Shown here: piece by piece, positions 1-64,000 of the stretch
Layout: the number at the start of each line of letters is the position of its first letter
How positions within the stretch are numbered: the first letter of the stretch is position 1
NCBI GenBank assembly: GCA_018436595.1
Contig: JAHDLC010000013.1
Coordinates: 62,001-126,000, forward strand
Direction of reading: 5' to 3'
Origin: Synergistaceae bacterium
GTDB taxonomy: Bacteria; Synergistota; Synergistia; Synergistales; Aminobacteriaceae
Length of the DNA: 64,000 bases
Program-made: the position numbers and the translations under genes
The notes under the pieces: model-generated
What the model saw: only the letters and a program-made list of their open reading frames with translations
Told to the model about the DNA's origin: nothing
The model's database searches: none

Positions 1-1
1 C

Positions 2-1318
2 ACCCTCCTTCTCTTCGCCTTCCATTTCCTGAAAAGCGGCATGCGGGACCGGTTCTCCCGCATGGTGAACCTGCTGCGGAGCATCATCGCCAGTCCGGGG
101 AACCTGTCGGAGGATGACCTCTCGAGGCTGAAGGGCGAAACGGCCCTGCTTCTTTCCTTTACCGAGTTCAACGATATCGCGAAGATGAGCGCCTTTCACA
201 GGGAGGCCCTTGCCCACCTCTCATCGGCCGGGGGGGGCGCTTCTCCCCGGACCGTCATTTTCGGCCTGACGCCCTGGACCTTCGGCATTCCCTCGGTGCT
301 GAGCCTCTACTGGAGCCGTACCGGCGGTCTCGACGAGTCTCTGGACCTCATGGACGAATGCATGCCCCTGTATGTGAAGCTGGCCGGCGGCCATGGGACG
401 GGAGCGGATGTCATGATGAGGGCCGAGGCCCACCTCTGCCGCGGCGAGGAAAAGGAAGCGGAAACCCTGAGCCACAAAGCCCTGTATATTGCCCGGGGAG
501 CCGGCCAGACCAGCCTGTGCCTCTGCGCGGAGCTGGTGCTGGGCCGCCTGGCGATTCTTCGGGGAGACGGGGCTGCCTACGGGGCCGTCAGGGAGAACAT
601 CTCCGGATATCGGAAAGAGTCCTCTGAAAGGTCCATCGCCCGAATGGTTGAACTCTGCCTGGCCGTCCTCGACCTCTCCGTCGGAAAGACGGAAAAAATA
701 CCGGTATGGCTCCGGAAGGCGGAAAGCCTCCGGAAGGTCCTGTATATCCAGGGACATCCCTATGGACTCATGTTCTATGCAAGGCTCCTCTTCCTTGAAA
801 AGCGGTACCCGGAACTCTACGGAATGGCGGAGCCCGCCATGGAAATGGCGTCCGGGATGAAGTACGAGCTGCCCCGGCTCTGGATGCTGCTTCATCTCGC
901 GGCTTCGAAAAATGACGAGGGGCAGAGTGTTCAGGCCCTGGAGTACCTGGGGCGGGCGCTCCTCACGGCCCTTCCCGACAGGATGCATCTTCCCTTCGCC
1001 GAGTTCGGCATCTCCATGGTACCTCTGCTGCAGGCGGTGAAGAAGGACTTCGGTGGAGAAGCGCTCGAACCTGTCATGAACCTGTGCAGGCGCGGCGCTG
1101 CGGGGCTCTCTTCGGTATTGGCCCGGATTGAACCGAAATTATCCCTTCTGACTCCCCGGGAACGGGAGATAGCCCTTCTCGCGAGGGACCGGCTCACCGC
1201 AGCCGAGATCGGCTCCCGGCTCTTCATCTCGGAAAACACGGTCAAGTCAGCCCTCAAACTTATATACAGCAAGCTGGACGTTCACTCCAGAAGCGAACTG
1301 GTCAAAAAAGACTTTTAG
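2..1318 (+). CDS. LuxR-family transcriptional regulator, MalT-like C-terminal part (5' truncated)
   Basis: The reading frame is open through the left window edge (codons for TLLLFAFHFLKSG precede the first ATG at 41), so this is probably the 3' part of a larger gene. The last ~60 residues form a LuxR/FixJ-type helix-turn-helix (LTPREREIALLARDRLTAAE, then a recognition helix around SENTVKSALKLIY). The preceding ~350 residues are helical and rich in A/L/R with TPR-like spacing, as in MalT-type regulators whose N-terminal ATPase would lie outside the window. It is expected to be a cytoplasmic DNA-binding activator. Its targets cannot be deduced. A 9-bp hairpin follows the stop codon. Confidence 0.8.
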   Translation, partial: TLLLFAFHFLKSGMRDRFSRMVNLLRSIIASPGNLSEDDLSRLKGETALLLSFTEFNDIAKMSAFHREALAHLSSAGGGASPRTVIFGLTPWTFGIPSVLSLYWSRTGGLDESLDLMDECMPLYVKLAGGHGTGADVMMRAEAHLCRGEEKEAETLSHKALYIARGAGQTSLCLCAELVLGRLAILRGDGAAYGAVRENISGYRKESSERSIARMVELCLAVLDLSVGKTEKIPVWLRKAESLRKVLYIQGHPYGLMFYARLLFLEKRYPELYGMAEPAMEMASGMKYELPRLWMLLHLAASKNDEGQSVQALEYLGRALLTALPDRMHLPFAEFGISMVPLLQAVKKDFGGEALEPVMNLCRRGAAGLSSVLARIEPKLSLLTPREREIALLARDRLTAAEIGSRLFISENTVKSALKLIYSKLDVHSRSELVKKDF

Positions 1319-1333
1319 GATGGAGAAATCACC

Positions 1334-1363
1334 CCCGCACCCACCTGAAAATGGGGGTGCGGG
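1334..1363 (+). terminator. Hairpin after the LuxR-type gene
   Basis: A perfect 9-bp inverted repeat (CCCGCACCC / GGGTGCGGG, arms 1334-1342 and 1355-1363) with a 12-nt loop lies 15 nt after the stop codon. There is no T-run, so it may be a weak or Rho-assisted terminator or an mRNA-stabilising hairpin. Confidence 0.45.
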
Positions 1364-1436
1364 TCATGGATTCCAGTCCCACAATAGGGGCACAGGCCAC
1401 GGAAGGACAATTTTCCTCAAGGAAGTGACGGACGGA

Positions 1437-1730
1437 ATGAAGGAACACACAGGCTACTTCAGAAGCGTGAAAGTCCTGCCGGGCTACAGGATGGAGGTCG
1501 AGACGGCCACCTGCTCCCGCATCGAGTTTGATTTCACGTCCCGGCTGAATACAATCCGTTTTGGAATCCTGAAGGACGGCGGTGTTTTCTCCACAGCCTC
1601 AACGGACGGTGACTATATCCTGTTCAGGCGAAACGATGAGATCAGGGTAAAAATATCGGCGCCTGAATTTATCGACCTGCTTCTCGTGGACAGAACCGCC
1701 ACGCGGGCCGGGGGTGATTCCGGGAACTGA
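1437..1730 (+). CDS. DUF2442-like small protein
   Basis: A 97-residue protein. The frame is open back to 1320, but the upstream part is low-complexity and overlaps the terminator-like hairpin, so I choose the ATG at 1437, preceded at a distance by AAGGAA. The sequence (start MKEHTGYFRSVKVLPGYRME) has the pattern of the small beta-rich DUF2442 family, whose members are often encoded beside toxin-like or regulatory genes. No catalytic residues are evident. Function is unknown and family assignment is tentative. Confidence 0.5.
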   Translation: MKEHTGYFRSVKVLPGYRMEVETATCSRIEFDFTSRLNTIRFGILKDGGVFSTASTDGDYILFRRNDEIRVKISAPEFIDLLLVDRTATRAGGDSGN

Positions 1731-1807
1731 CGTGAAGCCCGGGAAGATGTTGCCGGCGGAGCGGGCGGCCGGGAATGAAGAAGAAAAAATACAGGGGAGG
1801 GAATGCT

Positions 1808-2500
1808 ATGAAAAGAAATGTAACGGCGGCGGTGTTCTGTGCAATTTTTCTTCTGACGTTCACTTTGGGGGCGCTCGCTTTCGAGGGAGTTCCGAAAAAC
1901 CACAAGAAGCTCCTGAAAAACGAAGACTACGCCGGAGCTTACGAAGGGATGGCCGCGGTGATGGCCGAAGCGAAAGAGAAACTCGACGCCGAAGAATACA
2001 AAGCCCTTGAACAGGAGAACGCCGGGGCCATAGCCCAAAGCGTCAGGGAAGACATGGAGTCCGGCGGCTCCACCGAGGCCGAGGCTTACTCCACGGCATA
2101 CTGGATGCGGAGCGAATACGTCAGCAGGGGAGTCCTGGTGTGGGACTGGCTCCGGAAAAATCCGAAGGGAATCCAGGGGTATTACCGGCTGAAGAGCAGC
2201 GAGGCCGATGGATATGTGACCATCATGGAGAGCGACGAAAAGGACGTCTATTGCGTCTACTTCTGCGTGACCATGAAAGAGACCCCGGACCTTGCGGGCG
2301 AACTCGACGGTATGGGAAAACTTGAAGGAAACAGCATGACCGTTGACGACCTCAGGAACGACGAAGTTTCGGTGAAACTGGTCTTTGACGGTGAAACCGC
2401 CGTTCTCACCTCCCCGGAGAAGGAGAAGAAGGACTTCATTGAAGAATACGGCGCGGCCTTCGAAGGTACGTACCATCGGGAGAAAAAGAACTCCCGCTGA
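1808..2500 (+). CDS. Secreted protein of unknown function
   Basis: A 230-residue protein. The start at 1808 is chosen because an AGGGGAGGG ribosome binding site sits just upstream and the first ~25 residues form a typical signal peptide (KRN, hydrophobic core, cleavage probably near ALA-FEG). The mature part is acidic and helical at first (repeated KEKLDAEEYKALEQE-like stretches), then beta-rich. I recognise no family. It is probably periplasmic or surface-exposed. It is followed after 15 nt by a small membrane-protein gene, and the two are probably co-transcribed. Confidence 0.7.
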   Translation: MKRNVTAAVFCAIFLLTFTLGALAFEGVPKNHKKLLKNEDYAGAYEGMAAVMAEAKEKLDAEEYKALEQENAGAIAQSVREDMESGGSTEAEAYSTAYWMRSEYVSRGVLVWDWLRKNPKGIQGYYRLKSSEADGYVTIMESDEKDVYCVYFCVTMKETPDLAGELDGMGKLEGNSMTVDDLRNDEVSVKLVFDGETAVLTSPEKEKKDFIEEYGAAFEGTYHREKKNSR

Positions 2501-2515
2501 AGGGAGGGAGCGTTT

Positions 2516-2701
2516 TTGCCGCTTTGGGCCGCAGCACTCCTGTTTCCTGTGTTTGCCTGCGCTTCCGGTTTTCTCTTCAGGGGGGCGTTTGCTTCGGGGG
2601 GCAGGATCCGCTTCTTTCTTGCCGCCGCGTCGGCCTGCCTCAGCATAGCCGTACTGGTTTACGCGGCTGCGGCGCTTTATTTTATAGCCTCCATTGACTA
2701 A
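2516..2701 (+). CDS. Small two-segment membrane protein, TTG start
   Basis: A 61-residue protein starting at a TTG codon with a strong AGGGAGGGA ribosome binding site 6 nt upstream, which decides the start. It is almost entirely hydrophobic: one segment at about residues 3-22 (ALLFPVFACASGFLF) and a second at about 34-58 (LAAASACLSIAVLVYAAAALYF), joined by a short positively charged loop. It lies 15 nt after the secreted-protein gene at 1808-2500. Function unknown. Confidence 0.6.
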   Translation: MPLWAAALLFPVFACASGFLFRGAFASGGRIRFFLAAASACLSIAVLVYAAAALYFIASID

Positions 2702-2771
2702 GGGCTGTGGGGATAGCGTTACTCCCCCCTGAAATGGAAACGAAATTCATTCTCTGAAAGGGATGACTGGG

Positions 2772-3380
2772 ATGAAAAAAACCGTCATGTTTCTGACAGT
2801 GCTCTCGCTGTTCGCGTTTTCCTGCGCCGCCTTCGGGGGGGCAAAGGGATTTTCCGCCGCCGAGCTGAAAAAGATGAGCACCTTCCTGTCGAACTTCACC
2901 GAACTCGGCTTCATGGACTTCGACGCGGAAGTCCTCACGAACGAAGATGAACCTGACGACATGATCCGCTTCGGCATCTGGCACAACTATATCAACAACT
3001 ACAAGAGCCGCATCGCCCGGTGCAAGAAAAAGGACTGCGAGTGGGGATCCCTCGTCATCGAAGGCAAGTACGTCACGGAGAGCATAAAGAAGTACTTCGG
3101 CGTGGACTATAAAAAACTCGCCAGCGTCACCGAGTCGGACCTCCCCTTTTACTATGACGGCACGTACTATCACTTCGAAGGGGCCGACGGCGAGGCGGTG
3201 TACTATGCCCGGGTGGACGAGGCGGTCCGGGATTCCGAAGGCCGCATCGTCATGCGGGGGGAGATCTACAATACAGAAGACAAGAACGATATCCTCGGAA
3301 AATTCACGGCCCTGGCGAAACCTCACAAATTTAATGGAAAGGATACCTGGGCGATCCTGCGCATGGAGACGGAGTTTTAA
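2772..3380 (+). CDS. Secreted protein of unknown function
   Basis: A 202-residue protein. Two in-frame ATGs exist (2763 and 2772). GAAAGGG abuts the first but is ideally spaced from the second, which begins MKKTVMF, a typical signal peptide. The hydrophobic stretch ends CAAFGGAKG, and the lipobox is imperfect (AFSC), so signal peptidase I cleavage is more likely than lipidation. The mature domain is rich in Y, D and K with a central CKKKDCEW. No family recognised. A strong terminator follows. Confidence 0.65.
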   Translation: MKKTVMFLTVLSLFAFSCAAFGGAKGFSAAELKKMSTFLSNFTELGFMDFDAEVLTNEDEPDDMIRFGIWHNYINNYKSRIARCKKKDCEWGSLVIEGKYVTESIKKYFGVDYKKLASVTESDLPFYYDGTYYHFEGADGEAVYYARVDEAVRDSEGRIVMRGEIYNTEDKNDILGKFTALAKPHKFNGKDTWAILRMETEF

Positions 3381-3510
3381 TCCTCCCCGGCAGGACCTGC
3401 GGGACAGGCCTTTCCGACAGGAATCCCTTGTTCGTTCCCGGTCCGCCGTGCGGGTGGACAAGCACAGCAACAGGGCGGGCGGGAGATCCTTCCCGCTGAA
3501 CGGGCAAGCG

Positions 3511-3545
3511 AAGGGCGGTTCTCCGGAAAAGGAAGAACCGCCCTT
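3511..3545 (+). terminator. Rho-independent-type hairpin
   Basis: A perfect 12-bp stem (AAGGGCGGTTCT, 3511-3522, with its complement at 3534-3545) and an 11-nt loop, followed by a pyrimidine-rich tail. It lies 130 nt after the gene ending at 3380 and probably ends that transcription unit. Confidence 0.75.
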
Positions 3546-3568
3546 CTACTTTCCGGACTGCTTCTGTT

Positions 3569-3727
3569 TGTCATCCTGAGGCGGCCTCATCGCCGAAGGA
3601 TCCGGAGTTGTCATTCTGAGCCCTGGTTTTTCGGGCGAAGAATCTGGTTTTGGGAGACTAAAAAGAGAAAAACAGATCTTTCCCCACCCCGGGGATGCCA
3701 CGCGATCGCTGTCGCACAGGATGACAA
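3569..3727. repeat. Dispersed repeat patch with two direct units and one inverted unit
   Basis: Two related units start 40 nt apart: TGTCATCCTGAG at 3569 with GCCGAAGGATC, and TGTCATTCTGAG at 3609 with GGGCGAAGAATC. A third unit lies inverted at the far end (CACAGGATGACAA at 3715-3727). This matches the widespread GTCATyCTGAG...CGAAGrATC class of short intergenic repeats known from many bacterial genomes. Most of the gene-free stretch 3381-3749 is this patch plus the preceding terminator. Confidence 0.6.
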
Positions 3728-3749
3728 TATTCCCCCGGCTTTTTTTCGT

Positions 3750-6700
3750 TCAGGATGTTGCTCCCCTGAAAGGGCAGTCCATTCGGTAAAAGCACCTCCG
3801 GCACCGGTCGGTCCGGGGGGGGAAGGGCCCCTGGGCCGCCCTGAGGGCTGTGGACCGGATATCCTCTTCCACCGCCTGCCATGAGTCTTCCGGCATTACG
3901 GGCGCCCCTTCTTCCCCCGTCCTCAGGCGGATGAGGCGGATGTCCGTCTCCGCCTCCCCGAAGACGGACCGGGCGGCGCAGCCGTAGAAGAGAAGCTGGG
4001 CACCGTAGAGGAACTTCCACGACGGCTCCTCGCCCGCATTGAGGTTTTCATCGCCCGCCGTGATCTTGTAGTCCCGGATGAACACCCGCCCCTCTTCCCG
4101 CCAGAGGGCGTCCATGGCCCCGGTGAGCAGCGGGCCGTCCCTGAGGGGCACCCGGAAGGGGATCTCCCTCTGCAGGCTGCCTTCGGCGGCGAGGGCGGCC
4201 AGTTTCCTTCCCGCCGCTCCTTCGGCTGTGACGGTGAGCCATCTCCGGAGGGCCGTTCGTTCGGCTTTGTCGTTCCAGGCGGCGCGAAGGCGCGGCGGAA
4301 GCCGGGGAGGGAGGGTAGGGCCGAGATACCGGTCCAGGCCGGGAGCCGTGAAGTCCCACCTGGCGAGGACCCAGTGGGCGAGGGAGCCGAGGTCGGCACC
4401 GCCGAACTCCTCCGAGGAAGGCAGCTCCCAGGCGAGCTCGAGGCCCTGGCGGAATTTCATCCGCCATGCCGCGGGGCACCACGAGAAGAGGGCGTAGGAT
4501 GTGGCGCTGAGCCGTTCGTACCGCAGGTCCGCAGGGGACGGCGACGGGATCCACCGTACGGGCGGAATCTCGCCGGATTCGTCCTCCGTCCTTTCCCGGA
4601 CCATCAGGGGGTCGTCTCCCCCGGCACCGGGAACGGGAAGGTACTCTTCGCCGAGAAGGGAGAGCCACGACCCTTCCTTCGGGGAGGGGGAGCCGTCCTT
4701 GTCCAGCCCGCAGGGCGAGCAGAGGACCAGGCAGTCCATGGCCCGGGTGCAGGCCACGTAGAAAAGGCGCTGCCACTCTTCCTCCGTTTCCGTCTTTTCG
4801 AGGAAGGAGGCCAGCTTTCCCGTGGCGGATTCGATTTCCTCTCCGCCGCCCGTCCATTCCCTCGGATAGGATGACGCGCCAGCCCCGAGGAGGGGTGACG
4901 CCACAAGGGACTCACCCTTTCCGCCCCTTCCTCCGGGAGCCTTATTCAGGTCCATCACGGCCACGATGGGGAACTCCAGTCCCTTGGCGCTGTGGACGGT
5001 CATCACCCGTACCACGTCCTCCTCGTCCCCCAGGGGCGACGTCTCCGTCACGGTCCCCTGCCCGGACCGCAGGGAGGCGAAATAACCGGTGCACCCTGCC
5101 GGGTCCGGTCCGAAGACGGACTCGTACTCCCGCACCATGTCCAGGGCCTGCCGGAGATTGGCAAGGACGTTCCGGCGGTTCCAGGCAGGATAGGCGCGAA
5201 GGTACGACTGGTCCCGGAGAAGGGAGCAGAGGGCGGCGAACAGTCCGCTGTATCTCGCCTCCGCCCGGAGCGCTTCCAGCCGGGCCGCCGCCCCGGGGTG
5301 CCGCACCGGGAAGTCCTCCCCGGCGGGAAGAAGGGCGTAGGCCTCATCCAGGGAGAGCCCGGAGAAGTGGGTGCAGAGGAAGGCCGCCAGGGCCCCCCGG
5401 TCCTCCGGAAAGGCGATGGTCCGGATGGCTGCGGCAAGATCTTCTATCTCCCCCCGGCTGAAGTATTCCTTCCCCTTCTCGAAGGCCGCCGGGATGGCCG
5501 CCTCGGACCGGAACACCATCTCCAGGGCGGGAAAGGACGTCCGGGCCGGCACGAGGACAGCCATGTCCTTCCACCGGGCGGGCCGCATGCGTCCTTCTTT
5601 CTTGTCCCATACGTCCATCCTGCGGAAAGCCGCCAGCTTCGCCGCGAGGCCCCGGGCTACCCTGACCCGCACCTTGCCCGTGGGTTCCGTCTTCTTTCTT
5701 CCCTCGCCGTTTTCCTGGGGCCGGGCGTACCGGATGACCGTGTCCAGGGGGGGGAGGGCGGTGTCCTCCCGCAGCTTTGCCTGCTCCGGATCGCCGGGAA
5801 AGACCAGAGGCTCGTATTCCTGGGGCAGGGAGGAGGAAAGGCCGTTCCGCCAGACATGGCCGAAGATCCCGTTGATCCTTTCCAGCAGGGAGGACCGGGT
5901 GCGGAAGCTCGCCTGGAGGGGGATGTACCTGTCTCCTTCCCTCTGGCGCAGAATCAGGCTGCCGAAGAGGGTGGGGTCAGCGTGGCGGAAGCGGTAGATG
6001 GACTGTTTCAGGTCCCCCACCAGGAACATCCTGCCTTCCCTGCCCGCCACGGACCGGATGAGGGCGTCCTGGAGGGGGTTGGTGTCCTGGAATTCGTCCA
6101 CCAGGATCTCCCGGTAGGTGCGCACCTGCCGCCCTTCTTCCCCCGGCGCCGCCGCTTCGGCGGCGAGGCGGATCATGTCGTCGAAGGAGAGGAGTCCCCG
6201 CCTGCGGCGGAACTCCCGGCAGCAGCACCACAGCAGGGCCGTCAGCCTGAGCAGGATGTTCCGGAGGCGGAAATGAAGACGTTCCTCCCCCGTGCCGAGG
6301 AAACCCAGCCCCTTCCACAGGAAGGCGAACCGCTCTCTGTGCTCTTTCAGGGACCGGCAGCCCGCCAGGTCCGCCGCTTCCTTCGCTGCGCTTCCCGTCG
6401 CCCCGGAGAGGCTCTTCAGAAGGCACCCGTACAGCTCCGACGCGAAGGAAAGAGTCCCCTCCGCGTCAAGGGCTTCGGGAGACGTGCCCCTCCATCGGTT
6501 CCGGAACGAGGCGAGCTTCTCTTTGTAGGCTCCTCCTCCGGGCAGTTCTGCGGGCAGCCCCGGGAGAACCGTGCCCAGCCAGATTTCCGCCGCTTCCCTC
6601 GCCTGGGGAAGGCACACGGCCTTCAGCCGTCCGGTGACGGGGGCGAAGTAGTCCCGGTCAGCCGCCGCCGCGAGCAGCTCCTCGGGGTCCAGCCCCCGGC

Positions 6701-7334
6701 TTTCCAGGATATTCGCCAGGGAGAAGGCGAACCCCGCCGTCGTGTCCGGGGAATAGGTGTTCAGCACATGGGGGAGGTCCTCCATGCTTTCTCCGAGGAA
6801 TTCCTCGGGTGTCCGTTCCCCTGGGAGGGCATTCCGGAACCACTGGAGGTCGAGGGCGTCCAGGGCAGCCGCAGCCCGGCCGGTGAACTGCCTCTCCTCG
6901 GGAGGGGAGATGGGGCGGGCCGACAGGCCCGAAGGAAGGAAGAGGGCCTCCTCTCTCAGGATATTCAGCGCGAAGGAGTGGATGGTGGAGACGGGAGCCT
7001 CGGACAGCTCCTCCGCCGCCCCCGCCAGCAGTCTCCCGTCAGGATCGAGGGTGTCCCTCATCCTCTTGAAACGGTCCGCAATGCGGTCCGCCATTTCCCG
7101 GGCGGCCTTCTCGGTGAAGGTCAGGGTCAGGATGTCCCGGGGCCGCATCCCGTCCCGGAGAAGGGCACGGAGAAAGCGCCACGAGAGAGTATGGGTCTTT
7201 CCCGTACCGGCCCCGGCCCCCACCAGGGTGAACGGGGTATCGGAGAACACCGCCTCCTCCTGGGCAGGGAGCAGACTCCTTTCCGACCCGATGCTGTCCC
7301 TGAGCCGTCCGGCCAGCATGTCGCCGTCCACCAT
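3750..7334 (-). CDS. addA: AddA/RecB-type UvrD-like helicase with C-terminal PD-(D/E)XK nuclease domain
   Basis: 1194 residues, normal for AddA. It has Walker A GAGAGTGKT at residues 39-47, the superfamily I motif II DEFQDTN near 413, the late helicase motif VMTVHSAKGLEFP near 780, and a C-terminal nuclease domain with DYKIT near 1086. A cysteine near 952 (FSWCPAAW) together with C1178, C1181 and C1187 gives the four-cysteine pattern of an iron-sulfur-stabilised nuclease. It should act with its upstream neighbour to resect double-strand breaks. The two genes are 3 nt apart, and GGGGAGGAA inside the upstream stop region is the ribosome binding site. It could equally be called RecB-like. Confidence 0.85.
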   Translation of the reverse strand: MVDGDMLAGRLRDSIGSERSLLPAQEEAVFSDTPFTLVGAGAGTGKTHTLSWRFLRALLRDGMRPRDILTLTFTEKAAREMADRIADRFKRMRDTLDPDGRLLAGAAEELSEAPVSTIHSFALNILREEALFLPSGLSARPISPPEERQFTGRAAAALDALDLQWFRNALPGERTPEEFLGESMEDLPHVLNTYSPDTTAGFAFSLANILESRGLDPEELLAAAADRDYFAPVTGRLKAVCLPQAREAAEIWLGTVLPGLPAELPGGGAYKEKLASFRNRWRGTSPEALDAEGTLSFASELYGCLLKSLSGATGSAAKEAADLAGCRSLKEHRERFAFLWKGLGFLGTGEERLHFRLRNILLRLTALLWCCCREFRRRRGLLSFDDMIRLAAEAAAPGEEGRQVRTYREILVDEFQDTNPLQDALIRSVAGREGRMFLVGDLKQSIYRFRHADPTLFGSLILRQREGDRYIPLQASFRTRSSLLERINGIFGHVWRNGLSSSLPQEYEPLVFPGDPEQAKLREDTALPPLDTVIRYARPQENGEGRKKTEPTGKVRVRVARGLAAKLAAFRRMDVWDKKEGRMRPARWKDMAVLVPARTSFPALEMVFRSEAAIPAAFEKGKEYFSRGEIEDLAAAIRTIAFPEDRGALAAFLCTHFSGLSLDEAYALLPAGEDFPVRHPGAAARLEALRAEARYSGLFAALCSLLRDQSYLRAYPAWNRRNVLANLRQALDMVREYESVFGPDPAGCTGYFASLRSGQGTVTETSPLGDEEDVVRVMTVHSAKGLEFPIVAVMDLNKAPGGRGGKGESLVASPLLGAGASSYPREWTGGGEEIESATGKLASFLEKTETEEEWQRLFYVACTRAMDCLVLCSPCGLDKDGSPSPKEGSWLSLLGEEYLPVPGAGGDDPLMVRERTEDESGEIPPVRWIPSPSPADLRYERLSATSYALFSWCPAAWRMKFRQGLELAWELPSSEEFGGADLGSLAHWVLARWDFTAPGLDRYLGPTLPPRLPPRLRAAWNDKAERTALRRWLTVTAEGAAGRKLAALAAEGSLQREIPFRVPLRDGPLLTGAMDALWREEGRVFIRDYKITAGDENLNAGEEPSWKFLYGAQLLFYGCAARSVFGEAETDIRLIRLRTGEEGAPVMPEDSWQAVEEDIRSTALRAAQGPFPPRTDRCRRCFYRMDCPFRGATS

Positions 7335-7337
7335 GGC

Positions 7338-10244
7338 CTATTCCTCCCCTTCCCCGTTGTCCTCTTCCTCCGCCCGGAAATCCCTGCGCCTGCAGAGGGA
7401 GGAGAAAGAGCAGTATCTGCACCGGTCCGAATCGTACTCCGGCGGAAAGTCCCCCGAAGCGATGGAGTCCGCCGCCCGCTTCATGACCTCCGCTGCCTGG
7501 GACTCCAGTTCCGCGAGAGACATTTTCCCGATTTCCAGCCAGAGGGGCGCGCCGTCATGCTTCGCGCCCGCCGCCGAGCCGTCGCCCAGTCCGAGAAAGA
7601 CCGCCGCGGAGGCACTCCGCCGTTCCGGGCCTTCCCGGAGGGCGATGCTGTAGGCGGCGAGCTGGAGGCTTTTTGTGTATTTCCCTGACCTGCCGCTCTT
7701 GTAGTCGAAGAGGAGGGCGGAACCGTCGCGGAGGATGTCCATTCTGTCGCACCGTCCCCGGAAGACCGTCCCCCCGATCTCCAGCTCAGGCAGGGGGAAT
7801 TCCCGCCGCTGTTCACTCCGGGCCTCCCCGAGGCCGCTCCTCTCCATGGCGTCCTGAAGCGCCCCGAGGCGGCGGTTTTTCTCACGCTGGTCAGCCCTGT
7901 GGCGGAAGAGCCTCTGGTCCGAGAGCAGCCCGGGGTACCCGTCCCCGTAGGCGGCGTCGAAAAAGCGGTCCGCCAGCTCCTCCAGGCTTCCCCCGGAGGA
8001 AAGGTGCTCCTTCCACGCAAGCTCCCAGAGACGGTGGAACCCGTTCCCCGCCAGGTCGCGGCGGAACAGCTCCTCCGCTGCAGGCTCGAGGCCCATCCTC
8101 CGGCAGTAGTACAGGAAGGGGCAGGCGGCGAAGTCGTCCAGGCCGCTCAGATGGAAGATCTTCTCGGGCAGGGGGAGGGGTGCGGTGAGGTGACCCCTCC
8201 GAAAAAGGCCCTTTCGGGGGCTGCATTCGGCAGGAATTTCCACGCCTCTGACACACACCGTTTCTCCGACCGCCTGGGGGAGAAGATCCCCCAGGGACCG
8301 TTCATAGGAAGTTTCCGCCGGGATAAGCCAGGGGGACGTTCCGGCCTCCGCCTCAGTCACGAAGGGGGACGGCGGCAGAGGACGTCCGCTGCCGTCGGCC
8401 AGCGGGCGGACGAAAAGGCACAGCTCCCGGGCGCAGGCGGCAAGCCTCCGGAAGAGAGCTTCCCTTTGCTTCCGCTTCTCCGGCACCAGGGGGAGGTGGC
8501 TCCGCCCCAAGTCGAGGCTGTCGTGGAGGAAGCCCTTCCGGTCGTCGTTCAGCAGCGGGGATTCCCGCACCTGGCCCGGCCAGTGGGGGGCCGTGGCGCC
8601 GAGGAAGACCCACACCGCCGCCGAAGTCAGCACCGGCGGCGTTCCCTGGTGAACCGCCATGGCCGGGGAGACCGGCGGCGAAGTCCTCGTGGAGGCCGTC
8701 TCAGCCCACCTGGCCAGGAAGGCCGCAGCCTCTCCTCCCCGAAGGACCGCCCTGCCCGAATCCCCGAGGTCCCGGACCAGGTCGCGGAGAGCCCGCTCCT
8801 TTTCCCCGGCCTCCAGCACGGCCACGTTCACCGTCCGAAGCATTCCGTCCAGGGAGGGAAACTCCCTGGCTTCCGTGATGAGCCCCTTCATCTCCTCCCT
8901 GTCGGGGGCCAGTTTTCCCAGGGCCGAAAGCAGCTCCTCGGGACGCCCCCCTGCGGTTAGAGTGTCGGTGAAGGCGAGAACCCTCCTGAACGCGCGCAGC
9001 GGGGTGTTCCGGGACGGCGTTTTTTTCGCCCTTTCCCCGAGGAAGTCCAGCCACCCCTTCCGTCCGCAGGGAAGGGCGGCGGCGAAGTCCTCCCGGGGAA
9101 AGCCGAAGGGCGAGAAGAGAAGGCCGGAAAGGAAATCCGCCGTCTCTCCCGGAGGCCACCCCTCGGAGGCCAGGTCCAGGGCCCGGAGGGCGCTTTTCCA
9201 GAGGATCGTCTCCGAGACGAGCACCCCGTCCTTCGGCGAGAAGGGCAGCCCGTACCGGGTGAAACTCTCCGCGGCGGAGGCCGTTTCCTCCCTGTCGCCG
9301 CAGATGCCGATGGCGGACCACCCCGGAAAGGGGAGTCCCGTGGATTCCGCGATCTTCCCCTCGCCCGCTGACCAGAGAAGAAGCTCTCTGGCCAGGGTGT
9401 CCGAGGCCAGACGAAGATCCCCTCCCGCCATGGAGAAGGAAAGGGCCGGTCCGCTTCCCTCCACCGGCGTCACCGACGCCTCGGGGAACTGGTCCGCCGC
9501 CGTGTAAAAATCGCCCGGGCCGCACCAGGGAACGAAAAACTCCATTTCCGCTCCGGCCTCGAGGAGCTGCCGCAGAAAACGGAGCTGCCCCGAGGCAAAG
9601 CTCAGGAAGCCCACGGCTGTGACCCGCAAGGCTTTCGCCCGTTCTCGGGCCGTTTCAGACTCCGCAAGAAGGTCCCGCCCGAGGGAAGGGATCTGGGCGC
9701 TGTCCGCGAGGTTCCGCACTTCCAGGAGGGCCGTGTAGTCCCGGTAGATCCGGCAGAGGATACCTGACTCGTCGTCCAGCCGGGAGCATCCCTCGTCCTG
9801 AGGACACCCCGCGCACCCCAGCGAACCGGCCAGGGTCTCCGGGGGCACGTCCTCCCGCAGAAGCTCCCGGACCGCCCCTCCGGCAAGGTCGAGGAACCCT
9901 TCCGAAAAGACTCCCGGCGGCAGAGATTCGGCAAACCGCTCCCGCAATGAGCTAATGATGCTCCTCAGAAGCAGCCAGTGGTCCGGAGGGTCGATCTGCG
10001 CCCGGGGCTTCTCTCCCGCCCCCGCCTCGAGAAGGGCCCGGTAGAGGTCGTCCCAGATCCAGACGTTCCGCTCCCGGATCCTGTTCCAGGAAAGGCCCTC
10101 CGGAGCGGAACACCCTTCGGCGGAAAGCATGTCCAGGAGAAGGGGTCTGTCGCGGTTTGACGGTACCAGGAACACCCGTCCGGGATCACCGGTCCGGTCC
10201 GACAGAAGACGGGAAATATCCGCAGGATTGCGGTAGGTATGCAT
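7338..10244 (-). CDS. addB: AddB-like PD-(D/E)XK nuclease subunit
   Basis: 968 residues from the ATG at 10244. The frame is open to 10421, but that extension crosses a good promoter and reads as non-coding. The C-terminal nuclease domain shows LLFDYKSGRSGKYTKSLQLA (about residue 848). The iron-sulfur cysteine set is a Cys near 708 (DFAACPFLYYC) with C942, C945 and C951 (CRYCSFSSLC), as in Bacillus AddB. No intact Walker A is visible at the N-terminus. It forms a heterodimer with the product of the downstream gene, 3 nt away. The start is uncertain: AGGAGG lies 15 nt before the ATG, and CTG codons lie closer. Confidence 0.8.
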   Translation of the reverse strand: MHTYRNPADISRLLSDRTGDPGRVFLVPSNRDRPLLLDMLSAEGCSAPEGLSWNRIRERNVWIWDDLYRALLEAGAGEKPRAQIDPPDHWLLLRSIISSLRERFAESLPPGVFSEGFLDLAGGAVRELLREDVPPETLAGSLGCAGCPQDEGCSRLDDESGILCRIYRDYTALLEVRNLADSAQIPSLGRDLLAESETARERAKALRVTAVGFLSFASGQLRFLRQLLEAGAEMEFFVPWCGPGDFYTAADQFPEASVTPVEGSGPALSFSMAGGDLRLASDTLARELLLWSAGEGKIAESTGLPFPGWSAIGICGDREETASAAESFTRYGLPFSPKDGVLVSETILWKSALRALDLASEGWPPGETADFLSGLLFSPFGFPREDFAAALPCGRKGWLDFLGERAKKTPSRNTPLRAFRRVLAFTDTLTAGGRPEELLSALGKLAPDREEMKGLITEAREFPSLDGMLRTVNVAVLEAGEKERALRDLVRDLGDSGRAVLRGGEAAAFLARWAETASTRTSPPVSPAMAVHQGTPPVLTSAAVWVFLGATAPHWPGQVRESPLLNDDRKGFLHDSLDLGRSHLPLVPEKRKQREALFRRLAACARELCLFVRPLADGSGRPLPPSPFVTEAEAGTSPWLIPAETSYERSLGDLLPQAVGETVCVRGVEIPAECSPRKGLFRRGHLTAPLPLPEKIFHLSGLDDFAACPFLYYCRRMGLEPAAEELFRRDLAGNGFHRLWELAWKEHLSSGGSLEELADRFFDAAYGDGYPGLLSDQRLFRHRADQREKNRRLGALQDAMERSGLGEARSEQRREFPLPELEIGGTVFRGRCDRMDILRDGSALLFDYKSGRSGKYTKSLQLAAYSIALREGPERRSASAAVFLGLGDGSAAGAKHDGAPLWLEIGKMSLAELESQAAEVMKRAADSIASGDFPPEYDSDRCRYCSFSSLCRRRDFRAEEEDNGEGEE

Positions 10245-10265
10245 CAGCAGGGCTATCGCCTCCTC

Positions 10266-10295
10266 ACTATACGGAAGAAGTGTAGCACATTTCAA
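10266..10295 (-). promoter_or_regulatory. Candidate promoter for the addBA-like pair
   Basis: On the minus strand, TTGAAA (10290-10295) and TATAGT (10266-10271) are separated by 18 nt. The predicted transcription start would leave a leader of only ~12 nt before the ATG at 10244, so either translation is nearly leaderless or the match is fortuitous. Confidence 0.4.
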
Positions 10296-10413
10296 TCCGG
10301 GGAAAGATCCGGAAGAGGGAGAGGTCAACCGCCGGCGGAGCCGCACCAACGGGGGATCATCAGAAATCCGGGAGAACGGATCATGCCTTCGCCCAAGGAG
10401 AGGAATGGAGAGA

Positions 10414-10450
10414 GTACGCACTTGACTCGTACGAGATGACGTACTATGAT
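10414..10450 (+). promoter_or_regulatory. YefM-YoeB promoter with GTAC-centred operator elements
   Basis: TTGACT (10422-10427) and TATGAT (10445-10450) are separated by 17 nt. The spacer contains the palindrome CTCGTACGAG (10426-10435), and further GTAC cores lie at 10414 and 10441. YefM-type antitoxins are known to repress their own promoter by binding palindromes with a GTAC core, so this layout fits autoregulation. Confidence 0.7.
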
Positions 10451-10473
10451 AAATGCGTCAGGGAGGTGATGTC

Positions 10474-10716
10474 ATGATCATCACGGCGAGCAAGGCGCGG
10501 GCAAATCTGTACAGGCTGATAGACCACGTCACGGAGACGGAAGAACCGGTCTACATCACCGGAAAGCGGGGCAACGTGGTGGTCCTGTCGGAGGACGACT
10601 ACCGGGACATCCAGGAGACCCTTGCTCTTGCGGCGGTACCCGGAATGCGGGATAAAATTCTCTCAGGCATGGCCGCTCCCCTGTCCGAGTGTGTCGAAAT
10701 AGACGAAGATGCATGA
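10474..10716 (+). CDS. yefM: YefM/Phd-family antitoxin
   Basis: 80 residues. The ATG at 10474 follows a GGGAGGTGAT ribosome binding site. The N-terminus (MIITASKARANLYRLIDHV) is the Phd/YefM DNA-binding fold. The middle (EPVYITGKRGNVVVLSEDDY) is the family signature, and the acidic C-terminal tail is expected to wrap the toxin. It neutralises the YoeB-like toxin encoded next, whose start codon lies 8 nt inside this gene, and with it represses the promoter at 10422-10450. Confidence 0.9.
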   Translation: MIITASKARANLYRLIDHVTETEEPVYITGKRGNVVVLSEDDYRDIQETLALAAVPGMRDKILSGMAAPLSECVEIDEDA

Positions 10717-10975
10717 CGGGCTGTGGCGGGTGTTCTACACGAAGGAGGCCCTGAAGGACAGAGAGAGGGTCATCGAACGGGGCTGGGGCGAAAAGATCCG
10801 GTCCATCGAGCGTGTCTTCCGGGAGAATCCATACGCGCCTCCCGGGGAGAAACTGGTGGGAGAGTTTAAGGGGGCCTACTCGAAGAGGATTAACCGGCAA
10901 CATCGGGTGGTCTATCAGATACTTGAGGAAGACCGGGCGGTCAAGGTGGTCAGCGCCTGGAGTCATTACGAATAG
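10709..10975 (+). CDS. yoeB: YoeB/Txe-family toxin (ribosome-dependent mRNA endonuclease)
   Basis: 88 residues. The family's catalytic positions appear intact: E47, R63/R66 in INRQHRVVY, and the C-terminal H86-Y87 of SAWSHYE. YoeB cleaves mRNA in the ribosomal A site when its antitoxin is degraded. Its start overlaps the end of the antitoxin gene by 8 nt, which couples their translation. A strong terminator follows. The module appears complete and functional. Confidence 0.92.
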   Translation: MHDGLWRVFYTKEALKDRERVIERGWGEKIRSIERVFRENPYAPPGEKLVGEFKGAYSKRINRQHRVVYQILEEDRAVKVVSAWSHYE

Positions 10976-10992
10976 CGGGATTAATGACGGAG

Positions 10993-11021
10993 AAGCCGCA
11001 TCCCAAGGGATGCGGCTTTTT
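10993..11021 (+). terminator. Rho-independent terminator of the toxin-antitoxin unit
   Basis: A perfect 12-bp inverted repeat (AAGCCGCATCCC and its complement, 10993-11004 and 11007-11018) runs into five T residues ending at 11021. It lies 17 nt after the toxin stop codon. Confidence 0.85.
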
Positions 11022-11092
11022 GGGGCCTGTCGGAAGGCAGGGCCGGCTGGTTTCCTATCCGCCGAAGGACTGAATGCGGGTTCTTCCCGTCA

Positions 11093-11101
11093 TGGTACAA
11101 T
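11093..11101 (+). promoter_or_regulatory. Extended -10 element upstream of the small secreted-protein gene
   Basis: TGGTACAAT matches an extended -10 (TGn plus TACAAT) 37 nt before the start codon at 11138. No convincing -35 box is present at 17 nt. Confidence 0.35.
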
Positions 11102-11137
11102 GCAGGCATAACCATGATACCTTGAGGAGGTATGACC

Positions 11138-11512
11138 ATGAGAAAAGGGAGAATAGCACTGTTTCTGTCTGTTCTGGCTGTACTGCTCGTTTTTTCGGCG
11201 CTGCCCGCAACGGCCGCCGATGGTCCTGTCCTGAAGCTGGCTCCGGGAGTGGCTGAAAAACTGCAGACCATCGGGCCGGAGCTGTCCCTCGACTGGGGCG
11301 TCTACAAGAACACCTGAGGGGAGGAGCCATCGGCTCTCGTCGAGAGCGGCAGGTCCCTCGGGCTGGAATACTACATTCCGGTGACTGACGAAACAGGCGG
11401 GGTTACCATCCTCATCAACAAGGCGATTACCTTCAAGGACAATATTGTCCTCGTGGAGCACTTCACCTACCGCGGAAGGGATGTTTTCATCTGCAGGACG
11501 GCGAAGTACTGA
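11138..11512 (+). pseudogene. Small secreted protein interrupted by in-frame TGA (nonsense mutation, or candidate selenoprotein)
   Basis: The ATG at 11138 has GAGGAGG 7 nt upstream and opens with a signal peptide (MRKGRIALFLSVLAVLLVFS, cleavage near ATA-ADG). The frame meets TGA at 11315-11317 after residue 59 (...WGVYKNT), then continues in the same frame with coding character for 64 more residues (GEEPSALVESGRSLGLEYYI through VFICRTAKY) to the TGA at 11510. A 6-bp stem with a GTC triloop (11333-11347) places its loop 21 nt after the TGA, within the reported range for bacterial SECIS elements. There is no CxxU or UxxC context, so a CGA-to-TGA nonsense change is the simpler reading. Family unknown. 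Confidence 0.55.
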
Positions 11513-11534
11513 CCACCGGAAAGGAGGACGGGAC

Positions 11535-13424
11535 ATGAAAAATCTCGGCGAAATGCTGCTGCGGACCGAGCCCTTTTCCGAGATCGTTCTCGGGAACACC
11601 GCCCTGGCCCGGGCCATGATCGAGTCGGGGACGGAGGTTGTCACGTCGTATCCCGGTTCCCCCACCCCTGAAATCGCATCGGCGCTTCTCTCCGTTCCCG
11701 GGGAGAAGCGCCCATTCTATTTCCAGTTCTCCACCAACGAAAAGGTCGCTACGGAGGTGGCCTGCGGCGCCTCCCTCAACGGGCACCCCTCCTGCGTCTT
11801 CTTCAAGAGCGTGGGGCTCAACGTGGCCGCCGACTCCTTCGTCCAGCTATCCCTCCTGGAACTGGAGGGAGGGCTCGTGGCCGTCCTGGGCGACGACCCC
11901 GGGGCAAACTCGTCCCAGAACGAGCAGGACAACCGGCACTTCGCGCGGATGGCCTACATCCCGGTACTGGAGCCGTCCTCGCCGTCGGAGGCCTACCGGT
12001 ACTACCTCGAGGCCATGGCCCTGTCCCGGCGGCAGAAGATGCCCGTGATCCTCCGGATGACCACCCACGTATGCCACGGAAAAGAAAAGGTGGCCTTCGG
12101 GGCGTGGAAGGGCGGTACCGTCAGTACTGAATCCCGTTTCGACACCTCGGGCGGCCCCATGGTGCCCCTGACGGCAGCCGCGCTGGAGATGAAGCGCAGG
12201 TCCCTGGCCCGGCTTTCCCTTGCGGGATGCGAGATGGATTCCCCCGCGTTCTGCGAGGTCAGAAAGGGGACGGATTCCTCGAGAGGCGTCATCACCGCGG
12301 GGCTGCCGTTCCGGTCCCTCCTGGACGTGCTGGAGGATTCGGACCGGACCCCTGACATCCTGAAGCTGGGAGCCGTGTACCCCCTGCCGGAAAAGGCCGT
12401 GGAAGAGTTTCTCCGCACCCACGGACAGGTGAAAGTCCTCGAGGAACTGGACGACGTGCTGGAAAAGGACATCAAGGCACTGGCCTTCGACAGGGGCATA
12501 AGGGTTTCCATCACAGGAAAGACTGACGACGACGACCGGATCGGGGAGTTCACCCCCGACAAGGTGGCTGAAGTGCTGGCCAAGACATGGCCCGACATGG
12601 TTCCCCTCAGGGGGGCCAAGAGGCAGCCGTCCCTGGCCCCCAGGCCGCCCCAGATGTGCCCGGGGTGCGGCCACCGGTCGGCGTTCCATGCCATCCGGCA
12701 GGCCCTGGCCAAAGAGGACATCACCGTGGCGGACATCGGATGCCATACCCTCGGCTTCCTGCCCCCCTACGAAATGGGGGAGGTGCTCCTCTCCATGGGG
12801 CACTCCACCGGGACGGGGGCGGGGCTCTCCCTGTTCAACAGGTCGCGGAAGGTGGTCAGCTTCATCGGTGACTCCACCTTCTTCCACGCGGGCCTTCCGG
12901 GGGTGGTGAACGCCGTGTTCAACAACCACAACCTGACCCTCATCGTCATGGAAAACGGCACCACCGCCATGACGGGCCACCAGGACCACCCCGGCGCGGG
13001 GCGGAACGCCAACGGCCCGTCAGAGGCCATTCCCGTCCGGGGGGTCCTCGAGGGGCTCGGGGTGAAGAGCATCCGGGAGGTGGACGCCTACAGCCAGGCG
13101 AAGCTCATCGAACTGGTGAAGGAAGCCATGGCCGAGGAGGGCTTTTCCGTGGTGATCGCCCGGCACCCCTGCATGCTGAAATACACCCGGGAGCAGCAGC
13201 GGAACCCGGACTACGTGCGGAAGTCGGTGGAAGTGAACCAGGAGACGTGCGACCGGCTCCACGTGTGCGTGGAGTCCTTCGGGTGCCCGTCCTTCCAGAG
13301 GGATGAGGACGGAACGGTGACCGTAAGCCGCGAACTGTGCATCGGCGACGGATCCTGCATCCAGACCTGCCCGGTGAAAGCCATCGGACTTCGGAAGGAG
13401 AACAGGGGAGGGGAGACAGCATGA
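11535..13424 (+). CDS. iorA: Indolepyruvate:ferredoxin oxidoreductase, alpha subunit
   Basis: 629 residues from the ATG at 11535 (AAGGAGG upstream). It oxidatively decarboxylates aryl-2-oxo acids from aromatic amino acids to aryl-acetyl-CoA and reduces ferredoxin. Visible features: N-terminal pyruvate-oxidoreductase-like domain (TSYPGSPTPEIASAL), the signature CPGCGHRSAF near residue 375, a TPP-binding region (GDSTFF...NAVFNNHN...MENGTTAMTGHQDHP) and a C-terminal ferredoxin-like segment (CIGDGSCIQTCPVKAIG plus upstream cysteines). The beta subunit follows with ATGA overlap. This is typical of peptide-fermenting anaerobes. Confidence 0.95.
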   Translation: MKNLGEMLLRTEPFSEIVLGNTALARAMIESGTEVVTSYPGSPTPEIASALLSVPGEKRPFYFQFSTNEKVATEVACGASLNGHPSCVFFKSVGLNVAADSFVQLSLLELEGGLVAVLGDDPGANSSQNEQDNRHFARMAYIPVLEPSSPSEAYRYYLEAMALSRRQKMPVILRMTTHVCHGKEKVAFGAWKGGTVSTESRFDTSGGPMVPLTAAALEMKRRSLARLSLAGCEMDSPAFCEVRKGTDSSRGVITAGLPFRSLLDVLEDSDRTPDILKLGAVYPLPEKAVEEFLRTHGQVKVLEELDDVLEKDIKALAFDRGIRVSITGKTDDDDRIGEFTPDKVAEVLAKTWPDMVPLRGAKRQPSLAPRPPQMCPGCGHRSAFHAIRQALAKEDITVADIGCHTLGFLPPYEMGEVLLSMGHSTGTGAGLSLFNRSRKVVSFIGDSTFFHAGLPGVVNAVFNNHNLTLIVMENGTTAMTGHQDHPGAGRNANGPSEAIPVRGVLEGLGVKSIREVDAYSQAKLIELVKEAMAEEGFSVVIARHPCMLKYTREQQRNPDYVRKSVEVNQETCDRLHVCVESFGCPSFQRDEDGTVTVSRELCIGDGSCIQTCPVKAIGLRKENRGGETA

Positions 13425-13987
13425 AGCGGTTCGATATCTACATGTCCGGCGTGGGAGGCCAGGGAATCGGTCTCCTGAGCGAGGCGGTCATTCGTGCCGC
13501 CGATCATGCGGGCCTTTCCGTCTGCGGCGTGGACACCCACGGCCTTGCCCAGAGGGGCGGCATGGTGGAGTCCTTCGTCAGGATCGGCGGCGAGGTGACC
13601 ACCCCGCTGGTGAGAAAGGGCTCCGCATTCCTCGTCCTCGCCCTGGAGCGGACTGAAGCCCTGCGCGCGGCGGAGGCCTATGCAGCCTCCGGAGGAGTTC
13701 TGCTCTATTTCGACACTCTCTGGCAGCCCCTGGACGTCCGGCTCGGGAAAGCGGACGCCGTCTCCGCCGAAGACGTGGAGGAGGCCTGCAGGCGGCTGAA
13801 CGTCCGGCACATGGCGGAAAAGAGGGACCTTCCCGACGTGAGGATGCAGAACGTGGCCCTGCTGTCGAGGGCGGCAAAGGAGGGGCTCATCCCCGGCGTG
13901 GAGATGGAGCACTACCGGAAGGCCCTGGAGGACCTGCTCCCTGGAAAGGTCCTGGCGGCTAACCTGAAGGTGCTGGAGGGACAGTGA
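13421..13987 (+). CDS. iorB: Indolepyruvate:ferredoxin oxidoreductase, beta subunit
   Basis: 188 residues. The start overlaps the iorA stop (ATGA at 13421-13424), which couples translation. The gamma-type domain of 2-oxoacid oxidoreductases is shown by MSGVGGQGIGLLSEAVIRAA and THGLAQRGGMVESFVRIG. It binds CoA and TPP pockets jointly with IorA. A terminator follows 16 nt after the stop. Confidence 0.95.
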   Translation: MKRFDIYMSGVGGQGIGLLSEAVIRAADHAGLSVCGVDTHGLAQRGGMVESFVRIGGEVTTPLVRKGSAFLVLALERTEALRAAEAYAASGGVLLYFDTLWQPLDVRLGKADAVSAEDVEEACRRLNVRHMAEKRDLPDVRMQNVALLSRAAKEGLIPGVEMEHYRKALEDLLPGKVLAANLKVLEGQ

Positions 13988-14003
13988 TTTCAGAAGTTTC
14001 AGG

Positions 14004-14036
14004 GGGCCGTCCTCCCGGGCGGTCCTTTTCTTTTTT
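14004..14036 (+). terminator. Rho-independent terminator after iorAB
   Basis: An 8-bp stem with two G-U pairs (GGGCCGTC 14004-14011, GGCGGTCC 14018-14025) and a 6-nt loop, followed by TTTTCTTTTTT to 14036. Confidence 0.75.
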
Positions 14037-14084
14037 CCGGCCGCAGGGTACCATTAAAGAGAAGTGAGAAAGAGGTGGTATGGA

Positions 14085-14723
14085 GTGTTTCGATGCGTGA
14101 TTTTTGACTTCGACATGACCCTCGTGGACAGCAGCTACGCCATCAGGGACACCATGAACATGGTGGCGGAGCGGCAGGGGCTTCCTCCGGTGACCCGGGA
14201 GCAGGTGCTGTCCGTTATCGGGCTTCCCATCCGGGAATCCTGGATGAAGGTCTGGAACCGGTTTGACGAGGCCTGGCTCACCGAATTCCGGGCCCTGTTT
14301 ATCGAACAGGAGTTTGCGGGCATTTTCCCCTTCCCCGGAACCGTTTCCGTTCTCGAGGCTCTCACTGAGAAGGGAGTGGCCCTCGGAATAGCCTCCAACC
14401 GGCAGTCGCCGGTCAATCCGCTGAAGGCCACCGGGCTCTCCGGATATTTCCGATCCGTAGTGGGCATGGGCGATGTGGAGAACGCCAAGCCTGCCCCGGA
14501 CATGATCCTGAAGGGCATGGCCGAGCTGGGGTTCGGGAAGGATGACACCCTCTTCGTGGGAGATACGGCGGACGACATGACGGCTGCGGCTGCGGCAGGG
14601 ATCCGGTCCGTTGGGCTCACAACCGGGAATTTTCCCCCGGAGGGCCTTGTCGGGGCGGGAGCGTGGAAAGTGATGGATGCCATCGAGGAACTGCTCCCCC
14701 TGTGGAACGGGGCAGCGTCATGA
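14085..14723 (+). CDS. HAD-superfamily phosphatase (phosphoglycolate-phosphatase-like)
   Basis: 212 residues from the GTG at 14085, chosen because AGAGGTGG lies about 9 nt upstream and the catalytic motif then sits at the N-terminus, as usual. An upstream GTG at 14064 has a poorer site. Motif I is DFDMTLVDS, motif II is IASNRQS, and motif III/IV is NAKPAPDMI with [12 protein letters not shown]. The helical cap lies between motifs I and II, as in Gph/PGM-type enzymes. The substrate is not predictable. Its stop overlaps the next start (ATGA). Confidence 0.85.
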
Positions 14724-16537
14724 CAGGGCGCAGAAACCTGCTCGCCGGGGAGAAATCCCCTTACCTGCTGCAGCACGCCGACAATCCGGTGAACTGGCAC
14801 CCCTGGGGCGACGGGGCCTTCCGGAAGGCCAGGGAGGAGGACAAGCCTCTCTTCGTCTCCATAGGCTATGCCACGTGCCACTGGTGCCACGTGATGGAGA
14901 GGGAATCCTTCAGCGACGGCGAGGTGGCGAACCTCCTGAACGACGCCTGCGTTCCGGTGAAGGTGGACCGGGAGGAGCGTCCCGACATCGACGGGAACTT
15001 CATGGCGGTCTGCCAGATGATGAACGGCAGCGGGGGATGGCCCCTGAACGTCTTTCTCACCCCGGAAGGGCTGCCCTTCTTCGCCGCCACATACCTGCCC
15101 AAGAGGGGGACGGCGGGGAGGCCCGGAATGGTGGACATGGTCCCCAGGGTGAAGTGGCTCTGGAAGACCCAGAGGGAGCAGGTGATGCAGTCCGCCGGGA
15201 GTATCCGGGAGACCCTGCTGAAAGAAGCCCTTCCCGCAGCGGGACCATGCCCCGGGCAGGCCCAGGCGAAGGCTGCCTTCGACGAGCTGTCCCGGGGATA
15301 CGATCCCCAGTGGGGCGGTTTCTCGAAGGAGCCGAAATTCCCCATGCCGTCGTGGCTTCTCTTCCTTTTTCACTATTGGAAGCGCTTCGGAGAAGGGACG
15401 GCCTTTTCCATGGCAAAGAATACCCTGTCCCGCATCTGGGCCGGAGGCATACACGACCATCTTGGCGGAGGCATTGCCCGGTACGCCACTGACCGCCGGT
15501 GGGTTCTGCCCCACTTCGAGAAAATGCTCTACGACCAGGCGCTGCTTCTCCATACCGTGGCGGAATTCCACAGGGAGAGCCCGGACCCGCTGTTCAAAGC
15601 ATTCGCCGAAGACCTTGCCGGGTTTGTTCTCCGGGAGATGACCTCACCGGAGGGAGGCTTCTATTCCGCCTTTGACGCCGACAGCGAGGGGGAGGAAGGA
15701 AAGTACTATCTCTGGACGGAGGAGCAGATCCGGAGCATCCTTTCTCCGGAAGAGGCAGGGGTGTTCCTCCACTCCTACGGAGTCCTCCGGGGAGGCAACT
15801 TTAAAAACGAGGTCACGGGGCGCATCCTGGGTGACAACGTGCTCTACATGGCCGTTTCCCCCGGGGACGCGGCGGCTCGGTTCGCCCTGGAGCCGGAAGA
15901 AATCGGCGGACTGCTCTTCTCCTGCAGGGAAAAGCTGCTCGCTGAACGCCGCAAGCGTCCGGCGCCCCTGCTGGACGACAAGATCCTCACCGACTGGAAC
16001 GGCCTCATGATCGCCGGACTCTCCCTTGCGGGGACCGTGTTCGGCCGGAAGGAGTGGGTGACGGCGGCGGAAAAGGCGGCCCGGTTCATCGAACTCAAGC
16101 TTCGGGAGAAAACCGGCAGGCTGCTCCACAGGTACCGGGACAGGGACGCCGCCATCCCCGGATTTCTCGACGATTACGCCTTCCTCGCCTGGGGGCTGAC
16201 GGAACTCGGAGCCGCCACGGGAAAAAAAGACTACGTTCTTTCCGCGGCGAAACTCATGGACATCCTCCTGGAGGATTTTTCCGACGGGAAGAAGGGGGGC
16301 TTTTTCCCTCACGGAGGACAGGACGGAAATCTTTTTCTCCGAAGGAAGGAGGCCTATGACGGAGCCATACCCTCCGGGAACGCCGTGGCCATGGCCAACT
16401 TACTCCGCCTCGCCGGACCGGCAGGGAGAAAGGACTTCCCGGACCACGCCCGGCGCACCGGGGGGGCCTTCTCGGAGCACGTCTCCAGGTACCCACTCTC
16501 CCACGCCCACCTTCTCACGGCAGTCCTGATGTTCTAG
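14720..16537 (+). CDS. YyaL/SSP411-family protein: thioredoxin-like domain plus six-hairpin glycosidase-like domain (DUF255)
   Basis: 605 residues. The N-terminus has the family signature [14 protein letters not shown] and the thioredoxin-like motif CHWCHVM (C53, C56), followed by [14 protein letters not shown] and [11 protein letters not shown]. The C-terminal two thirds resemble an (alpha/alpha)6 barrel related to N-acylglucosamine 2-epimerases ([37 protein letters not shown]). Its biochemical role is unsettled, with thiol-redox or carbohydrate-related functions proposed. It is translationally coupled to the HAD gene, and its stop overlaps the convergent MATE gene's stop in CTAG. Confidence 0.85.
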
Positions 16538-17919
16538 CTCCCGGCCGTTCCCGCAGGAGAATCTTCAGCGCCGCTTCCGCAGCTGTTCCGGAGGCGGCGC
16601 ATTTCATTCCTGTACAAAAGAAAGGTAAGCAGGGCGGCAGACAGATCTGCGGCAGGAAATGCCGCCCACACTCCTGCCGTTCCGAAGACGGGGGCGAGGA
16701 CCGTCACCAGGGGGACGAGCAGAATGACCTGGCGCAGCAGGGAGAGGACGAAGGAAGGACGGGCCTTGCCGATGGCCTGGAAAAGACCCGACGCCATGAT
16801 CTGGAATCCCGTGAGGGGCATTCCGAGGGCGAGCATCAGGGCCGCGTCCGCACCGAGAGCCGTGACTGCGGCGGAGGTGGTGAACAGCCCCGTGATGGCC
16901 TCAGGAACGGTGAGAAAGAGCGCTGCGCCGGCGGTGCAGAGGACCGTTGAGGCTCCAATGGAGATCCGGAGGGCAGACACCACCCGGCAGTACTGTTTTG
17001 CCCCGTAGTTGAACCCCACCACGGGGAGGAGTCCCTGGACCACGCCGAACACTGGCATGATGGCGAAGAGAAGGACCCTGTTCACGATGCCGAAGGCCGC
17101 CACGGCGTCGTCTCCTCCCGTGGAGGCCAGGGCCAGGTTCACCGCCAGCAGGGAGAGACTGGCCGCCCCCTGCCGGGCGAAAGCCGCCGCCCCCAACGAA
17201 AAACATTCGGCGAGGATGGAGGCCCGGAACCGGAAATGTTTCCAGCGGAAAGCCACAAGACTGTGTCCTTCAAGGTAATACCATCCCAGCCAGAGAGCGG
17301 TTCCCCCCTGGGAGAGTACGGTGGCCCAGGCGGCGCCCCGCACCCCCCACCCGAAGCCGAGGATGAACAGGGGATCGAGGAGCGTGTTGATTCCCGCGGA
17401 AATGATCATGGTCATCATGGCGAAGGAAGCGTTCCCCTCGGCCCGGACGAAGTTGTTGGCGGTGATGGAAAAAGCGAAGAAGGGGGCTCCGAGGAAGAGC
17501 ACGGCGGCGTAATCCTCCGCCAGGGGAAGGATGTCCCCGCTGGTTCCCATGAGCCGGAGGAGGAAGGGAGCCAGGAGGATCCAGAGGAAGGAGAGCAGGA
17601 TCCCGGATGCCCATGTCACGAAGAAGACGGCTCCGGCGGTCTTCTCTGCCCGCTTCCGCCGGCCCGCGCCGAGGCTTCTGGAGATGACGGAGGCCCCTCC
17701 GACACCCCCTGCCTGGGCCACCGCCATGATGATCATCTGGAGGGGGAAGGTCATGGAGACTGCGGCGATTCCGGCACTTCCCACTCCCTGACCGACGAAA
17801 AAGGCGTCCACGAGGCTGTAGGATGCCTGGACGGCCATGCCGAGAGCCGCCGGGAGGGACAGCCGGAAGAGCAGGGCCCCCATGGGGCCGGAGCGCAGCG
17901 CTTCGGTGTTGTCGGCCAT
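16534..17919 (-). CDS. MATE-family multidrug/sodium antiporter
   Basis: 461 residues with about 12 hydrophobic segments in two homologous bundles. Family features include [20 protein letters not shown] in helix 1-2, [20 protein letters not shown] and the matching second-half segment [20 protein letters not shown]. It resembles the MepA/NorM branch and exports cationic drugs or metabolites in exchange for sodium or protons. The start at 17919 has GGGAG 8 nt upstream. It is convergent with the YyaL-like gene and divergent from cheV. The substrate is unknown. Confidence 0.88.
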
Positions 17920-17976
17920 GTCGCATCTCCCTTCCCTTTCCTTTTTAGAAGTATATCAGAAAGGGATGGGCGGGGC

Positions 17977-18005
17977 TTGTGGTATGGCAGTCCTTCGGCT
18001 ATAGT
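17977..18005 (+). promoter_or_regulatory. Promoter of the cheV transcription unit
   Basis: TTGTGG (17977-17982) and TATAGT (18000-18005) are separated by 17 nt, 44 nt before the cheV start. It looks like a housekeeping sigma-factor promoter. Confidence 0.6.
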
Positions 18006-18048
18006 AGCTTCAGCTTCATCATCCGGAAGACCGGAGGAGGGAGATCCT

Positions 18049-18978
18049 ATGCAGGAAGTCAAAAAAGTTATAACTGAAGTGGGGACCAACGAATGGCAGG
18101 TTGTGGTCTTTTTCCTCGGAGACCAGACTTTCGCCATCAACGTGGACAAAACCCGTGAAATCCTCCGGTGGCCCGGCTGCCGAACCATCCCGGAATCCCA
18201 TCCGTCCATGATCGGAATAACTTCCGTGAGAGGAGAGGTGCTCCCCCTTCTTGACCTGAGAAAGCACCTGGCTATTCCCGGCAATACGGATCTCGAGCAG
18301 AGCAAGGTGATCATAGCCGAATTCAACGAAATCAAGCTCGGTTTCGTGGTGGACGCAGTGGAGCGCATTTACCGCATCAACTCCGAGGAGCTGGACTCCA
18401 CCCTCACGGGTACCTTCCTCGGCGAGTACGTTCTCTACGTCATCAAGAGGGACAGCCGGAACGTGCTGCTGCTCGACTACGAGGCCATCGTCCAGAAGGT
18501 GAACCCCACCCTGTCGGAGCGGTACACCATCGACAAGGTCCGCACGAAGGAGATGACTGACCCCCTGGGGAACCTCGACGACTACAGGATTCTTGTCGCC
18601 GAGGATTCGCCCCTCATCCGGAAGCAGATCGCCGACGTGCTCGGCCAGGGAGGATTCCACAACCTTGTGCTCACTGGTGACGGCAGGGAGGCATGGGACA
18701 GGCTCTCCGCCCCTGATGAAACCTTCGACCTTCTCATCACCGACGTGGAGATGCCCAGGCTGGACGGCCTGGCCCTCACCCGGAGGGTGAAGGAGCACAG
18801 CGAGTTTAAAAAAATTCCCATCATCGTCTTTTCGTCCATCATGGCCAAGGACATCAAGGTCAAGGCGGCGAGTGTCGGCGCCGAGTCCCAGATCACAAAG
18901 CCCGAGATCCCCGAGCTGGTGGACCATGTCTGCAGGCTTCTCGGCAGGAAAAAGGAGAAGCAGGTTTCAGCAGGATGA
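18049..18978 (+). CDS. cheV: Chemotaxis protein CheV (CheW-like domain plus receiver domain)
   Basis: 309 residues. The ATG at 18049 has GGAGGAGGGAG upstream. The frame is open far upstream, but that part is antisense to the MATE gene. Residues ~18-160 are a CheW-like coupling domain (FAINVDKTREILRW, GITSVRGEVLPLLDLR). Residues ~185-300 are a receiver domain with the acidic pair in VAEDSPLIR and phospho-acceptor D232 in LLITDVEMPRLDG. CheV couples chemoreceptors to CheA and may act in adaptation. It is translationally coupled (ATGA) to the unknown gene that follows. Confidence 0.93.
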   Translation: MQEVKKVITEVGTNEWQVVVFFLGDQTFAINVDKTREILRWPGCRTIPESHPSMIGITSVRGEVLPLLDLRKHLAIPGNTDLEQSKVIIAEFNEIKLGFVVDAVERIYRINSEELDSTLTGTFLGEYVLYVIKRDSRNVLLLDYEAIVQKVNPTLSERYTIDKVRTKEMTDPLGNLDDYRILVAEDSPLIRKQIADVLGQGGFHNLVLTGDGREAWDRLSAPDETFDLLITDVEMPRLDGLALTRRVKEHSEFKKIPIIVFSSIMAKDIKVKAASVGAESQITKPEIPELVDHVCRLLGRKKEKQVSAG

Positions 18979-19646
18979 CATCCCTTCCCTACTGGGATTC
19001 CAATGTGGACATGCAGATCGCCCCGTGGTTTCCTCTCGGGGTGGATTATAAGCCTGTGTCGGTGAACTCGCACCACAGCGGCCGCCTTTCCAGGATCGCC
19101 GCCCTGTCCATGCGCCTGAGCAGCGAATTCTTCTGTCTCACGAGTCTTCAGAGCGGCTACGCCGGCACCCTGCTCCGGGACAGCATGTTCATCCCGGGCA
19201 AGCAGCGGCGGATCGACTTCGGCTTCACCATGCTCTTCGGCTACTCCGCAGCCATGGAAGAGGCGGTGGGAGCCCTCATCGAAAGCCAGGGGGACATCGA
19301 GGGAGGAGTCTCCTTCTGCACCCTCTGGGACAGGGACATCATCCTCGAGAGCTTCAAGGCCATCATCCTGGTCAGCGGAAATCCCTTCTTCAGTGAGGAC
19401 GAATTCCTGGACAGGCTCGGCGTCGCCCTGGAAAAAAGCGTGTCGACCGAGGCGAACATGCCTTTCTTCGCCGAGAAGTTCGGATACCGGAGGTTCTTTA
19501 TTCCCTACGAGACCGACAACCCCGTAGACCTGGAGATCAGCCGTCTTCTCTACGAGATGGAGTTCGAGGAAACGAGGAAATGGGTGGGGCCTTCGCCGGA
19601 AGTCTCCTTTCCGCCGTTCCTTACCCTTGATCTTGCAGTTGACTGA
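18975..19646 (+). CDS. Unknown protein translationally coupled to CheV
   Basis: 223 residues. The start overlaps the cheV stop by 4 nt (ATGA). There is no signal peptide or membrane segment, so it is probably cytoplasmic. Notable features are an aromatic N-terminus (MTSLPYWDSNVDMQIAPWFP), a Ser/His-rich stretch (SVNSHHSGRLSR) and an acidic C-terminus. I recognise no family. Coupling to cheV suggests a part in chemotaxis or signal reception, but the motif content gives no biochemical clue. Confidence 0.75.
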   Translation: MTSLPYWDSNVDMQIAPWFPLGVDYKPVSVNSHHSGRLSRIAALSMRLSSEFFCLTSLQSGYAGTLLRDSMFIPGKQRRIDFGFTMLFGYSAAMEEAVGALIESQGDIEGGVSFCTLWDRDIILESFKAIILVSGNPFFSEDEFLDRLGVALEKSVSTEANMPFFAEKFGYRRFFIPYETDNPVDLEISRLLYEMEFEETRKWVGPSPEVSFPPFLTLDLAVD

Positions 19647-19659
19647 AGTATGGTATAAT
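19638..19659 (+). promoter_or_regulatory. Extended -10 promoter of the sigma-factor gene
   Basis: TGGTATAAT (19651-19659) is a consensus extended -10. A TTGCAG at 19633-19638 is a possible -35 box at 15 nt. The promoter overlaps the end of the preceding gene and gives a ~100-nt leader before the ATG at 19767. Confidence 0.65.
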
Positions 19660-19766
19660 ATTTGTCCGCTCAAAAAGAAAGGCGGAGGAGAACTCTGAAA
19701 CGGCCCCGATTCCCGGAAGGAAGTCTGGACCGTTCTTGCCGTAGTGAAAAGGGGACTGGTTGCTCG

Positions 19767-20969
19767 ATGGAGAATGATATTCTGAACGAGAAGGATATTC
19801 CTGCGGAGAAGGAAGATATCCTGGACGAGAAGATCGTCAAGAAGGAGGATCTCTCGCGGGAAGACATGGCCGAGTACCTGGGAAAGGTGCGGGAGCTCAT
19901 CTCCGAAGGAAAGGGCAAGGGCTTCCTCACCCAGAAAGATATTGAGCGGCATCTCCCTCTCGAGAACTGGAGTGAAGAGATTCTCGACAACGTGGTGACC
20001 GAGCTCCAGGACATGGATATAGAAGTGGTGAGCGAGGACAAGGAGGCCGCGGCTGTGTCCGCTCCTGTCGCCGTGGCGGTGGACGAGGACATGCTTGCCC
20101 AGCCGACCATCGACATGGAGATCGGGAAGCTCGACGACATCCCCCTTACCGACCCTGTGCGCATGTATCTCCGGGAGATCGGCAAAGTCCCCCTTCTCGA
20201 CGCCGCTGAGGAGGTTGAACTGGCCAAGCGGGTGGAGGCCGGCGACGAGACGGCGAAGAAGAAGATCGTGGATGCCAATCTCCGTCTCGTGGTGAGCATA
20301 GCGAAGAAATACATCGGCCGGGGGATGCTCTTTCTCGACCTCATCCAGGAGGGAAACCTGGGGCTTATCCGGGCGGTGGAGAAGTTCGACTACCGGAAGG
20401 GATTCAAGTTCAGCACCTACGCCACCTGGTGGATCCGGCAGGCCATCACCAGGGCCATCGCCGATCAGGCCAGGACGATCCGCGTTCCCGTCCACATGGT
20501 GGAGACCATCAACAAGATGGTCCGCATCTCCCGGCAGCTGGTCCAGCGCCTGGGCCGGGAGCCCACCGACGAGGAGATCGCCGGTGAAATGGAGATCGAG
20601 CCGTCCAAGGTGGAGGAGATCCGCCGCATCGCCCAGCTTCCGGTTTCCCTGGAGACTCCTATAGGCGAGGAGGAGGACAGCCAGCTCGGCGACTTCATCG
20701 AGGACCGGGATCTTCCCAGCCCGGAGGAGGCAGCCGCAGGGCACCTGCTCCACGAGCAGATCGAGGAGATGCTGGACGCCCTCTCCGAGCGGGAGAGGGA
20801 AGTGCTCCACTTCCGCTTCGGTCTCGAGGACGGCCGGTCCTATACCCTCGAGGAAGTGGGAAAGCGGTTCGGCGTCACCAGGGAGCGCATCCGGCAGATC
20901 GAGGCCAAGGCCCTCCGGAAGCTCCGCCATCCCAGCAGGAGCAAAAAACTCAAGGATTTCCTCGATTAG
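19767..20969 (+). CDS. rpoD: RNA polymerase primary sigma factor (sigma-70, RpoD)
   Basis: 400 residues from the ATG at 19767. The frame is open to 19662, but that segment overlaps the promoter. Domains in order: a region 1.1-like segment ([20 protein letters not shown]), region 1.2 ([16 protein letters not shown]), region 2 ([59 protein letters not shown]), region 3 and region 4 with the HTH ([20 protein letters not shown]). This is the housekeeping sigma factor. The gene is followed by a perfect terminator. Confidence 0.96.
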
Positions 20970-20983
20970 CGAAAAAAACGAAG

Positions 20984-21010
20984 CCCCCGGATTTCGTTCC
21001 GGGGGTTTTT
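20984..21010. terminator. Bidirectional terminator between rpoD and cbiA
   Basis: A perfect 8-bp stem (CCCCCGGA / TCCGGGGG, 20984-20991 and 20998-21005) with a 6-nt loop is flanked by A-rich and T-rich tails (TTTTT at 21006-21010), so it can serve both convergent genes. Confidence 0.85.
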
Positions 21011-21011
21011 G

Positions 21012-22391
21012 TTATGTTCTCCCTGCTCTTCGGGCGGCTGTCCGAAGGAATCGCTTCGCCGGTGCCGGGTTCGTTCCGAAGTGGAGGTGGAGGTAGGAGG
21101 CGAAGGCATTCCGAAGTGCCGGGCCATCCCGGAAGACCGTGCCGTTTTTCTCGAGGCGCAGGGAGAGAAGATGATCGTTGCCCTCGGTGTCGTACAGTGA
21201 CCAGTGGAAGAGGTGCCCCTTCAGCGCCGCGCCCTTCCCCCCGGGAAGGACGGACCGTTCCAGCCTGCCGGTGCAGTAGCCCAGGGCCTGGAGCCTTTTC
21301 CCCATCCTCGTGACGCCGGGGAACACCCCTGCCATGAGGTGGACCTCTCCCTGCCGGTCCTCGAGCCGTTCCGCGAGGTACATCAGCCCGCCGCACTCCG
21401 CCAGGACGGGAAGCCCCCCCTCCGCGGCCGACCGTATGGCTTCCCGGATGGAGGTGTTTCCTGCCAGCGGGGCAGCGAATTCCTCGGGAAAGCCTCCCCC
21501 GATGTAGATCCCCTCCGTCCGTGCCGGCAGATCCCTGTCCCGCAGGAGGCTGAAGGGAAGGAGTACCGCTCCCAAATGTTCCAGGATGTCCAGGTTATCC
21601 CGGTAGTAGAAATGAAAAGCCTCGTCCAGAGCCACGGCGATCCTCGCCTCCGCCGCCGGGGGGGAAGTAAAGATTGAAGGCCTGAAGGCGGGAAGGTCCG
21701 GCGCCGATGCCGCCAGGGCGATCAGGCGGTCAACGTCTATGTGCTCCTCAGTCAGTCTGCGGACGGTATCCGTGAGTTCGGCGACCGATCCGTGCTCTGC
21801 CGCCGGGGTGAGCCCGAGGTGCCGCTCGGGAAGGGCGATGGATCCGCACCGGGGAAGGTAGCCGAGGACGGGGATGCCCGTTTCCGTCTCCACCGCTTCC
21901 CTGAGGATGCGGTAATGTCCCTCGCTGCCCAGGTTGTTGAAGATCACGGCCTTCACGGGCACTTTCCGGTCGAATCCGGCGAATCCCGCCACCAGGGCGG
22001 CGGCGCTGCGGGCCATGGCCTTTCCGTTCACCACAAGCACTACAGGGGCGGCGAGGATCTTTGCCAGGTGGGCGGTGCTTCCCCGTTCGTCCAGGGCTCC
22101 CGCTCCGTCGAAAAGGCCCATCACGCCCTCGATGACGGCAATGTCGGCCGAGGCTGCGCTCCGGGAGAAGAGCTCCAGGAGCCGCCCCCCGGGCAGGAGC
22201 ATGGTGTCCAGGTTTCTGCAGGGGCGCCCCGCCGCGGCGGAATGGAATCCGGGGTCGATGTAGTCCGGCCCGGCCTTGAAGGGCTGCACCGCCAGTCCCC
22301 GTGAGGAGAGTGCGGCCGCTATCCCCATGGTGACGGTGGTCTTTCCGGAGCCGCTGTTTGTCCCGGCGAGAACGATCCTCGGGCAGCTCAT
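21012..22391 (-). CDS. cbiA: Cobyrinic acid a,c-diamide synthase
   Basis: 459 residues. It amidates the a and c side chains of cobyrinic acid using ATP and glutamine. The N-terminal P-loop is GTNSGSGKTT (from residue 10), followed by QPFKAGPDYIDPGFH, a family signature. The C-terminal class I glutamine amidotransferase domain has its nucleophile in VLAECGGLMYLAE (Cys near 332) and the late His in HLFHWS. It starts within the stop of the adenosyltransferase gene (4-nt overlap) and is co-transcribed with it. Confidence 0.95.
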   Translation of the reverse strand: MSCPRIVLAGTNSGSGKTTVTMGIAAALSSRGLAVQPFKAGPDYIDPGFHSAAAGRPCRNLDTMLLPGGRLLELFSRSAASADIAVIEGVMGLFDGAGALDERGSTAHLAKILAAPVVLVVNGKAMARSAAALVAGFAGFDRKVPVKAVIFNNLGSEGHYRILREAVETETGIPVLGYLPRCGSIALPERHLGLTPAAEHGSVAELTDTVRRLTEEHIDVDRLIALAASAPDLPAFRPSIFTSPPAAEARIAVALDEAFHFYYRDNLDILEHLGAVLLPFSLLRDRDLPARTEGIYIGGGFPEEFAAPLAGNTSIREAIRSAAEGGLPVLAECGGLMYLAERLEDRQGEVHLMAGVFPGVTRMGKRLQALGYCTGRLERSVLPGGKGAALKGHLFHWSLYDTEGNDHLLSLRLEKNGTVFRDGPALRNAFASYLHLHFGTNPAPAKRFLRTAARRAGRT

Positions 22392-22906
22392 TTTTCTATC
22401 CCCTTCCGGGCGGGAACACCCAGGGAAAAATAGTGCCGCAGCTCCTTCATCTCGGTGACCAGGTCGGCCCTCCGGAGGATCTCCGGAAAGGCGTGCCTGC
22501 CCGTGAGCACGAGCTCCGTGGAGGGACTGCGCACCTCAAGGAGCTCCAGTACGTCCGTTTCGGCGAGGAGGCCGAGATGAACGGCAACGAAAATTTCGTC
22601 GGCGATAACGAGGCCCCATTTCCCGGACGAAGCCGCCTCCCGGAGGCGCTCCAGTCCCCGGCGGGCATGGACGGCGTCCTCCTCCGTCAGCGGCGCCCCC
22701 ACCCTGCGCTCCCCGCCGAAGGTTTCAACCGTCACCCCCGGAAGCAGGGCTAGGGCGGCGTGCTCGCTGTATTCCCCCCGCTTGAGGAACTGGCCGAGAA
22801 AAACCTTCATGTCCGCCCCGGATGCCCTGAGGAGCAGCCCAAGGGCGGCGGTGGTCTTCCCCTTCCCGTTTCCCGTGTACACGTGAACATATCCCTGATA
22901 CTCCAT
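22388..22906 (-). CDS. cobO: Corrinoid adenosyltransferase (BtuR/CobO/CobP family)
   Basis: 172 residues. It transfers the 5'-deoxyadenosyl group from ATP to cob(I)yrinic acid diamide or related corrinoids. The P-loop GNGKGKTTAALG is at residues 12-23, and the family motifs VIADEIFVAVHLGLL and LVLTGRHAFPEILRRADLVT are present. The ribosome binding site GAGGAG is 7 nt upstream. It is first in a two-gene unit with cbiA and diverges from the dodecin gene. Confidence 0.94.
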   Translation of the reverse strand: MEYQGYVHVYTGNGKGKTTAALGLLLRASGADMKVFLGQFLKRGEYSEHAALALLPGVTVETFGGERRVGAPLTEEDAVHARRGLERLREAASSGKWGLVIADEIFVAVHLGLLAETDVLELLEVRSPSTELVLTGRHAFPEILRRADLVTEMKELRHYFSLGVPARKGIEK

Positions 22907-22981
22907 GGCAGACTCCTCTGAGGTTTTTCTTCATTATAGGGGCAATCAGGGGCTCCGGGGACACCGGTTTTCACATCCTGC

Positions 22982-22994
22982 TATAATGTATAAT
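22982..22994 (+). promoter_or_regulatory. Overlapping -10-like boxes upstream of dodecin
   Basis: Two TATAAT hexamers (22982-22987 and 22989-22994) are separated by one base. No good -35 box lies at 17 nt from either. They precede a GC-rich leader of about 110 nt. Confidence 0.4.
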
Positions 22995-23009
22995 AATTCT
23001 GTCACATTT

Positions 23010-23098
23010 GCCGGGCCACTGCCCGGCGGGAGGCGGATCCCCGAACCTCCGGGGATGGTAGAGAGGCCGGGAAGGACCGTTTTCCCGGGAAGCCGGAA
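23010..23098 (+). ncRNA. Structured GC-rich leader of the dodecin gene
   Basis: Three consecutive hairpins can be drawn: GCCGGGC-CACT-GCCCGGC, then ATCCCCG-AACCT-CCGGGGAT, then CCGGGAA with TTCCCGG. They sit between the TATAAT boxes and the ribosome binding site AAAAGGAGG. The region does not match riboswitch consensus sequences I know (cobalamin, FMN, TPP, SAM). It could be a regulatory leader or merely GC-rich spacer. Confidence 0.3.
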
Positions 23099-23112
23099 AA
23101 GGAGGCGACGGA

Positions 23113-23319
23113 ATGGAAAGCGTCTACAAGGTGATCGAGCTCGTGGGAACCAGCACCGAGTCCTGGGAGAAAGCCGCGGCCGCCGCGGTGGAGAGGGCTT
23201 CCGAATCCCTGAGGGATCTCCGGGTTGCGGAAGTGGTCGCCCTGGACATGCACATGGAGAACGGAATGATCAAGGCCTATCGGGCGAAGGTGAAGGTCTC
23301 CTTCAAGTATGAAAACTAG
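23113..23319 (+). CDS. Dodecin (flavin-binding dodecamer)
   Basis: 68 residues, the family's usual length. The ATG at 23113 has an excellent AAAAGGAGG site. Family sequence is clear: VYKVIELVGTSTESWEKAAA, VERASESLRDLRVAEVVALD and the C-terminal YRAKVKVSFKYEN. Dodecins form hollow dodecamers that store or buffer flavins or flavin degradation products. It lies between the two halves of the cobalamin region. A link to lower-ligand synthesis from FMN is only a speculation. Confidence 0.93.
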   Translation: MESVYKVIELVGTSTESWEKAAAAAVERASESLRDLRVAEVVALDMHMENGMIKAYRAKVKVSFKYEN

Positions 23320-23398
23320 CGGCCGTTTCTGATGCACAAGGCGGCAGAGGGGCTCCCGGTGCCCGCTGTCCCGTGCCTCTATGAAAAAAGCTGAAAGG

Positions 23399-23430
23399 CG
23401 CCCCACTCTTCCCGACGGAAGAGCGGGGCG
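23399..23430. terminator. Long hairpin between dodecin and cbiP
   Basis: Arms CGCCCC-A-CTCTTCC (23399-23412) and GGAAGAG-C-GGGGCG (23417-23430) pair with one mismatch and a 4-nt loop. The plus-strand tail is only moderately T-rich (TCCTGCTTCTGT). Confidence 0.6.
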
Positions 23431-23469
23431 TCCTGCTTCTGTCGGGATATTCAGGCTCTTTTTCTCCCC

Positions 23470-23498
23470 TTGCAAAAAAGGGGCTCCGTGGGTAGCAT
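23470..23498 (+). promoter_or_regulatory. Candidate promoter of the cbiP-cobS operon
   Basis: TTGCAA (23470-23475) and TAGCAT (23493-23498) with a 17-nt spacer, 58 nt before the cbiP start. Confidence 0.5.
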
Positions 23499-23555
23499 GG
23501 AACCCGTCCAGAATCGACATGATCGGGGGAATGGCCTATCCGTGCCCGGACACTG

Positions 23556-25028
23556 ATGATCCAGGGAACATCCTCATCCGTGGGGAAGAGCGTCCTCACG
23601 GCGGCCCTGTGCCGCATTTTCGCCCGGAGGGGACTTCGGGTGGCCCCCTTCAAGGCCCAGAACATGGCCCTGAATTCCTTCGTCACATCCGGGGGGGAGG
23701 AGATGGGGAGAGCCCAGGCCGTGCAGGCCGCCGCCGCCGGGAGGGAACCCGAGGTGGAGATGAACCCCGTCCTTCTGAAGCCGGAGGGACATTCACGCTC
23801 CCAGGTCATCCTCATGGGACGGCCGTGGAAAACTCTCTCTGCCGGGGATTATTACGCCTGCAGGGAGATTCTGTGGGCTTCGGTGGCCGCTTCCTTCGAA
23901 AAGCTCGCCGGGGAGAACGACCTCCTTCTCGTGGAGGGGGCCGGCAGCCCGGCGGAGATCAACCTCAAAAAGAGCGAGATCGTGAACATGCGGGTGGCCC
24001 GGACCTTCGGCTGTCCGGTGCTCCTCGCCGGTGACATCGACAGAGGCGGTGTTTTCGCCTCCCTCACGGGGACCCTGGCCCTCCTGGACGACGAGGAAAA
24101 GACCCTTGTGAAGGGCTTCCTCATCAACAAGTTCCGGGGGGATGTGAAACTCCTCGAACCGGGGCTCGAAATGCTCTCCGGCCTGACGGGGGGGCGCCCT
24201 GTCCTTGGGGTGATCCCCTGGCTGAAAAATCTCGCCGTGGCCCAGGAGGATTCGGTCTACCTCGAGGAGAACCGGTCCTCCGGTATCCCCGGAGCAGTGG
24301 ACATCGTCGTGATCAAGTTCCCGCGCATTTCCAACTACGACGACTTCGACCCCCTCGCCCTCGAGGAAGGTGTCTCCCTCCGGTTCGTGGACAGGCCCGA
24401 AGATCTTGGAAAACCCCATGCCGTCATCCTCCCCGGAAGCAAGACGACGCTGGAGGACCTCGCATGGCTCCGCCGGTCGGGTTTCGACGGTCTCCTTGCC
24501 GCCCTTGTCCTGTCGGGGGCATCTCTCGCCGGCGTCTGCGGGGGCTACCAGATGCTCGGCCGCCGGATTTCCGACCCCCTGGGGGTGGAGGGAGCCTCAG
24601 GCGGCGGGGACGGGCTCGGCTTCCTCCCCGGCGAGACCCTTTTCGAACCCTCCAAGGAGACTACCAGGGTAACGGGCGCCACCGTTCCCGGAGAGGGGTT
24701 CCCGGGCTCCCGGTCCGTTCCCGTGGAAGGGTACGAGATCCACATGGGCAGGACGGTCCTCCCCCGGGGGGCCAGGCCGCTCCTGTCCCTGGGGGGCGGA
24801 AGGACCGACGGCGCCGTGAGCGCCGGGGGGCGGATATGGGGAACCTACCTCCACGGCATCTTCGACAGCGGGGAGTTCCGGGAGGAATGGCTCCGCTTTC
24901 TCGGCAGGAGGGAACCGGGGAAGGACCTTCCCTTCCGGGTGGTCCGGGAGCAGGCCTTCGACCGTCTCGCCGACGAGGTGGAGGCTGCCCTCGACATGAA
25001 GGCGCTGGAGCGGATCATCGGCCTATGA
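23556..25028 (+). CDS. cbiP: Cobyric acid synthase
   Basis: 490 residues. It amidates positions b, d, e and g of adenosylcobyrinic acid a,c-diamide. The N-terminus (MIQGTSSSVGKSVLTAALCR) carries the P-loop and APFKAQNMALNSFVT follows. The glutaminase nucleophile is C328 in GVCGGYQMLG, and the late His is in YEIHMGRT. The start ATG has no clear Shine-Dalgarno sequence, which is odd because it leads an operon. No other in-frame ATG exists before an upstream stop at 23520. It ends in an ATGA overlap with the next gene. Confidence 0.95.
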   Translation: MIQGTSSSVGKSVLTAALCRIFARRGLRVAPFKAQNMALNSFVTSGGEEMGRAQAVQAAAAGREPEVEMNPVLLKPEGHSRSQVILMGRPWKTLSAGDYYACREILWASVAASFEKLAGENDLLLVEGAGSPAEINLKKSEIVNMRVARTFGCPVLLAGDIDRGGVFASLTGTLALLDDEEKTLVKGFLINKFRGDVKLLEPGLEMLSGLTGGRPVLGVIPWLKNLAVAQEDSVYLEENRSSGIPGAVDIVVIKFPRISNYDDFDPLALEEGVSLRFVDRPEDLGKPHAVILPGSKTTLEDLAWLRRSGFDGLLAALVLSGASLAGVCGGYQMLGRRISDPLGVEGASGGGDGLGFLPGETLFEPSKETTRVTGATVPGEGFPGSRSVPVEGYEIHMGRTVLPRGARPLLSLGGGRTDGAVSAGGRIWGTYLHGIFDSGEFREEWLRFLGRREPGKDLPFRVVREQAFDRLADEVEAALDMKALERIIGL

Positions 25029-25915
25029 CCACTGTTGCCGCTGCCTGCCCGGGAACCTGCGGGGAGCTTTTCCAGGGCACCCTTGAAGGCATACCCTGCC
25101 TTGTGTCGTGTCCCATCGACAGGTACGCCCGGATCCGTATCACCGCCCGCCCGGGAGAAGGGCTCTCTCTTCCCGGGGAGATGAGCAAAACCAGAAGGGC
25201 CCTGGAAGCCTTCCTGGGACGCCGGTTCCTTGGGGGGAAGAACCTTGCGGTGGAGCGGATGGAAGCTCTGCCTGAAGGCAAGGGATACGCAAGCAGTACC
25301 GCCGACATTCTTTCGGCCCTCGCCTGCGCGGCGTTCCTGGCGGGGACTTCCCTGCCGCCGGAAGAAGCGTCTGCAATCGCCCTTTCTGTGGAGCCCACCG
25401 ACAGCATCGCCTGGCCGGGACTGGCCCTCCTCGACCATCGGGAGGGGAGGATCATGAGGTTCCTCGGGCCTCCCCCGCCTCTGTCTGTGTTCGTCCTCGA
25501 CTGGGGGGGCACCGTGGACACCGAAGAATTCAACAGCAGAAACAGCCGTCCTGTCCTGGAATCCCTCGCACCCCTTCACCGGGAGGCCTTCTCCCTGGTC
25601 CTCCGGGGGGTGGAGCAGGGAGACCCGGAAGCCCTGGGCAGGGGGGCGTCCCTGAGCGCCCGGGCGTCAGCCCGGCTCCTGGAAAAGCCCCGCCTCGACG
25701 AGTGCTTCGCTCTCTGCTCATTGCTGGAGGGGTATGGGGTCTGCGTGGCCCACAGCGGTACCCTCTACGGCATCCTCCTGCCCTCCGGGGCAGCGGACCG
25801 GGAGGATGAAATCCTGGGAACGGCAGCCCGGAGGCTTTCTCCCGGGTGGGAGGGACGGATGCATTCCGTCGTTTCCGGGGGGCCGGGAAGGGAAGAAAGG
25901 AAGGAACGGCCATGA
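25025..25915 (+). CDS. pduX: PduX-like L-threonine kinase (GHMP family)
   Basis: 296 residues from the ATG at 25025, overlapping the cbiP stop (ATGA). GHMP-kinase features: AACPGTCGELFQGTLEGIPC at the N-terminus and the ATP-binding loop PEGKGYASSTADILSAL. PduX phosphorylates L-threonine to supply CobD with threonine phosphate for the aminopropanol linker. Its place between cbiP and cbiB-cobD supports this over other GHMP kinases. Confidence 0.85.
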   Translation: MTTVAAACPGTCGELFQGTLEGIPCLVSCPIDRYARIRITARPGEGLSLPGEMSKTRRALEAFLGRRFLGGKNLAVERMEALPEGKGYASSTADILSALACAAFLAGTSLPPEEASAIALSVEPTDSIAWPGLALLDHREGRIMRFLGPPPPLSVFVLDWGGTVDTEEFNSRNSRPVLESLAPLHREAFSLVLRGVEQGDPEALGRGASLSARASARLLEKPRLDECFALCSLLEGYGVCVAHSGTLYGILLPSGAADREDEILGTAARRLSPGWEGRMHSVVSGGPGREERKERP

Positions 25916-26835
25916 TGCTTGTTTTTATTCTCCTGGGGGCCACGGTGTGGGACCTCCTCATCGGCGAGCCTCCGTCACAATACCATCCTGTGGTCTACAT
26001 GGGGAAGTACGTCACCGCCTTCTGGAAGTACCGTCCCTCGGGAAGGGAGCGGGCCCTGCTCTATTTCGGCGGGGCCCTGGTCCTCTCCGGCGGCTTTCTC
26101 TTTTCATGGCCGGCAAGGATCCTCGGCATGTTCCCCGACTTTCTCTTCGCCATTCTTGCCGTCCCGCTGCTCAAGACCACCTTCTCCCTTTCGGGCCTTC
26201 TCGGCGCGGGGGAAGGGATCCTCGACTCCCTTGAACGGAACGACCTCCCGGGAGCCCGGAGAAAGCTCTCCCGGGACCTGGTGAGCAGGGAGACTGAAGA
26301 CCTCTCAACGGAGGAAGTGGCGGGTGCGGCCGTGGAATCCCTGGCGGAGAACCTCACCGACAGCCTGGCGTCCCCTCTCTTCTTCTTCGGCGTCTTCGGG
26401 CTGCCGGGCGCCTTCTTCTACCGGTTCTGCAACACCTGCGACTCCATGATCGGCTACAGGGGAGGTGACATGGAATGGGGCGGAAAGTTCGCCGCCAGGT
26501 GCGACGACGTGCTCAACTGGATCCCCGCGCGGGTCTCCGCCTTTCTGCTTCTGGCCGCCGGAGCTCTCGCCGGTGAGAATGTCCTCTCCGGGATAGAGGC
26601 CCTGAGGCGGGGCCGCCTTCTCACGTCCAGCCCCAACGCCGGGTGGACCATGTCCGTCATGGCCGGTCTGCTGGGGGTAACCCTGGAGAAGCGGGGCGCC
26701 TATTCCCTTCCCGGCGGCACCGGCCCGCTGGACGAGGATGTCCTCCGGAGGGCCCTCCGGGTGGTCCGCATTGCCTCGGGACTCGTGCTTGTCGTCGCTG
26801 CGGTTCTCGGTGGCCTTCATGGACTGTTTCGTTAG
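25912..26835 (+). CDS. cbiB: Adenosylcobinamide-phosphate synthase
   Basis: 307 residues from the ATG at 25912, overlapping the pduX stop. An integral membrane protein that joins the aminopropanol phosphate arm to cobyric acid. Family motifs: LLGATVWDLLIGEPPSQYHPV at the N-terminus, SRETEDLSTEEVAGAAVESL and the late NAGWTMSVMAGLLGV. Four to five hydrophobic segments are visible. It is coupled to cobD by a 17-nt overlap. Confidence 0.93.
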   Translation: MMLVFILLGATVWDLLIGEPPSQYHPVVYMGKYVTAFWKYRPSGRERALLYFGGALVLSGGFLFSWPARILGMFPDFLFAILAVPLLKTTFSLSGLLGAGEGILDSLERNDLPGARRKLSRDLVSRETEDLSTEEVAGAAVESLAENLTDSLASPLFFFGVFGLPGAFFYRFCNTCDSMIGYRGGDMEWGGKFAARCDDVLNWIPARVSAFLLLAAGALAGENVLSGIEALRRGRLLTSSPNAGWTMSVMAGLLGVTLEKRGAYSLPGGTGPLDEDVLRRALRVVRIASGLVLVVAAVLGGLHGLFR

Positions 26836-27916
26836 GCAGGAGATTCTCACCGGGCGGCCCGCCCGGCATGGGGGGCTCGACTACGCCCGGCTTCGGAAGG
26901 AGGGGGTCTCTCCCGGGGAAGTCCTCGACTTCAGCGTCTCCACCAATCCATTCCCACCCTGCCCGGAAATGGCCGAAGCCATGTCCGGAGCGGCCCTTAC
27001 CCGCTACCCCGATTCCTCCTCCGGTGAGCTCCGGTCCGCACTGGCGGAGCTTCACGCCGTAGCCCCGGAATCCGTCCTGGTGACCAACGGACTTGCCCAG
27101 GCCATCTTTCTCTGCGCCTTCGCTTTCGCCGACCGGGGGAAGAATGTTCTCACCGCTTCCCCGACCTTCGGGGAATACCGTTCGGCCTCGGAGTTCGCCG
27201 GGGCGGATGTCCTGGATGTTCCCGCGCGGGAGGAGGACGGCTTCGCCTTTCCCCTTGAGGATGTGGAAGACCGGATCAGGACTGTACGGCCCTCTCTCGC
27301 CTGGGTGTGTTCCCCAAACAACCCCACGGGAACCCTTCCCCCGAAAGAGGAGCTTCTCCGCCTGCTCTCCGCCTGCGACGGGACGGGCACCCTGCTCGCC
27401 CTCGACGAGGCCTACGTGAACTTCGCCCCCCCGGGATCGTCGGCATTGCCGCTTATGAGGCCCGGCCTTCTTCTTCTCCGGTCCATGACCAAGGACTACG
27501 GCCTGACGGGGCTTCGTCTGGGCTATATCCTGGGAGATCCCCGGCTTGTGGGTCTCCTCGCCTCCCTGCAGCCTCCCTGGAGCGTGAACGCCTGTGCCCA
27601 GGCCGCCGGTCTTGCGGCCCTGCGGGCCCGGGGATACTATGAAGCCCAGTGGGCCGGTCTCCGGAGCCTTGCCTCCGGACTGGCCCGGGATCTTGCGGAG
27701 GCCGGTTTCCCTCCTCTTCCGTCCGCGGGGAATTTTCTGCTTTTCCGGGCCGGGGATTCCGAAAGGCTCCAGGCGTTTCTCTGGAAACGGCGCATTCTGG
27801 TGAGGGACTGCTCCTCCTTCGGTCTTCCCGGATATGTCCGGGTGGGCGTGAAGAGCGGGGACGAGAACAGGCGGCTTGTGGAGTGCCTGGCTGCGTACCG
27901 GAAGGAGGCATCCTGA
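26819..27916 (+). CDS. cobD: Threonine-phosphate decarboxylase (class I/II aminotransferase fold)
   Basis: 365 residues. I place the start at the ATG at 26819, where the family N-terminus (TGRPARHGGLDYARL) begins. This overlaps cbiB by 17 nt. PLP-enzyme features: DFSVSTNPFPPC, SPNNPTGTLPP, LDEAYVNF and the Schiff-base lysine in SMTKDYGLTGLRLGY. It makes (R)-1-amino-2-propanol phosphate. With PduX and CbiB it completes the aminopropanol branch. A histidinol-phosphate aminotransferase is the main alternative, but context argues against it. Confidence 0.9.
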   Translation: MDCFVRQEILTGRPARHGGLDYARLRKEGVSPGEVLDFSVSTNPFPPCPEMAEAMSGAALTRYPDSSSGELRSALAELHAVAPESVLVTNGLAQAIFLCAFAFADRGKNVLTASPTFGEYRSASEFAGADVLDVPAREEDGFAFPLEDVEDRIRTVRPSLAWVCSPNNPTGTLPPKEELLRLLSACDGTGTLLALDEAYVNFAPPGSSALPLMRPGLLLLRSMTKDYGLTGLRLGYILGDPRLVGLLASLQPPWSVNACAQAAGLAALRARGYYEAQWAGLRSLASGLARDLAEAGFPPLPSAGNFLLFRAGDSERLQAFLWKRRILVRDCSSFGLPGYVRVGVKSGDENRRLVECLAAYRKEAS

Positions 27917-28461
27917 TGGGCAGGCTGACCCTTGTCCTCGGCGGGAGCAGGAGCGGCAAGAGCGAATTCGCCGAGAATCTGGTCCGGGAGGCCGAGTGCG
28001 CGGGGAAAAAGGTGGTCTACATTGCCACCTGCGAATCCAGGCCCGAAGACCGGGAGATGGCGGAGCGGATCGACCGGCACAGGAAGCGCCGGCCGTCATC
28101 GTGGAGAACCGAGGAGGAGCCCCTGGCCCTCGAAGAGACCCTTCTGGGGCTTGAAAGCGGTACCGTGGCCCTGGTGGACTGCCTCGGCCTCTGGGTCTCG
28201 AACCTTCTCTTCTCCCTGCCGGAACAGCAGGAAGGGAAAGAGGAGGAGATTCTCAGGAGAGCGGAGGCGTTCTGCCGGGCCGCATCCGCCTCCGCCGCCG
28301 ACGTGGTGGCTGTCTCCAGCGAAACAGGCATGGGGGTGGTTCCCCCCGCCCCGCTCGGAAGGATCTACCGGGATCTCCTTGGACTGGCCAACCAGGCGGC
28401 CGCACGCTCTGCAGGGGAAGCCTGGCTCGTGGTGGCCGGACTGCCTCTGAAACTAAAATAG
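27916..28461 (+). CDS. cobU: Adenosylcobinamide kinase / guanylyltransferase
   Basis: 181 residues. The start ATG shares one base with the cobD stop (TGATG), with GGAGG just upstream. Walker A GGSRSGKSEFAE is at residues 9-20, followed by VVYIATCESRPEDREMAERI and LVDCLGLWVSN. It phosphorylates adenosylcobinamide and attaches GMP, the activated step before nucleotide-loop closure. Confidence 0.94.
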   Translation: MGRLTLVLGGSRSGKSEFAENLVREAECAGKKVVYIATCESRPEDREMAERIDRHRKRRPSSWRTEEEPLALEETLLGLESGTVALVDCLGLWVSNLLFSLPEQQEGKEEEILRRAEAFCRAASASAADVVAVSSETGMGVVPPAPLGRIYRDLLGLANQAAARSAGEAWLVVAGLPLKLK

Positions 28462-28529
28462 AGAATACGTTCCAGGCGGTCCACGGCGGCCGTTCATCCA
28501 ACCCTTCATCGGGAAAACCAGGAGGCATC

Positions 28530-29612
28530 ATGACGACACTAGAACAGGCAATCGCCCGGATCCGCCCGCTCTGCGCACCTTCCATGGAAGAGGCGAGACG
28601 GCGCCAGGACTCTCTCACCAAGCCGAGGGGCAGCCTCGGGAAGCTCGAGGATCTTTCCGTGCAGCTCGCAGGAATCCAGCGCACCTCCAGCCCCGCTATC
28701 CGGCACAAGGTGATCCTCACCATGGCGGGGGATCACGGGGTGGTGGACGAGGGAGTGGCCCTTTATCCCCGGGAGGTCACGGTGCAGCAGGTGCTCAACT
28801 TTCTGGGCGGCGGCGGGGGAGTGAACGTTCTTGCCCGTCACGTGGGAGCCAGGGTTGTCCTGGTGGACATGGGGGTGGCCCATGACTTCGAGCCCCGGGA
28901 AGGCCTCCAGGTACGGAAGATCGCCAGGGGAACGGCGAACATGTTCCGCGGTCCCGCCATGACCCGGGAGCAGGCGGTCCGGTCCCTGGAAGAGGGCATC
29001 GCCGCCGTGGAGGAGGAAGCGGTGAAAGGCATGGACATCCTCGGCACCGGGGAGATGGGCATCGGCAACACCACGCCCTCCACGGCCATTGCCTGCGCCG
29101 TCACCGGCGTCCCCGTCCCCATGGCCACTGGCCGGGGAGCGGGGCTTACCGACGAGGGGCTCAAAAGAAAGATCGCCGTCATCGAGGGAGCCCTGTCCCT
29201 CCATTCCCCCGATCCCCGGGACGGTATCGACATCCTCTCGAAAGTGGGCGGGTTCGAGATCGGGGGGATCGCCGGCGCGGTCATCGGTGCGGCGTCCCTG
29301 GGCATTCCCGTGGCAGTGGACGGCTTCATCTCCACGGCCGCCGCGGTGATCGCCGTCCTTGTCTGTCCCGCCTGCCGGGACTACATGATCTGTTCCCACA
29401 AATCGGTGGAGATCGGCCACGAGCACCTGCTTCGCTTCCTGGAGGCGGAGCCGCTGCTCGACCTGGACATGCGTCTCGGGGAGGGGACCGGAGCCGCCCT
29501 GGCCATGTCCCTGGCAGAGGGCGCCGCAAAGGTGCTCAATGAAATGGCCACCTTCGAGAGCGCCGGTGTCTCCGGGCCGGTCGAACCCGGATCGGGCGCG
29601 CCGGGAGCGTAG
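28530..29612 (+). CDS. cobT: Nicotinate-nucleotide:dimethylbenzimidazole phosphoribosyltransferase
   Basis: 360 residues. The ATG at 28530 follows CAGGAGG. It activates the lower-ligand base as alpha-ribazole phosphate. Signatures include LTKPRGSLGKLEDLSVQLAG, TMAGDHGVVDEGV, GTGEMGIGNTTPSTAI and the catalytic glutamate E318 in RLGEGTGAALA. Full length, with no sign of damage. Confidence 0.95.
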   Translation: MTTLEQAIARIRPLCAPSMEEARRRQDSLTKPRGSLGKLEDLSVQLAGIQRTSSPAIRHKVILTMAGDHGVVDEGVALYPREVTVQQVLNFLGGGGGVNVLARHVGARVVLVDMGVAHDFEPREGLQVRKIARGTANMFRGPAMTREQAVRSLEEGIAAVEEEAVKGMDILGTGEMGIGNTTPSTAIACAVTGVPVPMATGRGAGLTDEGLKRKIAVIEGALSLHSPDPRDGIDILSKVGGFEIGGIAGAVIGAASLGIPVAVDGFISTAAAVIAVLVCPACRDYMICSHKSVEIGHEHLLRFLEAEPLLDLDMRLGEGTGAALAMSLAEGAAKVLNEMATFESAGVSGPVEPGSGAPGA

Positions 29613-29618
29613 AAAACC

Positions 29619-30347
29619 GTGGATTTTCTCCGGGCTCTTGGCTTTCTGACGATTCTGCCCTGCCCGCGGTATGAGAGCACCCCGGAGGACCTCGGAAGGT
29701 CCTCCGGATGGTTCCCCCTCGCCGGGGCCCTGCTGGGGGTACTGTTGGCCGCCGCACACGCGGGGCTTGCCCTTCTTCTTCCCCCCCTGGCGGCGGCTTC
29801 CTTCGCGGCGGTTCTCTGGGCGTTTCTCACCCGGGGGCTGCACCTGGACGGCCTGGCCGACACCTTTGACGGCATCGGGGGAGGGTACTGCCGGAAATCC
29901 CGGCTGGCCATAATGAAAGACAGCCGGCTCGGTACCTTCGGCGGAATCGCTGTGGCCTCAGCCCTTCTGATGAAAGTTTCACTCCTTGCCGGAACGGAAA
30001 GGACGGCGGCCCTGCAGGCCCTTTTCCTCGCCCCCGTTCTGGGCCGGTGGGCGATTCTCTTTGCCATGCGTTTCTTCCCCTCCGCCCGCCCGGGCGGCAT
30101 GGGAGACCTGTTCCGGAAAGGCTGCACGAACCGCTGCCTCTACACCGGAACAGCGGCCGCAGTCCTTCTGGCCGCAGCGTCGGGAGGCATGACCGGCATC
30201 ATGCTTCTGCCTCTTGTCCCCCTCTTTGTCCTGCTCTTTTCCCGGTGGCTGGCCTCCCTCCTGGGGGGACTCACCGGCGATTCCTACGGGGCGGTGTGCG
30301 AGCTGTCGGAAATACTCTCCCTCTGTCTTTTCACCGTCCTCAGGTAA
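29619..30347 (+). CDS. cobS: Cobalamin synthase (adenosylcobinamide-GDP ribazoletransferase)
   Basis: 242 residues from a GTG start. The ribosome binding site is weak and lies in the end of cobT, 6 nt away. A polytopic membrane protein with the catalytic acidic motif RGLHLDGLADTFDGIGGG and MKDSRLGTFGGIA. It joins adenosylcobinamide-GDP with alpha-ribazole phosphate. It ends the seven-gene run. The phosphatase CobC is not in this operon. Confidence 0.94.
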   Translation: MDFLRALGFLTILPCPRYESTPEDLGRSSGWFPLAGALLGVLLAAAHAGLALLLPPLAAASFAAVLWAFLTRGLHLDGLADTFDGIGGGYCRKSRLAIMKDSRLGTFGGIAVASALLMKVSLLAGTERTAALQALFLAPVLGRWAILFAMRFFPSARPGGMGDLFRKGCTNRCLYTGTAAAVLLAAASGGMTGIMLLPLVPLFVLLFSRWLASLLGGLTGDSYGAVCELSEILSLCLFTVLR

Positions 30348-30685
30348 CGTCCTTTCACGACGGAACAATATCCAGGGGAAGCCTCCCGCACTTTCCCCCG
30401 AAGATCGCCCCGGAACAGGAAAGATGGTCCCATAGGCCCGGAAGACATGGAGTCTGTGGGATTGTAAAATCTGCAAAAAATATTAAAATAATGGAATCAT
30501 AGTTCTTTCTTCCCGATTTCTTCGCCGTTCGCCGTTCCCCTGAAGACCAAAGTACGTAAAAAAGAAGGTGATGAAGAGGAGCAGATGTGATTCTTCTACC
30601 GGGAAGACAGAGGGAGAGTGGAGTGGTGTCCATTGTGCCGGGGCTGGTCAGGGGCTCCGGCGGGAGCAGAAAGGCTGTGAGATCC
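30348..30685 (+). other. Gene-free stretch with a promoter
   Basis: Between cobS and the next secreted-protein gene. A candidate promoter TTGTAA (30462-30467) with TAAAAT (30484-30489), spacer 16, lies in an AT-rich pocket. The frame of the next gene is open back to a GTG at 30587 with GAGGAG upstream, but that extension does not look like protein. I see no RNA gene. Confidence 0.5.
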
Positions 30686-31981
30686 ATGAGGAGGAACAGG
30701 ACAGTCCTTGCGGCGGCACTTTTTTTGGCGGGAGTTCTGATCTTGTGGTCCGGCCTGGAGGCGGCCTTCGCCCAGCCGGTGATTACGGCGAGGCTCCGGG
30801 CGGTCCCGGAGAATTTTTCCGGAAGATGCCCCGCAAAGATACGCTTTGACGGGGTGATAATGGTCAGGAACAATACCCGTCCCCCGCTGAGAGTCCAGTA
30901 CAGGTTCCTGAGGAGCGACGGCGCCCTGTCGCCCATATCGACCATCGTCTTTGACGGCAACGGGTCGAAAAACGTGAGCACCACATGGACCCTTGGAGGC
31001 CCTTCACTGCCCTCTTACTCAGGATGGCAGTCCATCAAGATCCTCTATCCCCAGGAGGCGGAGTCCAACAGGGCGAACTTCAGCGTCGCCTGCCAGGCTG
31101 AGCCTCCCAGGAAGCCCGATCTTGTCATCCGTTCATTCGGCCTCAAGGAATGGGGAAAATGCGAGCCGAACCACGTCATCTTCACCTTCCAGGTGACGGT
31201 GGCCAACATCGGCTCAGCTCCGTCACCGGCCGTTCCGGGCAAGGCAATGGTCCAGGCCATGGACCAGCACGGCAACGGCTGGGGCAACGGAGTTGTCCTC
31301 AACGCCATTCCCCCCGGAGGTCACCAGACGGTAGTGATACCGGTCTACTATCTCAAGAATGACCCCGGACATATCACAGGGGCGGCGCCCCATCCATTCC
31401 GGGCCATTGCCGACCCCCTGAAGCTCGTGGATGAACTCCGGGAGGACAATAATCTTTCGGGCGCGATCAACGTGGACCCTCGGAGCCTCTGCAGGACCGC
31501 CGACATACCCGGGACAACCCATCCTCTGACAGAAGACTGCATTGCCTTCAATCCGGCAACCGCCCAGGTTAAGTTTCTTAACAATGACTGGAAGATCGTG
31601 GACGGGAATCACTGGATGTTCAGTTTCGGGAACAAGAAGACTGAAGCGGAGCAGGCTCTCCGGGTGATCAAGCATTACAGGGTGAACCAGTCGTGTTTCG
31701 TCGGGCGGCCGGGTCCGTCCTTCCAGTATCTCCTGCGGTCGGGAGCGGCCCCCTCCGGGGCCATGGCGGGCGAGGACTGCGTTTCCTTCAACCCCAATAC
31801 CGCCGAGGTGAAAAAAATAAGCAACGACTGGAAGATCGTGGACGGGTCTCACTGGATGTTCAGTTTCGGCAGCAAGGAAGACGAGGCCCGCCAGGCTCTC
31901 GCCATCATCAAGAAATACGGTTTCACACGGTCGTGCTTTGTGGGCAGGCCGAACGCGAGTTTCCAGTACATGAGGAAATAA
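30686..31981 (+). CDS. Secreted protein with CARDB-like middle and two C-terminal repeats
   Basis: 431 residues from the ATG at 30686, chosen because it opens a textbook signal peptide (MRRNRTVLAAALFLAG..., cleavage AFA-QPV). Residues ~30-150 and ~155-280 look like beta-sandwich domains, the second CARDB-like (PDLVIRSFGLKEWGK, FTFQVTVANIGSAPSPA). Two C-terminal repeats of ~70 residues follow. Each has a DCxxFNPxTA start, NDWKIVDGxHWMFSFG, an alpha-helical AxQALxxIKxY segment and a closing SCFVGRPxxSFQY. Probably exported and binds something outside the membrane. Function unknown. Confidence 0.75.
   Translation: MRRNRTVLAAALFLAGVLILWSGLEAAFAQPVITARLRAVPENFSGRCPAKIRFDGVIMVRNNTRPPLRVQYRFLRSDGALSPISTIVFDGNGSKNVSTTWTLGGPSLPSYSGWQSIKILYPQEAESNRANFSVACQAEPPRKPDLVIRSFGLKEWGKCEPNHVIFTFQVTVANIGSAPSPAVPGKAMVQAMDQHGNGWGNGVVLNAIPPGGHQTVVIPVYYLKNDPGHITGAAPHPFRAIADPLKLVDELREDNNLSGAINVDPRSLCRTADIPGTTHPLTEDCIAFNPATAQVKFLNNDWKIVDGNHWMFSFGNKKTEAEQALRVIKHYRVNQSCFVGRPGPSFQYLLRSGAAPSGAMAGEDCVSFNPNTAEVKKISNDWKIVDGSHWMFSFGSKEDEARQALAIIKKYGFTRSCFVGRPNASFQYMRK
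31537..31970 (+). repeat. Imperfect tandem repeat encoding the two C-terminal domains
   Basis: Two DNA copies (about 31537-31730 and 31777-31970) share long near-identical stretches, for example GACTGGAAGATCGTGGACGG at 31587 and again at 31827. The similarity at DNA level suggests fairly recent duplication or gene conversion. Confidence 0.7.
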
Positions 31982-32010
31982 TTTTCTGAGAGGGCGATGC
32001 CTTCTGAAGA

Positions 32011-32057
32011 AAAGGGAGCATCCGCCTGTGCAGGTATCCGGCGGATGCTCCCTTTTT
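32011..32057 (+). terminator. Strong Rho-independent terminator
   Basis: A 13-bp perfect stem (GGGAGCATCCGCC, 32014-32026, with 32040-32052), extended by A-T pairs to 16 bp, followed by TTTTT. Confidence 0.88.
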
Positions 32058-32133
32058 CAAATGTTATCCGGATGTGGAAGAAGCATTGAAAACTGATGGG
32101 TGCGAATAAGAGAGGGCAAAGGAGGAACGGGCA

Positions 32134-32949
32134 ATGAAGAAAAAACGTCCCGGATGGGTAATTGCGGTTTTCGTTATTCTGTCCTTTTTCGGTTTCGGGT
32201 CCTCTGCCGCCGAATCAAAAACCTACTGGCATTTTACCATCAAGGCATTTGTGGACCTGCCTGATACCAATGGCGTGGAATGGGCCTGGATAACGATGGT
32301 CGAATACGATGCGGCAAAGGCCTATCCTGCCGAGGCGGGCGTCGCCGCTGAATACGGCGGTGAACTGAAGGGGACGGTGTTTGCCTTTGTGCGCGGCGCT
32401 GCATGGCGCTCCGCTCACAGGTATTTTCGGGACGCTACCTGCAGCGGCCGCCCGTCGAAAAACGAGACGTTCTGGGAATCGAGCGAGAGCGACAGCGTTT
32501 TCGCCATGGGGCAGCTTATCTCGTCGCGCCCCTTTAGAGGTTTGCCGGGGACGGTTCCCCCGGAACCTGATTCCTTCAGGTTCGGGTTCGAGAAGAGAAG
32601 GGTCCTCCGCCCCGACGGGACCTGGTTCGAGCCGGAAAGCCAGGCGAATGTTTTTACCGGCGCCATCAATGTAGAGGGCCGCCCGAGAGAAGAAACCAGG
32701 GGTGATTTTTACTTCCAGGTTGTAAATTATCCTGACAACCTGGAACATCACCGACGGTGCGGGAAGGCCTGGGCGGAGCAGTATGTCTCCGTTTTCAGAT
32801 CGTTTCACATTGTGGACTCCATACCGGCCTTCGGCGGGTACGTGTTCGGCCAGAAATCATTGCACCCCGGCAGCAGGATACGTTTTGTCTATCATGCGGA
32901 ACGTACGGTCTCTCCTGTCCATCCCAACTGGAGACTAGAGATAATGTAG
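32134..32949 (+). CDS. Secreted protein of unknown function
   Basis: 271 residues. The ATG at 32134 follows AAAGGAGGAA. The signal peptide runs to about residue 26 (VILSFFGFGSSAAES). The mature protein is rich in aromatic residues and looks beta-rich (TYWHFTIKAFVDLPDTNGVE), with two cysteines in the middle and a C-terminal segment ending HPNWRLEIM. I recognise no family. It heads a group of less GC-rich genes. Confidence 0.65.
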   Translation: MKKKRPGWVIAVFVILSFFGFGSSAAESKTYWHFTIKAFVDLPDTNGVEWAWITMVEYDAAKAYPAEAGVAAEYGGELKGTVFAFVRGAAWRSAHRYFRDATCSGRPSKNETFWESSESDSVFAMGQLISSRPFRGLPGTVPPEPDSFRFGFEKRRVLRPDGTWFEPESQANVFTGAINVEGRPREETRGDFYFQVVNYPDNLEHHRRCGKAWAEQYVSVFRSFHIVDSIPAFGGYVFGQKSLHPGSRIRFVYHAERTVSPVHPNWRLEIM

Positions 32950-32989
32950 CCTGTGTCTTGAGCAAAAACCTCGAGAGATTTTCGATTTT

Positions 32990-33009
32990 CGGGAAAGAGT
33001 TGTTTCCCG
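32990..33009 (+). terminator. Hairpin after the secreted-protein gene
   Basis: A perfect 7-bp stem CGGGAAA / TTTCCCG with a 6-nt loop, 40 nt after the stop codon and without a T-run. Weak evidence for termination. Confidence 0.35.
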
Positions 33010-33021
33010 GGAAAGAATCAA

Positions 33022-33050
33022 TTGACCCGCCTTTTCACACCATCTATACT
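33022..33050 (+). promoter_or_regulatory. Promoter of the phospholipase-C-like gene
   Basis: TTGACC (33022-33027) and TATACT (33045-33050) with a 17-nt spacer, 72 nt before the start codon. It is a near-consensus housekeeping promoter. Confidence 0.7.
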
Positions 33051-33121
33051 GTGAAAAAACAGAACAATCAGTCATTGGCTTTTGTCTGAATCAGTCTCCG
33101 GCGAAGGAGGGCAATAATCCC

Positions 33122-34807
33122 ATGGCAAAGGGCGGAACCGGATCAGCATACAGGTTATTTCTGACATTGGTATTTCTCCTCGCCTTCCCTTCGGAAGGCG
33201 TTCCGTGGGGTGCCCTTAAAGAGTACGCTGAAACACACCAGTACATTCTCAGGGAAGCGATGAAACTGGCAGCTTCCGATCCGGCGTTTGTGCAGAAGTT
33301 TCCTTCTGCGGAAGAACTCGTAAACCATGATTATGTCCTCGTGACAGCCCTTGGGAAATCCGGTCCCGGCCCTGATGTGGACGGGGCCTCACCCTATTCG
33401 TGGCATTATTACAACCCGAGGACAGGGAAAGGCCTTGCCCCGAAGAAAGTGGCGGATTTTTTCAGCGTCATGATGCACAAAAGGGTCAGGGGAGAATCTC
33501 AGGCCAGGGAAGCCGCCTGGGCGGCTCATTTCCTCGCCGACATGTTCGTTCCGTACCATGTGACGGGAATGCCGGAAGAGGAGGCATGGCAATCCTTCAT
33601 GGCGGGAACGCCGCTTGGGGAAAAGGAGACGGGGCCGGCGGAACTGTATTCGATGAAGAGTCCGCCGCCGGCGGGATGGGGAGAAGGAGGAGACTTTTCT
33701 TCAGCCCTGGAGCTGTTTTTTAATGAATACCCGCCTGAGAACGACGAGGGAGTGGACTGGTTCGATCCGTGGTATTTCAACGGATGGGGCGGAGCGACTG
33801 CTCCCGGCATCGCCACGGGCAGCCACGGATTCTGGGAGTACCAGGCATGGGAATGGTTCAGGGTAAAGCAAGTCGTGAAAAAAAGCCTGCCCGCGCCCGG
33901 GTACGACCCGTTGTGGAAAAACCGGAAATCCGAAATGGGAACCGTTTTCTGGAGAGCCCAGGCCGCCGCTGCGGCAGAATACGCAGCGGACTGCGCGTCA
34001 CGAACCCGGCAAAACATCCCGGCCATTCTGTCCAGTCCGGACCAGGGGATACAGAATGCCGTCCGAGCCGTGTATACCCTTTACAGGGCTTCCATGACAT
34101 CCCTCCGGGCATCCTGGCGGCAGGAAGATCTCACTGGGGGAGGATACAGGGTTTTCTGCACGGTGCGCAATACGAATCCACTGGAAGAATTTGCGGGTGC
34201 CGAGGCGCGGCTGTTGTACAGAAAAGACGGACGATGGATTGTGAGAGAGACGGTTACGCTCCCCCGTCCTGTACCGCCCCAGGGAGCCGGAGAATTTTTC
34301 TGGGATTTTCGTTCAGGTGATTCTTTCCAGTGCATTGCTGAGGTTGCGGGTCTGTTCCGGCAGACTCCCGATTTGGGGTATGTGAACCTTTCCTTCACGA
34401 CCGGCGGCGCCTCTCCGGAAATGGATCATGGAAGAACCTTCGCAGGGAGGATGAATTTCTCCATGGCGAATTATCCCGAAGGAACCAGGATCAATCAACT
34501 GTCTCTCTCTATTTCTCCGTTTGACGGAAATGTCCGGGGAAGCGCCAGGCTCAGGTTTATACCTCAGGTGCCCGGAGGTATGAAACCCATGGGCCTGGAA
34601 CTTTTCCTTGAGGGGGCATTCGACGGGACGCGCCTGTCGGGAACCTGCCGGGGAACGCAGGAGAATTTTTTCTGGACAGGCGGCGGCAGCGCAGCCGGAA
34701 GGTGGAGCGCCAGTCTCTCGGGAAAACAGGTGAAAGGATCGATAGTCCTTGAGAGAGACGGAAAAACATACAGTCTCCCGTTTTACGGAAATGAGCCGGT
34801 GCTGTAA
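33122..34807 (+). CDS. Secreted zinc-dependent phospholipase C / S1-P1 nuclease-like protein
   Basis: 561 residues with an N-terminal signal peptide (RLFLTLVFLLAFPSEGVPWG). Residues ~30-260 show the helical, metal-binding pattern of the zinc phospholipase C / P1 nuclease fold: an N-terminal Trp (VPWG), TH-Q-YILREAM, SWHYYNPRTGKGLAPKK, then AAHFLADMFVPYHV (HxxxD...P-H). The C-terminal ~220 residues are beta-rich. The exact enzyme activity, lipid or nucleic-acid directed, cannot be read from the sequence. It is probably extracellular or periplasmic. Confidence 0.6.
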   Translation: MAKGGTGSAYRLFLTLVFLLAFPSEGVPWGALKEYAETHQYILREAMKLAASDPAFVQKFPSAEELVNHDYVLVTALGKSGPGPDVDGASPYSWHYYNPRTGKGLAPKKVADFFSVMMHKRVRGESQAREAAWAAHFLADMFVPYHVTGMPEEEAWQSFMAGTPLGEKETGPAELYSMKSPPPAGWGEGGDFSSALELFFNEYPPENDEGVDWFDPWYFNGWGGATAPGIATGSHGFWEYQAWEWFRVKQVVKKSLPAPGYDPLWKNRKSEMGTVFWRAQAAAAAEYAADCASRTRQNIPAILSSPDQGIQNAVRAVYTLYRASMTSLRASWRQEDLTGGGYRVFCTVRNTNPLEEFAGAEARLLYRKDGRWIVRETVTLPRPVPPQGAGEFFWDFRSGDSFQCIAEVAGLFRQTPDLGYVNLSFTTGGASPEMDHGRTFAGRMNFSMANYPEGTRINQLSLSISPFDGNVRGSARLRFIPQVPGGMKPMGLELFLEGAFDGTRLSGTCRGTQENFFWTGGGSAAGRWSASLSGKQVKGSIVLERDGKTYSLPFYGNEPVL

Positions 34808-34824
34808 CCATGGAGGGGGAGAAA

Positions 34825-34984
34825 ATGAGAACAATTATTGTTTTGATTCTTCTTTTCCTGCTCAATGGGCGTGAAGCATTCTCCGGAGGGCCTTCCGTGG
34901 CCGGCGGTCGTCCCGGACAGGCTGTACCTGCCCATCGCCCTGGAATGGTTCATTGACGGCGACCGCTCCAGAAGCAGGGGTTAG
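34825..34984 (+). pseudogene. Short secreted-protein remnant, apparently frameshifted
   Basis: The ATG at 34825 has GGAGGGGGA upstream and codes for a short signal-peptide-like stretch (MRTIIVLILLFLLNGREAFS), ending at a TGA at 34954 after 43 residues. In the +1 frame the last part reads YLPIALEWFIDGDRSRSRG to a TAG at 34982, which looks more protein-like. A one-base indel in a small gene is one explanation. A genuine 43-residue exported peptide is the other. Confidence 0.35.
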
Positions 34985-35026
34985 GGGTACAAACCCAGTT
35001 GCTCAAAGAGAAAAAGGAGGGGCAGC

Positions 35027-35377
35027 GTGGAACATTCAGCAGGAAAAAAACTGGTTGTCCTGTGGACGAGCGGAGAGAAGATAACTGCGATGAACATGGT
35101 CATGCTCTACTGCCTGAACTCGAAGCTGAAGGGATGGTGGGACGAGGTTACGCTGCTCGTGTGGGGAGCCTCGACAGGGCTCCTTGCCGAAGACGGTGAA
35201 ATACAAACGTACCTCAGCACTCTTCAGGAAGCGGGGGTGGAGGTGATTGCATGCAAAAAATGCGCCGAAAACCTCGGTGCGGCGGAGAAGCTCGAGAACC
35301 TCGGCGTGAAGGTTTTTTACACCGGGCAGTACCTGACAGAAAAAATCCAGTCGGGCCATAAGATACTCTCGGTGTGA
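35027..35377 (+). CDS. DsrE/DsrF-family protein
   Basis: 116 residues from a GTG with an ideal AAAAAGGAGG site. The DsrE-like fold is indicated by KLVVLWTSGEKITAMNMVM, LLVWGASTGLLAEDGEIQ and GVEVIACKKCAENLGAAEKL. The CxxC pair at the end of the fold is typical of this branch, which is linked to sulfur or selenium relay and other persulfide chemistry. No partner TusA-like gene is adjacent. Precise role unknown. Confidence 0.8.
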   Translation: MEHSAGKKLVVLWTSGEKITAMNMVMLYCLNSKLKGWWDEVTLLVWGASTGLLAEDGEIQTYLSTLQEAGVEVIACKKCAENLGAAEKLENLGVKVFYTGQYLTEKIQSGHKILSV

Positions 35378-35388
35378 AGAGCCGGTTC

Positions 35389-36009
35389 TTACGGTGTTGG
35401 TCCGCCCATTTGAGGCATCCAGTTGAGCTGCCTCACTGTCAGATGTCCGTCGAACCGGGTGAGGACGTGCACCCCGCAGTAGTCCTGCCGCAGGGAAAAG
35501 AGCTTCTGCCAGGGAATGTCCAGCAGAGTGAAGATGATTGTTTTGAAGACCCCTGCGTGGGCGGTGATGAGGAGATTGCCCTCCCACCGGTCCAAAAGGT
35601 TGGTGAAGGCCGGCCAGACCCGCTTTTGGACGTCAAGGAAGTTTTCTCCTCCCGGCGGGCGGAAACCGGCGAAATCCTGTCCCCTGGCCTCGAAGGCTTC
35701 GGGGTCCGACGCCATGATTTCCTTCATGGACCTGACCTCCCACTCGCCGAAGGCGATCTCCTGGAGTTCCGGGACGATGGCGAAGGGCAGATTCCGATCC
35801 CCTGCGACGATTCGGGCTGTCTCTGACGCCCGCTTCAGGCCGCTGTGGAAGACCCTGTCGAGGTGGATTCCCGCGAAGGCCTGATTCAGGGCCATGGCCT
35901 GCTCTTCTCCTTCGGGAGAGAGAGGCAGGTCCGTCCTTCCGAGAAAGCGCATTTCGTAGTCCGGCAGCGCCGGCCGCCCGTGGCGGACCAGGTAGATGGT
36001 TGATTCCAT
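35389..36009 (-). CDS. Histidine phosphatase family protein (CobC/GpmB-like)
   Basis: 206 residues from the ATG at 36009 with AAGGAGGAG upstream. The catalytic histidine is in YLVRHGRP, the second active-site block is HSGLKRASETARIV, E is in IAFGEWEVRS and the late histidine in LLITAHAGVFKTII. The length and motifs fit alpha-ribazole-5'-phosphate phosphatase (CobC), the activity missing from the cobalamin operon 5 kb away. The family is broad, so a generic phosphatase is equally possible. Divergent from the 2-hydroxyacid dehydrogenase gene. Confidence 0.8.
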   Translation of the reverse strand: MESTIYLVRHGRPALPDYEMRFLGRTDLPLSPEGEEQAMALNQAFAGIHLDRVFHSGLKRASETARIVAGDRNLPFAIVPELQEIAFGEWEVRSMKEIMASDPEAFEARGQDFAGFRPPGGENFLDVQKRVWPAFTNLLDRWEGNLLITAHAGVFKTIIFTLLDIPWQKLFSLRQDYCGVHVLTRFDGHLTVRQLNWMPQMGGPTP

Positions 36010-36042
36010 GATGCTCCTCCTTCCGGAGAATGTATTCCCTGT

Positions 36043-36070
36043 TTGTACGGAACGTTTCATAGGGTACAAT
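36043..36070 (+). promoter_or_regulatory. Promoter of the 2-hydroxyacid dehydrogenase operon
   Basis: TTGTAC (36043-36048) and TACAAT (36065-36070) with a 16-nt spacer, 39 nt before the start codon at 36110. Confidence 0.6.
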
Positions 36071-36109
36071 ACAATGCAGGGAAATACCAGCGAAAGGAGA
36101 ACTGCCGAC

Positions 36110-37099
36110 ATGAAAAAATCACTCGTGGTGACCTGCTCCGCTCCCGCAGCCGTCCGGGCTGCCGTGGAGGAGGGGGTTGCCGGCAACGCCGACATTTTCT
36201 ACCTTGAGGACGCCGCACCGGAAAAAAGGGCGGAGATCCTTTCCTCCGCCCATGGGCTTCTGTCCTTCTTCTTCAACAAAGAAATACAGGAGGAAGAATA
36301 TCCTCTTCTGGAAAACCTGGAACTCTTCCAGGCCATTTCCACGGGCCTCGACTACCTTCCCTTCGACAAGATGCCCGAAAAACCCGTTCTTGCCTGCAAC
36401 GCCGGAGGATGGGCCCCCCAGATCGCCGAACACACCATGGCCCTTCTGCTCGCGCTTGCGAGAAGGATCGTTCCTCTTCACAACGACCTTATGAAGGGTG
36501 TCTTTAACCGCAACGGCTATTCTCCCATGAGCCTTCGGGGAAAAATACTCACCGTGGCGGGCTACGGCGGCATCGGGCGCATGACCGCAGACCTTGCCCG
36601 GGGGTTCGGCATGAAAATCAGGGCGCTGAACACCAGCGGAAAGACCGACGGCGACGTGGACTTCATGGGAACCCTGAAGGACCTTGAAACGGTCCTCCCC
36701 GATACTGACGTGCTGCTTATCTCCCTGCCCCTGAACAGGCACACCAGGGGCGTCATAGGGAAGAAGGAGCTCTCCCTCATGAAAAAGAACGCCATACTGC
36801 TCAACGTGGCCCGGGCTCCCCTGGTTGTGGAGGAGGATCTCTACCTCCACCTGAAGGAGAACCCCGACTTCCAGGCAGGCCTGGACGTGTGGTGGAAGGA
36901 ACCCACCTGGGGAGGGGGAGATTTTGCCCTCGACTTCCCCTTCCTCGAGCTTCCCAACGTAGCCGGTTCGCCCCACAATTCGAACCGGTGCGAGCGGGAC
37001 ATGGAAATGGCAGCCCTGGCCGCTGCTGAAAACGCGGCCGCTTTTTTCAAAGGAGAGAAATTCGGCGGGCTCATCCGCCGCGAAGACTATATGGAATGA
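36110..37099 (+). CDS. D-isomer-specific 2-hydroxyacid dehydrogenase
   Basis: 329 residues from the ATG at 36110 (AAAGGAG upstream). The Rossmann domain carries VAGYGGIGRMTADLARGFGM. Catalytic features are ISLPLNRHTRGVIG, NVARAPLVVEEDL (the usual Arg is the R of VARAP), the acidic residue region around DVWWKEP and the His of GSPHNS. It reduces a 2-oxoacid to a D-2-hydroxyacid with NAD(P)H. The substrate is unknown. It is followed 13 nt later by the ExoIII-like gene. Confidence 0.88.
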   Translation: MKKSLVVTCSAPAAVRAAVEEGVAGNADIFYLEDAAPEKRAEILSSAHGLLSFFFNKEIQEEEYPLLENLELFQAISTGLDYLPFDKMPEKPVLACNAGGWAPQIAEHTMALLLALARRIVPLHNDLMKGVFNRNGYSPMSLRGKILTVAGYGGIGRMTADLARGFGMKIRALNTSGKTDGDVDFMGTLKDLETVLPDTDVLLISLPLNRHTRGVIGKKELSLMKKNAILLNVARAPLVVEEDLYLHLKENPDFQAGLDVWWKEPTWGGGDFALDFPFLELPNVAGSPHNSNRCERDMEMAALAAAENAAAFFKGEKFGGLIRREDYME

Positions 37100-37112
37100 G
37101 AGGGAGACTGTC

Positions 37113-37898
37113 ATGGCTCGCTTCACCATAGCAACGTTCAACGTAAATTCTGTCCGCAGCCGGATGCCCGTTCTGCAGAAGTGGCTTTCCGATCATCCCG
37201 TGGATGCCCTGTGCCTCCAGGAGACCAAGGTGGTGGACAACGACTTCCCCGAGGCCGACTTCAAGGCTCTGGGGTTTCGCAGCCTCTACAGGGGAGAGAA
37301 ATCCTACAACGGTGTGGCCATCCTCACGAAGGCACCCCTTGACGGATTTGCCGTCGGTTTTGGAGACGGCGAGGAGCCTGAGGGGGAAACCCGCCTTCTG
37401 CGGGCCCGGATCGGGGACTTCTGCATGGTGAACACCTACATTCCCCAGGGAAAGGCCATCGACCACCCGGATTACCAGTACAAGCACCGTTTCCTCGACC
37501 GCATGAAATCTCTTTTCGAGAGGGAGTACCTCGTGTCCGAGAAGATCGTCTGGGTGGGAGACATGAACGTGGCTCCCACGGACATGGACGTGACCAGCCC
37601 CGAAAAGAAGCGGGACCATCCCTGCTTTGCCCCGGACATCCAGGAGCACTTCGAAGACGTGAAACGCTGGGGCTTCGCCGACCTGTTCCGCAGATACAGA
37701 CCCGAACCGGGAGAGTTCTCCTTCTTTGACTACAGGGTAAAGAACTCCCTGGAGAAAAACATAGGCTGGAGGATCGATCACGTTCTCGTCACGCCGGCCC
37801 TTGAAAAGCTCGCCCTGGACTGCTGGATCGACAGGGAGCCCAGGAGCTGGGAGAAGCCCTCGGACCACACGCCCGTGGTGGCCGTGTTCGACCTGTAG
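37113..37898 (+). CDS. xth: Exodeoxyribonuclease III (AP endonuclease family)
   Basis: 261 residues. Family motifs in order: TFNVNSVRSRMPVLQKWL, LCLQETKV (metal-binding Glu), SYNGVAIL, VGDMNVAP, and the C-terminal GWRIDHVLVTP and SDHTPVVA (catalytic Asp-His). It acts in base-excision repair, cutting at abasic sites and degrading 3' ends. Co-transcribed with its neighbours, 13 nt upstream and 7 nt downstream. Confidence 0.93.
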   Translation: MARFTIATFNVNSVRSRMPVLQKWLSDHPVDALCLQETKVVDNDFPEADFKALGFRSLYRGEKSYNGVAILTKAPLDGFAVGFGDGEEPEGETRLLRARIGDFCMVNTYIPQGKAIDHPDYQYKHRFLDRMKSLFEREYLVSEKIVWVGDMNVAPTDMDVTSPEKKRDHPCFAPDIQEHFEDVKRWGFADLFRRYRPEPGEFSFFDYRVKNSLEKNIGWRIDHVLVTPALEKLALDCWIDREPRSWEKPSDHTPVVAVFDL

Positions 37899-37905
37899 GT
37901 CCGCC

Positions 37906-38745
37906 ATGTTCAGGAACTGCATCTTTTCGGATCCCCCGGTGGAAGACCGGTACTTTCCGCCCTCCTGGAGCGCCCTGACGCTCCGCTCGGAGGGGTGCGA
38001 CCTCTACGGCGTCATGTACCACCCGGCGGGGAAAGGCCCCCACCCCACCATGGTGCTCTTCCACGGCTTCCCCGGCACGGAGAAGAACGGCGATCTCGCC
38101 CAGGTGTTCCGCAGGGCGGGCTTTAACACTATTGTTTTCTCCTACCGGGGTGCGTGGGGCAGCCAGGGGAGCTTCTCCTTCTCCCATGTGGTCGAGGACG
38201 GCAGGAACGTCCTCCGCTTTCTCCGCAGTCCGGAGGCGCGGGAAACCTTCGCCGTGGACAGGGACCGCATCATCGCGGCAGGGCACAGCATGGGGGGCTT
38301 CGCCGCAGTCAAGGCGGCGGAGGAATGTCCTTTCGTGAAGGACATTCTCTTTCTCTCGGGCTGGAACGTGGGGCTTGACGGAAAACGGGCCGCCGCCGAC
38401 CCGTCCCTCGGGCAGAAGCTGCGGGGGCTTTTGGAGGAGTGCGCTCCGCCCCTGGCGGGAACGGAGGCCGATGCCCTGTGGAACGAGATAATAGACAAAA
38501 GGGAGGACTTCGACCTTCTCAATTCAGCCGCTGCCTTTGCGGGCCGGAACGTCCTCCTCGTCGGCGCCTCGAGGGATGCCATCACCCCGCCCGATGTGCA
38601 TCACTCGTCCCTGCTGGAGGCCCTCCGGAAAGACGGCAGAGCCGTCGTCCGCGACGTCATGTTGGACGATGACCACGGATATTCAGCATCCAGGGTGGCC
38701 CTGGCAGAAGCGTTACTGGACCACCTGGAGAAGAGAGGGTACTGA
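37906..38745 (+). CDS. Alpha/beta hydrolase
   Basis: 279 residues from the ATG at 37906. The oxyanion motif is FHGFPG, the nucleophile is S128 in AAGHSMGGFAA, the likely acid is Asp in VGASRDAITPP and the His is in DDDHGYSASR. This is the cytoplasmic alpha/beta hydrolase fold of the acyl-peptidase/esterase type. There is no signal peptide. The substrate is unknown. It is the last gene before a strong bidirectional terminator. Confidence 0.85.
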   Translation: MFRNCIFSDPPVEDRYFPPSWSALTLRSEGCDLYGVMYHPAGKGPHPTMVLFHGFPGTEKNGDLAQVFRRAGFNTIVFSYRGAWGSQGSFSFSHVVEDGRNVLRFLRSPEARETFAVDRDRIIAAGHSMGGFAAVKAAEECPFVKDILFLSGWNVGLDGKRAAADPSLGQKLRGLLEECAPPLAGTEADALWNEIIDKREDFDLLNSAAAFAGRNVLLVGASRDAITPPDVHHSSLLEALRKDGRAVVRDVMLDDDHGYSASRVALAEALLDHLEKRGY

Positions 38746-38754
38746 CAGGACGAA

Positions 38755-38780
38755 AAGGGGGCTCCTCCGGGAGCCCCCTT
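38755..38780. terminator. Bidirectional terminator
   Basis: A perfect 9-bp stem (GGGGGCTCC, 38757-38765, with 38770-38778) with a TCCG loop, extended by two A-T pairs, lies between the convergent hydrolase and polyferredoxin genes. Confidence 0.8.
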
Positions 38781-38787
38781 CGATACT

Positions 38788-40149
38788 CTACTGTTTTCTC
38801 TTCAGCAGTTCCTTCACTGCCGTCCGGATGTCCGAAGGCTCCCTCCCCAGGGGCGTTCCCGCCTCCTTGAGAGAGATGCTGCGGGGGGTATCGGCGGGCC
38901 AGCCCGCCTCCTTCAGAATCTCGGCCCCGTCCAGGCCGTACCCTGCGGCCACCTCGTCCAGGGTGAAGCTCCCCTTGAGTTCGTCCGGGTTCGCCGGCAC
39001 ATCTTTGACCGGGGCAGGAGCCTGTGCCGGGTTTGCGGCGAAGTAGGTCGTCAGGTCTTCCTTCAGGATTTCATCGTTCACGCCCTCGATTTTCTTGATC
39101 GACACATCCCTGGGAGTTTCGGCAGGCAGCTTCGCGATTTCCAGCACCTTCTCCGGGGACAGTTTCACCTGTTTCGCCACCTGGTCGATGTTCATCCATC
39201 CGAAGACTCCCTCCACCGGATCCTTCAGGGCTTCCACCGAGGTCGAAGCGAAGGTCTGCCAGTACCCCGTGAGCTTTGCCGTGCCGTAGGCGCCGAAGAA
39301 AAGCAGCACGCCCATGACGCCCACCGCCAGGGCGGAAAGCATTTTCCGGCCGCCGAAGGAAAAGACCAGGGTCTTCTCCACGGGGCAGCTCTCGGTGCAC
39401 CGGCCGCAGGCGATGCAGTCCGCATCGGTGACCTTTTCGGCAGCCAGAGGGGCGAGTCCCATGGGGCAGGCGCGGTTGCACTTTCCGCAGCTAATGCACG
39501 TTTCCCTGTTCCGGACCACCTTCGTGAAGCTCAGTTTCTGGAAGATGGCCAGGGCGGCGCCGAGGGGGCAGAGATAGCGGCACCAGAAACGCTCGATGAA
39601 GAGCCCTGCGCCGATGACCAGGCCGAAGAGGACGGCGAAGGCCCATGGGGTGGCGACGATCTCGTCCCAGCCTGCCGCCAGGTGCATCCAGGCAGCCCAG
39701 GGATCGTAGTCTCTCCAGGCGAGGGTACCGAGGCTCCACGTGTAGTAGAGAATGACGGCAAGAATGACGTACTTCAGCATCTTCAGCGCGCCGTCAAGGG
39801 ACTGGGGAAGTTCCTTTCTTTTGATTCCCAGTTTCCGGGCCAGCCCTCCCGAGATCTCGCCGATGGTCCCCAGGGGGCAGATCCATCCGCAGAACACCCG
39901 GCCGAAGAGCAGTGTTATGGCCACCACGGCGCCGAAGAGCACCAGGGCGCTGGGAGCCACCCGGCGGAGCCAGGTCCCGGAGCTCAGGTAGCTGTAGATG
40001 CTCTCCAGCCCGCCCAGGGGGCAGAGGGCATCCACCGTCGGGACTCCAGTGGGGCCTCCTCCCAGCACCTGGTGCCGGTACCCCACCCAGGTGATGAATG
40101 CCAGAAAACCGAACATGACCGCATACCGGACCCGCTTCCACGTGAACAC
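38788..40149 (-). CDS. Membrane polyferredoxin, NapH/CcoG-like, with C-terminal tandem repeats
   Basis: 453 residues from a GTG with GGAGGAGG 8 nt upstream. The N-terminal half has five to six membrane segments and the paired CxxxCP motifs of the NapH/FixG/NosR-type family (FCGWICPLGT, WCRYLCPLGA). Two [4Fe-4S] ferredoxin motifs follow (CISCGKCNRACP and CIACGRCTESCP). After another membrane segment (~residues 275-295) are two related ~55-residue segments with LPAETPRDVSIKK and WPADTPRSISLKE. Likely an electron conduit across or along the membrane. Partner not encoded nearby. Confidence 0.82.
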   Translation of the reverse strand: MFTWKRVRYAVMFGFLAFITWVGYRHQVLGGGPTGVPTVDALCPLGGLESIYSYLSSGTWLRRVAPSALVLFGAVVAITLLFGRVFCGWICPLGTIGEISGGLARKLGIKRKELPQSLDGALKMLKYVILAVILYYTWSLGTLAWRDYDPWAAWMHLAAGWDEIVATPWAFAVLFGLVIGAGLFIERFWCRYLCPLGAALAIFQKLSFTKVVRNRETCISCGKCNRACPMGLAPLAAEKVTDADCIACGRCTESCPVEKTLVFSFGGRKMLSALAVGVMGVLLFFGAYGTAKLTGYWQTFASTSVEALKDPVEGVFGWMNIDQVAKQVKLSPEKVLEIAKLPAETPRDVSIKKIEGVNDEILKEDLTTYFAANPAQAPAPVKDVPANPDELKGSFTLDEVAAGYGLDGAEILKEAGWPADTPRSISLKEAGTPLGREPSDIRTAVKELLKRKQ

Positions 40150-40270
40150 GGCAATCGCCTCCTCCGAAAAAGTGGAAAAAGAATAACACCCATGGGACAG
40201 GAATACTATTGGAAGATTATACCCCTCAGGAGTACGTATTTCTGCTGATCTTCTGCGGGTTGACCTGGCC

Positions 40271-40299
40271 TTGACCGATCTCCTTCCTTTGAATAGTAT
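40271..40299 (+). promoter_or_regulatory. Promoter upstream of the pirin gene
   Basis: TTGACC (40271-40276) and TAGTAT (40294-40299) with a 17-nt spacer. A second TTGACC lies at 40260-40265. Confidence 0.55.
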
Positions 40300-40334
40300 A
40301 ACGTAATAAAGAGATGAGGAGGTGTTCTTTAAAA

Positions 40335-41180
40335 ATGGAGAATATGCGGGTTCCGGCCAGAATCGTTTCCGGCCGCAGGACGACGGATGGAGCAGGAGTC
40401 AGCCTCGTGCGCGTCTTCGGGTATCATGACGTGAAGGACTTCGATCCCTTCCTCATGCTCGACGCCTTTGACTCGAAAGACCCCGCCGACTATGTAAAGG
40501 GCTTTCCGTGGCATCCCCACAGGGGCATCGAGACGATCACCTACCTTATCAGCGGCGAGATCGAGCACGGGGACAGCCTCGGCAACAGGGGAGCCATCCT
40601 CGGCGGCGACTGCCAGTGGATGACCGCCGGCTCGGGCATCATCCACCAGGAGATGCCGAAGCCGTCGGAACGGCTTCTCGGCGCCCAGCTCTGGCTCAAC
40701 CTTCCGGCGAAGGACAAAATGTGTCCGCCGAAGTACAATGATCTTGTCAGCGGGAATATTCCCCGGAAAACGGAGGAGACAGCGGAGGTCCGGGTCCTGT
40801 CCGGAACGTACGGTGGCCTGGAGGGCCCCATGAAGGCCCACTACGTGCAGCCACGGTATCTCGACGTTTCCGTCCGTGGGGGCGGGAGATGGACGGTGGA
40901 AACTCCTCCTGAGGCCACGGTGTTCGTGTACATCGTGGAGGGGGAGGGTGCCTTCGGTCCGGGAAACGGAACTGCGGTGAAAGAGAAAAACGCCGTTCTT
41001 TTCTCCCGGGGGAAGGGGTTTTCGGTGCAGGTTGCCGGGGGGGGAATCCGGTTCCTCTACCTGGAGGGCATGCCGTTGGGGGAACCTGTCGCCTGGGGCG
41101 GCCCCATAGTGATGAACACCAAAGAGGAGCTTGACCAGGCCTTCCGGGACCTGGACAATGGAACGTTTATCCGGAAGTGA
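40335..41180 (+). CDS. Pirin family protein
   Basis: 281 residues from the ATG at 40335 (GGAGGTG 11 nt upstream). The N-terminal cupin holds the pirin metal site: FPWHPHRGIETITYLI with its two histidines, and SGIIHQEMP. The C-terminal cupin is degenerate. Pirins are iron-binding cupins, some with quercetinase or regulatory activity. In anaerobes the role is unclear. It is followed by DJ-1-like and phosphoglucomutase genes in the same direction. Confidence 0.88.
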   Translation: MENMRVPARIVSGRRTTDGAGVSLVRVFGYHDVKDFDPFLMLDAFDSKDPADYVKGFPWHPHRGIETITYLISGEIEHGDSLGNRGAILGGDCQWMTAGSGIIHQEMPKPSERLLGAQLWLNLPAKDKMCPPKYNDLVSGNIPRKTEETAEVRVLSGTYGGLEGPMKAHYVQPRYLDVSVRGGGRWTVETPPEATVFVYIVEGEGAFGPGNGTAVKEKNAVLFSRGKGFSVQVAGGGIRFLYLEGMPLGEPVAWGGPIVMNTKEELDQAFRDLDNGTFIRK

Positions 41181-41225
41181 AACGGACTCCGGGAGTACAC
41201 ATTCGGAAGAGAGAGGGTGGATGTC

Positions 41226-41816
41226 GTGATACAGGCAGGAATACTTGTTTTTCCCGACGTTGAGGAGCTTGATTTTGTCGGCCCCTTCGAGACGCTGTTG
41301 GCGGCGAACGTGGTGAAGCCGGGCAGCATGGACGTGAAAATACTCGCCTTCCAGGACGGACCCATCAGGGCAGCGAACGGGCTTCGCTTCCTGCCGGACG
41401 GAGGGCCCGATCTCTGCCCGCAGCTTGACGTGCTCATCCTTCCGGGAGGGCAGGGCCGCCGGATCGCCGTTCGGGACAAGCGGGTGATCAGCTTCGTAAA
41501 GGAGCGGTACGAACAGGTCCGCTTCCTGGGCACGGTCTGCACCGGCGCCTTCATCGCCGCCGAGTCCGGCCTCCTCGAGGGAAGGGCAGCCACTACCCAC
41601 CACGGCTTTTTCGACGAACTCGACGCCTATCCCGGCGTCAAGGTCATGGAGAAAAAGGTGGTGAAGGACGGCCGCATTCTCACCGCCGGCGGCGTCAGTT
41701 CGGGGATCGACCTTTCCCTGTGGATTCTCGCCCTGCTCTTTGACCGCGATTTCGCCGCCGAGGCGGCGGGCTACATCGAGTATCCCTTCCGTCCCGACGT
41801 TTTTTTCGAGAAATAG
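41226..41816 (+). CDS. DJ-1/PfpI family protein (isonitrile-hydratase-like branch)
   Basis: 196 residues. The start is ambiguous: GTG at 41217 abuts the GAGAGG site, while GTG at 41226 is properly spaced, so I use the latter. The nucleophile elbow is C105 in [18 protein letters not shown], followed by RAATTHH, and the N-terminus has [12 protein letters not shown]. The pattern is closest to the ThiJ/PfpI isonitrile-hydratase-like enzymes. Substrate unknown. It is 10 nt upstream of pgm. Confidence 0.85.
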
Positions 41817-41826
41817 GAGGCTTTTC

Positions 41827-43479
41827 ATGACGATCTCTCCTCTTGCGGGTCACCGGCCGCCCCATACCATGCTCGCCTCCATCCCCGGCCTGGTGTCGGC
41901 CTACTACACGGAACAGCCCGACCCGGAGAATCCCCTCCAGCTCGTCTCCTTCGGCACGTCGGGGCACAGGGGATCTTCCCTGAAGGGGTCCTTCAACGAG
42001 GCCCACATTCTCGCCGTTTCCCAGGCCATCGCCGAGTTCAGGACAGGGAAGGGGATCAACGGTCCCCTGTTCGTTGGAAAAGATACCCATGCTCTCTCGG
42101 AGCCGGCTTTCCGGACCGCCGTGGAGGTTTTCGCCGCCAACGGCGTGGACACGGCAGTCCAGGAAGGGGGAGGGTATACACCCACTCCCGTGATTTCCCA
42201 TGCCATCCTGGGATGGAACAGGGGCCGGACATCCGGTCTCGCCGACGGTGTAGTCATCACCCCGTCCCACAACCCCCCGGAGGACGGGGGCTTCAAGTAC
42301 AACCCCCCGTCGGGGGGGCCCGCCGATCCGGAAATGACCGACCGGATCCAGGCCCGGGCCAACGAAATCCTGGCGTCGGGAGGAAAGGGTGTCCGGAGGA
42401 TTCCCTTCTCTTCGGCCATGAAATCCGACACAGTCAGGGCGATGGACTACGTTGCCCCCTACGTAAACGACCTCGGGGCTATCCTGGACCTCCAGGCCAT
42501 CGCCCGGTCGGGCGTCTCCATCGGCGCGGACCCCATGGGCGGCTCCGGCGTGGCCTACTGGGACGTGATCGCTTCCAGGTACGGGCTGAAACTGGACGTG
42601 GTCAACCCCGTGGTGGATCCCACCTTTTCGTTCATGTCCGTGGACTGGGACGGCAAGATCCGAATGGACTGCTCATCCCCCTATGCCATGGCGGGCCTGG
42701 TCAACCTGAAGGACAGGTACGACATCGCCTTCGGCAACGACACGGACTTCGACCGCCACGGAATCGTGGTCCCCGACCGGGGACTTCTTGCCCCGAACGG
42801 CTACCTGGCCGTGGCGGTGGACTACCTCTTCACCCACAGGCCCGGCTGGAGGAAGGACGCGGCCGTGGGAAAGACCCTCGTATCAAGCTCGCTCATCGAC
42901 AGGGTCGCCCGGTCGGTGGGACGGAAATGCGTGGAGGTTCCTGTCGGCTTCAAATGGTTCGTGGAAGGACTGCTCGACGGCTCCCTGGGCTTCGGGGGCG
43001 AGGAAAGCGCCGGGGCGTCCTTCCTCAGGAAGGACGGGACGGCGTGGTCCACCGACAAGGACGGAATCATCCTCACCCTCCTCGCGGCGGAAATCCTGGC
43101 GGTTACCGGAGAGCACCCCGGAATACGGTATGACGGGATCACGGCGAGACTCGGCGTTCCCTACTATGCAAGGATCGATGCCGCCGCCGGGCCTGAGCGG
43201 AGAAAGCTGCTCAAGAAGCTTACCCCCGAGGCTGCGGAGGGAGACACCCTGGCCGGCGAACCCATTCTCGCCAAGCTGACGGAGGCTCCCGGTAACGGGG
43301 CACCCATCGGCGGCCTGAAGGTGACTTCCGAAAACGGGTGGTTTGCCGCCCGGCCCTCCGGCACCGAGGACGTGTACAAGATTTACGCCGAGAGCTTCCT
43401 CGGCGAAGACCACCTCAGGAGGATCCAGGAAGAGGCCCGGGACATGGTGGACGGGGTCTTTGCCAGGGCAGGCGTCTGA
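41827..43479 (+). CDS. pgm: Phosphoglucomutase, alpha-D-glucose-specific
   Basis: 550 residues from the ATG at 41827 (AGGAGG upstream). It interconverts glucose 1-phosphate and 6-phosphate. The catalytic serine is S147 in [15 protein letters not shown]. The metal-binding loop is [10 protein letters not shown], the sugar-binding loop [10 protein letters not shown] and the phosphate-binding loop [11 protein letters not shown]. Full length for the bacterial Pgm family. Confidence 0.95.
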
Positions 43480-43493
43480 CACCGGGGAAGGAA

Positions 43494-43524
43494 AGCGGGG
43501 CCGCCCTTCAGGGGCGGCCCCGCT
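43494..43524 (+). terminator. Terminator after pgm
   Basis: A perfect 13-bp stem (AGCGGGGCCGCCC, 43494-43506, with 43512-43524) with a 5-nt loop. The tail is TCTTCATT. Confidence 0.78.
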
Positions 43525-43544
43525 CTTCATTGATGGCAGTGAGC

Positions 43545-43736
43545 TCACGCAAGGGTATCGAGCCGATCTTCGGTCTCCGAATCCGACCCTTCCCTGCTGT
43601 CGGGGTGCAGGTACTCCCTGAAACGTTTCTTGTTCTGTTTCGGTCGCTCCTTTGCCGCCTTTCCGGTGACTCGTCCTCCCTGGGCCGAAAGAACGGAAAG
43701 AACGGGAGACACCCACGTGGATTCCATTTTTTCCAT
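43545..43736 (-). CDS. Small basic protein of unknown function
   Basis: 63 residues. The case for a real gene is an ideal AAAGGAGGG site 6 nt before the ATG at 43736, and position just downstream of another small gene in the same direction. The sequence is hydrophilic and highly charged in its second half (GKAAKERPKQNKKRFREYLH, then DSREGSDSETEDRLDTLA). No family recognised. Composition alone would not support it. Confidence 0.45.
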   Translation of the reverse strand: MEKMESTWVSPVLSVLSAQGGRVTGKAAKERPKQNKKRFREYLHPDSREGSDSETEDRLDTLA

Positions 43737-43789
43737 GGCGCTCCCTCCTTTGTCTTTTCTTATCGGCGTTTTTAGAATAATCCATTAAC

Positions 43790-43815
43790 AAAAAGCCGCC
43801 CCTTCTGGGGGCGGC
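43790..43815 (-). terminator. Rho-independent terminator on the minus strand
   Basis: A perfect 8-bp stem GCCGCCCC / GGGGCGGC (arms 43795-43802 and 43808-43815), followed on the minus strand by TTTTTG. It lies 15 nt after the 32-residue gene at 43831-43929. Confidence 0.8.
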
Positions 43816-43830
43816 AGGAAGAAAACGATG

Positions 43831-43929
43831 TCAGGCTTCGTCCTTTGCATTGCTCTTCATTTTCATGACGACCATGACGATGCCGATGACGGCCATAATC
43901 CCAAGCCAAACCATGGTGATGTTATTCAT
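43831..43929 (-). CDS. 32-residue single-span membrane protein
   Basis: An ATG at 43929 follows AAGGAGGTGAA (43934-43944), a near-perfect anti-16S match, and the gene has its own terminator. The product begins MNNITMVWLGIMAVIGIVMV, a single membrane span, and ends in a charged tail (KMKSNAKDEA). This architecture resembles small accessory subunits of transporters, but no transporter is adjacent. Too short for routine gene calling. Confidence 0.65.
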   Translation of the reverse strand: MNNITMVWLGIMAVIGIVMVVMKMKSNAKDEA

Positions 43930-43944
43930 CCATTTCACCTCCTT

Positions 43945-44182
43945 ACATCCAGGAGCACGACGAATTCGCTCTGCAAAGCGCGGCAATAAGTGAAAAGAAA
44001 AACGGAAAACGAAGATCTGTGAACTGAAAAACGAATAGAAAGAAGATCGAAACTATTGGACTGAAATTAACCTACCATAATTGGCAGCTCAATTCAACCC
44101 AAGATTGAAAAAAACAGGCAATTTGCTATTCCCTATTTTCAGACCTATTTCCTGAGGGAATGGATGGTGCTCAATGTTTCCC
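43945..44182 (-). other. AT-rich intergenic region upstream of the small membrane-protein gene
   Basis: Unlike its surroundings, this 240-nt stretch is AT-rich. On the minus strand TTGAGC followed after 17 nt by TAATTT is a possible promoter near 44065-44095. I see no coding frame or RNA structure. Confidence 0.35.
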
Positions 44183-45391
44183 CTACGGTCTGCTTCGGAT
44201 TCGCATGCTCTCCAGTATGATGTCTGCTCCAAGGGCAACGTCCTTCAGGGATGCCTCTTCCGCCGGATTGTGGCTGATTCCTTCCCTGCAGGGGATAAAA
44301 ACCATGCCTGCGGGAGCGACGGCGGCAATCTTCATGGCGTCATGTCCTGCTCCGCTGGGCATTCTCCGGAAGGGGATTCCCGACTCTTCCGCCGCCGCCG
44401 CAAGTGAATCGGTTACGCAGGGGGCCAGGGTAACGGGATCCATGGCGGAGATGATGTCCACGTCGCACCGGATACTTCGCCGGCCTTCCGTTTCACGGAT
44501 GATATTTCTGACGGAGGCGACAGCCCGGGAGATGCTTTCTTTTATGATTCCCCGGATGTCGATCCTCAGCTCCACCATGCCCGGAACCACGTTCAGGGCG
44601 TTCGGATGGACATGGGCAACGCCCACCGTGGCCACTGTTGCGTGAAGGCTTTCCGCTTTTCCCGCTTCTTCGACGCCGAGAACGATTTCCGCCGCTGCGC
44701 AGAGGCCGTCTTTCCTCAAGTTCATGGGCGTGGCTCCTGAATGGTCCTGCCGGCCGTGGATCGTGACTTTCAGCCGCGTAGGGGCGGCAATGGCGGTCAC
44801 TATACCGAGAGGTTCCTTCGCCTCCCAGAGCACCCGGCCCTGTTCGATGTGGAGTTCGGTAAAGTCGATCATGGGGTCGAGACCGCAGGTACCGGGAGAA
44901 TGCCCTTTTCGTATCATGGCGTCGTACAGGCTGTCGCCGGAAAGGGATTTCGCGTCTTTGAGCCGGTCGGTGCAGATGCTCCCGGCGACAGTTCCGCTGC
45001 CTGCCGTGGCAAGTCCGTACAGGCTTGATTCTTCGGCCCGGAAAACGGCGGTTTTTACGGGGAGAGAAAGCCCGAGCCTCCGGATTTTTTCCATGACGAG
45101 CAGGCCGGCAAGGACGCCGACAACCCCGTCATATCGTCCTCCCTGCGGGACGGAGTCGAGGTGGGATCCTACCACGCGGCAGGGACGGTCCGTTTCGCCC
45201 GGAAAGGAGATGAACATATTCCCTATGCAGTCCTCTGTGACGGAAAAACCGAGGCCGGAGGCAAAGCCCGCAACCTTTTCAAACATGGCATCCTCCTCGG
45301 CCGAATAGGCAAGCCTGGTGACACCTCCGTCGGGATCGGCTCCAACAGGCTCCAGTTCCCTGAACCATTGTTTCAGCAGCGGCAGATTCAT
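44183..45391 (-). CDS. M20-family amidohydrolase (N-carbamoyl-L-amino-acid hydrolase / allantoate amidohydrolase type)
   Basis: 402 residues. Metal-binding motifs of the Zn-dependent hydantoinase/carbamoylase group are present: VVGSHLDSVPQGGRYDGVVG (His, Asp), FRAEESSLYG, FTELHIEQG and the C-terminal MPSGAGHDAM plus CREGISHNPAE. The dimerisation domain contains IHGRQDHSGATPM. Such enzymes hydrolyse N-carbamoyl or ureido bonds in amino-acid or purine catabolism. The substrate is unknown, and no hydantoinase gene is near. Confidence 0.9.
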   Translation of the reverse strand: MNLPLLKQWFRELEPVGADPDGGVTRLAYSAEEDAMFEKVAGFASGLGFSVTEDCIGNMFISFPGETDRPCRVVGSHLDSVPQGGRYDGVVGVLAGLLVMEKIRRLGLSLPVKTAVFRAEESSLYGLATAGSGTVAGSICTDRLKDAKSLSGDSLYDAMIRKGHSPGTCGLDPMIDFTELHIEQGRVLWEAKEPLGIVTAIAAPTRLKVTIHGRQDHSGATPMNLRKDGLCAAAEIVLGVEEAGKAESLHATVATVGVAHVHPNALNVVPGMVELRIDIRGIIKESISRAVASVRNIIRETEGRRSIRCDVDIISAMDPVTLAPCVTDSLAAAAEESGIPFRRMPSGAGHDAMKIAAVAPAGMVFIPCREGISHNPAEEASLKDVALGADIILESMRIRSRP

Positions 45392-45514
45392 TCCATCATC
45401 TCCAGCGGTGCCCTTTCACCTGGGGCGAAGGGGACAGGATATTGAAAAACGTTTTTTCTGCTACACTATTCTATGAAAGGTTTCATATTCCAGAACTGAA
45501 GGAGAGTGAGTACA

Positions 45515-45862
45515 GTGAAAAAGTTTGTTCTTCTGCTGTTTGCACTGGCTGTTGCCTTTTCCGCGGGTGGGGCGGCTGCCCATCCCCCCTCGGACCTTGA
45601 TCTTCTCTACAGCAGGGAGGAAGGCGTTCTCGAGGTTTATGCACCCCACTCGGTTCCTGACGGGAAAAGACACTATATCAACCTCTTCACCCTTTCCCTC
45701 AACGGGGATCTTATGTACCGCCTCGAGCCGGCCTGGCAGGTGGACGGCAAGGCCGCTGCTGCCAGCTTCCACGTGGGTGATCTCCCCAAGGGAGCGGTGC
45801 TCGAGGTTGAGGCGGTGTGCAATCGCGCGGGAAATATGAAAAAAAACCTCACCGTGGAATAG
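45515..45862 (+). CDS. Small secreted beta-rich protein
   Basis: 115 residues from the GTG at 45515, chosen over GTG 45506 for spacing from GAAGGAGA and because it opens a signal peptide (VKKFVLLLFALAVAFSAGGA, cleavage near AAA-HPP). The mature ~90 residues (HPPSDLDLLYSREEGVLEVY, KRHYINLFTLSLNGD) look like one immunoglobulin-like sandwich. The pattern recalls domains related to desulfoferrodoxin/neelaredoxin, but the iron ligands are not evident. Function unknown. Confidence 0.65.
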   Translation: MKKFVLLLFALAVAFSAGGAAAHPPSDLDLLYSREEGVLEVYAPHSVPDGKRHYINLFTLSLNGDLMYRLEPAWQVDGKAAAASFHVGDLPKGAVLEVEAVCNRAGNMKKNLTVE

Positions 45863-45872
45863 GAAACAAAAT

Positions 45873-45898
45873 CGAGGACGTCCTTCGGGGCGTCCTCG
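45873..45898. terminator. Hairpin between convergent genes
   Basis: An 11-bp stem with one G-U pair (CGAGGACG with CGTCCTCG plus inner pairs) and a TTCG tetraloop lies between the secreted-protein gene and the SprA-like gene. No T-run. Confidence 0.55.
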
Positions 45899-45924
45899 CT
45901 GCATGTCCGAATATGGGGCGTGAT

Positions 45925-46668
45925 TTACGCCGTCAGCGACAGTTCCGTGTCCCGCCGGCCGAAATTCCCTGTTTCTGCGCCTGAGTAGGCACGGACGGCG
46001 TCCTGTTTTGCCATTTCCGCCCGGGCCCGCATCTGGGCCGCCGAAGCTGCAGCCGCTACCCGAAGATCCTGGGGGGAAGGAGATCCGGGGGCAAGAGCGG
46101 CCCGTTTTACCTGCTCCATGATCTGAATGGTTTCCTCCGGGGTTCTTCCCTCGGGGGCAGATATGGACACTTCCCCTCCAACGATATACCGTTTTCCGTC
46201 CGGACCGGTGGCGTAACTGTAGGAAACGGGGCCGGCATACCGGCCGCCTGCGGCCATGTGGGCCGCCTCGTGGGCGATGACGTCACGCTCGATGGCTTTC
46301 AGCCGCGAATCCGCCGTCGCCTCTTCTCCGGCGGCGTTTTTCTTCTCTTCCTGAGCGGCGGTGTTTTTTTCGCGATCTTTCAGCCCCGTACGGACCTGAC
46401 CTTTGCCGGAAGCCCCGGTTTTGCCGCCCGTCTCTTCCTCCGAAGTCGTCCGGACCGTTACCGTTGCGCCCGTAATGTACGGCCTGCCGTCCGGGCCCCT
46501 GGAAAAATGATAAACCGTGGACGTCACATCGCCCGAGTTCCGCAGGGCCATTTCCTGGCGAAGAACCTCCTGCTCGGCACGCCGAAGACCTTCCCGTCTT
46601 GTTTGGCTGGCGACGGGGGCGGCTATCTGTATGCTGTTCACGGGGGTAACCGCGCCTATGCCGGACAT
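45925..46668 (-). CDS. SprA-related putative metalloprotease
   Basis: 247 residues with AAGGAGG upstream. A zinc-protease-like HExxH is present (VIAHEAAHMAAGG) directly followed by the family signature AGPVSYSYATGPDGKRYIVG. The linker (~residues 80-120) is Lys/Glu-rich and low in complexity. The N-terminus resembles flagellar or rod-type substrates rather than a signal peptide. This matches the SprA-related family described in Proteobacteria and other anaerobes, whose biochemical role is unknown. Confidence 0.8.
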   Translation of the reverse strand: MSGIGAVTPVNSIQIAAPVASQTRREGLRRAEQEVLRQEMALRNSGDVTSTVYHFSRGPDGRPYITGATVTVRTTSEEETGGKTGASGKGQVRTGLKDREKNTAAQEEKKNAAGEEATADSRLKAIERDVIAHEAAHMAAGGRYAGPVSYSYATGPDGKRYIVGGEVSISAPEGRTPEETIQIMEQVKRAALAPGSPSPQDLRVAAAASAAQMRARAEMAKQDAVRAYSGAETGNFGRRDTELSLTA

Positions 46669-46736
46669 GGGTGCCTCCTTGCAAAAGGATCAGTAAATTG
46701 AATCAATTCATTATAGCAGATTCATTTGCCGGCCCT

Positions 46737-47192
46737 CTACAGTTTTCCCCAGATCTGGTGCTTAAATGTGTAGCCCTCTTTTTCAACCAGTGTGCGGACA
46801 GCGTCCCGGATTTGCTGGAACCTGAAGGTAAAGCCGTATCTTCTGCGGAACATCTCCGACTGCTCCTCCAGCACTCCCTCAAGCCCGCCCGGTCCCGAAG
46901 CTATTTTCCACTTCCTGAAGCCGAATCCGGATATTCCTTCTCCGGTTCCGGCCCCGAGGCCGCTCTTTTTTTCCACGAGGGTCTCGTTGTAAACCACTTC
47001 CCGCATTTCCTCGTTCACCCTGAACCGTGCTGTGAATGTGAGCTTCCTCCGGGAAAAAAAACCTTTCCTTTCCGCAACGACGGACGTGAGCGAATGAAGC
47101 CCCTCATCGGACTGGAAATCGCCGGGAAGTCCCGTAATGAGGCTCCGGATGGTATTCATGATTTTTTCTTCAATCACGATGCTCTCCTCCAT
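46737..47192 (-). CDS. Unknown cytoplasmic protein
   Basis: 151 residues from the ATG at 47192, with AGGAA 8 nt upstream. The frame is open to 47216. No signal peptide or membrane segment. Charged and mixed alpha/beta (RKGFFSRRKLTFTARFRVNE, EEQSEMFRRRYGFTFRFQQI). I recognise no family. It shares a promoter region with the divergent secreted hydratase gene. Confidence 0.6.
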   Translation of the reverse strand: MEESIVIEEKIMNTIRSLITGLPGDFQSDEGLHSLTSVVAERKGFFSRRKLTFTARFRVNEEMREVVYNETLVEKKSGLGAGTGEGISGFGFRKWKIASGPGGLEGVLEEQSEMFRRRYGFTFRFQQIRDAVRTLVEKEGYTFKHQIWGKL

Positions 47193-47334
47193 TCCAAAGC
47201 TTCCTGACGGCACCATTGTACTCTACGGGACACAAAATCACACTCTTTGAAAACAACGGGGAGGAATCATTCCGCCGGAAAAAAGAGTAGAATATCTGAA
47301 AAGAAACACATTTTGTTCGGAGGTGGAATGGACG

Positions 47335-48183
47335 ATGAAGGCAGCAAGGCGTACCGGTGCGGCGTTTCTGGCGGTGCTGCTCCTCGCGGCGGCAGGCTGG
47401 GGAGCGGATATTCAGGCCATGGCGGAGAAAGTCTATTCCGCAGCCATGGACGGGAAGCCGTTTCCCGTCCTGACGGCGGAGTATCCCGGCATGACGGTGG
47501 ACGAGTCCTATGCGGTCCAGACGGCTTACTCCAAAAAACGGCTCGGATCGGAACGGCCCGTGGGCTTCAAGGCCGGCCTGACCACCGAGGCCACCATGAA
47601 AAAATTCGGCTCGGACACCCCGTTCGCCGCCGTGCTTTTTCCGGGAGGAGCACTGGACGGGTCGGCAGGACCTGTGGAAGTGAACCGGGCCGGCTTCGGC
47701 AATCTCATGCTGGAGTGCGAGATAGGCTTCATTCTCGGGGAGCCTGTGAAGGAGCCCTTGAAGGACGTAGACACCCTCAAGGGGAAGGTTGCGTTCCTGG
47801 CTGCCGCCATAGAGCTTCCCGACCTTGCATTCACCGACATGAAGCAGCTGAAGGCGGCGGATATCAATGCGTCAGCCATCTCCTCCAAGGGGTTCATCAT
47901 GGGAAAACCGCTTCCCCTCGGCGAGGCGCCCGACATCAACGAACTAATTCCCGTCCTGTCCCTGGACGGGGCTGAAGTGAACCGGGGCAAAGGATCGGAC
48001 GCCCTGGGGAACCAGTGGGAAGCCGCCCTCTGGCTGGTGAACACAATGGTGGAGCATGGCTGGACTCTGGAGAAGGGGGATGTGCTCCTGACGGGAGCCC
48101 TTGGGAACATGCTCCCCGGAAAACCCGGATCCTACGTTTATGACGCCGGGGCCCTGGGGGCCATCGAGTTCACGGTAAAATAG
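47335..48183 (+). CDS. Exported 2-keto-4-pentenoate hydratase (MhpD)-family protein
   Basis: 282 residues from the ATG at 47335 (CGGAGGTGG 8 nt upstream). The first 27 residues are a clear signal peptide (MKAARRTGAAFLAVLLLAAA, cleavage near GWG-ADI), unusual for this normally cytosolic family. The body has the fumarylacetoacetase-like fold: MTVDESYAVQTAY, VGFKAGLT, the acidic ECEIGFILGEPV and the C-terminal LTGALGNMLPGKPGSYV. Metal-binding acids look partly conserved. It may hydrate or bind a 2-oxo acid outside the cytoplasm. The activity is not established. Confidence 0.75.
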   Translation: MKAARRTGAAFLAVLLLAAAGWGADIQAMAEKVYSAAMDGKPFPVLTAEYPGMTVDESYAVQTAYSKKRLGSERPVGFKAGLTTEATMKKFGSDTPFAAVLFPGGALDGSAGPVEVNRAGFGNLMLECEIGFILGEPVKEPLKDVDTLKGKVAFLAAAIELPDLAFTDMKQLKAADINASAISSKGFIMGKPLPLGEAPDINELIPVLSLDGAEVNRGKGSDALGNQWEAALWLVNTMVEHGWTLEKGDVLLTGALGNMLPGKPGSYVYDAGALGAIEFTVK

Positions 48184-48201
48184 AAGGGCACGGAAGACCT
48201 T

Positions 48202-48236
48202 GAAGCGGCTCCCCCTTCGGCAGGGAGAGCCGCTTC
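48202..48236. terminator. Bidirectional terminator
   Basis: A perfect 10-bp outer stem (GAAGCGGCTC, 48202-48211, with 48227-48236) lies between the convergent hydratase-like and Ntn-hydrolase genes. Confidence 0.65.
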
Positions 48237-48249
48237 GCGCCTATCTGGG

Positions 48250-49632
48250 CTATTTGTTCATTGTGAGGACCTGGTCCACCATCTGGACGAAAAATCCGTT
48301 CAGATCCTTCGTCACATCCTCGCCCTTCTTGACCCTCTCCCTGATGTCGTAGGCGAAGGCTCTCCACAGGTCGTTTATCCCCGCCTCGTAGAATTCGCTG
48401 TACCTGTAGCTGTCCTTTTGGACCGAGTATACCGTCCCGTCGGCAAGGGCTTTCGGTGTGGCATTCGCCCCCATGAAGAAGGGGATGGAGTAGCTGTAGG
48501 CCGGAAGGGTCACGAAAACTGTTGTCATTTTTTCCGGAAATTCGGGGTCGATGACGATGGTGGCGCTGGACTGCGCCCTCGGGAAATTCCACATGGCCGG
48601 GTGTTTTGCCGCCCGGAGTGAGTTGACGAGCTCGACAGTGATCTTGCCGTAAGCTGATACGAGCGCATCCTCGGGTGAACCGTAGTCGTTCTCCCTGTGG
48701 ACGGTGAAGTAAATTCCCTTCCAGGATTTTCCGTCCTTCTCCAGAGCCGGGTCCATCTGCTCCTCGATGATCTTGTAGCAGTCGTCTGCAATCTGGAGGA
48801 TTTTTCCCCTTGCATCCACGAACAGGTAGTTCGTGCCCCATTTCCCGCTGGCGAGGTATCCCTTTTCCGCAAAAGAATGTAGGGTTTCTTTCGCTTCATC
48901 AACGTCCCTGCAGTGCTCGGCAATGTAGCGGGGAACATAGTGGTTCATGAATCCGTCATATTTTGGCGGGGTGACGAAGGGAAGGGTCCCCTTGTAGGAG
49001 CCGACGTAGCATTCCCTGTTCTGCCACTGGGAGGGGACGTCGGCGCCTCCGGCAAGGCCCTTTTCGTTGACGAAGAAGGAAATGCCGGTGTCCGCGGTGC
49101 CCATCTCACCGAAAAACTTGTAGGGCTGCCTGTCCGTTCCCTGGACTCCGGTGATCCGTTTGAGGTAGCCTGACTGGAGGTCAGGGGCCGTCTCTCGGGT
49201 CTTGTGAAAAATGATCCGGCCGTTTTTCGTTGCCGGTGGGGTGACGGCAAAGGTCGTGCATCCCACACCCTTGTACAGGAGAGCAAGATCTCTGTACCTT
49301 CCGAAGGTGAAGGCGATGTAGAGTTCCCGGTCGATGCCCGCAGTATCTGCAATGGCGTTCAGCTCATCGATCCAGTAGGAGCATCCGATCTTTTGGGAGA
49401 GATCAATGGAGAGCTTCGCGAAGCTCCTCAATTGTTCTTCCTTGCCGTCGGCCCGGGAAAGAAACGCGTTGAAAGCCTTTAAGATCGATTCTCTGTTCGT
49501 CTCTCCCCAGAGTTTTCCCACTTCCGCTGCGCTTCCCTCCAGAACGAGAATGTCCGAGGCAGAAGAGGGGGTCGCACCTGCCGAACCTATCAGAAACAGA
49601 GCAACTAATCCCCACGCAAGCAAACGCTTCAT
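48250..49632 (-). CDS. Secreted Ntn-type hydrolase of the acyl-CoA:6-APA acyltransferase (C45) family
   Basis: 460 residues from the ATG at 49632 (AAGGAGG upstream). A signal peptide occupies about residues 1-26 (LLAWGLVALFLIGSAGATPS). The predicted N-terminal nucleophile of this self-processing family is C125 in KGVGCTTFAVTPP, followed by GRIIFHKTRE. Other family blocks are SFFVNEKGLAGG and WGTNYLFVDARGKILQIA. Members cleave or form amide bonds with small acyl groups. It lies 69 nt downstream of the catabolic operon and may be its last gene. Confidence 0.82.
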   Translation of the reverse strand: MKRLLAWGLVALFLIGSAGATPSSASDILVLEGSAAEVGKLWGETNRESILKAFNAFLSRADGKEEQLRSFAKLSIDLSQKIGCSYWIDELNAIADTAGIDRELYIAFTFGRYRDLALLYKGVGCTTFAVTPPATKNGRIIFHKTRETAPDLQSGYLKRITGVQGTDRQPYKFFGEMGTADTGISFFVNEKGLAGGADVPSQWQNRECYVGSYKGTLPFVTPPKYDGFMNHYVPRYIAEHCRDVDEAKETLHSFAEKGYLASGKWGTNYLFVDARGKILQIADDCYKIIEEQMDPALEKDGKSWKGIYFTVHRENDYGSPEDALVSAYGKITVELVNSLRAAKHPAMWNFPRAQSSATIVIDPEFPEKMTTVFVTLPAYSYSIPFFMGANATPKALADGTVYSVQKDSYRYSEFYEAGINDLWRAFAYDIRERVKKGEDVTKDLNGFFVQMVDQVLTMNK

Positions 49633-49700
49633 TTCAATTCCTCCTTTTCGCACCGAATGGATCTGCAGCCTTTTTTGAAAGCCAGGGATGGTGCTGCTTC

Positions 49701-50591
49701 TTATTCCACATACCTGGGAAGGTACTCCTTCTCAAGCTCCCTGAACATTTCAAAACCCACAAGATTCTTGAAGTCTGCGAACGGAGCGACGAGTTCAGTC
49801 CGTCCCTCTGCGATCCTGTCGCCCTTTATGGCATCGAGGTAGTCCTTCATTCCCTTTACTGCCGCGAACAGGGGACCTACTGGAATGCTGACCCTTCCCA
49901 CACCGATCTCCCTGAGCCTGTCAATTGAGACCAGGGGTGTTTTCCCTCCTGAAACGGCGTCCATGAGGTTGATGCTTACAGGAGCCCTGATCTCTTTCAC
50001 CGCCAGCTCGATCTGCTCCACGGAACGGGGCGCCTCCACGAAAATCAGGTCCGCCCCGGCCTCTGCATAGGCATTGGCCCGTCGGATGGCCTCTTCGATC
50101 CCCGCGACAGCGATGGCATCAGTACGGGCGTTGAGGACGAAATCAGGATCGATCTCGTCCTTTACGGCTTTGCAGGCCTTTATTTTCAGCACCATTTCCT
50201 CCATGGGAATGATCTGCTTTCCCTCGAGGTGACCGCACCGCTTCGGGAACACCTGGTCCTCGATGTTCATTCCCGCGGCCCCTGCCTTGATAAACTCTCT
50301 CGTGACATACATGGCGTTGATGCTGTTGCCGTACCCGGTATCGGCGTCGGCCATGACGGGAACTTTAACCGCATCCACGATATTTTTCGTGAAGTGGACC
50401 ACGTCGCTGAAGCCTATGAACGCCATGTCCGGAAGCCCCAGGTAGGTTGCTGAAAGACCGAATCCGCTCACCTGGAGGGCCCTGAAGCCGGCCTGTTCTA
50501 TGAGTTTTGCGGAAATGGCGTCATGAGCCCCGGGGCAGACGAGTGCTTTCCTTTCGAGGATCATGTTCCTGAGCAGCGTTGTTTTTTTCAT
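49701..50591 (-). CDS. Isocitrate lyase / PEP mutase-family lyase (PrpB or 2,3-dimethylmalate-lyase-like)
   Basis: 296 residues. The ribosome binding site is GAGAGGGG. Family hallmarks: CPGAHDAISAKLIEQAGFRA, the Mg-binding block PVMADADTGYGN, EDQVFPKRCGHLEGK with the catalytic cysteine C119, and LNARTDAIAVAGIEEAI. KRCGH marks lyases rather than mutases. These enzymes split a 2-hydroxy di- or tricarboxylate to pyruvate (or glyoxylate) and a second acid. With a LeuCD-like hydro-lyase and PrpD-like genes beside it, retro-aldol cleavage of a branched malate- or citrate-like acid is likely. Confidence 0.88.
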   Translation of the reverse strand: MKKTTLLRNMILERKALVCPGAHDAISAKLIEQAGFRALQVSGFGLSATYLGLPDMAFIGFSDVVHFTKNIVDAVKVPVMADADTGYGNSINAMYVTREFIKAGAAGMNIEDQVFPKRCGHLEGKQIIPMEEMVLKIKACKAVKDEIDPDFVLNARTDAIAVAGIEEAIRRANAYAEAGADLIFVEAPRSVEQIELAVKEIRAPVSINLMDAVSGGKTPLVSIDRLREIGVGRVSIPVGPLFAAVKGMKDYLDAIKGDRIAEGRTELVAPFADFKNLVGFEMFRELEKEYLPRYVE

Positions 50592-50615
50592 TTTTTTCCC
50601 CTCTCCCGAGTGAAT

Positions 50616-52529
50616 TCAGTTCTTCTCCGACCCGGCAGTCCCGTTGTCCGGGAGCATTTTTCTGTCGATAACGAACGCTGTTCCGACGACGGCAAGGCCT
50701 ATGAGCGAATGGGTGGTTCCCGGGAAAAGAAGAAGCATGCCGCCGATGACGAACGAGATGCACCGAACGGGGTTCAGCAGGCATTCCTTGTGGCTGAACA
50801 TGCCGTAGGCTATGGAGATGGCCCCGATGAATCCTGTTATGCCGTGGCTGAGGATGCTTGTCCATGGGGCCCTGCCCACGAGGGCAGGATTGAGGGCGAA
50901 GAAATAGGGGAGGATGAATGCCACGATCCCGAGCCGTACCGAGAAAAAGCCTGTCTTGACCCAGTTTGCCTTCGCAATTCCTGCCGCTGCGACGGCCGCG
51001 GTGCATGTGGGAGGCGTCACACCTCCGAGGATCGCCCAGTAGATGAAGAAAAGATGTGCTGCCACAGGATCAATGCCAAGCTTGAGAAGGGGAGGCACCA
51101 GGATGGATACGGAGAGAACATATGTGGGGACCACCGGAAGGGACGTGCCGAGGAGGAAGGGGACAATTGTGGCGATTAGCAGGGAAAAGTAAATGTTCGT
51201 GCCGCCTATCTGCAGAATGACTCCGCTTATTTTTGGCGCGATTCCCGTCAGGCCTATGAGGTTGACCAGCATGCTCACCGATACAAGGATCGGGACTATC
51301 TGGGCTACGTCCCTTCCTCCTTCGGAGAGGGCGGATACGATGAGCTTCATGGTCTCCTTCATCTTTCTTTTCAGAATCCCCACCAGCAGAAAGACCGCCA
51401 GGGCCGAGACGCATGCGTAAAAACCTGCCAGCTGAAGGGGCTGCCCTATGGCGATAAGGTACAGCAGAACAGCTGTGGGGATAATAAGCCCGGCCATTCT
51501 TTCCAGGGTAAGGATGTCTTTCCACCTTGGAATCTCCTCGGGAGGAAGCTTGTCGATGCCCATGCGCACTGTCCGGAAATGGACTCCGCTGAACACCCCG
51601 GTGTAGTACAGCAGACAGGGAAGAAGGGCATACCCGATGATGTGGAAATAGGATATGTTGAGAAACTCCGCCATCATAAAGGCGCTGATACTCATAATGG
51701 GAGGAGTAATCCCGCCGCCGGATGAAGCGATGGCTTCCACCGCAGCGGCAAATTCCGGCCGGTAGCCCAACCGTTTCATCAATGGAATGGTATAGCTGCC
51801 CGTGACCATGACATTTGCCACCGAGCTTCCCGATATGCTGCCGAAAAGTGCGCTCGAGACCACAGCCGCTTTAGCAGGTCCGCCTGTATATTTGCCTGTA
51901 ATGGCAAGGGCTATGTCGATGAAGGTTTTTCCTCCCCCTGTAGCTGACAGCAGAGAGCCGAAGATGATGAACATGGAGATGAACGTTGCCGACATGCCCG
52001 TGACGCTGCCGAATATTCCGAGAGGGGAGTAATAAAGTGAGCTGAGCACAAACTCGAGATTGATTCCCTTCAATTTCCACATCCCGGGGAAGGATTCTCC
52101 TGCAAAGATGTAGCCCATCAGGAGGACGACCATAAGCGGTATGGCCAGCCCCACGGACCTTCGGGCGGCCTCCAGGACGAGGAGCGTGAGGGTCCCTCCG
52201 AGGATCAGGTCGAATAATGACGGCCCGGTGGTGCCCATGTAGATATCCAGTGCCTTGATGAATGCGTTCAGGTTTGCTGCCAGAAGAACCGCAATCAGAA
52301 GCAGGTCGTACAGCGAAATTCCCTCATCCGGGGGCTCTTCTTCTCTCCTGGTTCGGAACGGAAAGTAGAGAAAACCTATGGAGAGGCCGAATGCAACGTG
52401 GATTGCCCTGAACTGGATGTCGAGGAGACTCGTCAGATAGATCGGGGCCAGGAGCTGAAAGACGGCGAGAAAAAAGCCGAGCGTGAAAATGACCTTTGTC
52501 TTTATCCGGCCGATTGAAGTTAAGCTCAC
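50616..52529 (-). CDS. TRAP transporter fused permease (4TM/12TM, TAXI type)
   Basis: 637 residues from a GTG with GGGAGGG upstream. The N-terminal ~4 membrane segments are the small DctQ-like subunit and the rest the large DctM-like subunit (ALFGSISGSSVANVMVTGSY, ASSGGGITPPIMSISAFMMA, the second-half repeat GTSLPVVPTYVLSVSILVPP and WAILGGVTPPTC). The fused form is the usual partner of TAXI binding proteins, one of which is encoded 72 nt upstream. It imports an organic acid using a sodium or proton gradient. Confidence 0.93.
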   Translation of the reverse strand: MSLTSIGRIKTKVIFTLGFFLAVFQLLAPIYLTSLLDIQFRAIHVAFGLSIGFLYFPFRTRREEEPPDEGISLYDLLLIAVLLAANLNAFIKALDIYMGTTGPSLFDLILGGTLTLLVLEAARRSVGLAIPLMVVLLMGYIFAGESFPGMWKLKGINLEFVLSSLYYSPLGIFGSVTGMSATFISMFIIFGSLLSATGGGKTFIDIALAITGKYTGGPAKAAVVSSALFGSISGSSVANVMVTGSYTIPLMKRLGYRPEFAAAVEAIASSGGGITPPIMSISAFMMAEFLNISYFHIIGYALLPCLLYYTGVFSGVHFRTVRMGIDKLPPEEIPRWKDILTLERMAGLIIPTAVLLYLIAIGQPLQLAGFYACVSALAVFLLVGILKRKMKETMKLIVSALSEGGRDVAQIVPILVSVSMLVNLIGLTGIAPKISGVILQIGGTNIYFSLLIATIVPFLLGTSLPVVPTYVLSVSILVPPLLKLGIDPVAAHLFFIYWAILGGVTPPTCTAAVAAAGIAKANWVKTGFFSVRLGIVAFILPYFFALNPALVGRAPWTSILSHGITGFIGAISIAYGMFSHKECLLNPVRCISFVIGGMLLLFPGTTHSLIGLAVVGTAFVIDRKMLPDNGTAGSEKN

Positions 52530-52601
52530 AGTTCATCCCTCCCGCAGGGGGCCTGGCTGCGCATAGGACGCGCAGCCGGCCGAGATAAGGGGCAGACGGC
52601 G

Positions 52602-53618
52602 CTATTTTTTGTACTCCGGAGGAATGAACCGCTCCGGAACGTCGATTCCCTTTTCCTTCGCATACCGTATGAGCCCTGCATGGGCTGGTACAACGTCGTC
52701 TCCTGCGTTCTTGAAGTAGTCTCCCACCGGGTCGAAGCCCTTTATTGGCCCGTAGGCCGCGGCGATTTCGTCAAAGCCTTCCACGTAGGCCTTTACGATC
52801 TGGTAGCCCACTTCTTCCGGGAGGGAGGCTGTGGCGACAGCTCCGGCGATGGGGCACTCCTCCCATATGGGGCCTACGTCCGGAAATTCCCTGATGCTTC
52901 CCTTTTCACGCTTGAGGAAGGTCATGTAGGGGATCTTTTCCTGGATCTTCTTTACGTCTTCCTCGGAATATCCCACGACGGTGAGCGGTGTCGTGAGATT
53001 GACCTCGATGAGGGAGGCGTCCATGCTATTGAGGCCGCTTGATTTCTGGAGGCCGACAATCCGGTTCTCCTTGAGCGCGGTTATTGCATCCCCAAGGGCT
53101 GATGGTACGAGCTGGATATTGTGTCCGAGGATCTTGTCGTACTGCATGACGTATGCTGCAGATGCCGAACCGGGAATGCCGGGACAGAACCGTTTGCCCT
53201 TAAGGTCGGCAAAGGATGCAACACCCGAATCTTTGCGGACGTACAGCCTGTCGGCAAAGATGTTTCTCAGGAAGAGCCACCGTACATCCTTGAACTGCTT
53301 GCCTTCAAAACCTTCGATCCCCTTGTAGAGCTGAAGCGATCCGGGAAGGTCAATGGCCATTGCGAAATCGAACACTCCCGCACTTATTTTCCTGAGGTTG
53401 TCCATACCGGCACCGCTTTCGACGACGGTAACCTGGATGCCGTTGTCGGCCTTGTTGATGACGTTGGCAGCTGCCACGCACCAGGCATACACGCCCGAAG
53501 TGGAGGATGTGCTCCCCATGTTCAGATGGATTTCAGCCTGAGCAGTACCCGCAAATAGAAGGACTGCCGCCAGAACTGCAATGATCAATCCTGAAAAAAT
53601 ACCGTTCCTGATTTTCAT
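52602..53618 (-). CDS. TAXI-family TRAP transporter substrate-binding protein
   Basis: 338 residues. ATGs at 53624 and 53618 are both possible, and spacing from GGAGGG favours 53618. The signal peptide MKIRNGIFSGLIIAVLAAVL ends near TAQA-EIH. TAXI motifs: LNMGSTSSTSGVYAWCVAAA, VVESGAGMDNLRKISAGVFDFA and LKGKRFCPGIPGSASA. It captures the substrate outside the membrane and delivers it to the fused permease. Characterised TAXI ligands are glutamate-, 2-oxoglutarate- or carboxylate-like. Confidence 0.92.
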   Translation of the reverse strand: MKIRNGIFSGLIIAVLAAVLLFAGTAQAEIHLNMGSTSSTSGVYAWCVAAANVINKADNGIQVTVVESGAGMDNLRKISAGVFDFAMAIDLPGSLQLYKGIEGFEGKQFKDVRWLFLRNIFADRLYVRKDSGVASFADLKGKRFCPGIPGSASAAYVMQYDKILGHNIQLVPSALGDAITALKENRIVGLQKSSGLNSMDASLIEVNLTTPLTVVGYSEEDVKKIQEKIPYMTFLKREKGSIREFPDVGPIWEECPIAGAVATASLPEEVGYQIVKAYVEGFDEIAAAYGPIKGFDPVGDYFKNAGDDVVPAHAGLIRYAKEKGIDVPERFIPPEYKK

Positions 53619-53727
53619 TTTCATATCCCTCCTGTCCGTTTTTCTCTTTTCGCCTTTGAGAAAATATCTCCGCAGGGGTACGCACATACTCTTCCTGAAC
53701 CACACTCCTTTCGCTTTTCCTCCGGGG

Positions 53728-54234
53728 TCACCGGGGAAGGATGTATTTCCCGTTCTTTTTCAGGTATTCAACAAGCCCGCCTTCCCTTAGTATGTCGAGC
53801 ATCACGGGAGACAGGGGCTCGAGGGGTATCCTTTTTCTCTTTTCTGCCAGTTCGACAAAATTCTGCCCGATATTGACGGTAACCGTATCATCCTGGGTGA
53901 TGCCGTCCGTGTCGCAGAGAAAGCATGGAATACCCTGGTTGATCGCGTTGCGGAAAAATATGCGGGAATAGGATTTTGCGAGGATGGCTGAGATCCCGGC
54001 GTACTTGATGGCGATGGGGGCCTGTTCCCGGGACGATCCGCATCCGAAGTTGCGTCCCGCGGCCACGATGTCTCCCGGGCGGACTCTCTTGGAAAAGCCG
54101 GGGGCTATGTCCTCGAATACATGTTCCGCAAGGCTCGTGAAATCGAGGGTTTTCGTGTACTTCCCGGCGATGATGTAGTCGGTGTTGATATTGTCCCCAA
54201 AGGTATGGGCTCTTCCGGCCAGTATGTTTTCCAT
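53728..54234 (-). CDS. LeuD/DmdB-like small subunit of an aconitase-family hydro-lyase
   Basis: 168 residues from the ATG at 54234, with GAGGAGG 6 nt upstream overlapping the end of the large-subunit gene. The swivel domain shows GDNINTDYIIAGKYTK, PGDIVAAGRNFGCGSSREQA and SYSRIFFRNAINQG. The short archaeal-type form (about 165-170 residues) is shared by isopropylmalate isomerase, homoaconitase-like and 2,3-dimethylmalate dehydratase enzymes. No leuA or leuB is present, so leucine synthesis is unlikely. Confidence 0.9.
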   Translation of the reverse strand: MENILAGRAHTFGDNINTDYIIAGKYTKTLDFTSLAEHVFEDIAPGFSKRVRPGDIVAAGRNFGCGSSREQAPIAIKYAGISAILAKSYSRIFFRNAINQGIPCFLCDTDGITQDDTVTVNIGQNFVELAEKRKRIPLEPLSPVMLDILREGGLVEYLKKNGKYILPR

Positions 54235-54245
54235 GTCTGTCCTCC

Positions 54246-55511
54246 TCACTGCTTCCGCGACAGGTACGGCCGCGGATCGGTGATCCGCCCCTCGAGGGCG
54301 CTGGCGGCGCACGTGGCGGGAGAGGCGAGGTAGACCCTGGACTTGTTGTTCCCCATTCTGCCCCTGAAATTTCGGTTGGCGGTGGAGAGGACGTTTTCGC
54401 CGTCTCCCGGGACGCCGAGGTGCGTGCCCGGGCAGGGTCCGCATCCGGGTGGAAGGATTGTGGCTCCGGCCTCCACAAGCTGAAGGATAATGCCTTCAGC
54501 CAAACCATCAGCCAGTACTTTTCTCGAAGGAGGGCAGACAAGGAGCCGGCAGTTTGGGGAAACATGGTTCCCGGCAAGTATCCGTGCCGCTATCCTGAGG
54601 TCGTCGAGCCTTCCATTAGTGCAGGTGCCGATATAGACCTGGCTGATTTCCGTCCCCGCAGCCTCCGTTACGGGTACGGCGGCGTCCACTGAATGGGGGA
54701 GACTGACCTGGGGGGGGACGTCGGGTGCGTACATTTCAATCTTCCCATCGAACCGGGAATCCTCGTCATCGAATGCGGGGATGCCTTCGCTTTTCCCCAG
54801 TGCCCTCAGGTGGGCTGCCGTCGTATCATCCGCCTCCATCAGTCCGGCTTTCGCGCCGCATTCAATGGCCATGTTGCTCAGGGTCATCCGTTCCGAAAGG
54901 GACATTCCCCGAACAGTATCCCCGCAGAAAGAGAGGGCGAGATAGTCGGCGCCGTCGGAGCCTATTTTTCCGATGAGATGGAGCATAAGGTCCTTGGCGC
55001 ATGTCCCCTCCTCCATCGGTCCCCGAATATGGACCTTCATTGTTCCGGGAACGCGGAGCCAGAGCTTTCCCGTCAGCATGACCCCGCTCATGTCGGTGGA
55101 ACCTATGCCGAAGGCAAACACGTTGAGGGCGCCGTAGGTGCATGTATGGGAATCGGCCCCCACTGCAAGTCCTCCGGGAGAAACAAGGCCCCTCTCGACA
55201 ACGATCTGGTGACAGACTCCGTCCCCCACGTCAAAAAGTGGTATCCCCTGGGCCGATGCAAAGTTCCTGAGAAGTGCGTGAAGGTTGCTGATCCGCTCGT
55301 TGGGACTGGGTGTGGCATGGTCGAGGACGACGACCATTTTTGAAGGGTCCCAGACCCGCTCTTTTCCATATTCTTCAAATGCCTGTATGGCGATGGGACC
55401 GGTGGTGTCATGGATCATGGCCAAATCAACATCGGCGATGACGAAGTCACCTGCCCGTGCATCCACCCCCGAATGGGCAGATATGATCTTTTCAGCCGCA
55501 GTCTTTCCCAA
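54246..55511 (-). CDS. LeuC/DmdA-like large subunit of an aconitase-family hydro-lyase
   Basis: 421 residues from a TTG start with AAGGAGG 8 nt upstream. The [4Fe-4S]-binding cysteines are in IGTCTNGRLDD and GCGPCPGTHLG. Other blocks are VLDHATPSPNERISNLHALL, VGADSHTCTYGALNVFAFGIG and RNFRGRMGNNKSRVYLASP. It performs reversible dehydration/hydration of a 2-hydroxy acid with its small subunit. In Eubacterium barkeri nicotinate degradation, similar subunits (DmdAB) act with an ICL-family lyase, the same pairing as here. Confidence 0.92.
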   Translation of the reverse strand: MGKTAAEKIISAHSGVDARAGDFVIADVDLAMIHDTTGPIAIQAFEEYGKERVWDPSKMVVVLDHATPSPNERISNLHALLRNFASAQGIPLFDVGDGVCHQIVVERGLVSPGGLAVGADSHTCTYGALNVFAFGIGSTDMSGVMLTGKLWLRVPGTMKVHIRGPMEEGTCAKDLMLHLIGKIGSDGADYLALSFCGDTVRGMSLSERMTLSNMAIECGAKAGLMEADDTTAAHLRALGKSEGIPAFDDEDSRFDGKIEMYAPDVPPQVSLPHSVDAAVPVTEAAGTEISQVYIGTCTNGRLDDLRIAARILAGNHVSPNCRLLVCPPSRKVLADGLAEGIILQLVEAGATILPPGCGPCPGTHLGVPGDGENVLSTANRNFRGRMGNNKSRVYLASPATCAASALEGRITDPRPYLSRKQ

Positions 55512-55535
55512 GCCGTCGTCCTCCTTTCCTGTTCT

Positions 55536-56921
55536 TCAGTCTGATGCTGACAGGAGTCCTGTCAGTTCGTTGAAGCTTTCCAGGTCTTCCATGTGAAGGA
55601 CGGCCTCGATGATCCTGTCAACACGGTTCTCGTCGTCGATTGCTTTTCCGGCAAGCGTGCGGAACTTCCAGAGCAGTTCCTCGGAGGAGAAGGGATTCTT
55701 CGGATGCCCCTTGGGGAAGGTCTCCTGGAGGTTGAAGACCCGGCCGTCGTTCAGGTGGACGTCGACTTTCACCGTGTAGCGGAGGTGCCGGGGCAGTTTT
55801 TCGATCTCTTCGTCGTGAACCACGTCCACTTTCTTCGCGAACTCGAGAATCCTTGGATTCCGGATTTTTTCCTCGGTGAACTGATCGATGAAAGCGTTCC
55901 CCTCGAGAAGGGTGACGGCGCACACGTATGGGTGGCTGAGCTGGGCGGCTACAACGCTGGTTATGGCGTCGGCGTCCACGGAGTACTTGTGGGTGATGGA
56001 CGTGGTGTGGGCCACGACCTTTGCGATATCGTCAGGCTGAATGTCGGGGTGGTCCTCCCGGAACTTCCGGAGTGCACCTATAGTAGTGTGCTTGCTTCGG
56101 CAGGTGGAGTAGAACTTGAGGCCGATGCCCATGAGCTCCCACCGGTTCCCGAGCTCTCCGCTGGTGCGCTCCACATCGTACACGTCATCGGTGAAGCAGT
56201 TGTAGAATCCTCCGAACTTGTTCTCGAATACGTCCTCGATGCCCGTGAATCCTTTCTGTGCGAGGAGTGCCCCGATGATCGCCCCTTCGGATGACTTGGA
56301 CGGAACGATCCTCTTGGCCATGGAGGCGAACTGGACTGCCTGGAGTCCTCCTGACCAGTTCCCCGCGATGCCCATGGCATGCCCCATCTGTTCGGGAGTC
56401 AGGCCGAGCATGTTTCCCACTCCGGCAGTGGAACCGAAGGGACAGCAGGTCCCCGTGTTGTTCCAGCCCTGGTGGGCGATTTCCATGCCTACGGGTGCGG
56501 CTACCCGGCAGGAGATTTCGTAGGCCAGGGCCGCTGCAGTGAGGAAGTCTTTGCCGCTCATGTTTCCGAGCATTTCGGCGAAGGCGGTGATGCACCCGAG
56601 TACCCCGGTGGAGACGTGGATGATACCGTCGGTATGGGTATCATCCAGCTCGAATGAGTTTATTGCCGAGCCGTTGAGCATCATGGCGTTGATGACGGAC
56701 GTCTTCCGGCCCGTTCCCCATATGGACGCCTCTTCCCTGTCACTCATGTTCTCGAGGACGTCCCGGTAAATCTGCATCCAGGGCGTAGTGGAGCCGAAAA
56801 GGCCGCATCCGTAACAGTCGAGCATCACTCTTTTCAGGTGATCGAGGACCTCGGCCGGAATGTCCTCGTACCTCAGCTCTGATGAAAATCTGGAAATCCT
56901 TTCGTTAATGGTATCCATCAT
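55536..56921 (-). CDS. MmgE/PrpD-family protein, paralogue 1
   Basis: 461 residues from the ATG at 56921, with AAGGGGG overlapping the stop of the preceding gene. PrpD-family features: an all-helical N-domain with SAINSFELDDTHTDGIIHVS, a glycine-rich segment GTCCPFGSTAGVGNMLGLTP and a C-terminal domain with FYSTCRSKHTTIGAL. Family members include 2-methylcitrate dehydratase and cis-aconitate decarboxylase. This is one of three divergent copies in the cluster. The specific substrate is unknown. Confidence 0.88.
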   Translation of the reverse strand: MMDTINERISRFSSELRYEDIPAEVLDHLKRVMLDCYGCGLFGSTTPWMQIYRDVLENMSDREEASIWGTGRKTSVINAMMLNGSAINSFELDDTHTDGIIHVSTGVLGCITAFAEMLGNMSGKDFLTAAALAYEISCRVAAPVGMEIAHQGWNNTGTCCPFGSTAGVGNMLGLTPEQMGHAMGIAGNWSGGLQAVQFASMAKRIVPSKSSEGAIIGALLAQKGFTGIEDVFENKFGGFYNCFTDDVYDVERTSGELGNRWELMGIGLKFYSTCRSKHTTIGALRKFREDHPDIQPDDIAKVVAHTTSITHKYSVDADAITSVVAAQLSHPYVCAVTLLEGNAFIDQFTEEKIRNPRILEFAKKVDVVHDEEIEKLPRHLRYTVKVDVHLNDGRVFNLQETFPKGHPKNPFSSEELLWKFRTLAGKAIDDENRVDRIIEAVLHMEDLESFNELTGLLSASD

Positions 56922-56937
56922 GGTCCGTTCCCCCTTC

Positions 56938-58299
56938 TCAAATGTGCAGCATCTCCGTGAAGGAAGCGATTTCCCCACGGGTATGGATTGCCATGGCAGC
57001 CGCCATGATCTCTTCAGCCTTTTCAGGGGAGATAACTCCCCCCGTGACGTCCCGGAATTTTTCGAAAAGCTCCTCGTCGGACATGGGGTTTTCAGCATCC
57101 CCCTTCGCGTGGTCGATCCTCGCGGAGGCCGAATTTCCTTTTTTGTCCCGGATCTCCACGATCATGGAACGGGGATTGGGGTAGAGTTTCTGGATCTCTT
57201 CGTCCACCTCGATCCGGACCATGTCCGAGACTCTTCTCACTTCAGGGTCTGCGATCGCCTCCTCCTCGTATTCCCGGATTCCGGCTTTTCCCCGGACCAG
57301 GATGGAAGCGATGCCGTACTGGATGCTGAGACGGGCGTGGAGGGGAGAACGGTAGTCAGGAATGTCCGAGCCCTGTTTTGCGTTCCGGTGGGTGCGAACC
57401 ACGATGGACTCGATACCCTCCGGGGGGAAGGGGTGCTGTTCCAGATCTTTCTGCGTGGCCTCAATGGCATAGTGTACGTACCTGCAGGAGCAGTAGGGCT
57501 TGAAATAGATGCGCAGGAAGTGCCAGTCCTTCCCGAGATCCCTGTCTACGAGGGCTGTGTCTGCGCTGTCGGCGAAGCAGTGGAAGAAACCGAGCTTTCC
57601 CTCGAGGATTTCGGCAGGCCCCGTCATGCCGTCACGGGCGAGCATAGCAGCGAGGATACCGTTCCTGGCGGCGTTGCCCGGATGAACATGCTTTGATATG
57701 GACCCGTCGATCTCGTACTGGTTGATCCCCGACGCCAGGCTCCCGGCAATTCCAAGGGCCTGGACTGTCAGGTCCGGGGAGAGTCCGAGGATTTTCGCCG
57801 CCGCGGCCGTTGTGCCGAATGACGCGATGGTGCCGGTCGGGTGGAATCCCCTGAGATAATGGCCCGGATTGATGGCGGTCCCTATGCGGAGCGACACCTC
57901 GTAGCCCGCCGTAATGGCTTCCAGGAGCTTTTTCCCCGATATTCCCTCCGCCTCACCCAGGGCAAGGCATGCTGGGATAATGGAAGCGCCGGGATGATAG
58001 GTGGCGTACTTCGATCCGTCGTCCAGCTCAAGGGCATGGGCCGCCATTCCATTGACAAATGCGGCGGTCATGGGGGCTCTCCGGAGTGAACTCCCGGCCA
58101 CGACAGCTTCTTCCTTTTCTCCGAGTCTCTCGGCGAACTTTCTCCCGGATTGTCCGCTCCGGGACAGCCTGCTTCCCGCAAGAAGGGCTCCCGTGGTGTC
58201 GAGAAGGCATCTTCGTGCCTGAGAGACGACTTCCTCCGGCAGCCGGTCACAGACAAGGGAGGATGAAAAAGCGGCAAGTTTTTCGGTGAGGCTGGCCAT
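56938..58299 (-). CDS. MmgE/PrpD-family protein, paralogue 2
   Basis: 453 residues from the ATG at 58299. The ribosome binding site GGGAGG lies in the end of the DUF4387 gene, 8 nt upstream. Signatures: MAAHALELDDGSKYATYHPG, GFHPTGTIASFGTTAAAAKI, HVHPGNAARNGILAAMLA and a YCSCRYVHYAIEAT segment. The three PrpD-like proteins are clearly different in sequence, so they probably act on different intermediates or form hetero-oligomers. Confidence 0.88.
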   Translation of the reverse strand: MASLTEKLAAFSSSLVCDRLPEEVVSQARRCLLDTTGALLAGSRLSRSGQSGRKFAERLGEKEEAVVAGSSLRRAPMTAAFVNGMAAHALELDDGSKYATYHPGASIIPACLALGEAEGISGKKLLEAITAGYEVSLRIGTAINPGHYLRGFHPTGTIASFGTTAAAAKILGLSPDLTVQALGIAGSLASGINQYEIDGSISKHVHPGNAARNGILAAMLARDGMTGPAEILEGKLGFFHCFADSADTALVDRDLGKDWHFLRIYFKPYCSCRYVHYAIEATQKDLEQHPFPPEGIESIVVRTHRNAKQGSDIPDYRSPLHARLSIQYGIASILVRGKAGIREYEEEAIADPEVRRVSDMVRIEVDEEIQKLYPNPRSMIVEIRDKKGNSASARIDHAKGDAENPMSDEELFEKFRDVTGGVISPEKAEEIMAAAMAIHTRGEIASFTEMLHI

Positions 58300-58307
58300 G
58301 GATCGTC

Positions 58308-58634
58308 TCAGTCCTCCCAGGGAACCTCGAGGGAAAAGAGAGGGGCGTACTGCTGGCATCCGTACACGTCCGTCTCCCCCGGGCCTCCGCTGGGGATATT
58401 GCGTTTTATGTTGGCCTTGATTCCCATGCCGGGATCGAAGAACATGAAATCAAGAATCTTGTCCTCGGGAAGCCTGTAGGCGTGGGCTATGGCCTTCTGC
58501 GTAACGGCTCCCGACTGTTTCACCCTTTCGTAGACCTGCCGGTCGGCGAAGATGATCTCAAGGGTGATCATGAAGCTGCCCGCGTTCTTGCTCCTGATCG
58601 TTCTGGCCAGGCTGCAGATGTTCATGGTCTTCAT
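58308..58634 (-). CDS. DUF4387 protein (AtuA-associated)
   Basis: 108 residues from the ATG at 58634, overlapping the stop of the preceding PrpD gene (ATGA). The sequence fits DUF4387: LARTIRSKNAGSFMITLEII near the N-terminus and DKILDFMFFDPGMGIKANIK. This domain is found fused or adjacent to AtuA/DUF1446 proteins. Its biochemical function is unknown. Tight coupling on both sides indicates it works with the PrpD-like and AtuA-like proteins. Confidence 0.88.
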   Translation of the reverse strand: MKTMNICSLARTIRSKNAGSFMITLEIIFADRQVYERVKQSGAVTQKAIAHAYRLPEDKILDFMFFDPGMGIKANIKRNIPSGGPGETDVYGCQQYAPLFSLEVPWED

Positions 58635-60028
58635 GGCGTATGAAACCTCCCGAAATGGTCGAGTATTTGCCCGTACCCGGCGGCGCCGGGGTCGGACTCT
58701 ATGCATATCTCCCAGAGGCCCGATACGAATTCCTCCGGATAGTAGGGGGCCAGCATGGCCGTCAGCTTTTCCCGAAGGTCCCCGTCGGTGACGGGGTTCT
58801 CCGGTTCGCCCTTCGCCACGGGGATACCGTTTTCGACGCTCCTGCCGTCCTTCAGGACGAGGCGCAGCCACGCCCCCCGCTCCTCGGGGTACAGGGCGTT
58901 CATGTGCTCGTCCTCCTCGATCGTCACGGCCGAGGCGACACGCCGCAGTTCTTCATCGGCGAGCAGTTCGGGCGTATAGTCCTGGAGGGTGACGTTTCCC
59001 TTCCTGAGGGCCACGGCGAGGGAGAAGGGCAGACTGAACATGGCTTCCTCGAAGGTGGCGGGAAGGAAGATCTGCCCCACTTCCACGATGCCGAGCCTGT
59101 AGGTCTTGACTCGGATGGATTCCACATCCCGTTCCGTGCAGTCCAGAACCTTCCTGGCTTCCCTCACCAGGTCGATGGCTGCGTGGCAGTGCCTGCAGGT
59201 GGGGTAGAGCTTCGTATAGGTCAGCAGGATCTCCCACCGCTTCCCGAGGTCGCCGGTGAGGGCTTCCTCAGAGTATTCCCCGGCGCACATGGCCTTGAAC
59301 CATCCGTGCTCTCCCTCGAAGAGGGTGCGGGGTGACTTTGCGCCCCGGGAGGCGAACTCCGCCGAAAGCACTCCTGCCAGTGCGGATTTTCCGGGCTGCA
59401 GGGGCTTGATCCCCGGGTGGTCGTGGAGCATCTCCTGGAGCCCGGCGCTCTGGAGCCCTCCCATGGACATGGCGTAGGCGAACTGTTCGCCAGCCAGGCC
59501 AAGGATGGAGGCGCACCCGGCGGCGGCCCCGATGGAGCCGCAGGTTCCCGTGGAGTGAAAGCCCCGCTTCAGATGGGATGGATTAATGGACCGTGCCGCC
59601 CTGAGCATGGCATCGTACCCGATGGCGATTCCCTTCAGGATGTCGGGGAAGGAGGATTTCATCTTCTCCCCCATGGCCAAGACGGCGGGAATGACCGCCA
59701 CGGCGGGGTGGGACGTGCCCCACCGGTGCCCGTCGTCCAGCTCGATGGAGTGGGCCATGATCCCCGTGGCCAGGGCCGCCCAGGGCGCCGGAACTTTGCT
59801 TCCGTCGCAGAGAATGGTGGCTTCCTCCCTGCCGCCGGTCTCTCTGGCGTACTCTATGGCGATGGACGCCAGCTCTCCTTCGTGAAACCCGGCGGCGGTC
59901 TCGCAGAGGAAATCCATGAGCACCCTCCGGGCCTTCTCCAGGACGGTTCCGGGTATGTCCCCGGGACCGAGGGAGGCGTAGAAGTCCGCCAGTTCCGTGA
60001 GCAGGGTCTTCGTCCCCTGGACTTCCAT
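58631..60028 (-). CDS. MmgE/PrpD-family protein, paralogue 3
   Basis: 465 residues, beginning 3 nt after the AtuA-like gene. Signatures: MAHSIELDDGHRWGTSHPAV, RGFHSTGTCGSIGAAAGCAS, LQPGKSALAGVLSAEFASRG and YPTCRHCHAAIDLVREA. The C-terminal end carries extra acidic sequence. It is coupled to DUF4387 by ATGA overlap, so the two products are probably made in equal amounts and may form a complex. Confidence 0.88.
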   Translation of the reverse strand: MEVQGTKTLLTELADFYASLGPGDIPGTVLEKARRVLMDFLCETAAGFHEGELASIAIEYARETGGREEATILCDGSKVPAPWAALATGIMAHSIELDDGHRWGTSHPAVAVIPAVLAMGEKMKSSFPDILKGIAIGYDAMLRAARSINPSHLKRGFHSTGTCGSIGAAAGCASILGLAGEQFAYAMSMGGLQSAGLQEMLHDHPGIKPLQPGKSALAGVLSAEFASRGAKSPRTLFEGEHGWFKAMCAGEYSEEALTGDLGKRWEILLTYTKLYPTCRHCHAAIDLVREARKVLDCTERDVESIRVKTYRLGIVEVGQIFLPATFEEAMFSLPFSLAVALRKGNVTLQDYTPELLADEELRRVASAVTIEEDEHMNALYPEERGAWLRLVLKDGRSVENGIPVAKGEPENPVTDGDLREKLTAMLAPYYPEEFVSGLWEICIESDPGAAGYGQILDHFGRFHTP

Positions 60029-60031
60029 GGC

Positions 60032-61420
60032 CTACGCTCCCGACACGGTCTCGAAGGTATACCGGAAGATGCCGGGATCCAGTGGATCCTTCAGGGTGAG
60101 CAGGTGATCCACCGTCCACTGGTAGCACTTGTTCTTCGGGAAAAGCGGCTCATCCGTTATGAGGGCCACCGACCCTCCCGAGGAGTTCATCTGGCCGGGG
60201 TAGCTCATGTAGAAGAAGCGGAACTTGGCGCACTTTGCGACGGAGGTGGCCAGCTCGAGGTCCTTCGAGATGACTTCGATGACGATGGCGATCTCGTGGG
60301 ACTGAGTGATCTCCACGGGCTCGTTCTCCTTCATGACGGCATTCTTTCCGTAGGGGTGGAAGAAGAGTTCGTACTGGTCGTCCCGGGCGGGCCCGATGAT
60401 CTCGGAGACCTTCTTCCGCGTGTCGGCGAGGATCTGGTCGAGGTGGGCGATGGCCCGCGTGTCCCGGATGCCCACGAGATGGTATACTCTATGACCGGCC
60501 TCTCCGGCCCCCTCGAGCTTGACCTTGTAGCTGCCGTCGGGGGAGGGGACGAAAAGGCTGCCCGTGACTTTGCAGATCCGGTCCGTCTGGGCCTCGTATT
60601 TGCTGGCGTGCATGTCGAGGATGCCGCCGGGGAGGGCCTGGATGAAGGGGTTGGTCCGTTCGTACATGGAGTGGGCCGCCACGCTGTGGGGGGTGGCCTG
60701 CTGGTCGGGGTGTATGGGCTCGATGGTGAAGTGGTCCTCGTACACCGTCCCGATGATGGATTCCTTCACCTTCTGGGGCCAGCAGACGAGGGAGGCGCAT
60801 TCGGCGGCCTTCCCCATGTGGAGGCTCACGCCCCTGTCGAAGCCTTTGAAAATCGGGTAGGCGGCAAGCACCGCGTCGTCGCAGGCCCGCCCGGCGATGA
60901 TCACGTCCGCTCCCTTTTCCAGGGCGTGCATGATCTGTTCCACTCCCATGCTGGCCGTGACGTTGGTGGTGTTGTCAAGGACGTCGTCCGTCAGGGGGAA
61001 GGACGCCCCCAGGGGTTCCGTTGCCCCTTTCCCCACCCGCTCCCGGAGAGTCTCCATGGGTATCTGGGAGTAGATGAGGGCCATGGTGAAGGGCTCCATC
61101 TTCCGTTCCTTCGCCACGGTGCGGATGATGTCACCGTAAAGGTTGACCCCCCTGTCCGTGCCGGTGGTGCTGCATGAGCCCACGATCATGGGGACCTTCT
61201 TCTTCCTGGCTTCCACGAGGGTGATCTCGAGGTCGTGACGCTCCCATTCGATGGGGTTGTGGGGCATGTCCGCCCCCAAAAACGTGGGGCCGGCATCGGC
61301 AGTTCCCGCGTCGGCCCCAAAGCAGTCGATTTCCCTTTTGACACCTTCGTAGAAGGTTCCCTTCTCGATGATGTTGTCTCCGAGGTTGCCCGTTGAAACC
61401 AGCAGAGAAACTTTTCTCAT
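60032..61420 (-). CDS. AtuA-like acyclic terpene utilisation family protein (DUF1446)
   Basis: 462 residues from the ATG at 61420 (GGAAGGAG upstream). The frame is open a little further, but that part overlaps the promoter. DUF1446 features: DCFGADAGTADAGPTFLG, VPMIVGSCSTTGTDRGVN, DVIIAGRACDDAVLAAYPIF and a C-terminal domain with FFYMSYPGQMNSSGGSVALI. AtuA is needed for citronellol/geraniol catabolism in Pseudomonas, but its reaction is unknown. First gene of the operon. Confidence 0.9.
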   Translation of the reverse strand: MRKVSLLVSTGNLGDNIIEKGTFYEGVKREIDCFGADAGTADAGPTFLGADMPHNPIEWERHDLEITLVEARKKKVPMIVGSCSTTGTDRGVNLYGDIIRTVAKERKMEPFTMALIYSQIPMETLRERVGKGATEPLGASFPLTDDVLDNTTNVTASMGVEQIMHALEKGADVIIAGRACDDAVLAAYPIFKGFDRGVSLHMGKAAECASLVCWPQKVKESIIGTVYEDHFTIEPIHPDQQATPHSVAAHSMYERTNPFIQALPGGILDMHASKYEAQTDRICKVTGSLFVPSPDGSYKVKLEGAGEAGHRVYHLVGIRDTRAIAHLDQILADTRKKVSEIIGPARDDQYELFFHPYGKNAVMKENEPVEITQSHEIAIVIEVISKDLELATSVAKCAKFRFFYMSYPGQMNSSGGSVALITDEPLFPKNKCYQWTVDHLLTLKDPLDPGIFRYTFETVSGA

Positions 61421-61472
61421 GGATATGTCTCCTTCCGTTGTTATATTTTGCTCAGTCGGAAAAATCAGCAAA

Positions 61473-61488
61473 CGGAAATTGATTGCCG
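61473..61488. promoter_or_regulatory. Imperfect NrpR-type operator in the catabolic leader
   Basis: CGGAA-ATTGAT-TGCCG: the same geometry as the perfect site at 61636-61651, with one mismatch in the right arm. It lies roughly +10 to +25 relative to the predicted minus-strand transcription start, a roadblock position for a repressor. Confidence 0.5.
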
Positions 61489-61498
61489 AAAATGTGCG

Positions 61499-61533
61499 GG
61501 GTAATGATACCCATAATAAAGGCTGATTGTCAA
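61499..61533 (-). promoter_or_regulatory. Strong promoter of the catabolic operon, with palindrome over the -10 box
   Basis: On the minus strand, consensus TTGACA (61528-61533) and TATCAT (61504-61509) with an 18-nt spacer. The palindrome GGGTA-ATGA-TACCC (61499-61512) straddles the -10 box and could be a second protein-binding site. Confidence 0.75.
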
Positions 61534-61635
61534 GCTTGGAAAAAAATGATATAAAACAACCAGTATTTTTAAAGGCTATGAGTTTTTATGCAGGCGGGAA
61601 AGAGGCTTTTTTGTTACACGAACTGGAGATAAAAT

Positions 61636-61651
61636 CGGAATTACATTTCCG
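61636..61651. promoter_or_regulatory. Perfect NrpR-type operator upstream of the regulator gene
   Basis: CGGAA-TTACAT-TTCCG matches GGAA-N6-TTCC, the operator described for NrpR in methanogenic archaea, with an additional C-G pair. It lies 45 nt before the regulator start and overlaps or abuts candidate promoter elements (TTTCCG with TAAAAT at 17 nt), which suggests autoregulation. Confidence 0.65.
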
Positions 61652-61695
61652 TAATTTCAAAAGACAGATAAAATCTTTTCTTTATGGAGGTCAAG

Positions 61696-62706
61696 ATGCC
61701 GGAAATCGAAGAATACCCCGAAACAGTGGTAGAGATTATGAGGACGCTGTACTTTTCAGGGAAGCTTCAGCCCTCCGCAGATCTCCGGAACTCTCTCGAA
61801 AAACGGGGGATAGCGGTAGAAACCAGGACGATACGGTATCACCTGACGAACCTTGAAAAGAGCGGCTTGGTTCGTCGTTTCGGAAATAAGGGAGTTGTGC
61901 TTACCGAAAAAGGAATCGGCGAAGCGAAAATGCTGCTCGTATTCGATCGGGTCGGTGGACTGGCCATGGAAACCGAGCGCCTGTCCCTTGACTGTGATTA
62001 TTCTTTTGCAGTGAACCGGGGGACTATTATGGTCAATACACTCCTGGTGGAAGAGGCGGAAACATCGAGGGCAATTGAAATTCTGAAGGAGACGGCAGCG
62101 AGCGGTGTGATTCTCTCCTCCCTGCTTGGGGTTCTGAAACCCGGGCAGAGAATGTGGAACTGTGAGGTTCCGGAGGGAAAGAATGCCTTTATCGGAGTGT
62201 CGAGCAGAAATTACGACATTATTCTTCAGCAGGCCCGTATACCCACCGAGACAAGCGCAACATTCCTGTACAGGGTTGAAGACCATAAGCCGAAGGGTAT
62301 AGCGGAAATAATATCCCATTCCGGGACGACGCTGAGTCCGGGTGAACTTCTCATCAGGGGAAAATACACCTCAGTTTCGGAGGTAGTGAGGACGGGAAGC
62401 GGTCTTGTCACTGCGGCTATTAAAACATTTCCTTCTATTTTCTTCGACGAGGTGCAGAAAATCTTTGATTGCCTTGAAAAAAGCCTTTTTTCTGGCACAA
62501 TCGAATTAAAAGCCCAGATCCCTCAGGCCTACAGGATGTCTTACAAGGACAGGAACAGGGGGTACATGCTGATTTACGGAGGGGCGAATTTCTTTGCGCC
62601 TCTCGTGGAGCAGGGGATCGCCGGAGAGCTTTCCATAAGCCACAGCATCTACCAGAGCGAGCGCATGAAGCCGGTAGACCTTTTCAGTGAAGATTTCCCG
62701 GGATAA
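61696..62706 (+). CDS. NrpR-like transcriptional regulator (winged HTH plus DUF128)
   Basis: 336 residues. I take the ATG at 61696, 5 nt after GGAGG. The in-frame ATG at 61684 would put the binding site inside the gene. Residues ~8-75 are a winged helix of the NrpR_N type (RTIRYHLTNLEKSGLVRRFG, GVVLTEKGIGEAKM). Residues ~80-330 form one DUF128 domain (DCDYSFAVNRGTIMVNTLLV, GLVTAAIKTFPSIFFDEVQ). Archaeal NrpR represses nitrogen-assimilation genes and is released by 2-oxoglutarate. Here the target is probably the divergent carboxylate operon, with an oxo acid as likely signal. A terminator follows. Confidence 0.85.
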   Translation: MPEIEEYPETVVEIMRTLYFSGKLQPSADLRNSLEKRGIAVETRTIRYHLTNLEKSGLVRRFGNKGVVLTEKGIGEAKMLLVFDRVGGLAMETERLSLDCDYSFAVNRGTIMVNTLLVEEAETSRAIEILKETAASGVILSSLLGVLKPGQRMWNCEVPEGKNAFIGVSSRNYDIILQQARIPTETSATFLYRVEDHKPKGIAEIISHSGTTLSPGELLIRGKYTSVSEVVRTGSGLVTAAIKTFPSIFFDEVQKIFDCLEKSLFSGTIELKAQIPQAYRMSYKDRNRGYMLIYGGANFFAPLVEQGIAGELSISHSIYQSERMKPVDLFSEDFPG

Positions 62707-62714
62707 GGGGCTGA

Positions 62715-62744
62715 ACGGGGCCGAAGTTCCGGCCCCCGTTTTTT
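62715..62744 (+). terminator. Rho-independent terminator after the regulator gene
   Basis: ACGGGGCCG pairs with the CGGCCCCCGT region with a small bulge, followed by TTTTTT. The end overlaps the stop of the convergent acetyltransferase gene. Confidence 0.7.
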
Positions 62745-63249
62745 ATATTCTGGCGAGCCTGTCCAGGGCTTCTCCGGCCAGGCGGAACACCGTCCACCCG
62801 TCCAGGGGTTCGGCGCCGAGAGAGCGGTAAAACTTGATGGACGGTTCATTCCAGTCCAGGACCGACCATTCGAAGCGGGCGCATCCCCGTTCTTTCGCCA
62901 GGCACGCCAGGTATGAGAGGATGGCCTTGCCCATCCCCCTCCCCCGCATTTCGGGCTTCACGTACACGTCTTCGAGGTAGAGCCCGAGCCGTCCTGCAAA
63001 CGTGGAGAAGTTGTGGAAGTAGACGGCGTAAGCCACCGGCTCCCCCTGCCACTCTCCCAGAAGAGCCGTTGCCCCCGGGCGGATGCCGAAGAGGCTCACT
63101 TCCAGGCTCTCCTCGGTGGCCGTCACCTGGTCATCGAGCTTTTCGTACACCGCAAGCTCCCGTATCAGGGAGAGAAGGGCGGGCACATCCTCTTTCACAG
63201 CCTGCCGGAGGGTGAAGCCATCGATTTTCGTCACTATAGTCATGTCCAT
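62743..63249 (-). CDS. GNAT-family N-acetyltransferase (diamine acetyltransferase-like)
   Basis: 168 residues from the ATG at 63249. Alternatives are the ATG at 63243 and a TTG at 63264. The acetyl-CoA loop is VKPEMRGRGMGKAIL preceded by LYLEDVYV, and the C-terminal motif is WNEPSIKFYRSLGAEPL. The N-terminal block TLRQAVKEDVPALLSLIREL and the overall order match the spermidine/spermine acetyltransferase-like branch. The substrate is a small amine by family analogy only. Confidence 0.85.
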   Translation of the reverse strand: MDMTIVTKIDGFTLRQAVKEDVPALLSLIRELAVYEKLDDQVTATEESLEVSLFGIRPGATALLGEWQGEPVAYAVYFHNFSTFAGRLGLYLEDVYVKPEMRGRGMGKAILSYLACLAKERGCARFEWSVLDWNEPSIKFYRSLGAEPLDGWTVFRLAGEALDRLARI

Positions 63250-63289
63250 CAGCCTTTCCTTCAAATTGAGCCCGTGACAGGCTCTCCGC

Positions 63290-64000
63290 TCAGTAGATCC
63301 TCAGCTTCAGCTCTTCGCTCAGTCTCCTGAGCATGGCCAGCCCCGCCACGGAGTTCCCTTTCCTGTCCAGGGCGGGCCCGCAGGTGCCGATGCCCATCCT
63401 TCCCGGGACAGCCGCGGCGATTCCTCCGCCCACGCCGCTCTTGGCCGGGATGCCCACCGAGACGGCGAACTCTCCGGATCCGTCGTACATGCCGCAGGTG
63501 GCCATGATGGTCCTCACGACCCGCGCCACCTCAGGGCTCACCACCCGTTCTCCCGTCACCGGGTTCGTTCCGTCCGCCGCGAGGGTTGCCCCGAGCACGG
63601 CGAGGTCCTCGCAGGTGACCTCCAGGCTGCACTGCCGGAAGTAGGCGTCAAGGATGTCCTCGATGTCGCCCTCAAGGTTGCCCACGCTTTTCAGGAACCA
63701 TGCCAGCGCCCTGTTTCGGTCGCTCGTTCCCTTCTCCGACAGGTAGACCGCCTCGTTCACTGCCACCGCCTTTCTGCCCGTCATCCGTGCGGCCATGTCG
63801 CTCACGGCAGTCATGCGTTCCCGGCTCTCCTTCCAGGGAAGCAGGGAAAGCACCACGATGGCCCCGGAATTGATGAGGGGATTGTGGGGGCGGTGGGGCG
63901 CATCCATCTCCAGGCGCATAATGGAGTTGAATGGGTCCGCGAGAGGATCCATCCCCACGGCGGAGAACACCTTCTCTTCACCGCATTCGGAAAGGGCGAG
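63290..64000 (-). CDS. glsA: Glutaminase A (5' end beyond the window)
   Basis: The frame continues to the right edge of the window (LALSECGEEK precedes the GTG at 63970), so at least 237 residues are visible. The serine-dependent beta-lactamase-like glutaminase family is shown by FNSIMRLEMDAPHRPHNPLI, INSGAIVVLSLLPW, NEAVYLSEKGTSDRN and CGMYDGSGEFAVSVGIPAKS. The catalytic SxxK of the N-terminal part lies outside. It deamidates glutamine to glutamate, in keeping with an amino-acid-fermenting lifestyle. Confidence 0.93.
   Translation of the reverse strand, partial: LALSECGEEKVFSAVGMDPLADPFNSIMRLEMDAPHRPHNPLINSGAIVVLSLLPWKESRERMTAVSDMAARMTGRKAVAVNEAVYLSEKGTSDRNRALAWFLKSVGNLEGDIEDILDAYFRQCSLEVTCEDLAVLGATLAADGTNPVTGERVVSPEVARVVRTIMATCGMYDGSGEFAVSVGIPAKSGVGGGIAAAVPGRMGIGTCGPALDRKGNSVAGLAMLRRLSEELKLRIY

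Follow-up and report, generated by a model that had tools for sequence, protein, structure and literature searches.

A candidate NrpR-type local repressor with archaeal-type operators at a carboxylate catabolism operon of Synergistota

The window analyzed here is a 64,000-nucleotide stretch of DNA from a Synergistaceae bacterium, and all coordinates refer to it. A catabolic operon occupies the minus strand, divergent from a regulator gene. The first operon gene encodes an AtuA family (DUF1446) protein (60035..61420; PF07287). It is followed by an MmgE/PrpD family protein (58631..60028), a DUF4387 protein (58308..58634; PF14330, 2e-35), and two further MmgE/PrpD family proteins, one at 56938..58359 that, like the first, is assigned by profile match, and one at 55536..57098 whose true start is probably inside the open frame. 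Next are the large subunit of the aconitase/isopropylmalate-isomerase family (54246..55511) and a LeuD/DmdB-type small subunit (53728..54444; TIGR02087, 3e-58) with a true start probably at about 54230. A TAXI-type TRAP transporter binding protein (52602..53705; TIGR02122) and a fused TRAP permease (50616..52529; TIGR02123) precede the last gene, which encodes a methylisocitrate/dimethylmalate-lyase-type C-C lyase with a KRCGH motif (49701..50591) that is 75% identical to the lyase adjoining the regulator in genome G011. No equivalog model above cut-off gives an exact enzyme name for the operon. Read through the established enzymology of its gene families, the operon fits a pathway in which a branched di- or tricarboxylic acid is taken up, dehydrated or hydrated, and cleaved at a C-C bond. 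An earlier note made from the letters of the window had proposed a carboxylate-catabolism setting, and the profiles confirm an operon of AtuA, PrpD, aconitase-type, TRAP, and lyase genes.

The regulator gene (61696..62706, plus strand) begins with an ATG at 61696, with GGAGG at 61686-61690 ahead of the start, and encodes an NrpR-like protein of 336 residues, characterized with Pfam, AlphaFold2, and Foldseek. The protein consists of a winged helix (HTH_12, residues about 12-75) and an effector domain with a single NRD1_2 copy (residues 92-325). The earlier note had ascribed to it the NrpR layout of winged helix and DUF128 and had suggested an HMM search for NrpR_N and DUF128; both domains pass the curated cut-offs, PF08461 (HTH_12) with an E-value of 1.9e-12 and 47 bits against a cut-off of 21, and PF01995 (NRD1_2, DUF128) with an E-value of 7e-48 and 163 bits against a cut-off of 25. 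The AlphaFold2 model has a mean pLDDT of 85.3, and its sole clear Foldseek match is 3nek, the archaeal protein MJ0159 (E 2.3e-13, TM 0.82 of the target). Archaeal NrpR, as in Methanococcus maripaludis and M. jannaschii (MJ0159), likewise combines a winged helix with NRD and the 3nek fold; it differs from the Synergistota regulator, which has one NRD domain. Third in the Foldseek ranking for the NRD model comes 2pif (UPF0317; E 1.3e-4, probability 1.0, TM-score 0.3), a possible remote fold relation at the level of the model.

The source genome encodes no NRD1_2 protein besides the regulator; a named-genome scan returns one locus only, and a plasmid search returns none. A Synergistaceae bacterium relative shows 94% identity over its 62 regulator residues and 97% identity over AtuA. 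The regulator frame of genome G037 (L014:1246-2934) extends about 220 low-complexity residues beyond the NRD domain, which is probably a missed stop or an effect of the draft assembly.

The region between the divergent genes contains the two inverted repeats that the earlier note had described. The regulator-side operator, CGGAATTACATTTCCG, is a perfect CGGAA-N6-TTCCG at 61636-61651 and falls within the transcribed leader of the regulator gene itself, and the AtuA-side operator, CGGAAATTGATTGCCG, is an inverted repeat at 61473-61488 with one mismatch to the same pattern. The consensus promoter claimed upstream of the AtuA-side site is also present, a sigma-70-type TTGACA-N18-TATCAT with 11 of 12 consensus matches (61533-61504, minus strand), and this operator begins 15 bp downstream of its -10. 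The regulator has a promoter-like site of its own in the divergent direction, TTGTCA-N17-TATAAA (61527..61555, plus strand), and the -35 elements of this site and of the operon promoter overlap (TTGTCAA/TTGACAA). The same overlap, with TATAAA at a spacing of 17, occurs in G025, G026, G028, G041, and G024 and is not found in every genome. The palindrome AATTAC-N6-GTAATT, which overlaps the regulator-side site, was dropped as a second candidate since it does not recur as a palindrome in other genomes.

The archaeal NrpR operator has the consensus GGAAN6TTCC (PMC2723118), and the Synergistota sites are of the same type. Judged from sequence, an NrpR-type operator appears to stand at the target promoter, which is of the sigma-70 type and not an archaeal promoter. 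Within the window, GGAA-N6-TTCC with at most one mismatch occurs 88 times against 50 expected, mostly inside genes. The longer CGGAA-N6-TTCCG, with at most one mismatch, has 545 matches in the 3.2-Mb genome, 3.3 times the number of a reversed control; codon usage or palindrome bias are candidate reasons for this excess. At the genome-wide rate, the chance of two such sites in about 260 bp is about 1e-3. Because the motif is common throughout the genome, the case from a single genome is weak alone and significance was not claimed on that basis; the decisive evidence for the operators is their conservation between genomes.

Proteins with NRD1_2 above cut-off occur in 24 of 188 Synergistota genomes, and for 16 of these 24 the intergenic region separating the regulator from its divergent neighbor was extracted. 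The earlier note had held that its reading would fall if the inverted repeats were not conserved in related genomes. They are kept: CGGAA-N6-TTCCG with at most one mismatch is present in 14 of the 16 regions (0.5 expected, maximum of 3 in 300 shuffles), and the perfect motif in seven, against 0.04 expected, where the expectations come from first-order shuffles that ignore shared ancestry and several genomes are close relatives. An open enumeration of all 5-mer inverted repeats with gaps of 0-12 across the 16 regions ranks CGGAA with gap 6 first. In the most distant genome, G004, the inner GGAA-N6-TTCC is kept, with T/A at the outer positions. Alignment of 42 sites reveals matches in 98-100% at G2, G3, C14, and C15. 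Information content averages 1.5 bits per half-site column in the AtuA-side and regulator-side sets, compared with about 0.4 in the 20-base flanks, values slightly lowered by the G027 row, which is one base out of register; a third set of sites from six close relatives is little informative, as its flanks are conserved too. This conservation spans about a dozen genera in several families. The AtuA-side operator is present in all genera examined except G036, the G103 assembly reading N at this place, and the regulator-side operator is absent from some genomes. In G036, the regulator adjoins TAXI-TRAP genes, there is no close AtuA, and the intergenic region has no operator.

The position of the AtuA-side operator is also conserved. 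In 14 genomes, the AtuA-side operator starts 9-16 bp after the -10 hexamer and therefore spans roughly +2 to +25, a typical position for a repressor. In several genomes, 72-85 bp separate the regulator -10 from the regulator-side operator downstream of it. The spacing between the two operators is 150-170 bp and once 308 bp, with no constant phase, and DNA looping between them is unsupported because of this variation.

Regulator and operon occur together. Among the 188 Synergistota genomes, 24 harbor the regulator, 23 a close AtuA, and 22 both, where about three would be expected if the two were independent. The operators stay with the operon after relocation of the regulator gene: an operator is still found before AtuA in G020, where the regulator is on another contig, and in G178, where it is about 1.2 kb away, and an operator is present in G027, whose contig stops short of the regulator. 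Family f3 has the operon divided into two divergent parts, AtuA-PrpD-DUF4387 with further genes and isomerase-TAXI-TRAP-lyase-regulator; the AtuA/AcnL divergent region holds two sites of the GGAA-N6-TTCC type, one near each promoter, and no operator precedes the regulator. A hairpin, ATCGGAGAGCT...CTCTCCGATT, is conserved between lyase and regulator in this family (L048, L077-L080, L049) and may be a terminator or an attenuator. Genome G017 carries a different operon of Peptidase C26, an AtuA-like protein (39%), and the regulator (L163:7367-8104), with a perfect operator before it (8121-8136), so the regulator subfamily may control a second AtuA operon type.

The regulator looks local. The extended consensus CGGWARTNNAYTNCCG, a pattern drawn with the site at 61473-61488 in view, has this site as its one match in the whole genome, and this consensus is also obtained from the other genomes. 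The stray matches examined in G017/G018, G037, G033, G089, G116, G118, G028, and G103 are inside coding sequence, and so are those examined elsewhere, except where they precede an AtuA-type operon. A wider regulon was rejected on the grounds that CGGWARTNNAYTNCCG occurs once in the source genome and the inspected stray matches are coding. The operator is found at the AtuA operon and in the regulator's own leader only, and not at nitrogen-assimilation genes: the source genome has no such operator before glnA and no gene for an Amt-type ammonium transporter. The single extended match, the lack of a glnA site, and the lack of Amt together suggest the local role.

These observations make it likely that the regulator is a dedicated local, autoregulating repressor, from an NrpR subfamily specific to Synergistota, that controls the AtuA operon with a carboxylate of the pathway as its effector. 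The regulator, presumably as a dimer, would bind the CGGAA-N6-TTCCG sites. Protein on the AtuA-side operator, just past the -10, would block RNA polymerase at the AtuA operon, and the regulator-side operator in its own leader would provide autoregulation. Once the TAXI-TRAP transporter has brought in a di- or tricarboxylic acid, the repressor would be released through its NRD effector domain, and the releasing ligand is probably a pathway carboxylate rather than 2-oxoglutarate. The repressor may serve as a handle on the substrate of the AtuA/DUF4387/PrpD pathway, with the releasing ligand likely being the substrate or an intermediate. Local repressors of tri- and dicarboxylate operons from the GntR, LysR, and MarR families have the same arrangement of a divergent gene, an operator at the promoter, and one target; their effector domains are unrelated to NRD. 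NrpR is described as a nitrogen repressor of the Euryarchaeota, with homologs noted in certain bacteria. The setting and the subfamily are the new elements here. The overall interpretation of the earlier note, a bacterial NrpR homolog with archaeal-type operators in a carboxylate setting, is supported by the conservation of the operators, the NrpR-type architecture, and the neighboring genes.

Outside Synergistota, NRD1_2 regulators are found in 45 of 198 genomes in the phylum of G310, in three of three in the phylum of G358, and in six of seven in the phylum of G265. About half of 41 sampled loci from outside Synergistota adjoin glnA (glutamine synthetase), a PII gene, or a glutamate-synthase-like gene. 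These neighbors suggest that a nitrogen role is probably common to the archaea and these bacteria. The targets of archaeal NrpR are nif, glnA, and amt, whereas the Synergistota regulator is predicted to act on carboxylate catabolism. The nitrogen-type bacterial proteins share HTH_12, a single NRD1_2, and the RT-x-RYHL recognition-helix region with the Synergistota regulator and differ from it in their gene neighbors and in phylogeny. The Synergistota proteins do not group with the archaeal and nitrogen-linked bacterial NrpRs and form a separate clade (branch length 2.5, support 100/100); MJ0159 groups with the nitrogen-type proteins, its exact place being unsure owing to a long end branch.

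The two domains differ in the extent of divergence. Among helix-turn-helix positions fixed in both the nitrogen-type and Synergistota groups, 12 are the same and three differ, all conservatively. In the effector domain, the corresponding numbers are 21 and 14. At the 14 differing positions, MJ0159 carries the nitrogen-type residue at nine and the Synergistota residue at none; the nine replaced residues (window numbering) are C169, T172, R201, Y208, D214, F219, R243, E244, and A314, and we infer a connection to the 2-oxoglutarate pocket. Effector-domain identity to MJ0159 is about 20% for Synergistota and 35% for other bacterial NrpRs. It is tentatively suggested, with confidence a little short of even, that the subfamily kept the archaeal-type operator and exchanged 2-oxoglutarate for a branched di- or tricarboxylic acid, thereby turning a nitrogen sensor into a substrate-specific catabolic repressor. 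With the job changed and the DNA site kept, the regulator/operator pair would test a change of ligand under a fixed DNA code.

A regulator that still senses 2-oxoglutarate is the alternative that survives best, although it is unlikely. Low nitrogen would raise 2-oxoglutarate and open the operon, thereby coupling carbon and nitrogen metabolism. Archaeal NrpR is indeed released by 2-oxoglutarate (PMC4902934, PMC11957540), the Synergistota protein belongs to the same family and has the same operator type, and the products of the pathway, pyruvate and related acids, enter central metabolism. However, the nine residues from C169 to A314 are replaced by other fixed residues, the source genome has neither the glnA operator nor the Amt transporter, and there is a single regulator per genome, linked to one operon. 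The sequences appear to offer no support for 2-oxoglutarate as the inducer of this regulator, and the long-branched, systematically substituted effector domain is indirect evidence against it.

It is distinctly improbable that the regulator is an activator or acts mainly through the overlapping divergent promoters. Their overlapping -35 elements give this explanation some ground, since the two promoters cannot be occupied at once, but wherever a promoter is recognizable the operator follows the -10 and covers about +2 to +25, and sigma-70 promoters are as a rule activated from upstream sites. Least probable is that the inverted repeats are chance or the sites of another factor, with the regulator binding elsewhere; the frequency of the motif in the genome favors this, yet the motif persists in roughly a dozen genera from several families while its flanks do not, it is identical to the archaeal consensus (PMC2723118), and it co-occurs with the regulator, all of which argues against this explanation.

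The same operator was also sought at the nitrogen-type bacterial regulators, and a perfect GGAA-N6-TTCC was not found before these genes. A few of these loci carry GGCAA-N2/4-TTGCC palindromes in the vicinity of the regulator (L074:9790; regulator/promoter regions of L068-L070 and L074-L076), which are perhaps a different operator of nitrogen-type NrpR. In G211, one perfect CGGAA-N6-TTCCG lies downstream of a glutamate-synthase-like gene.
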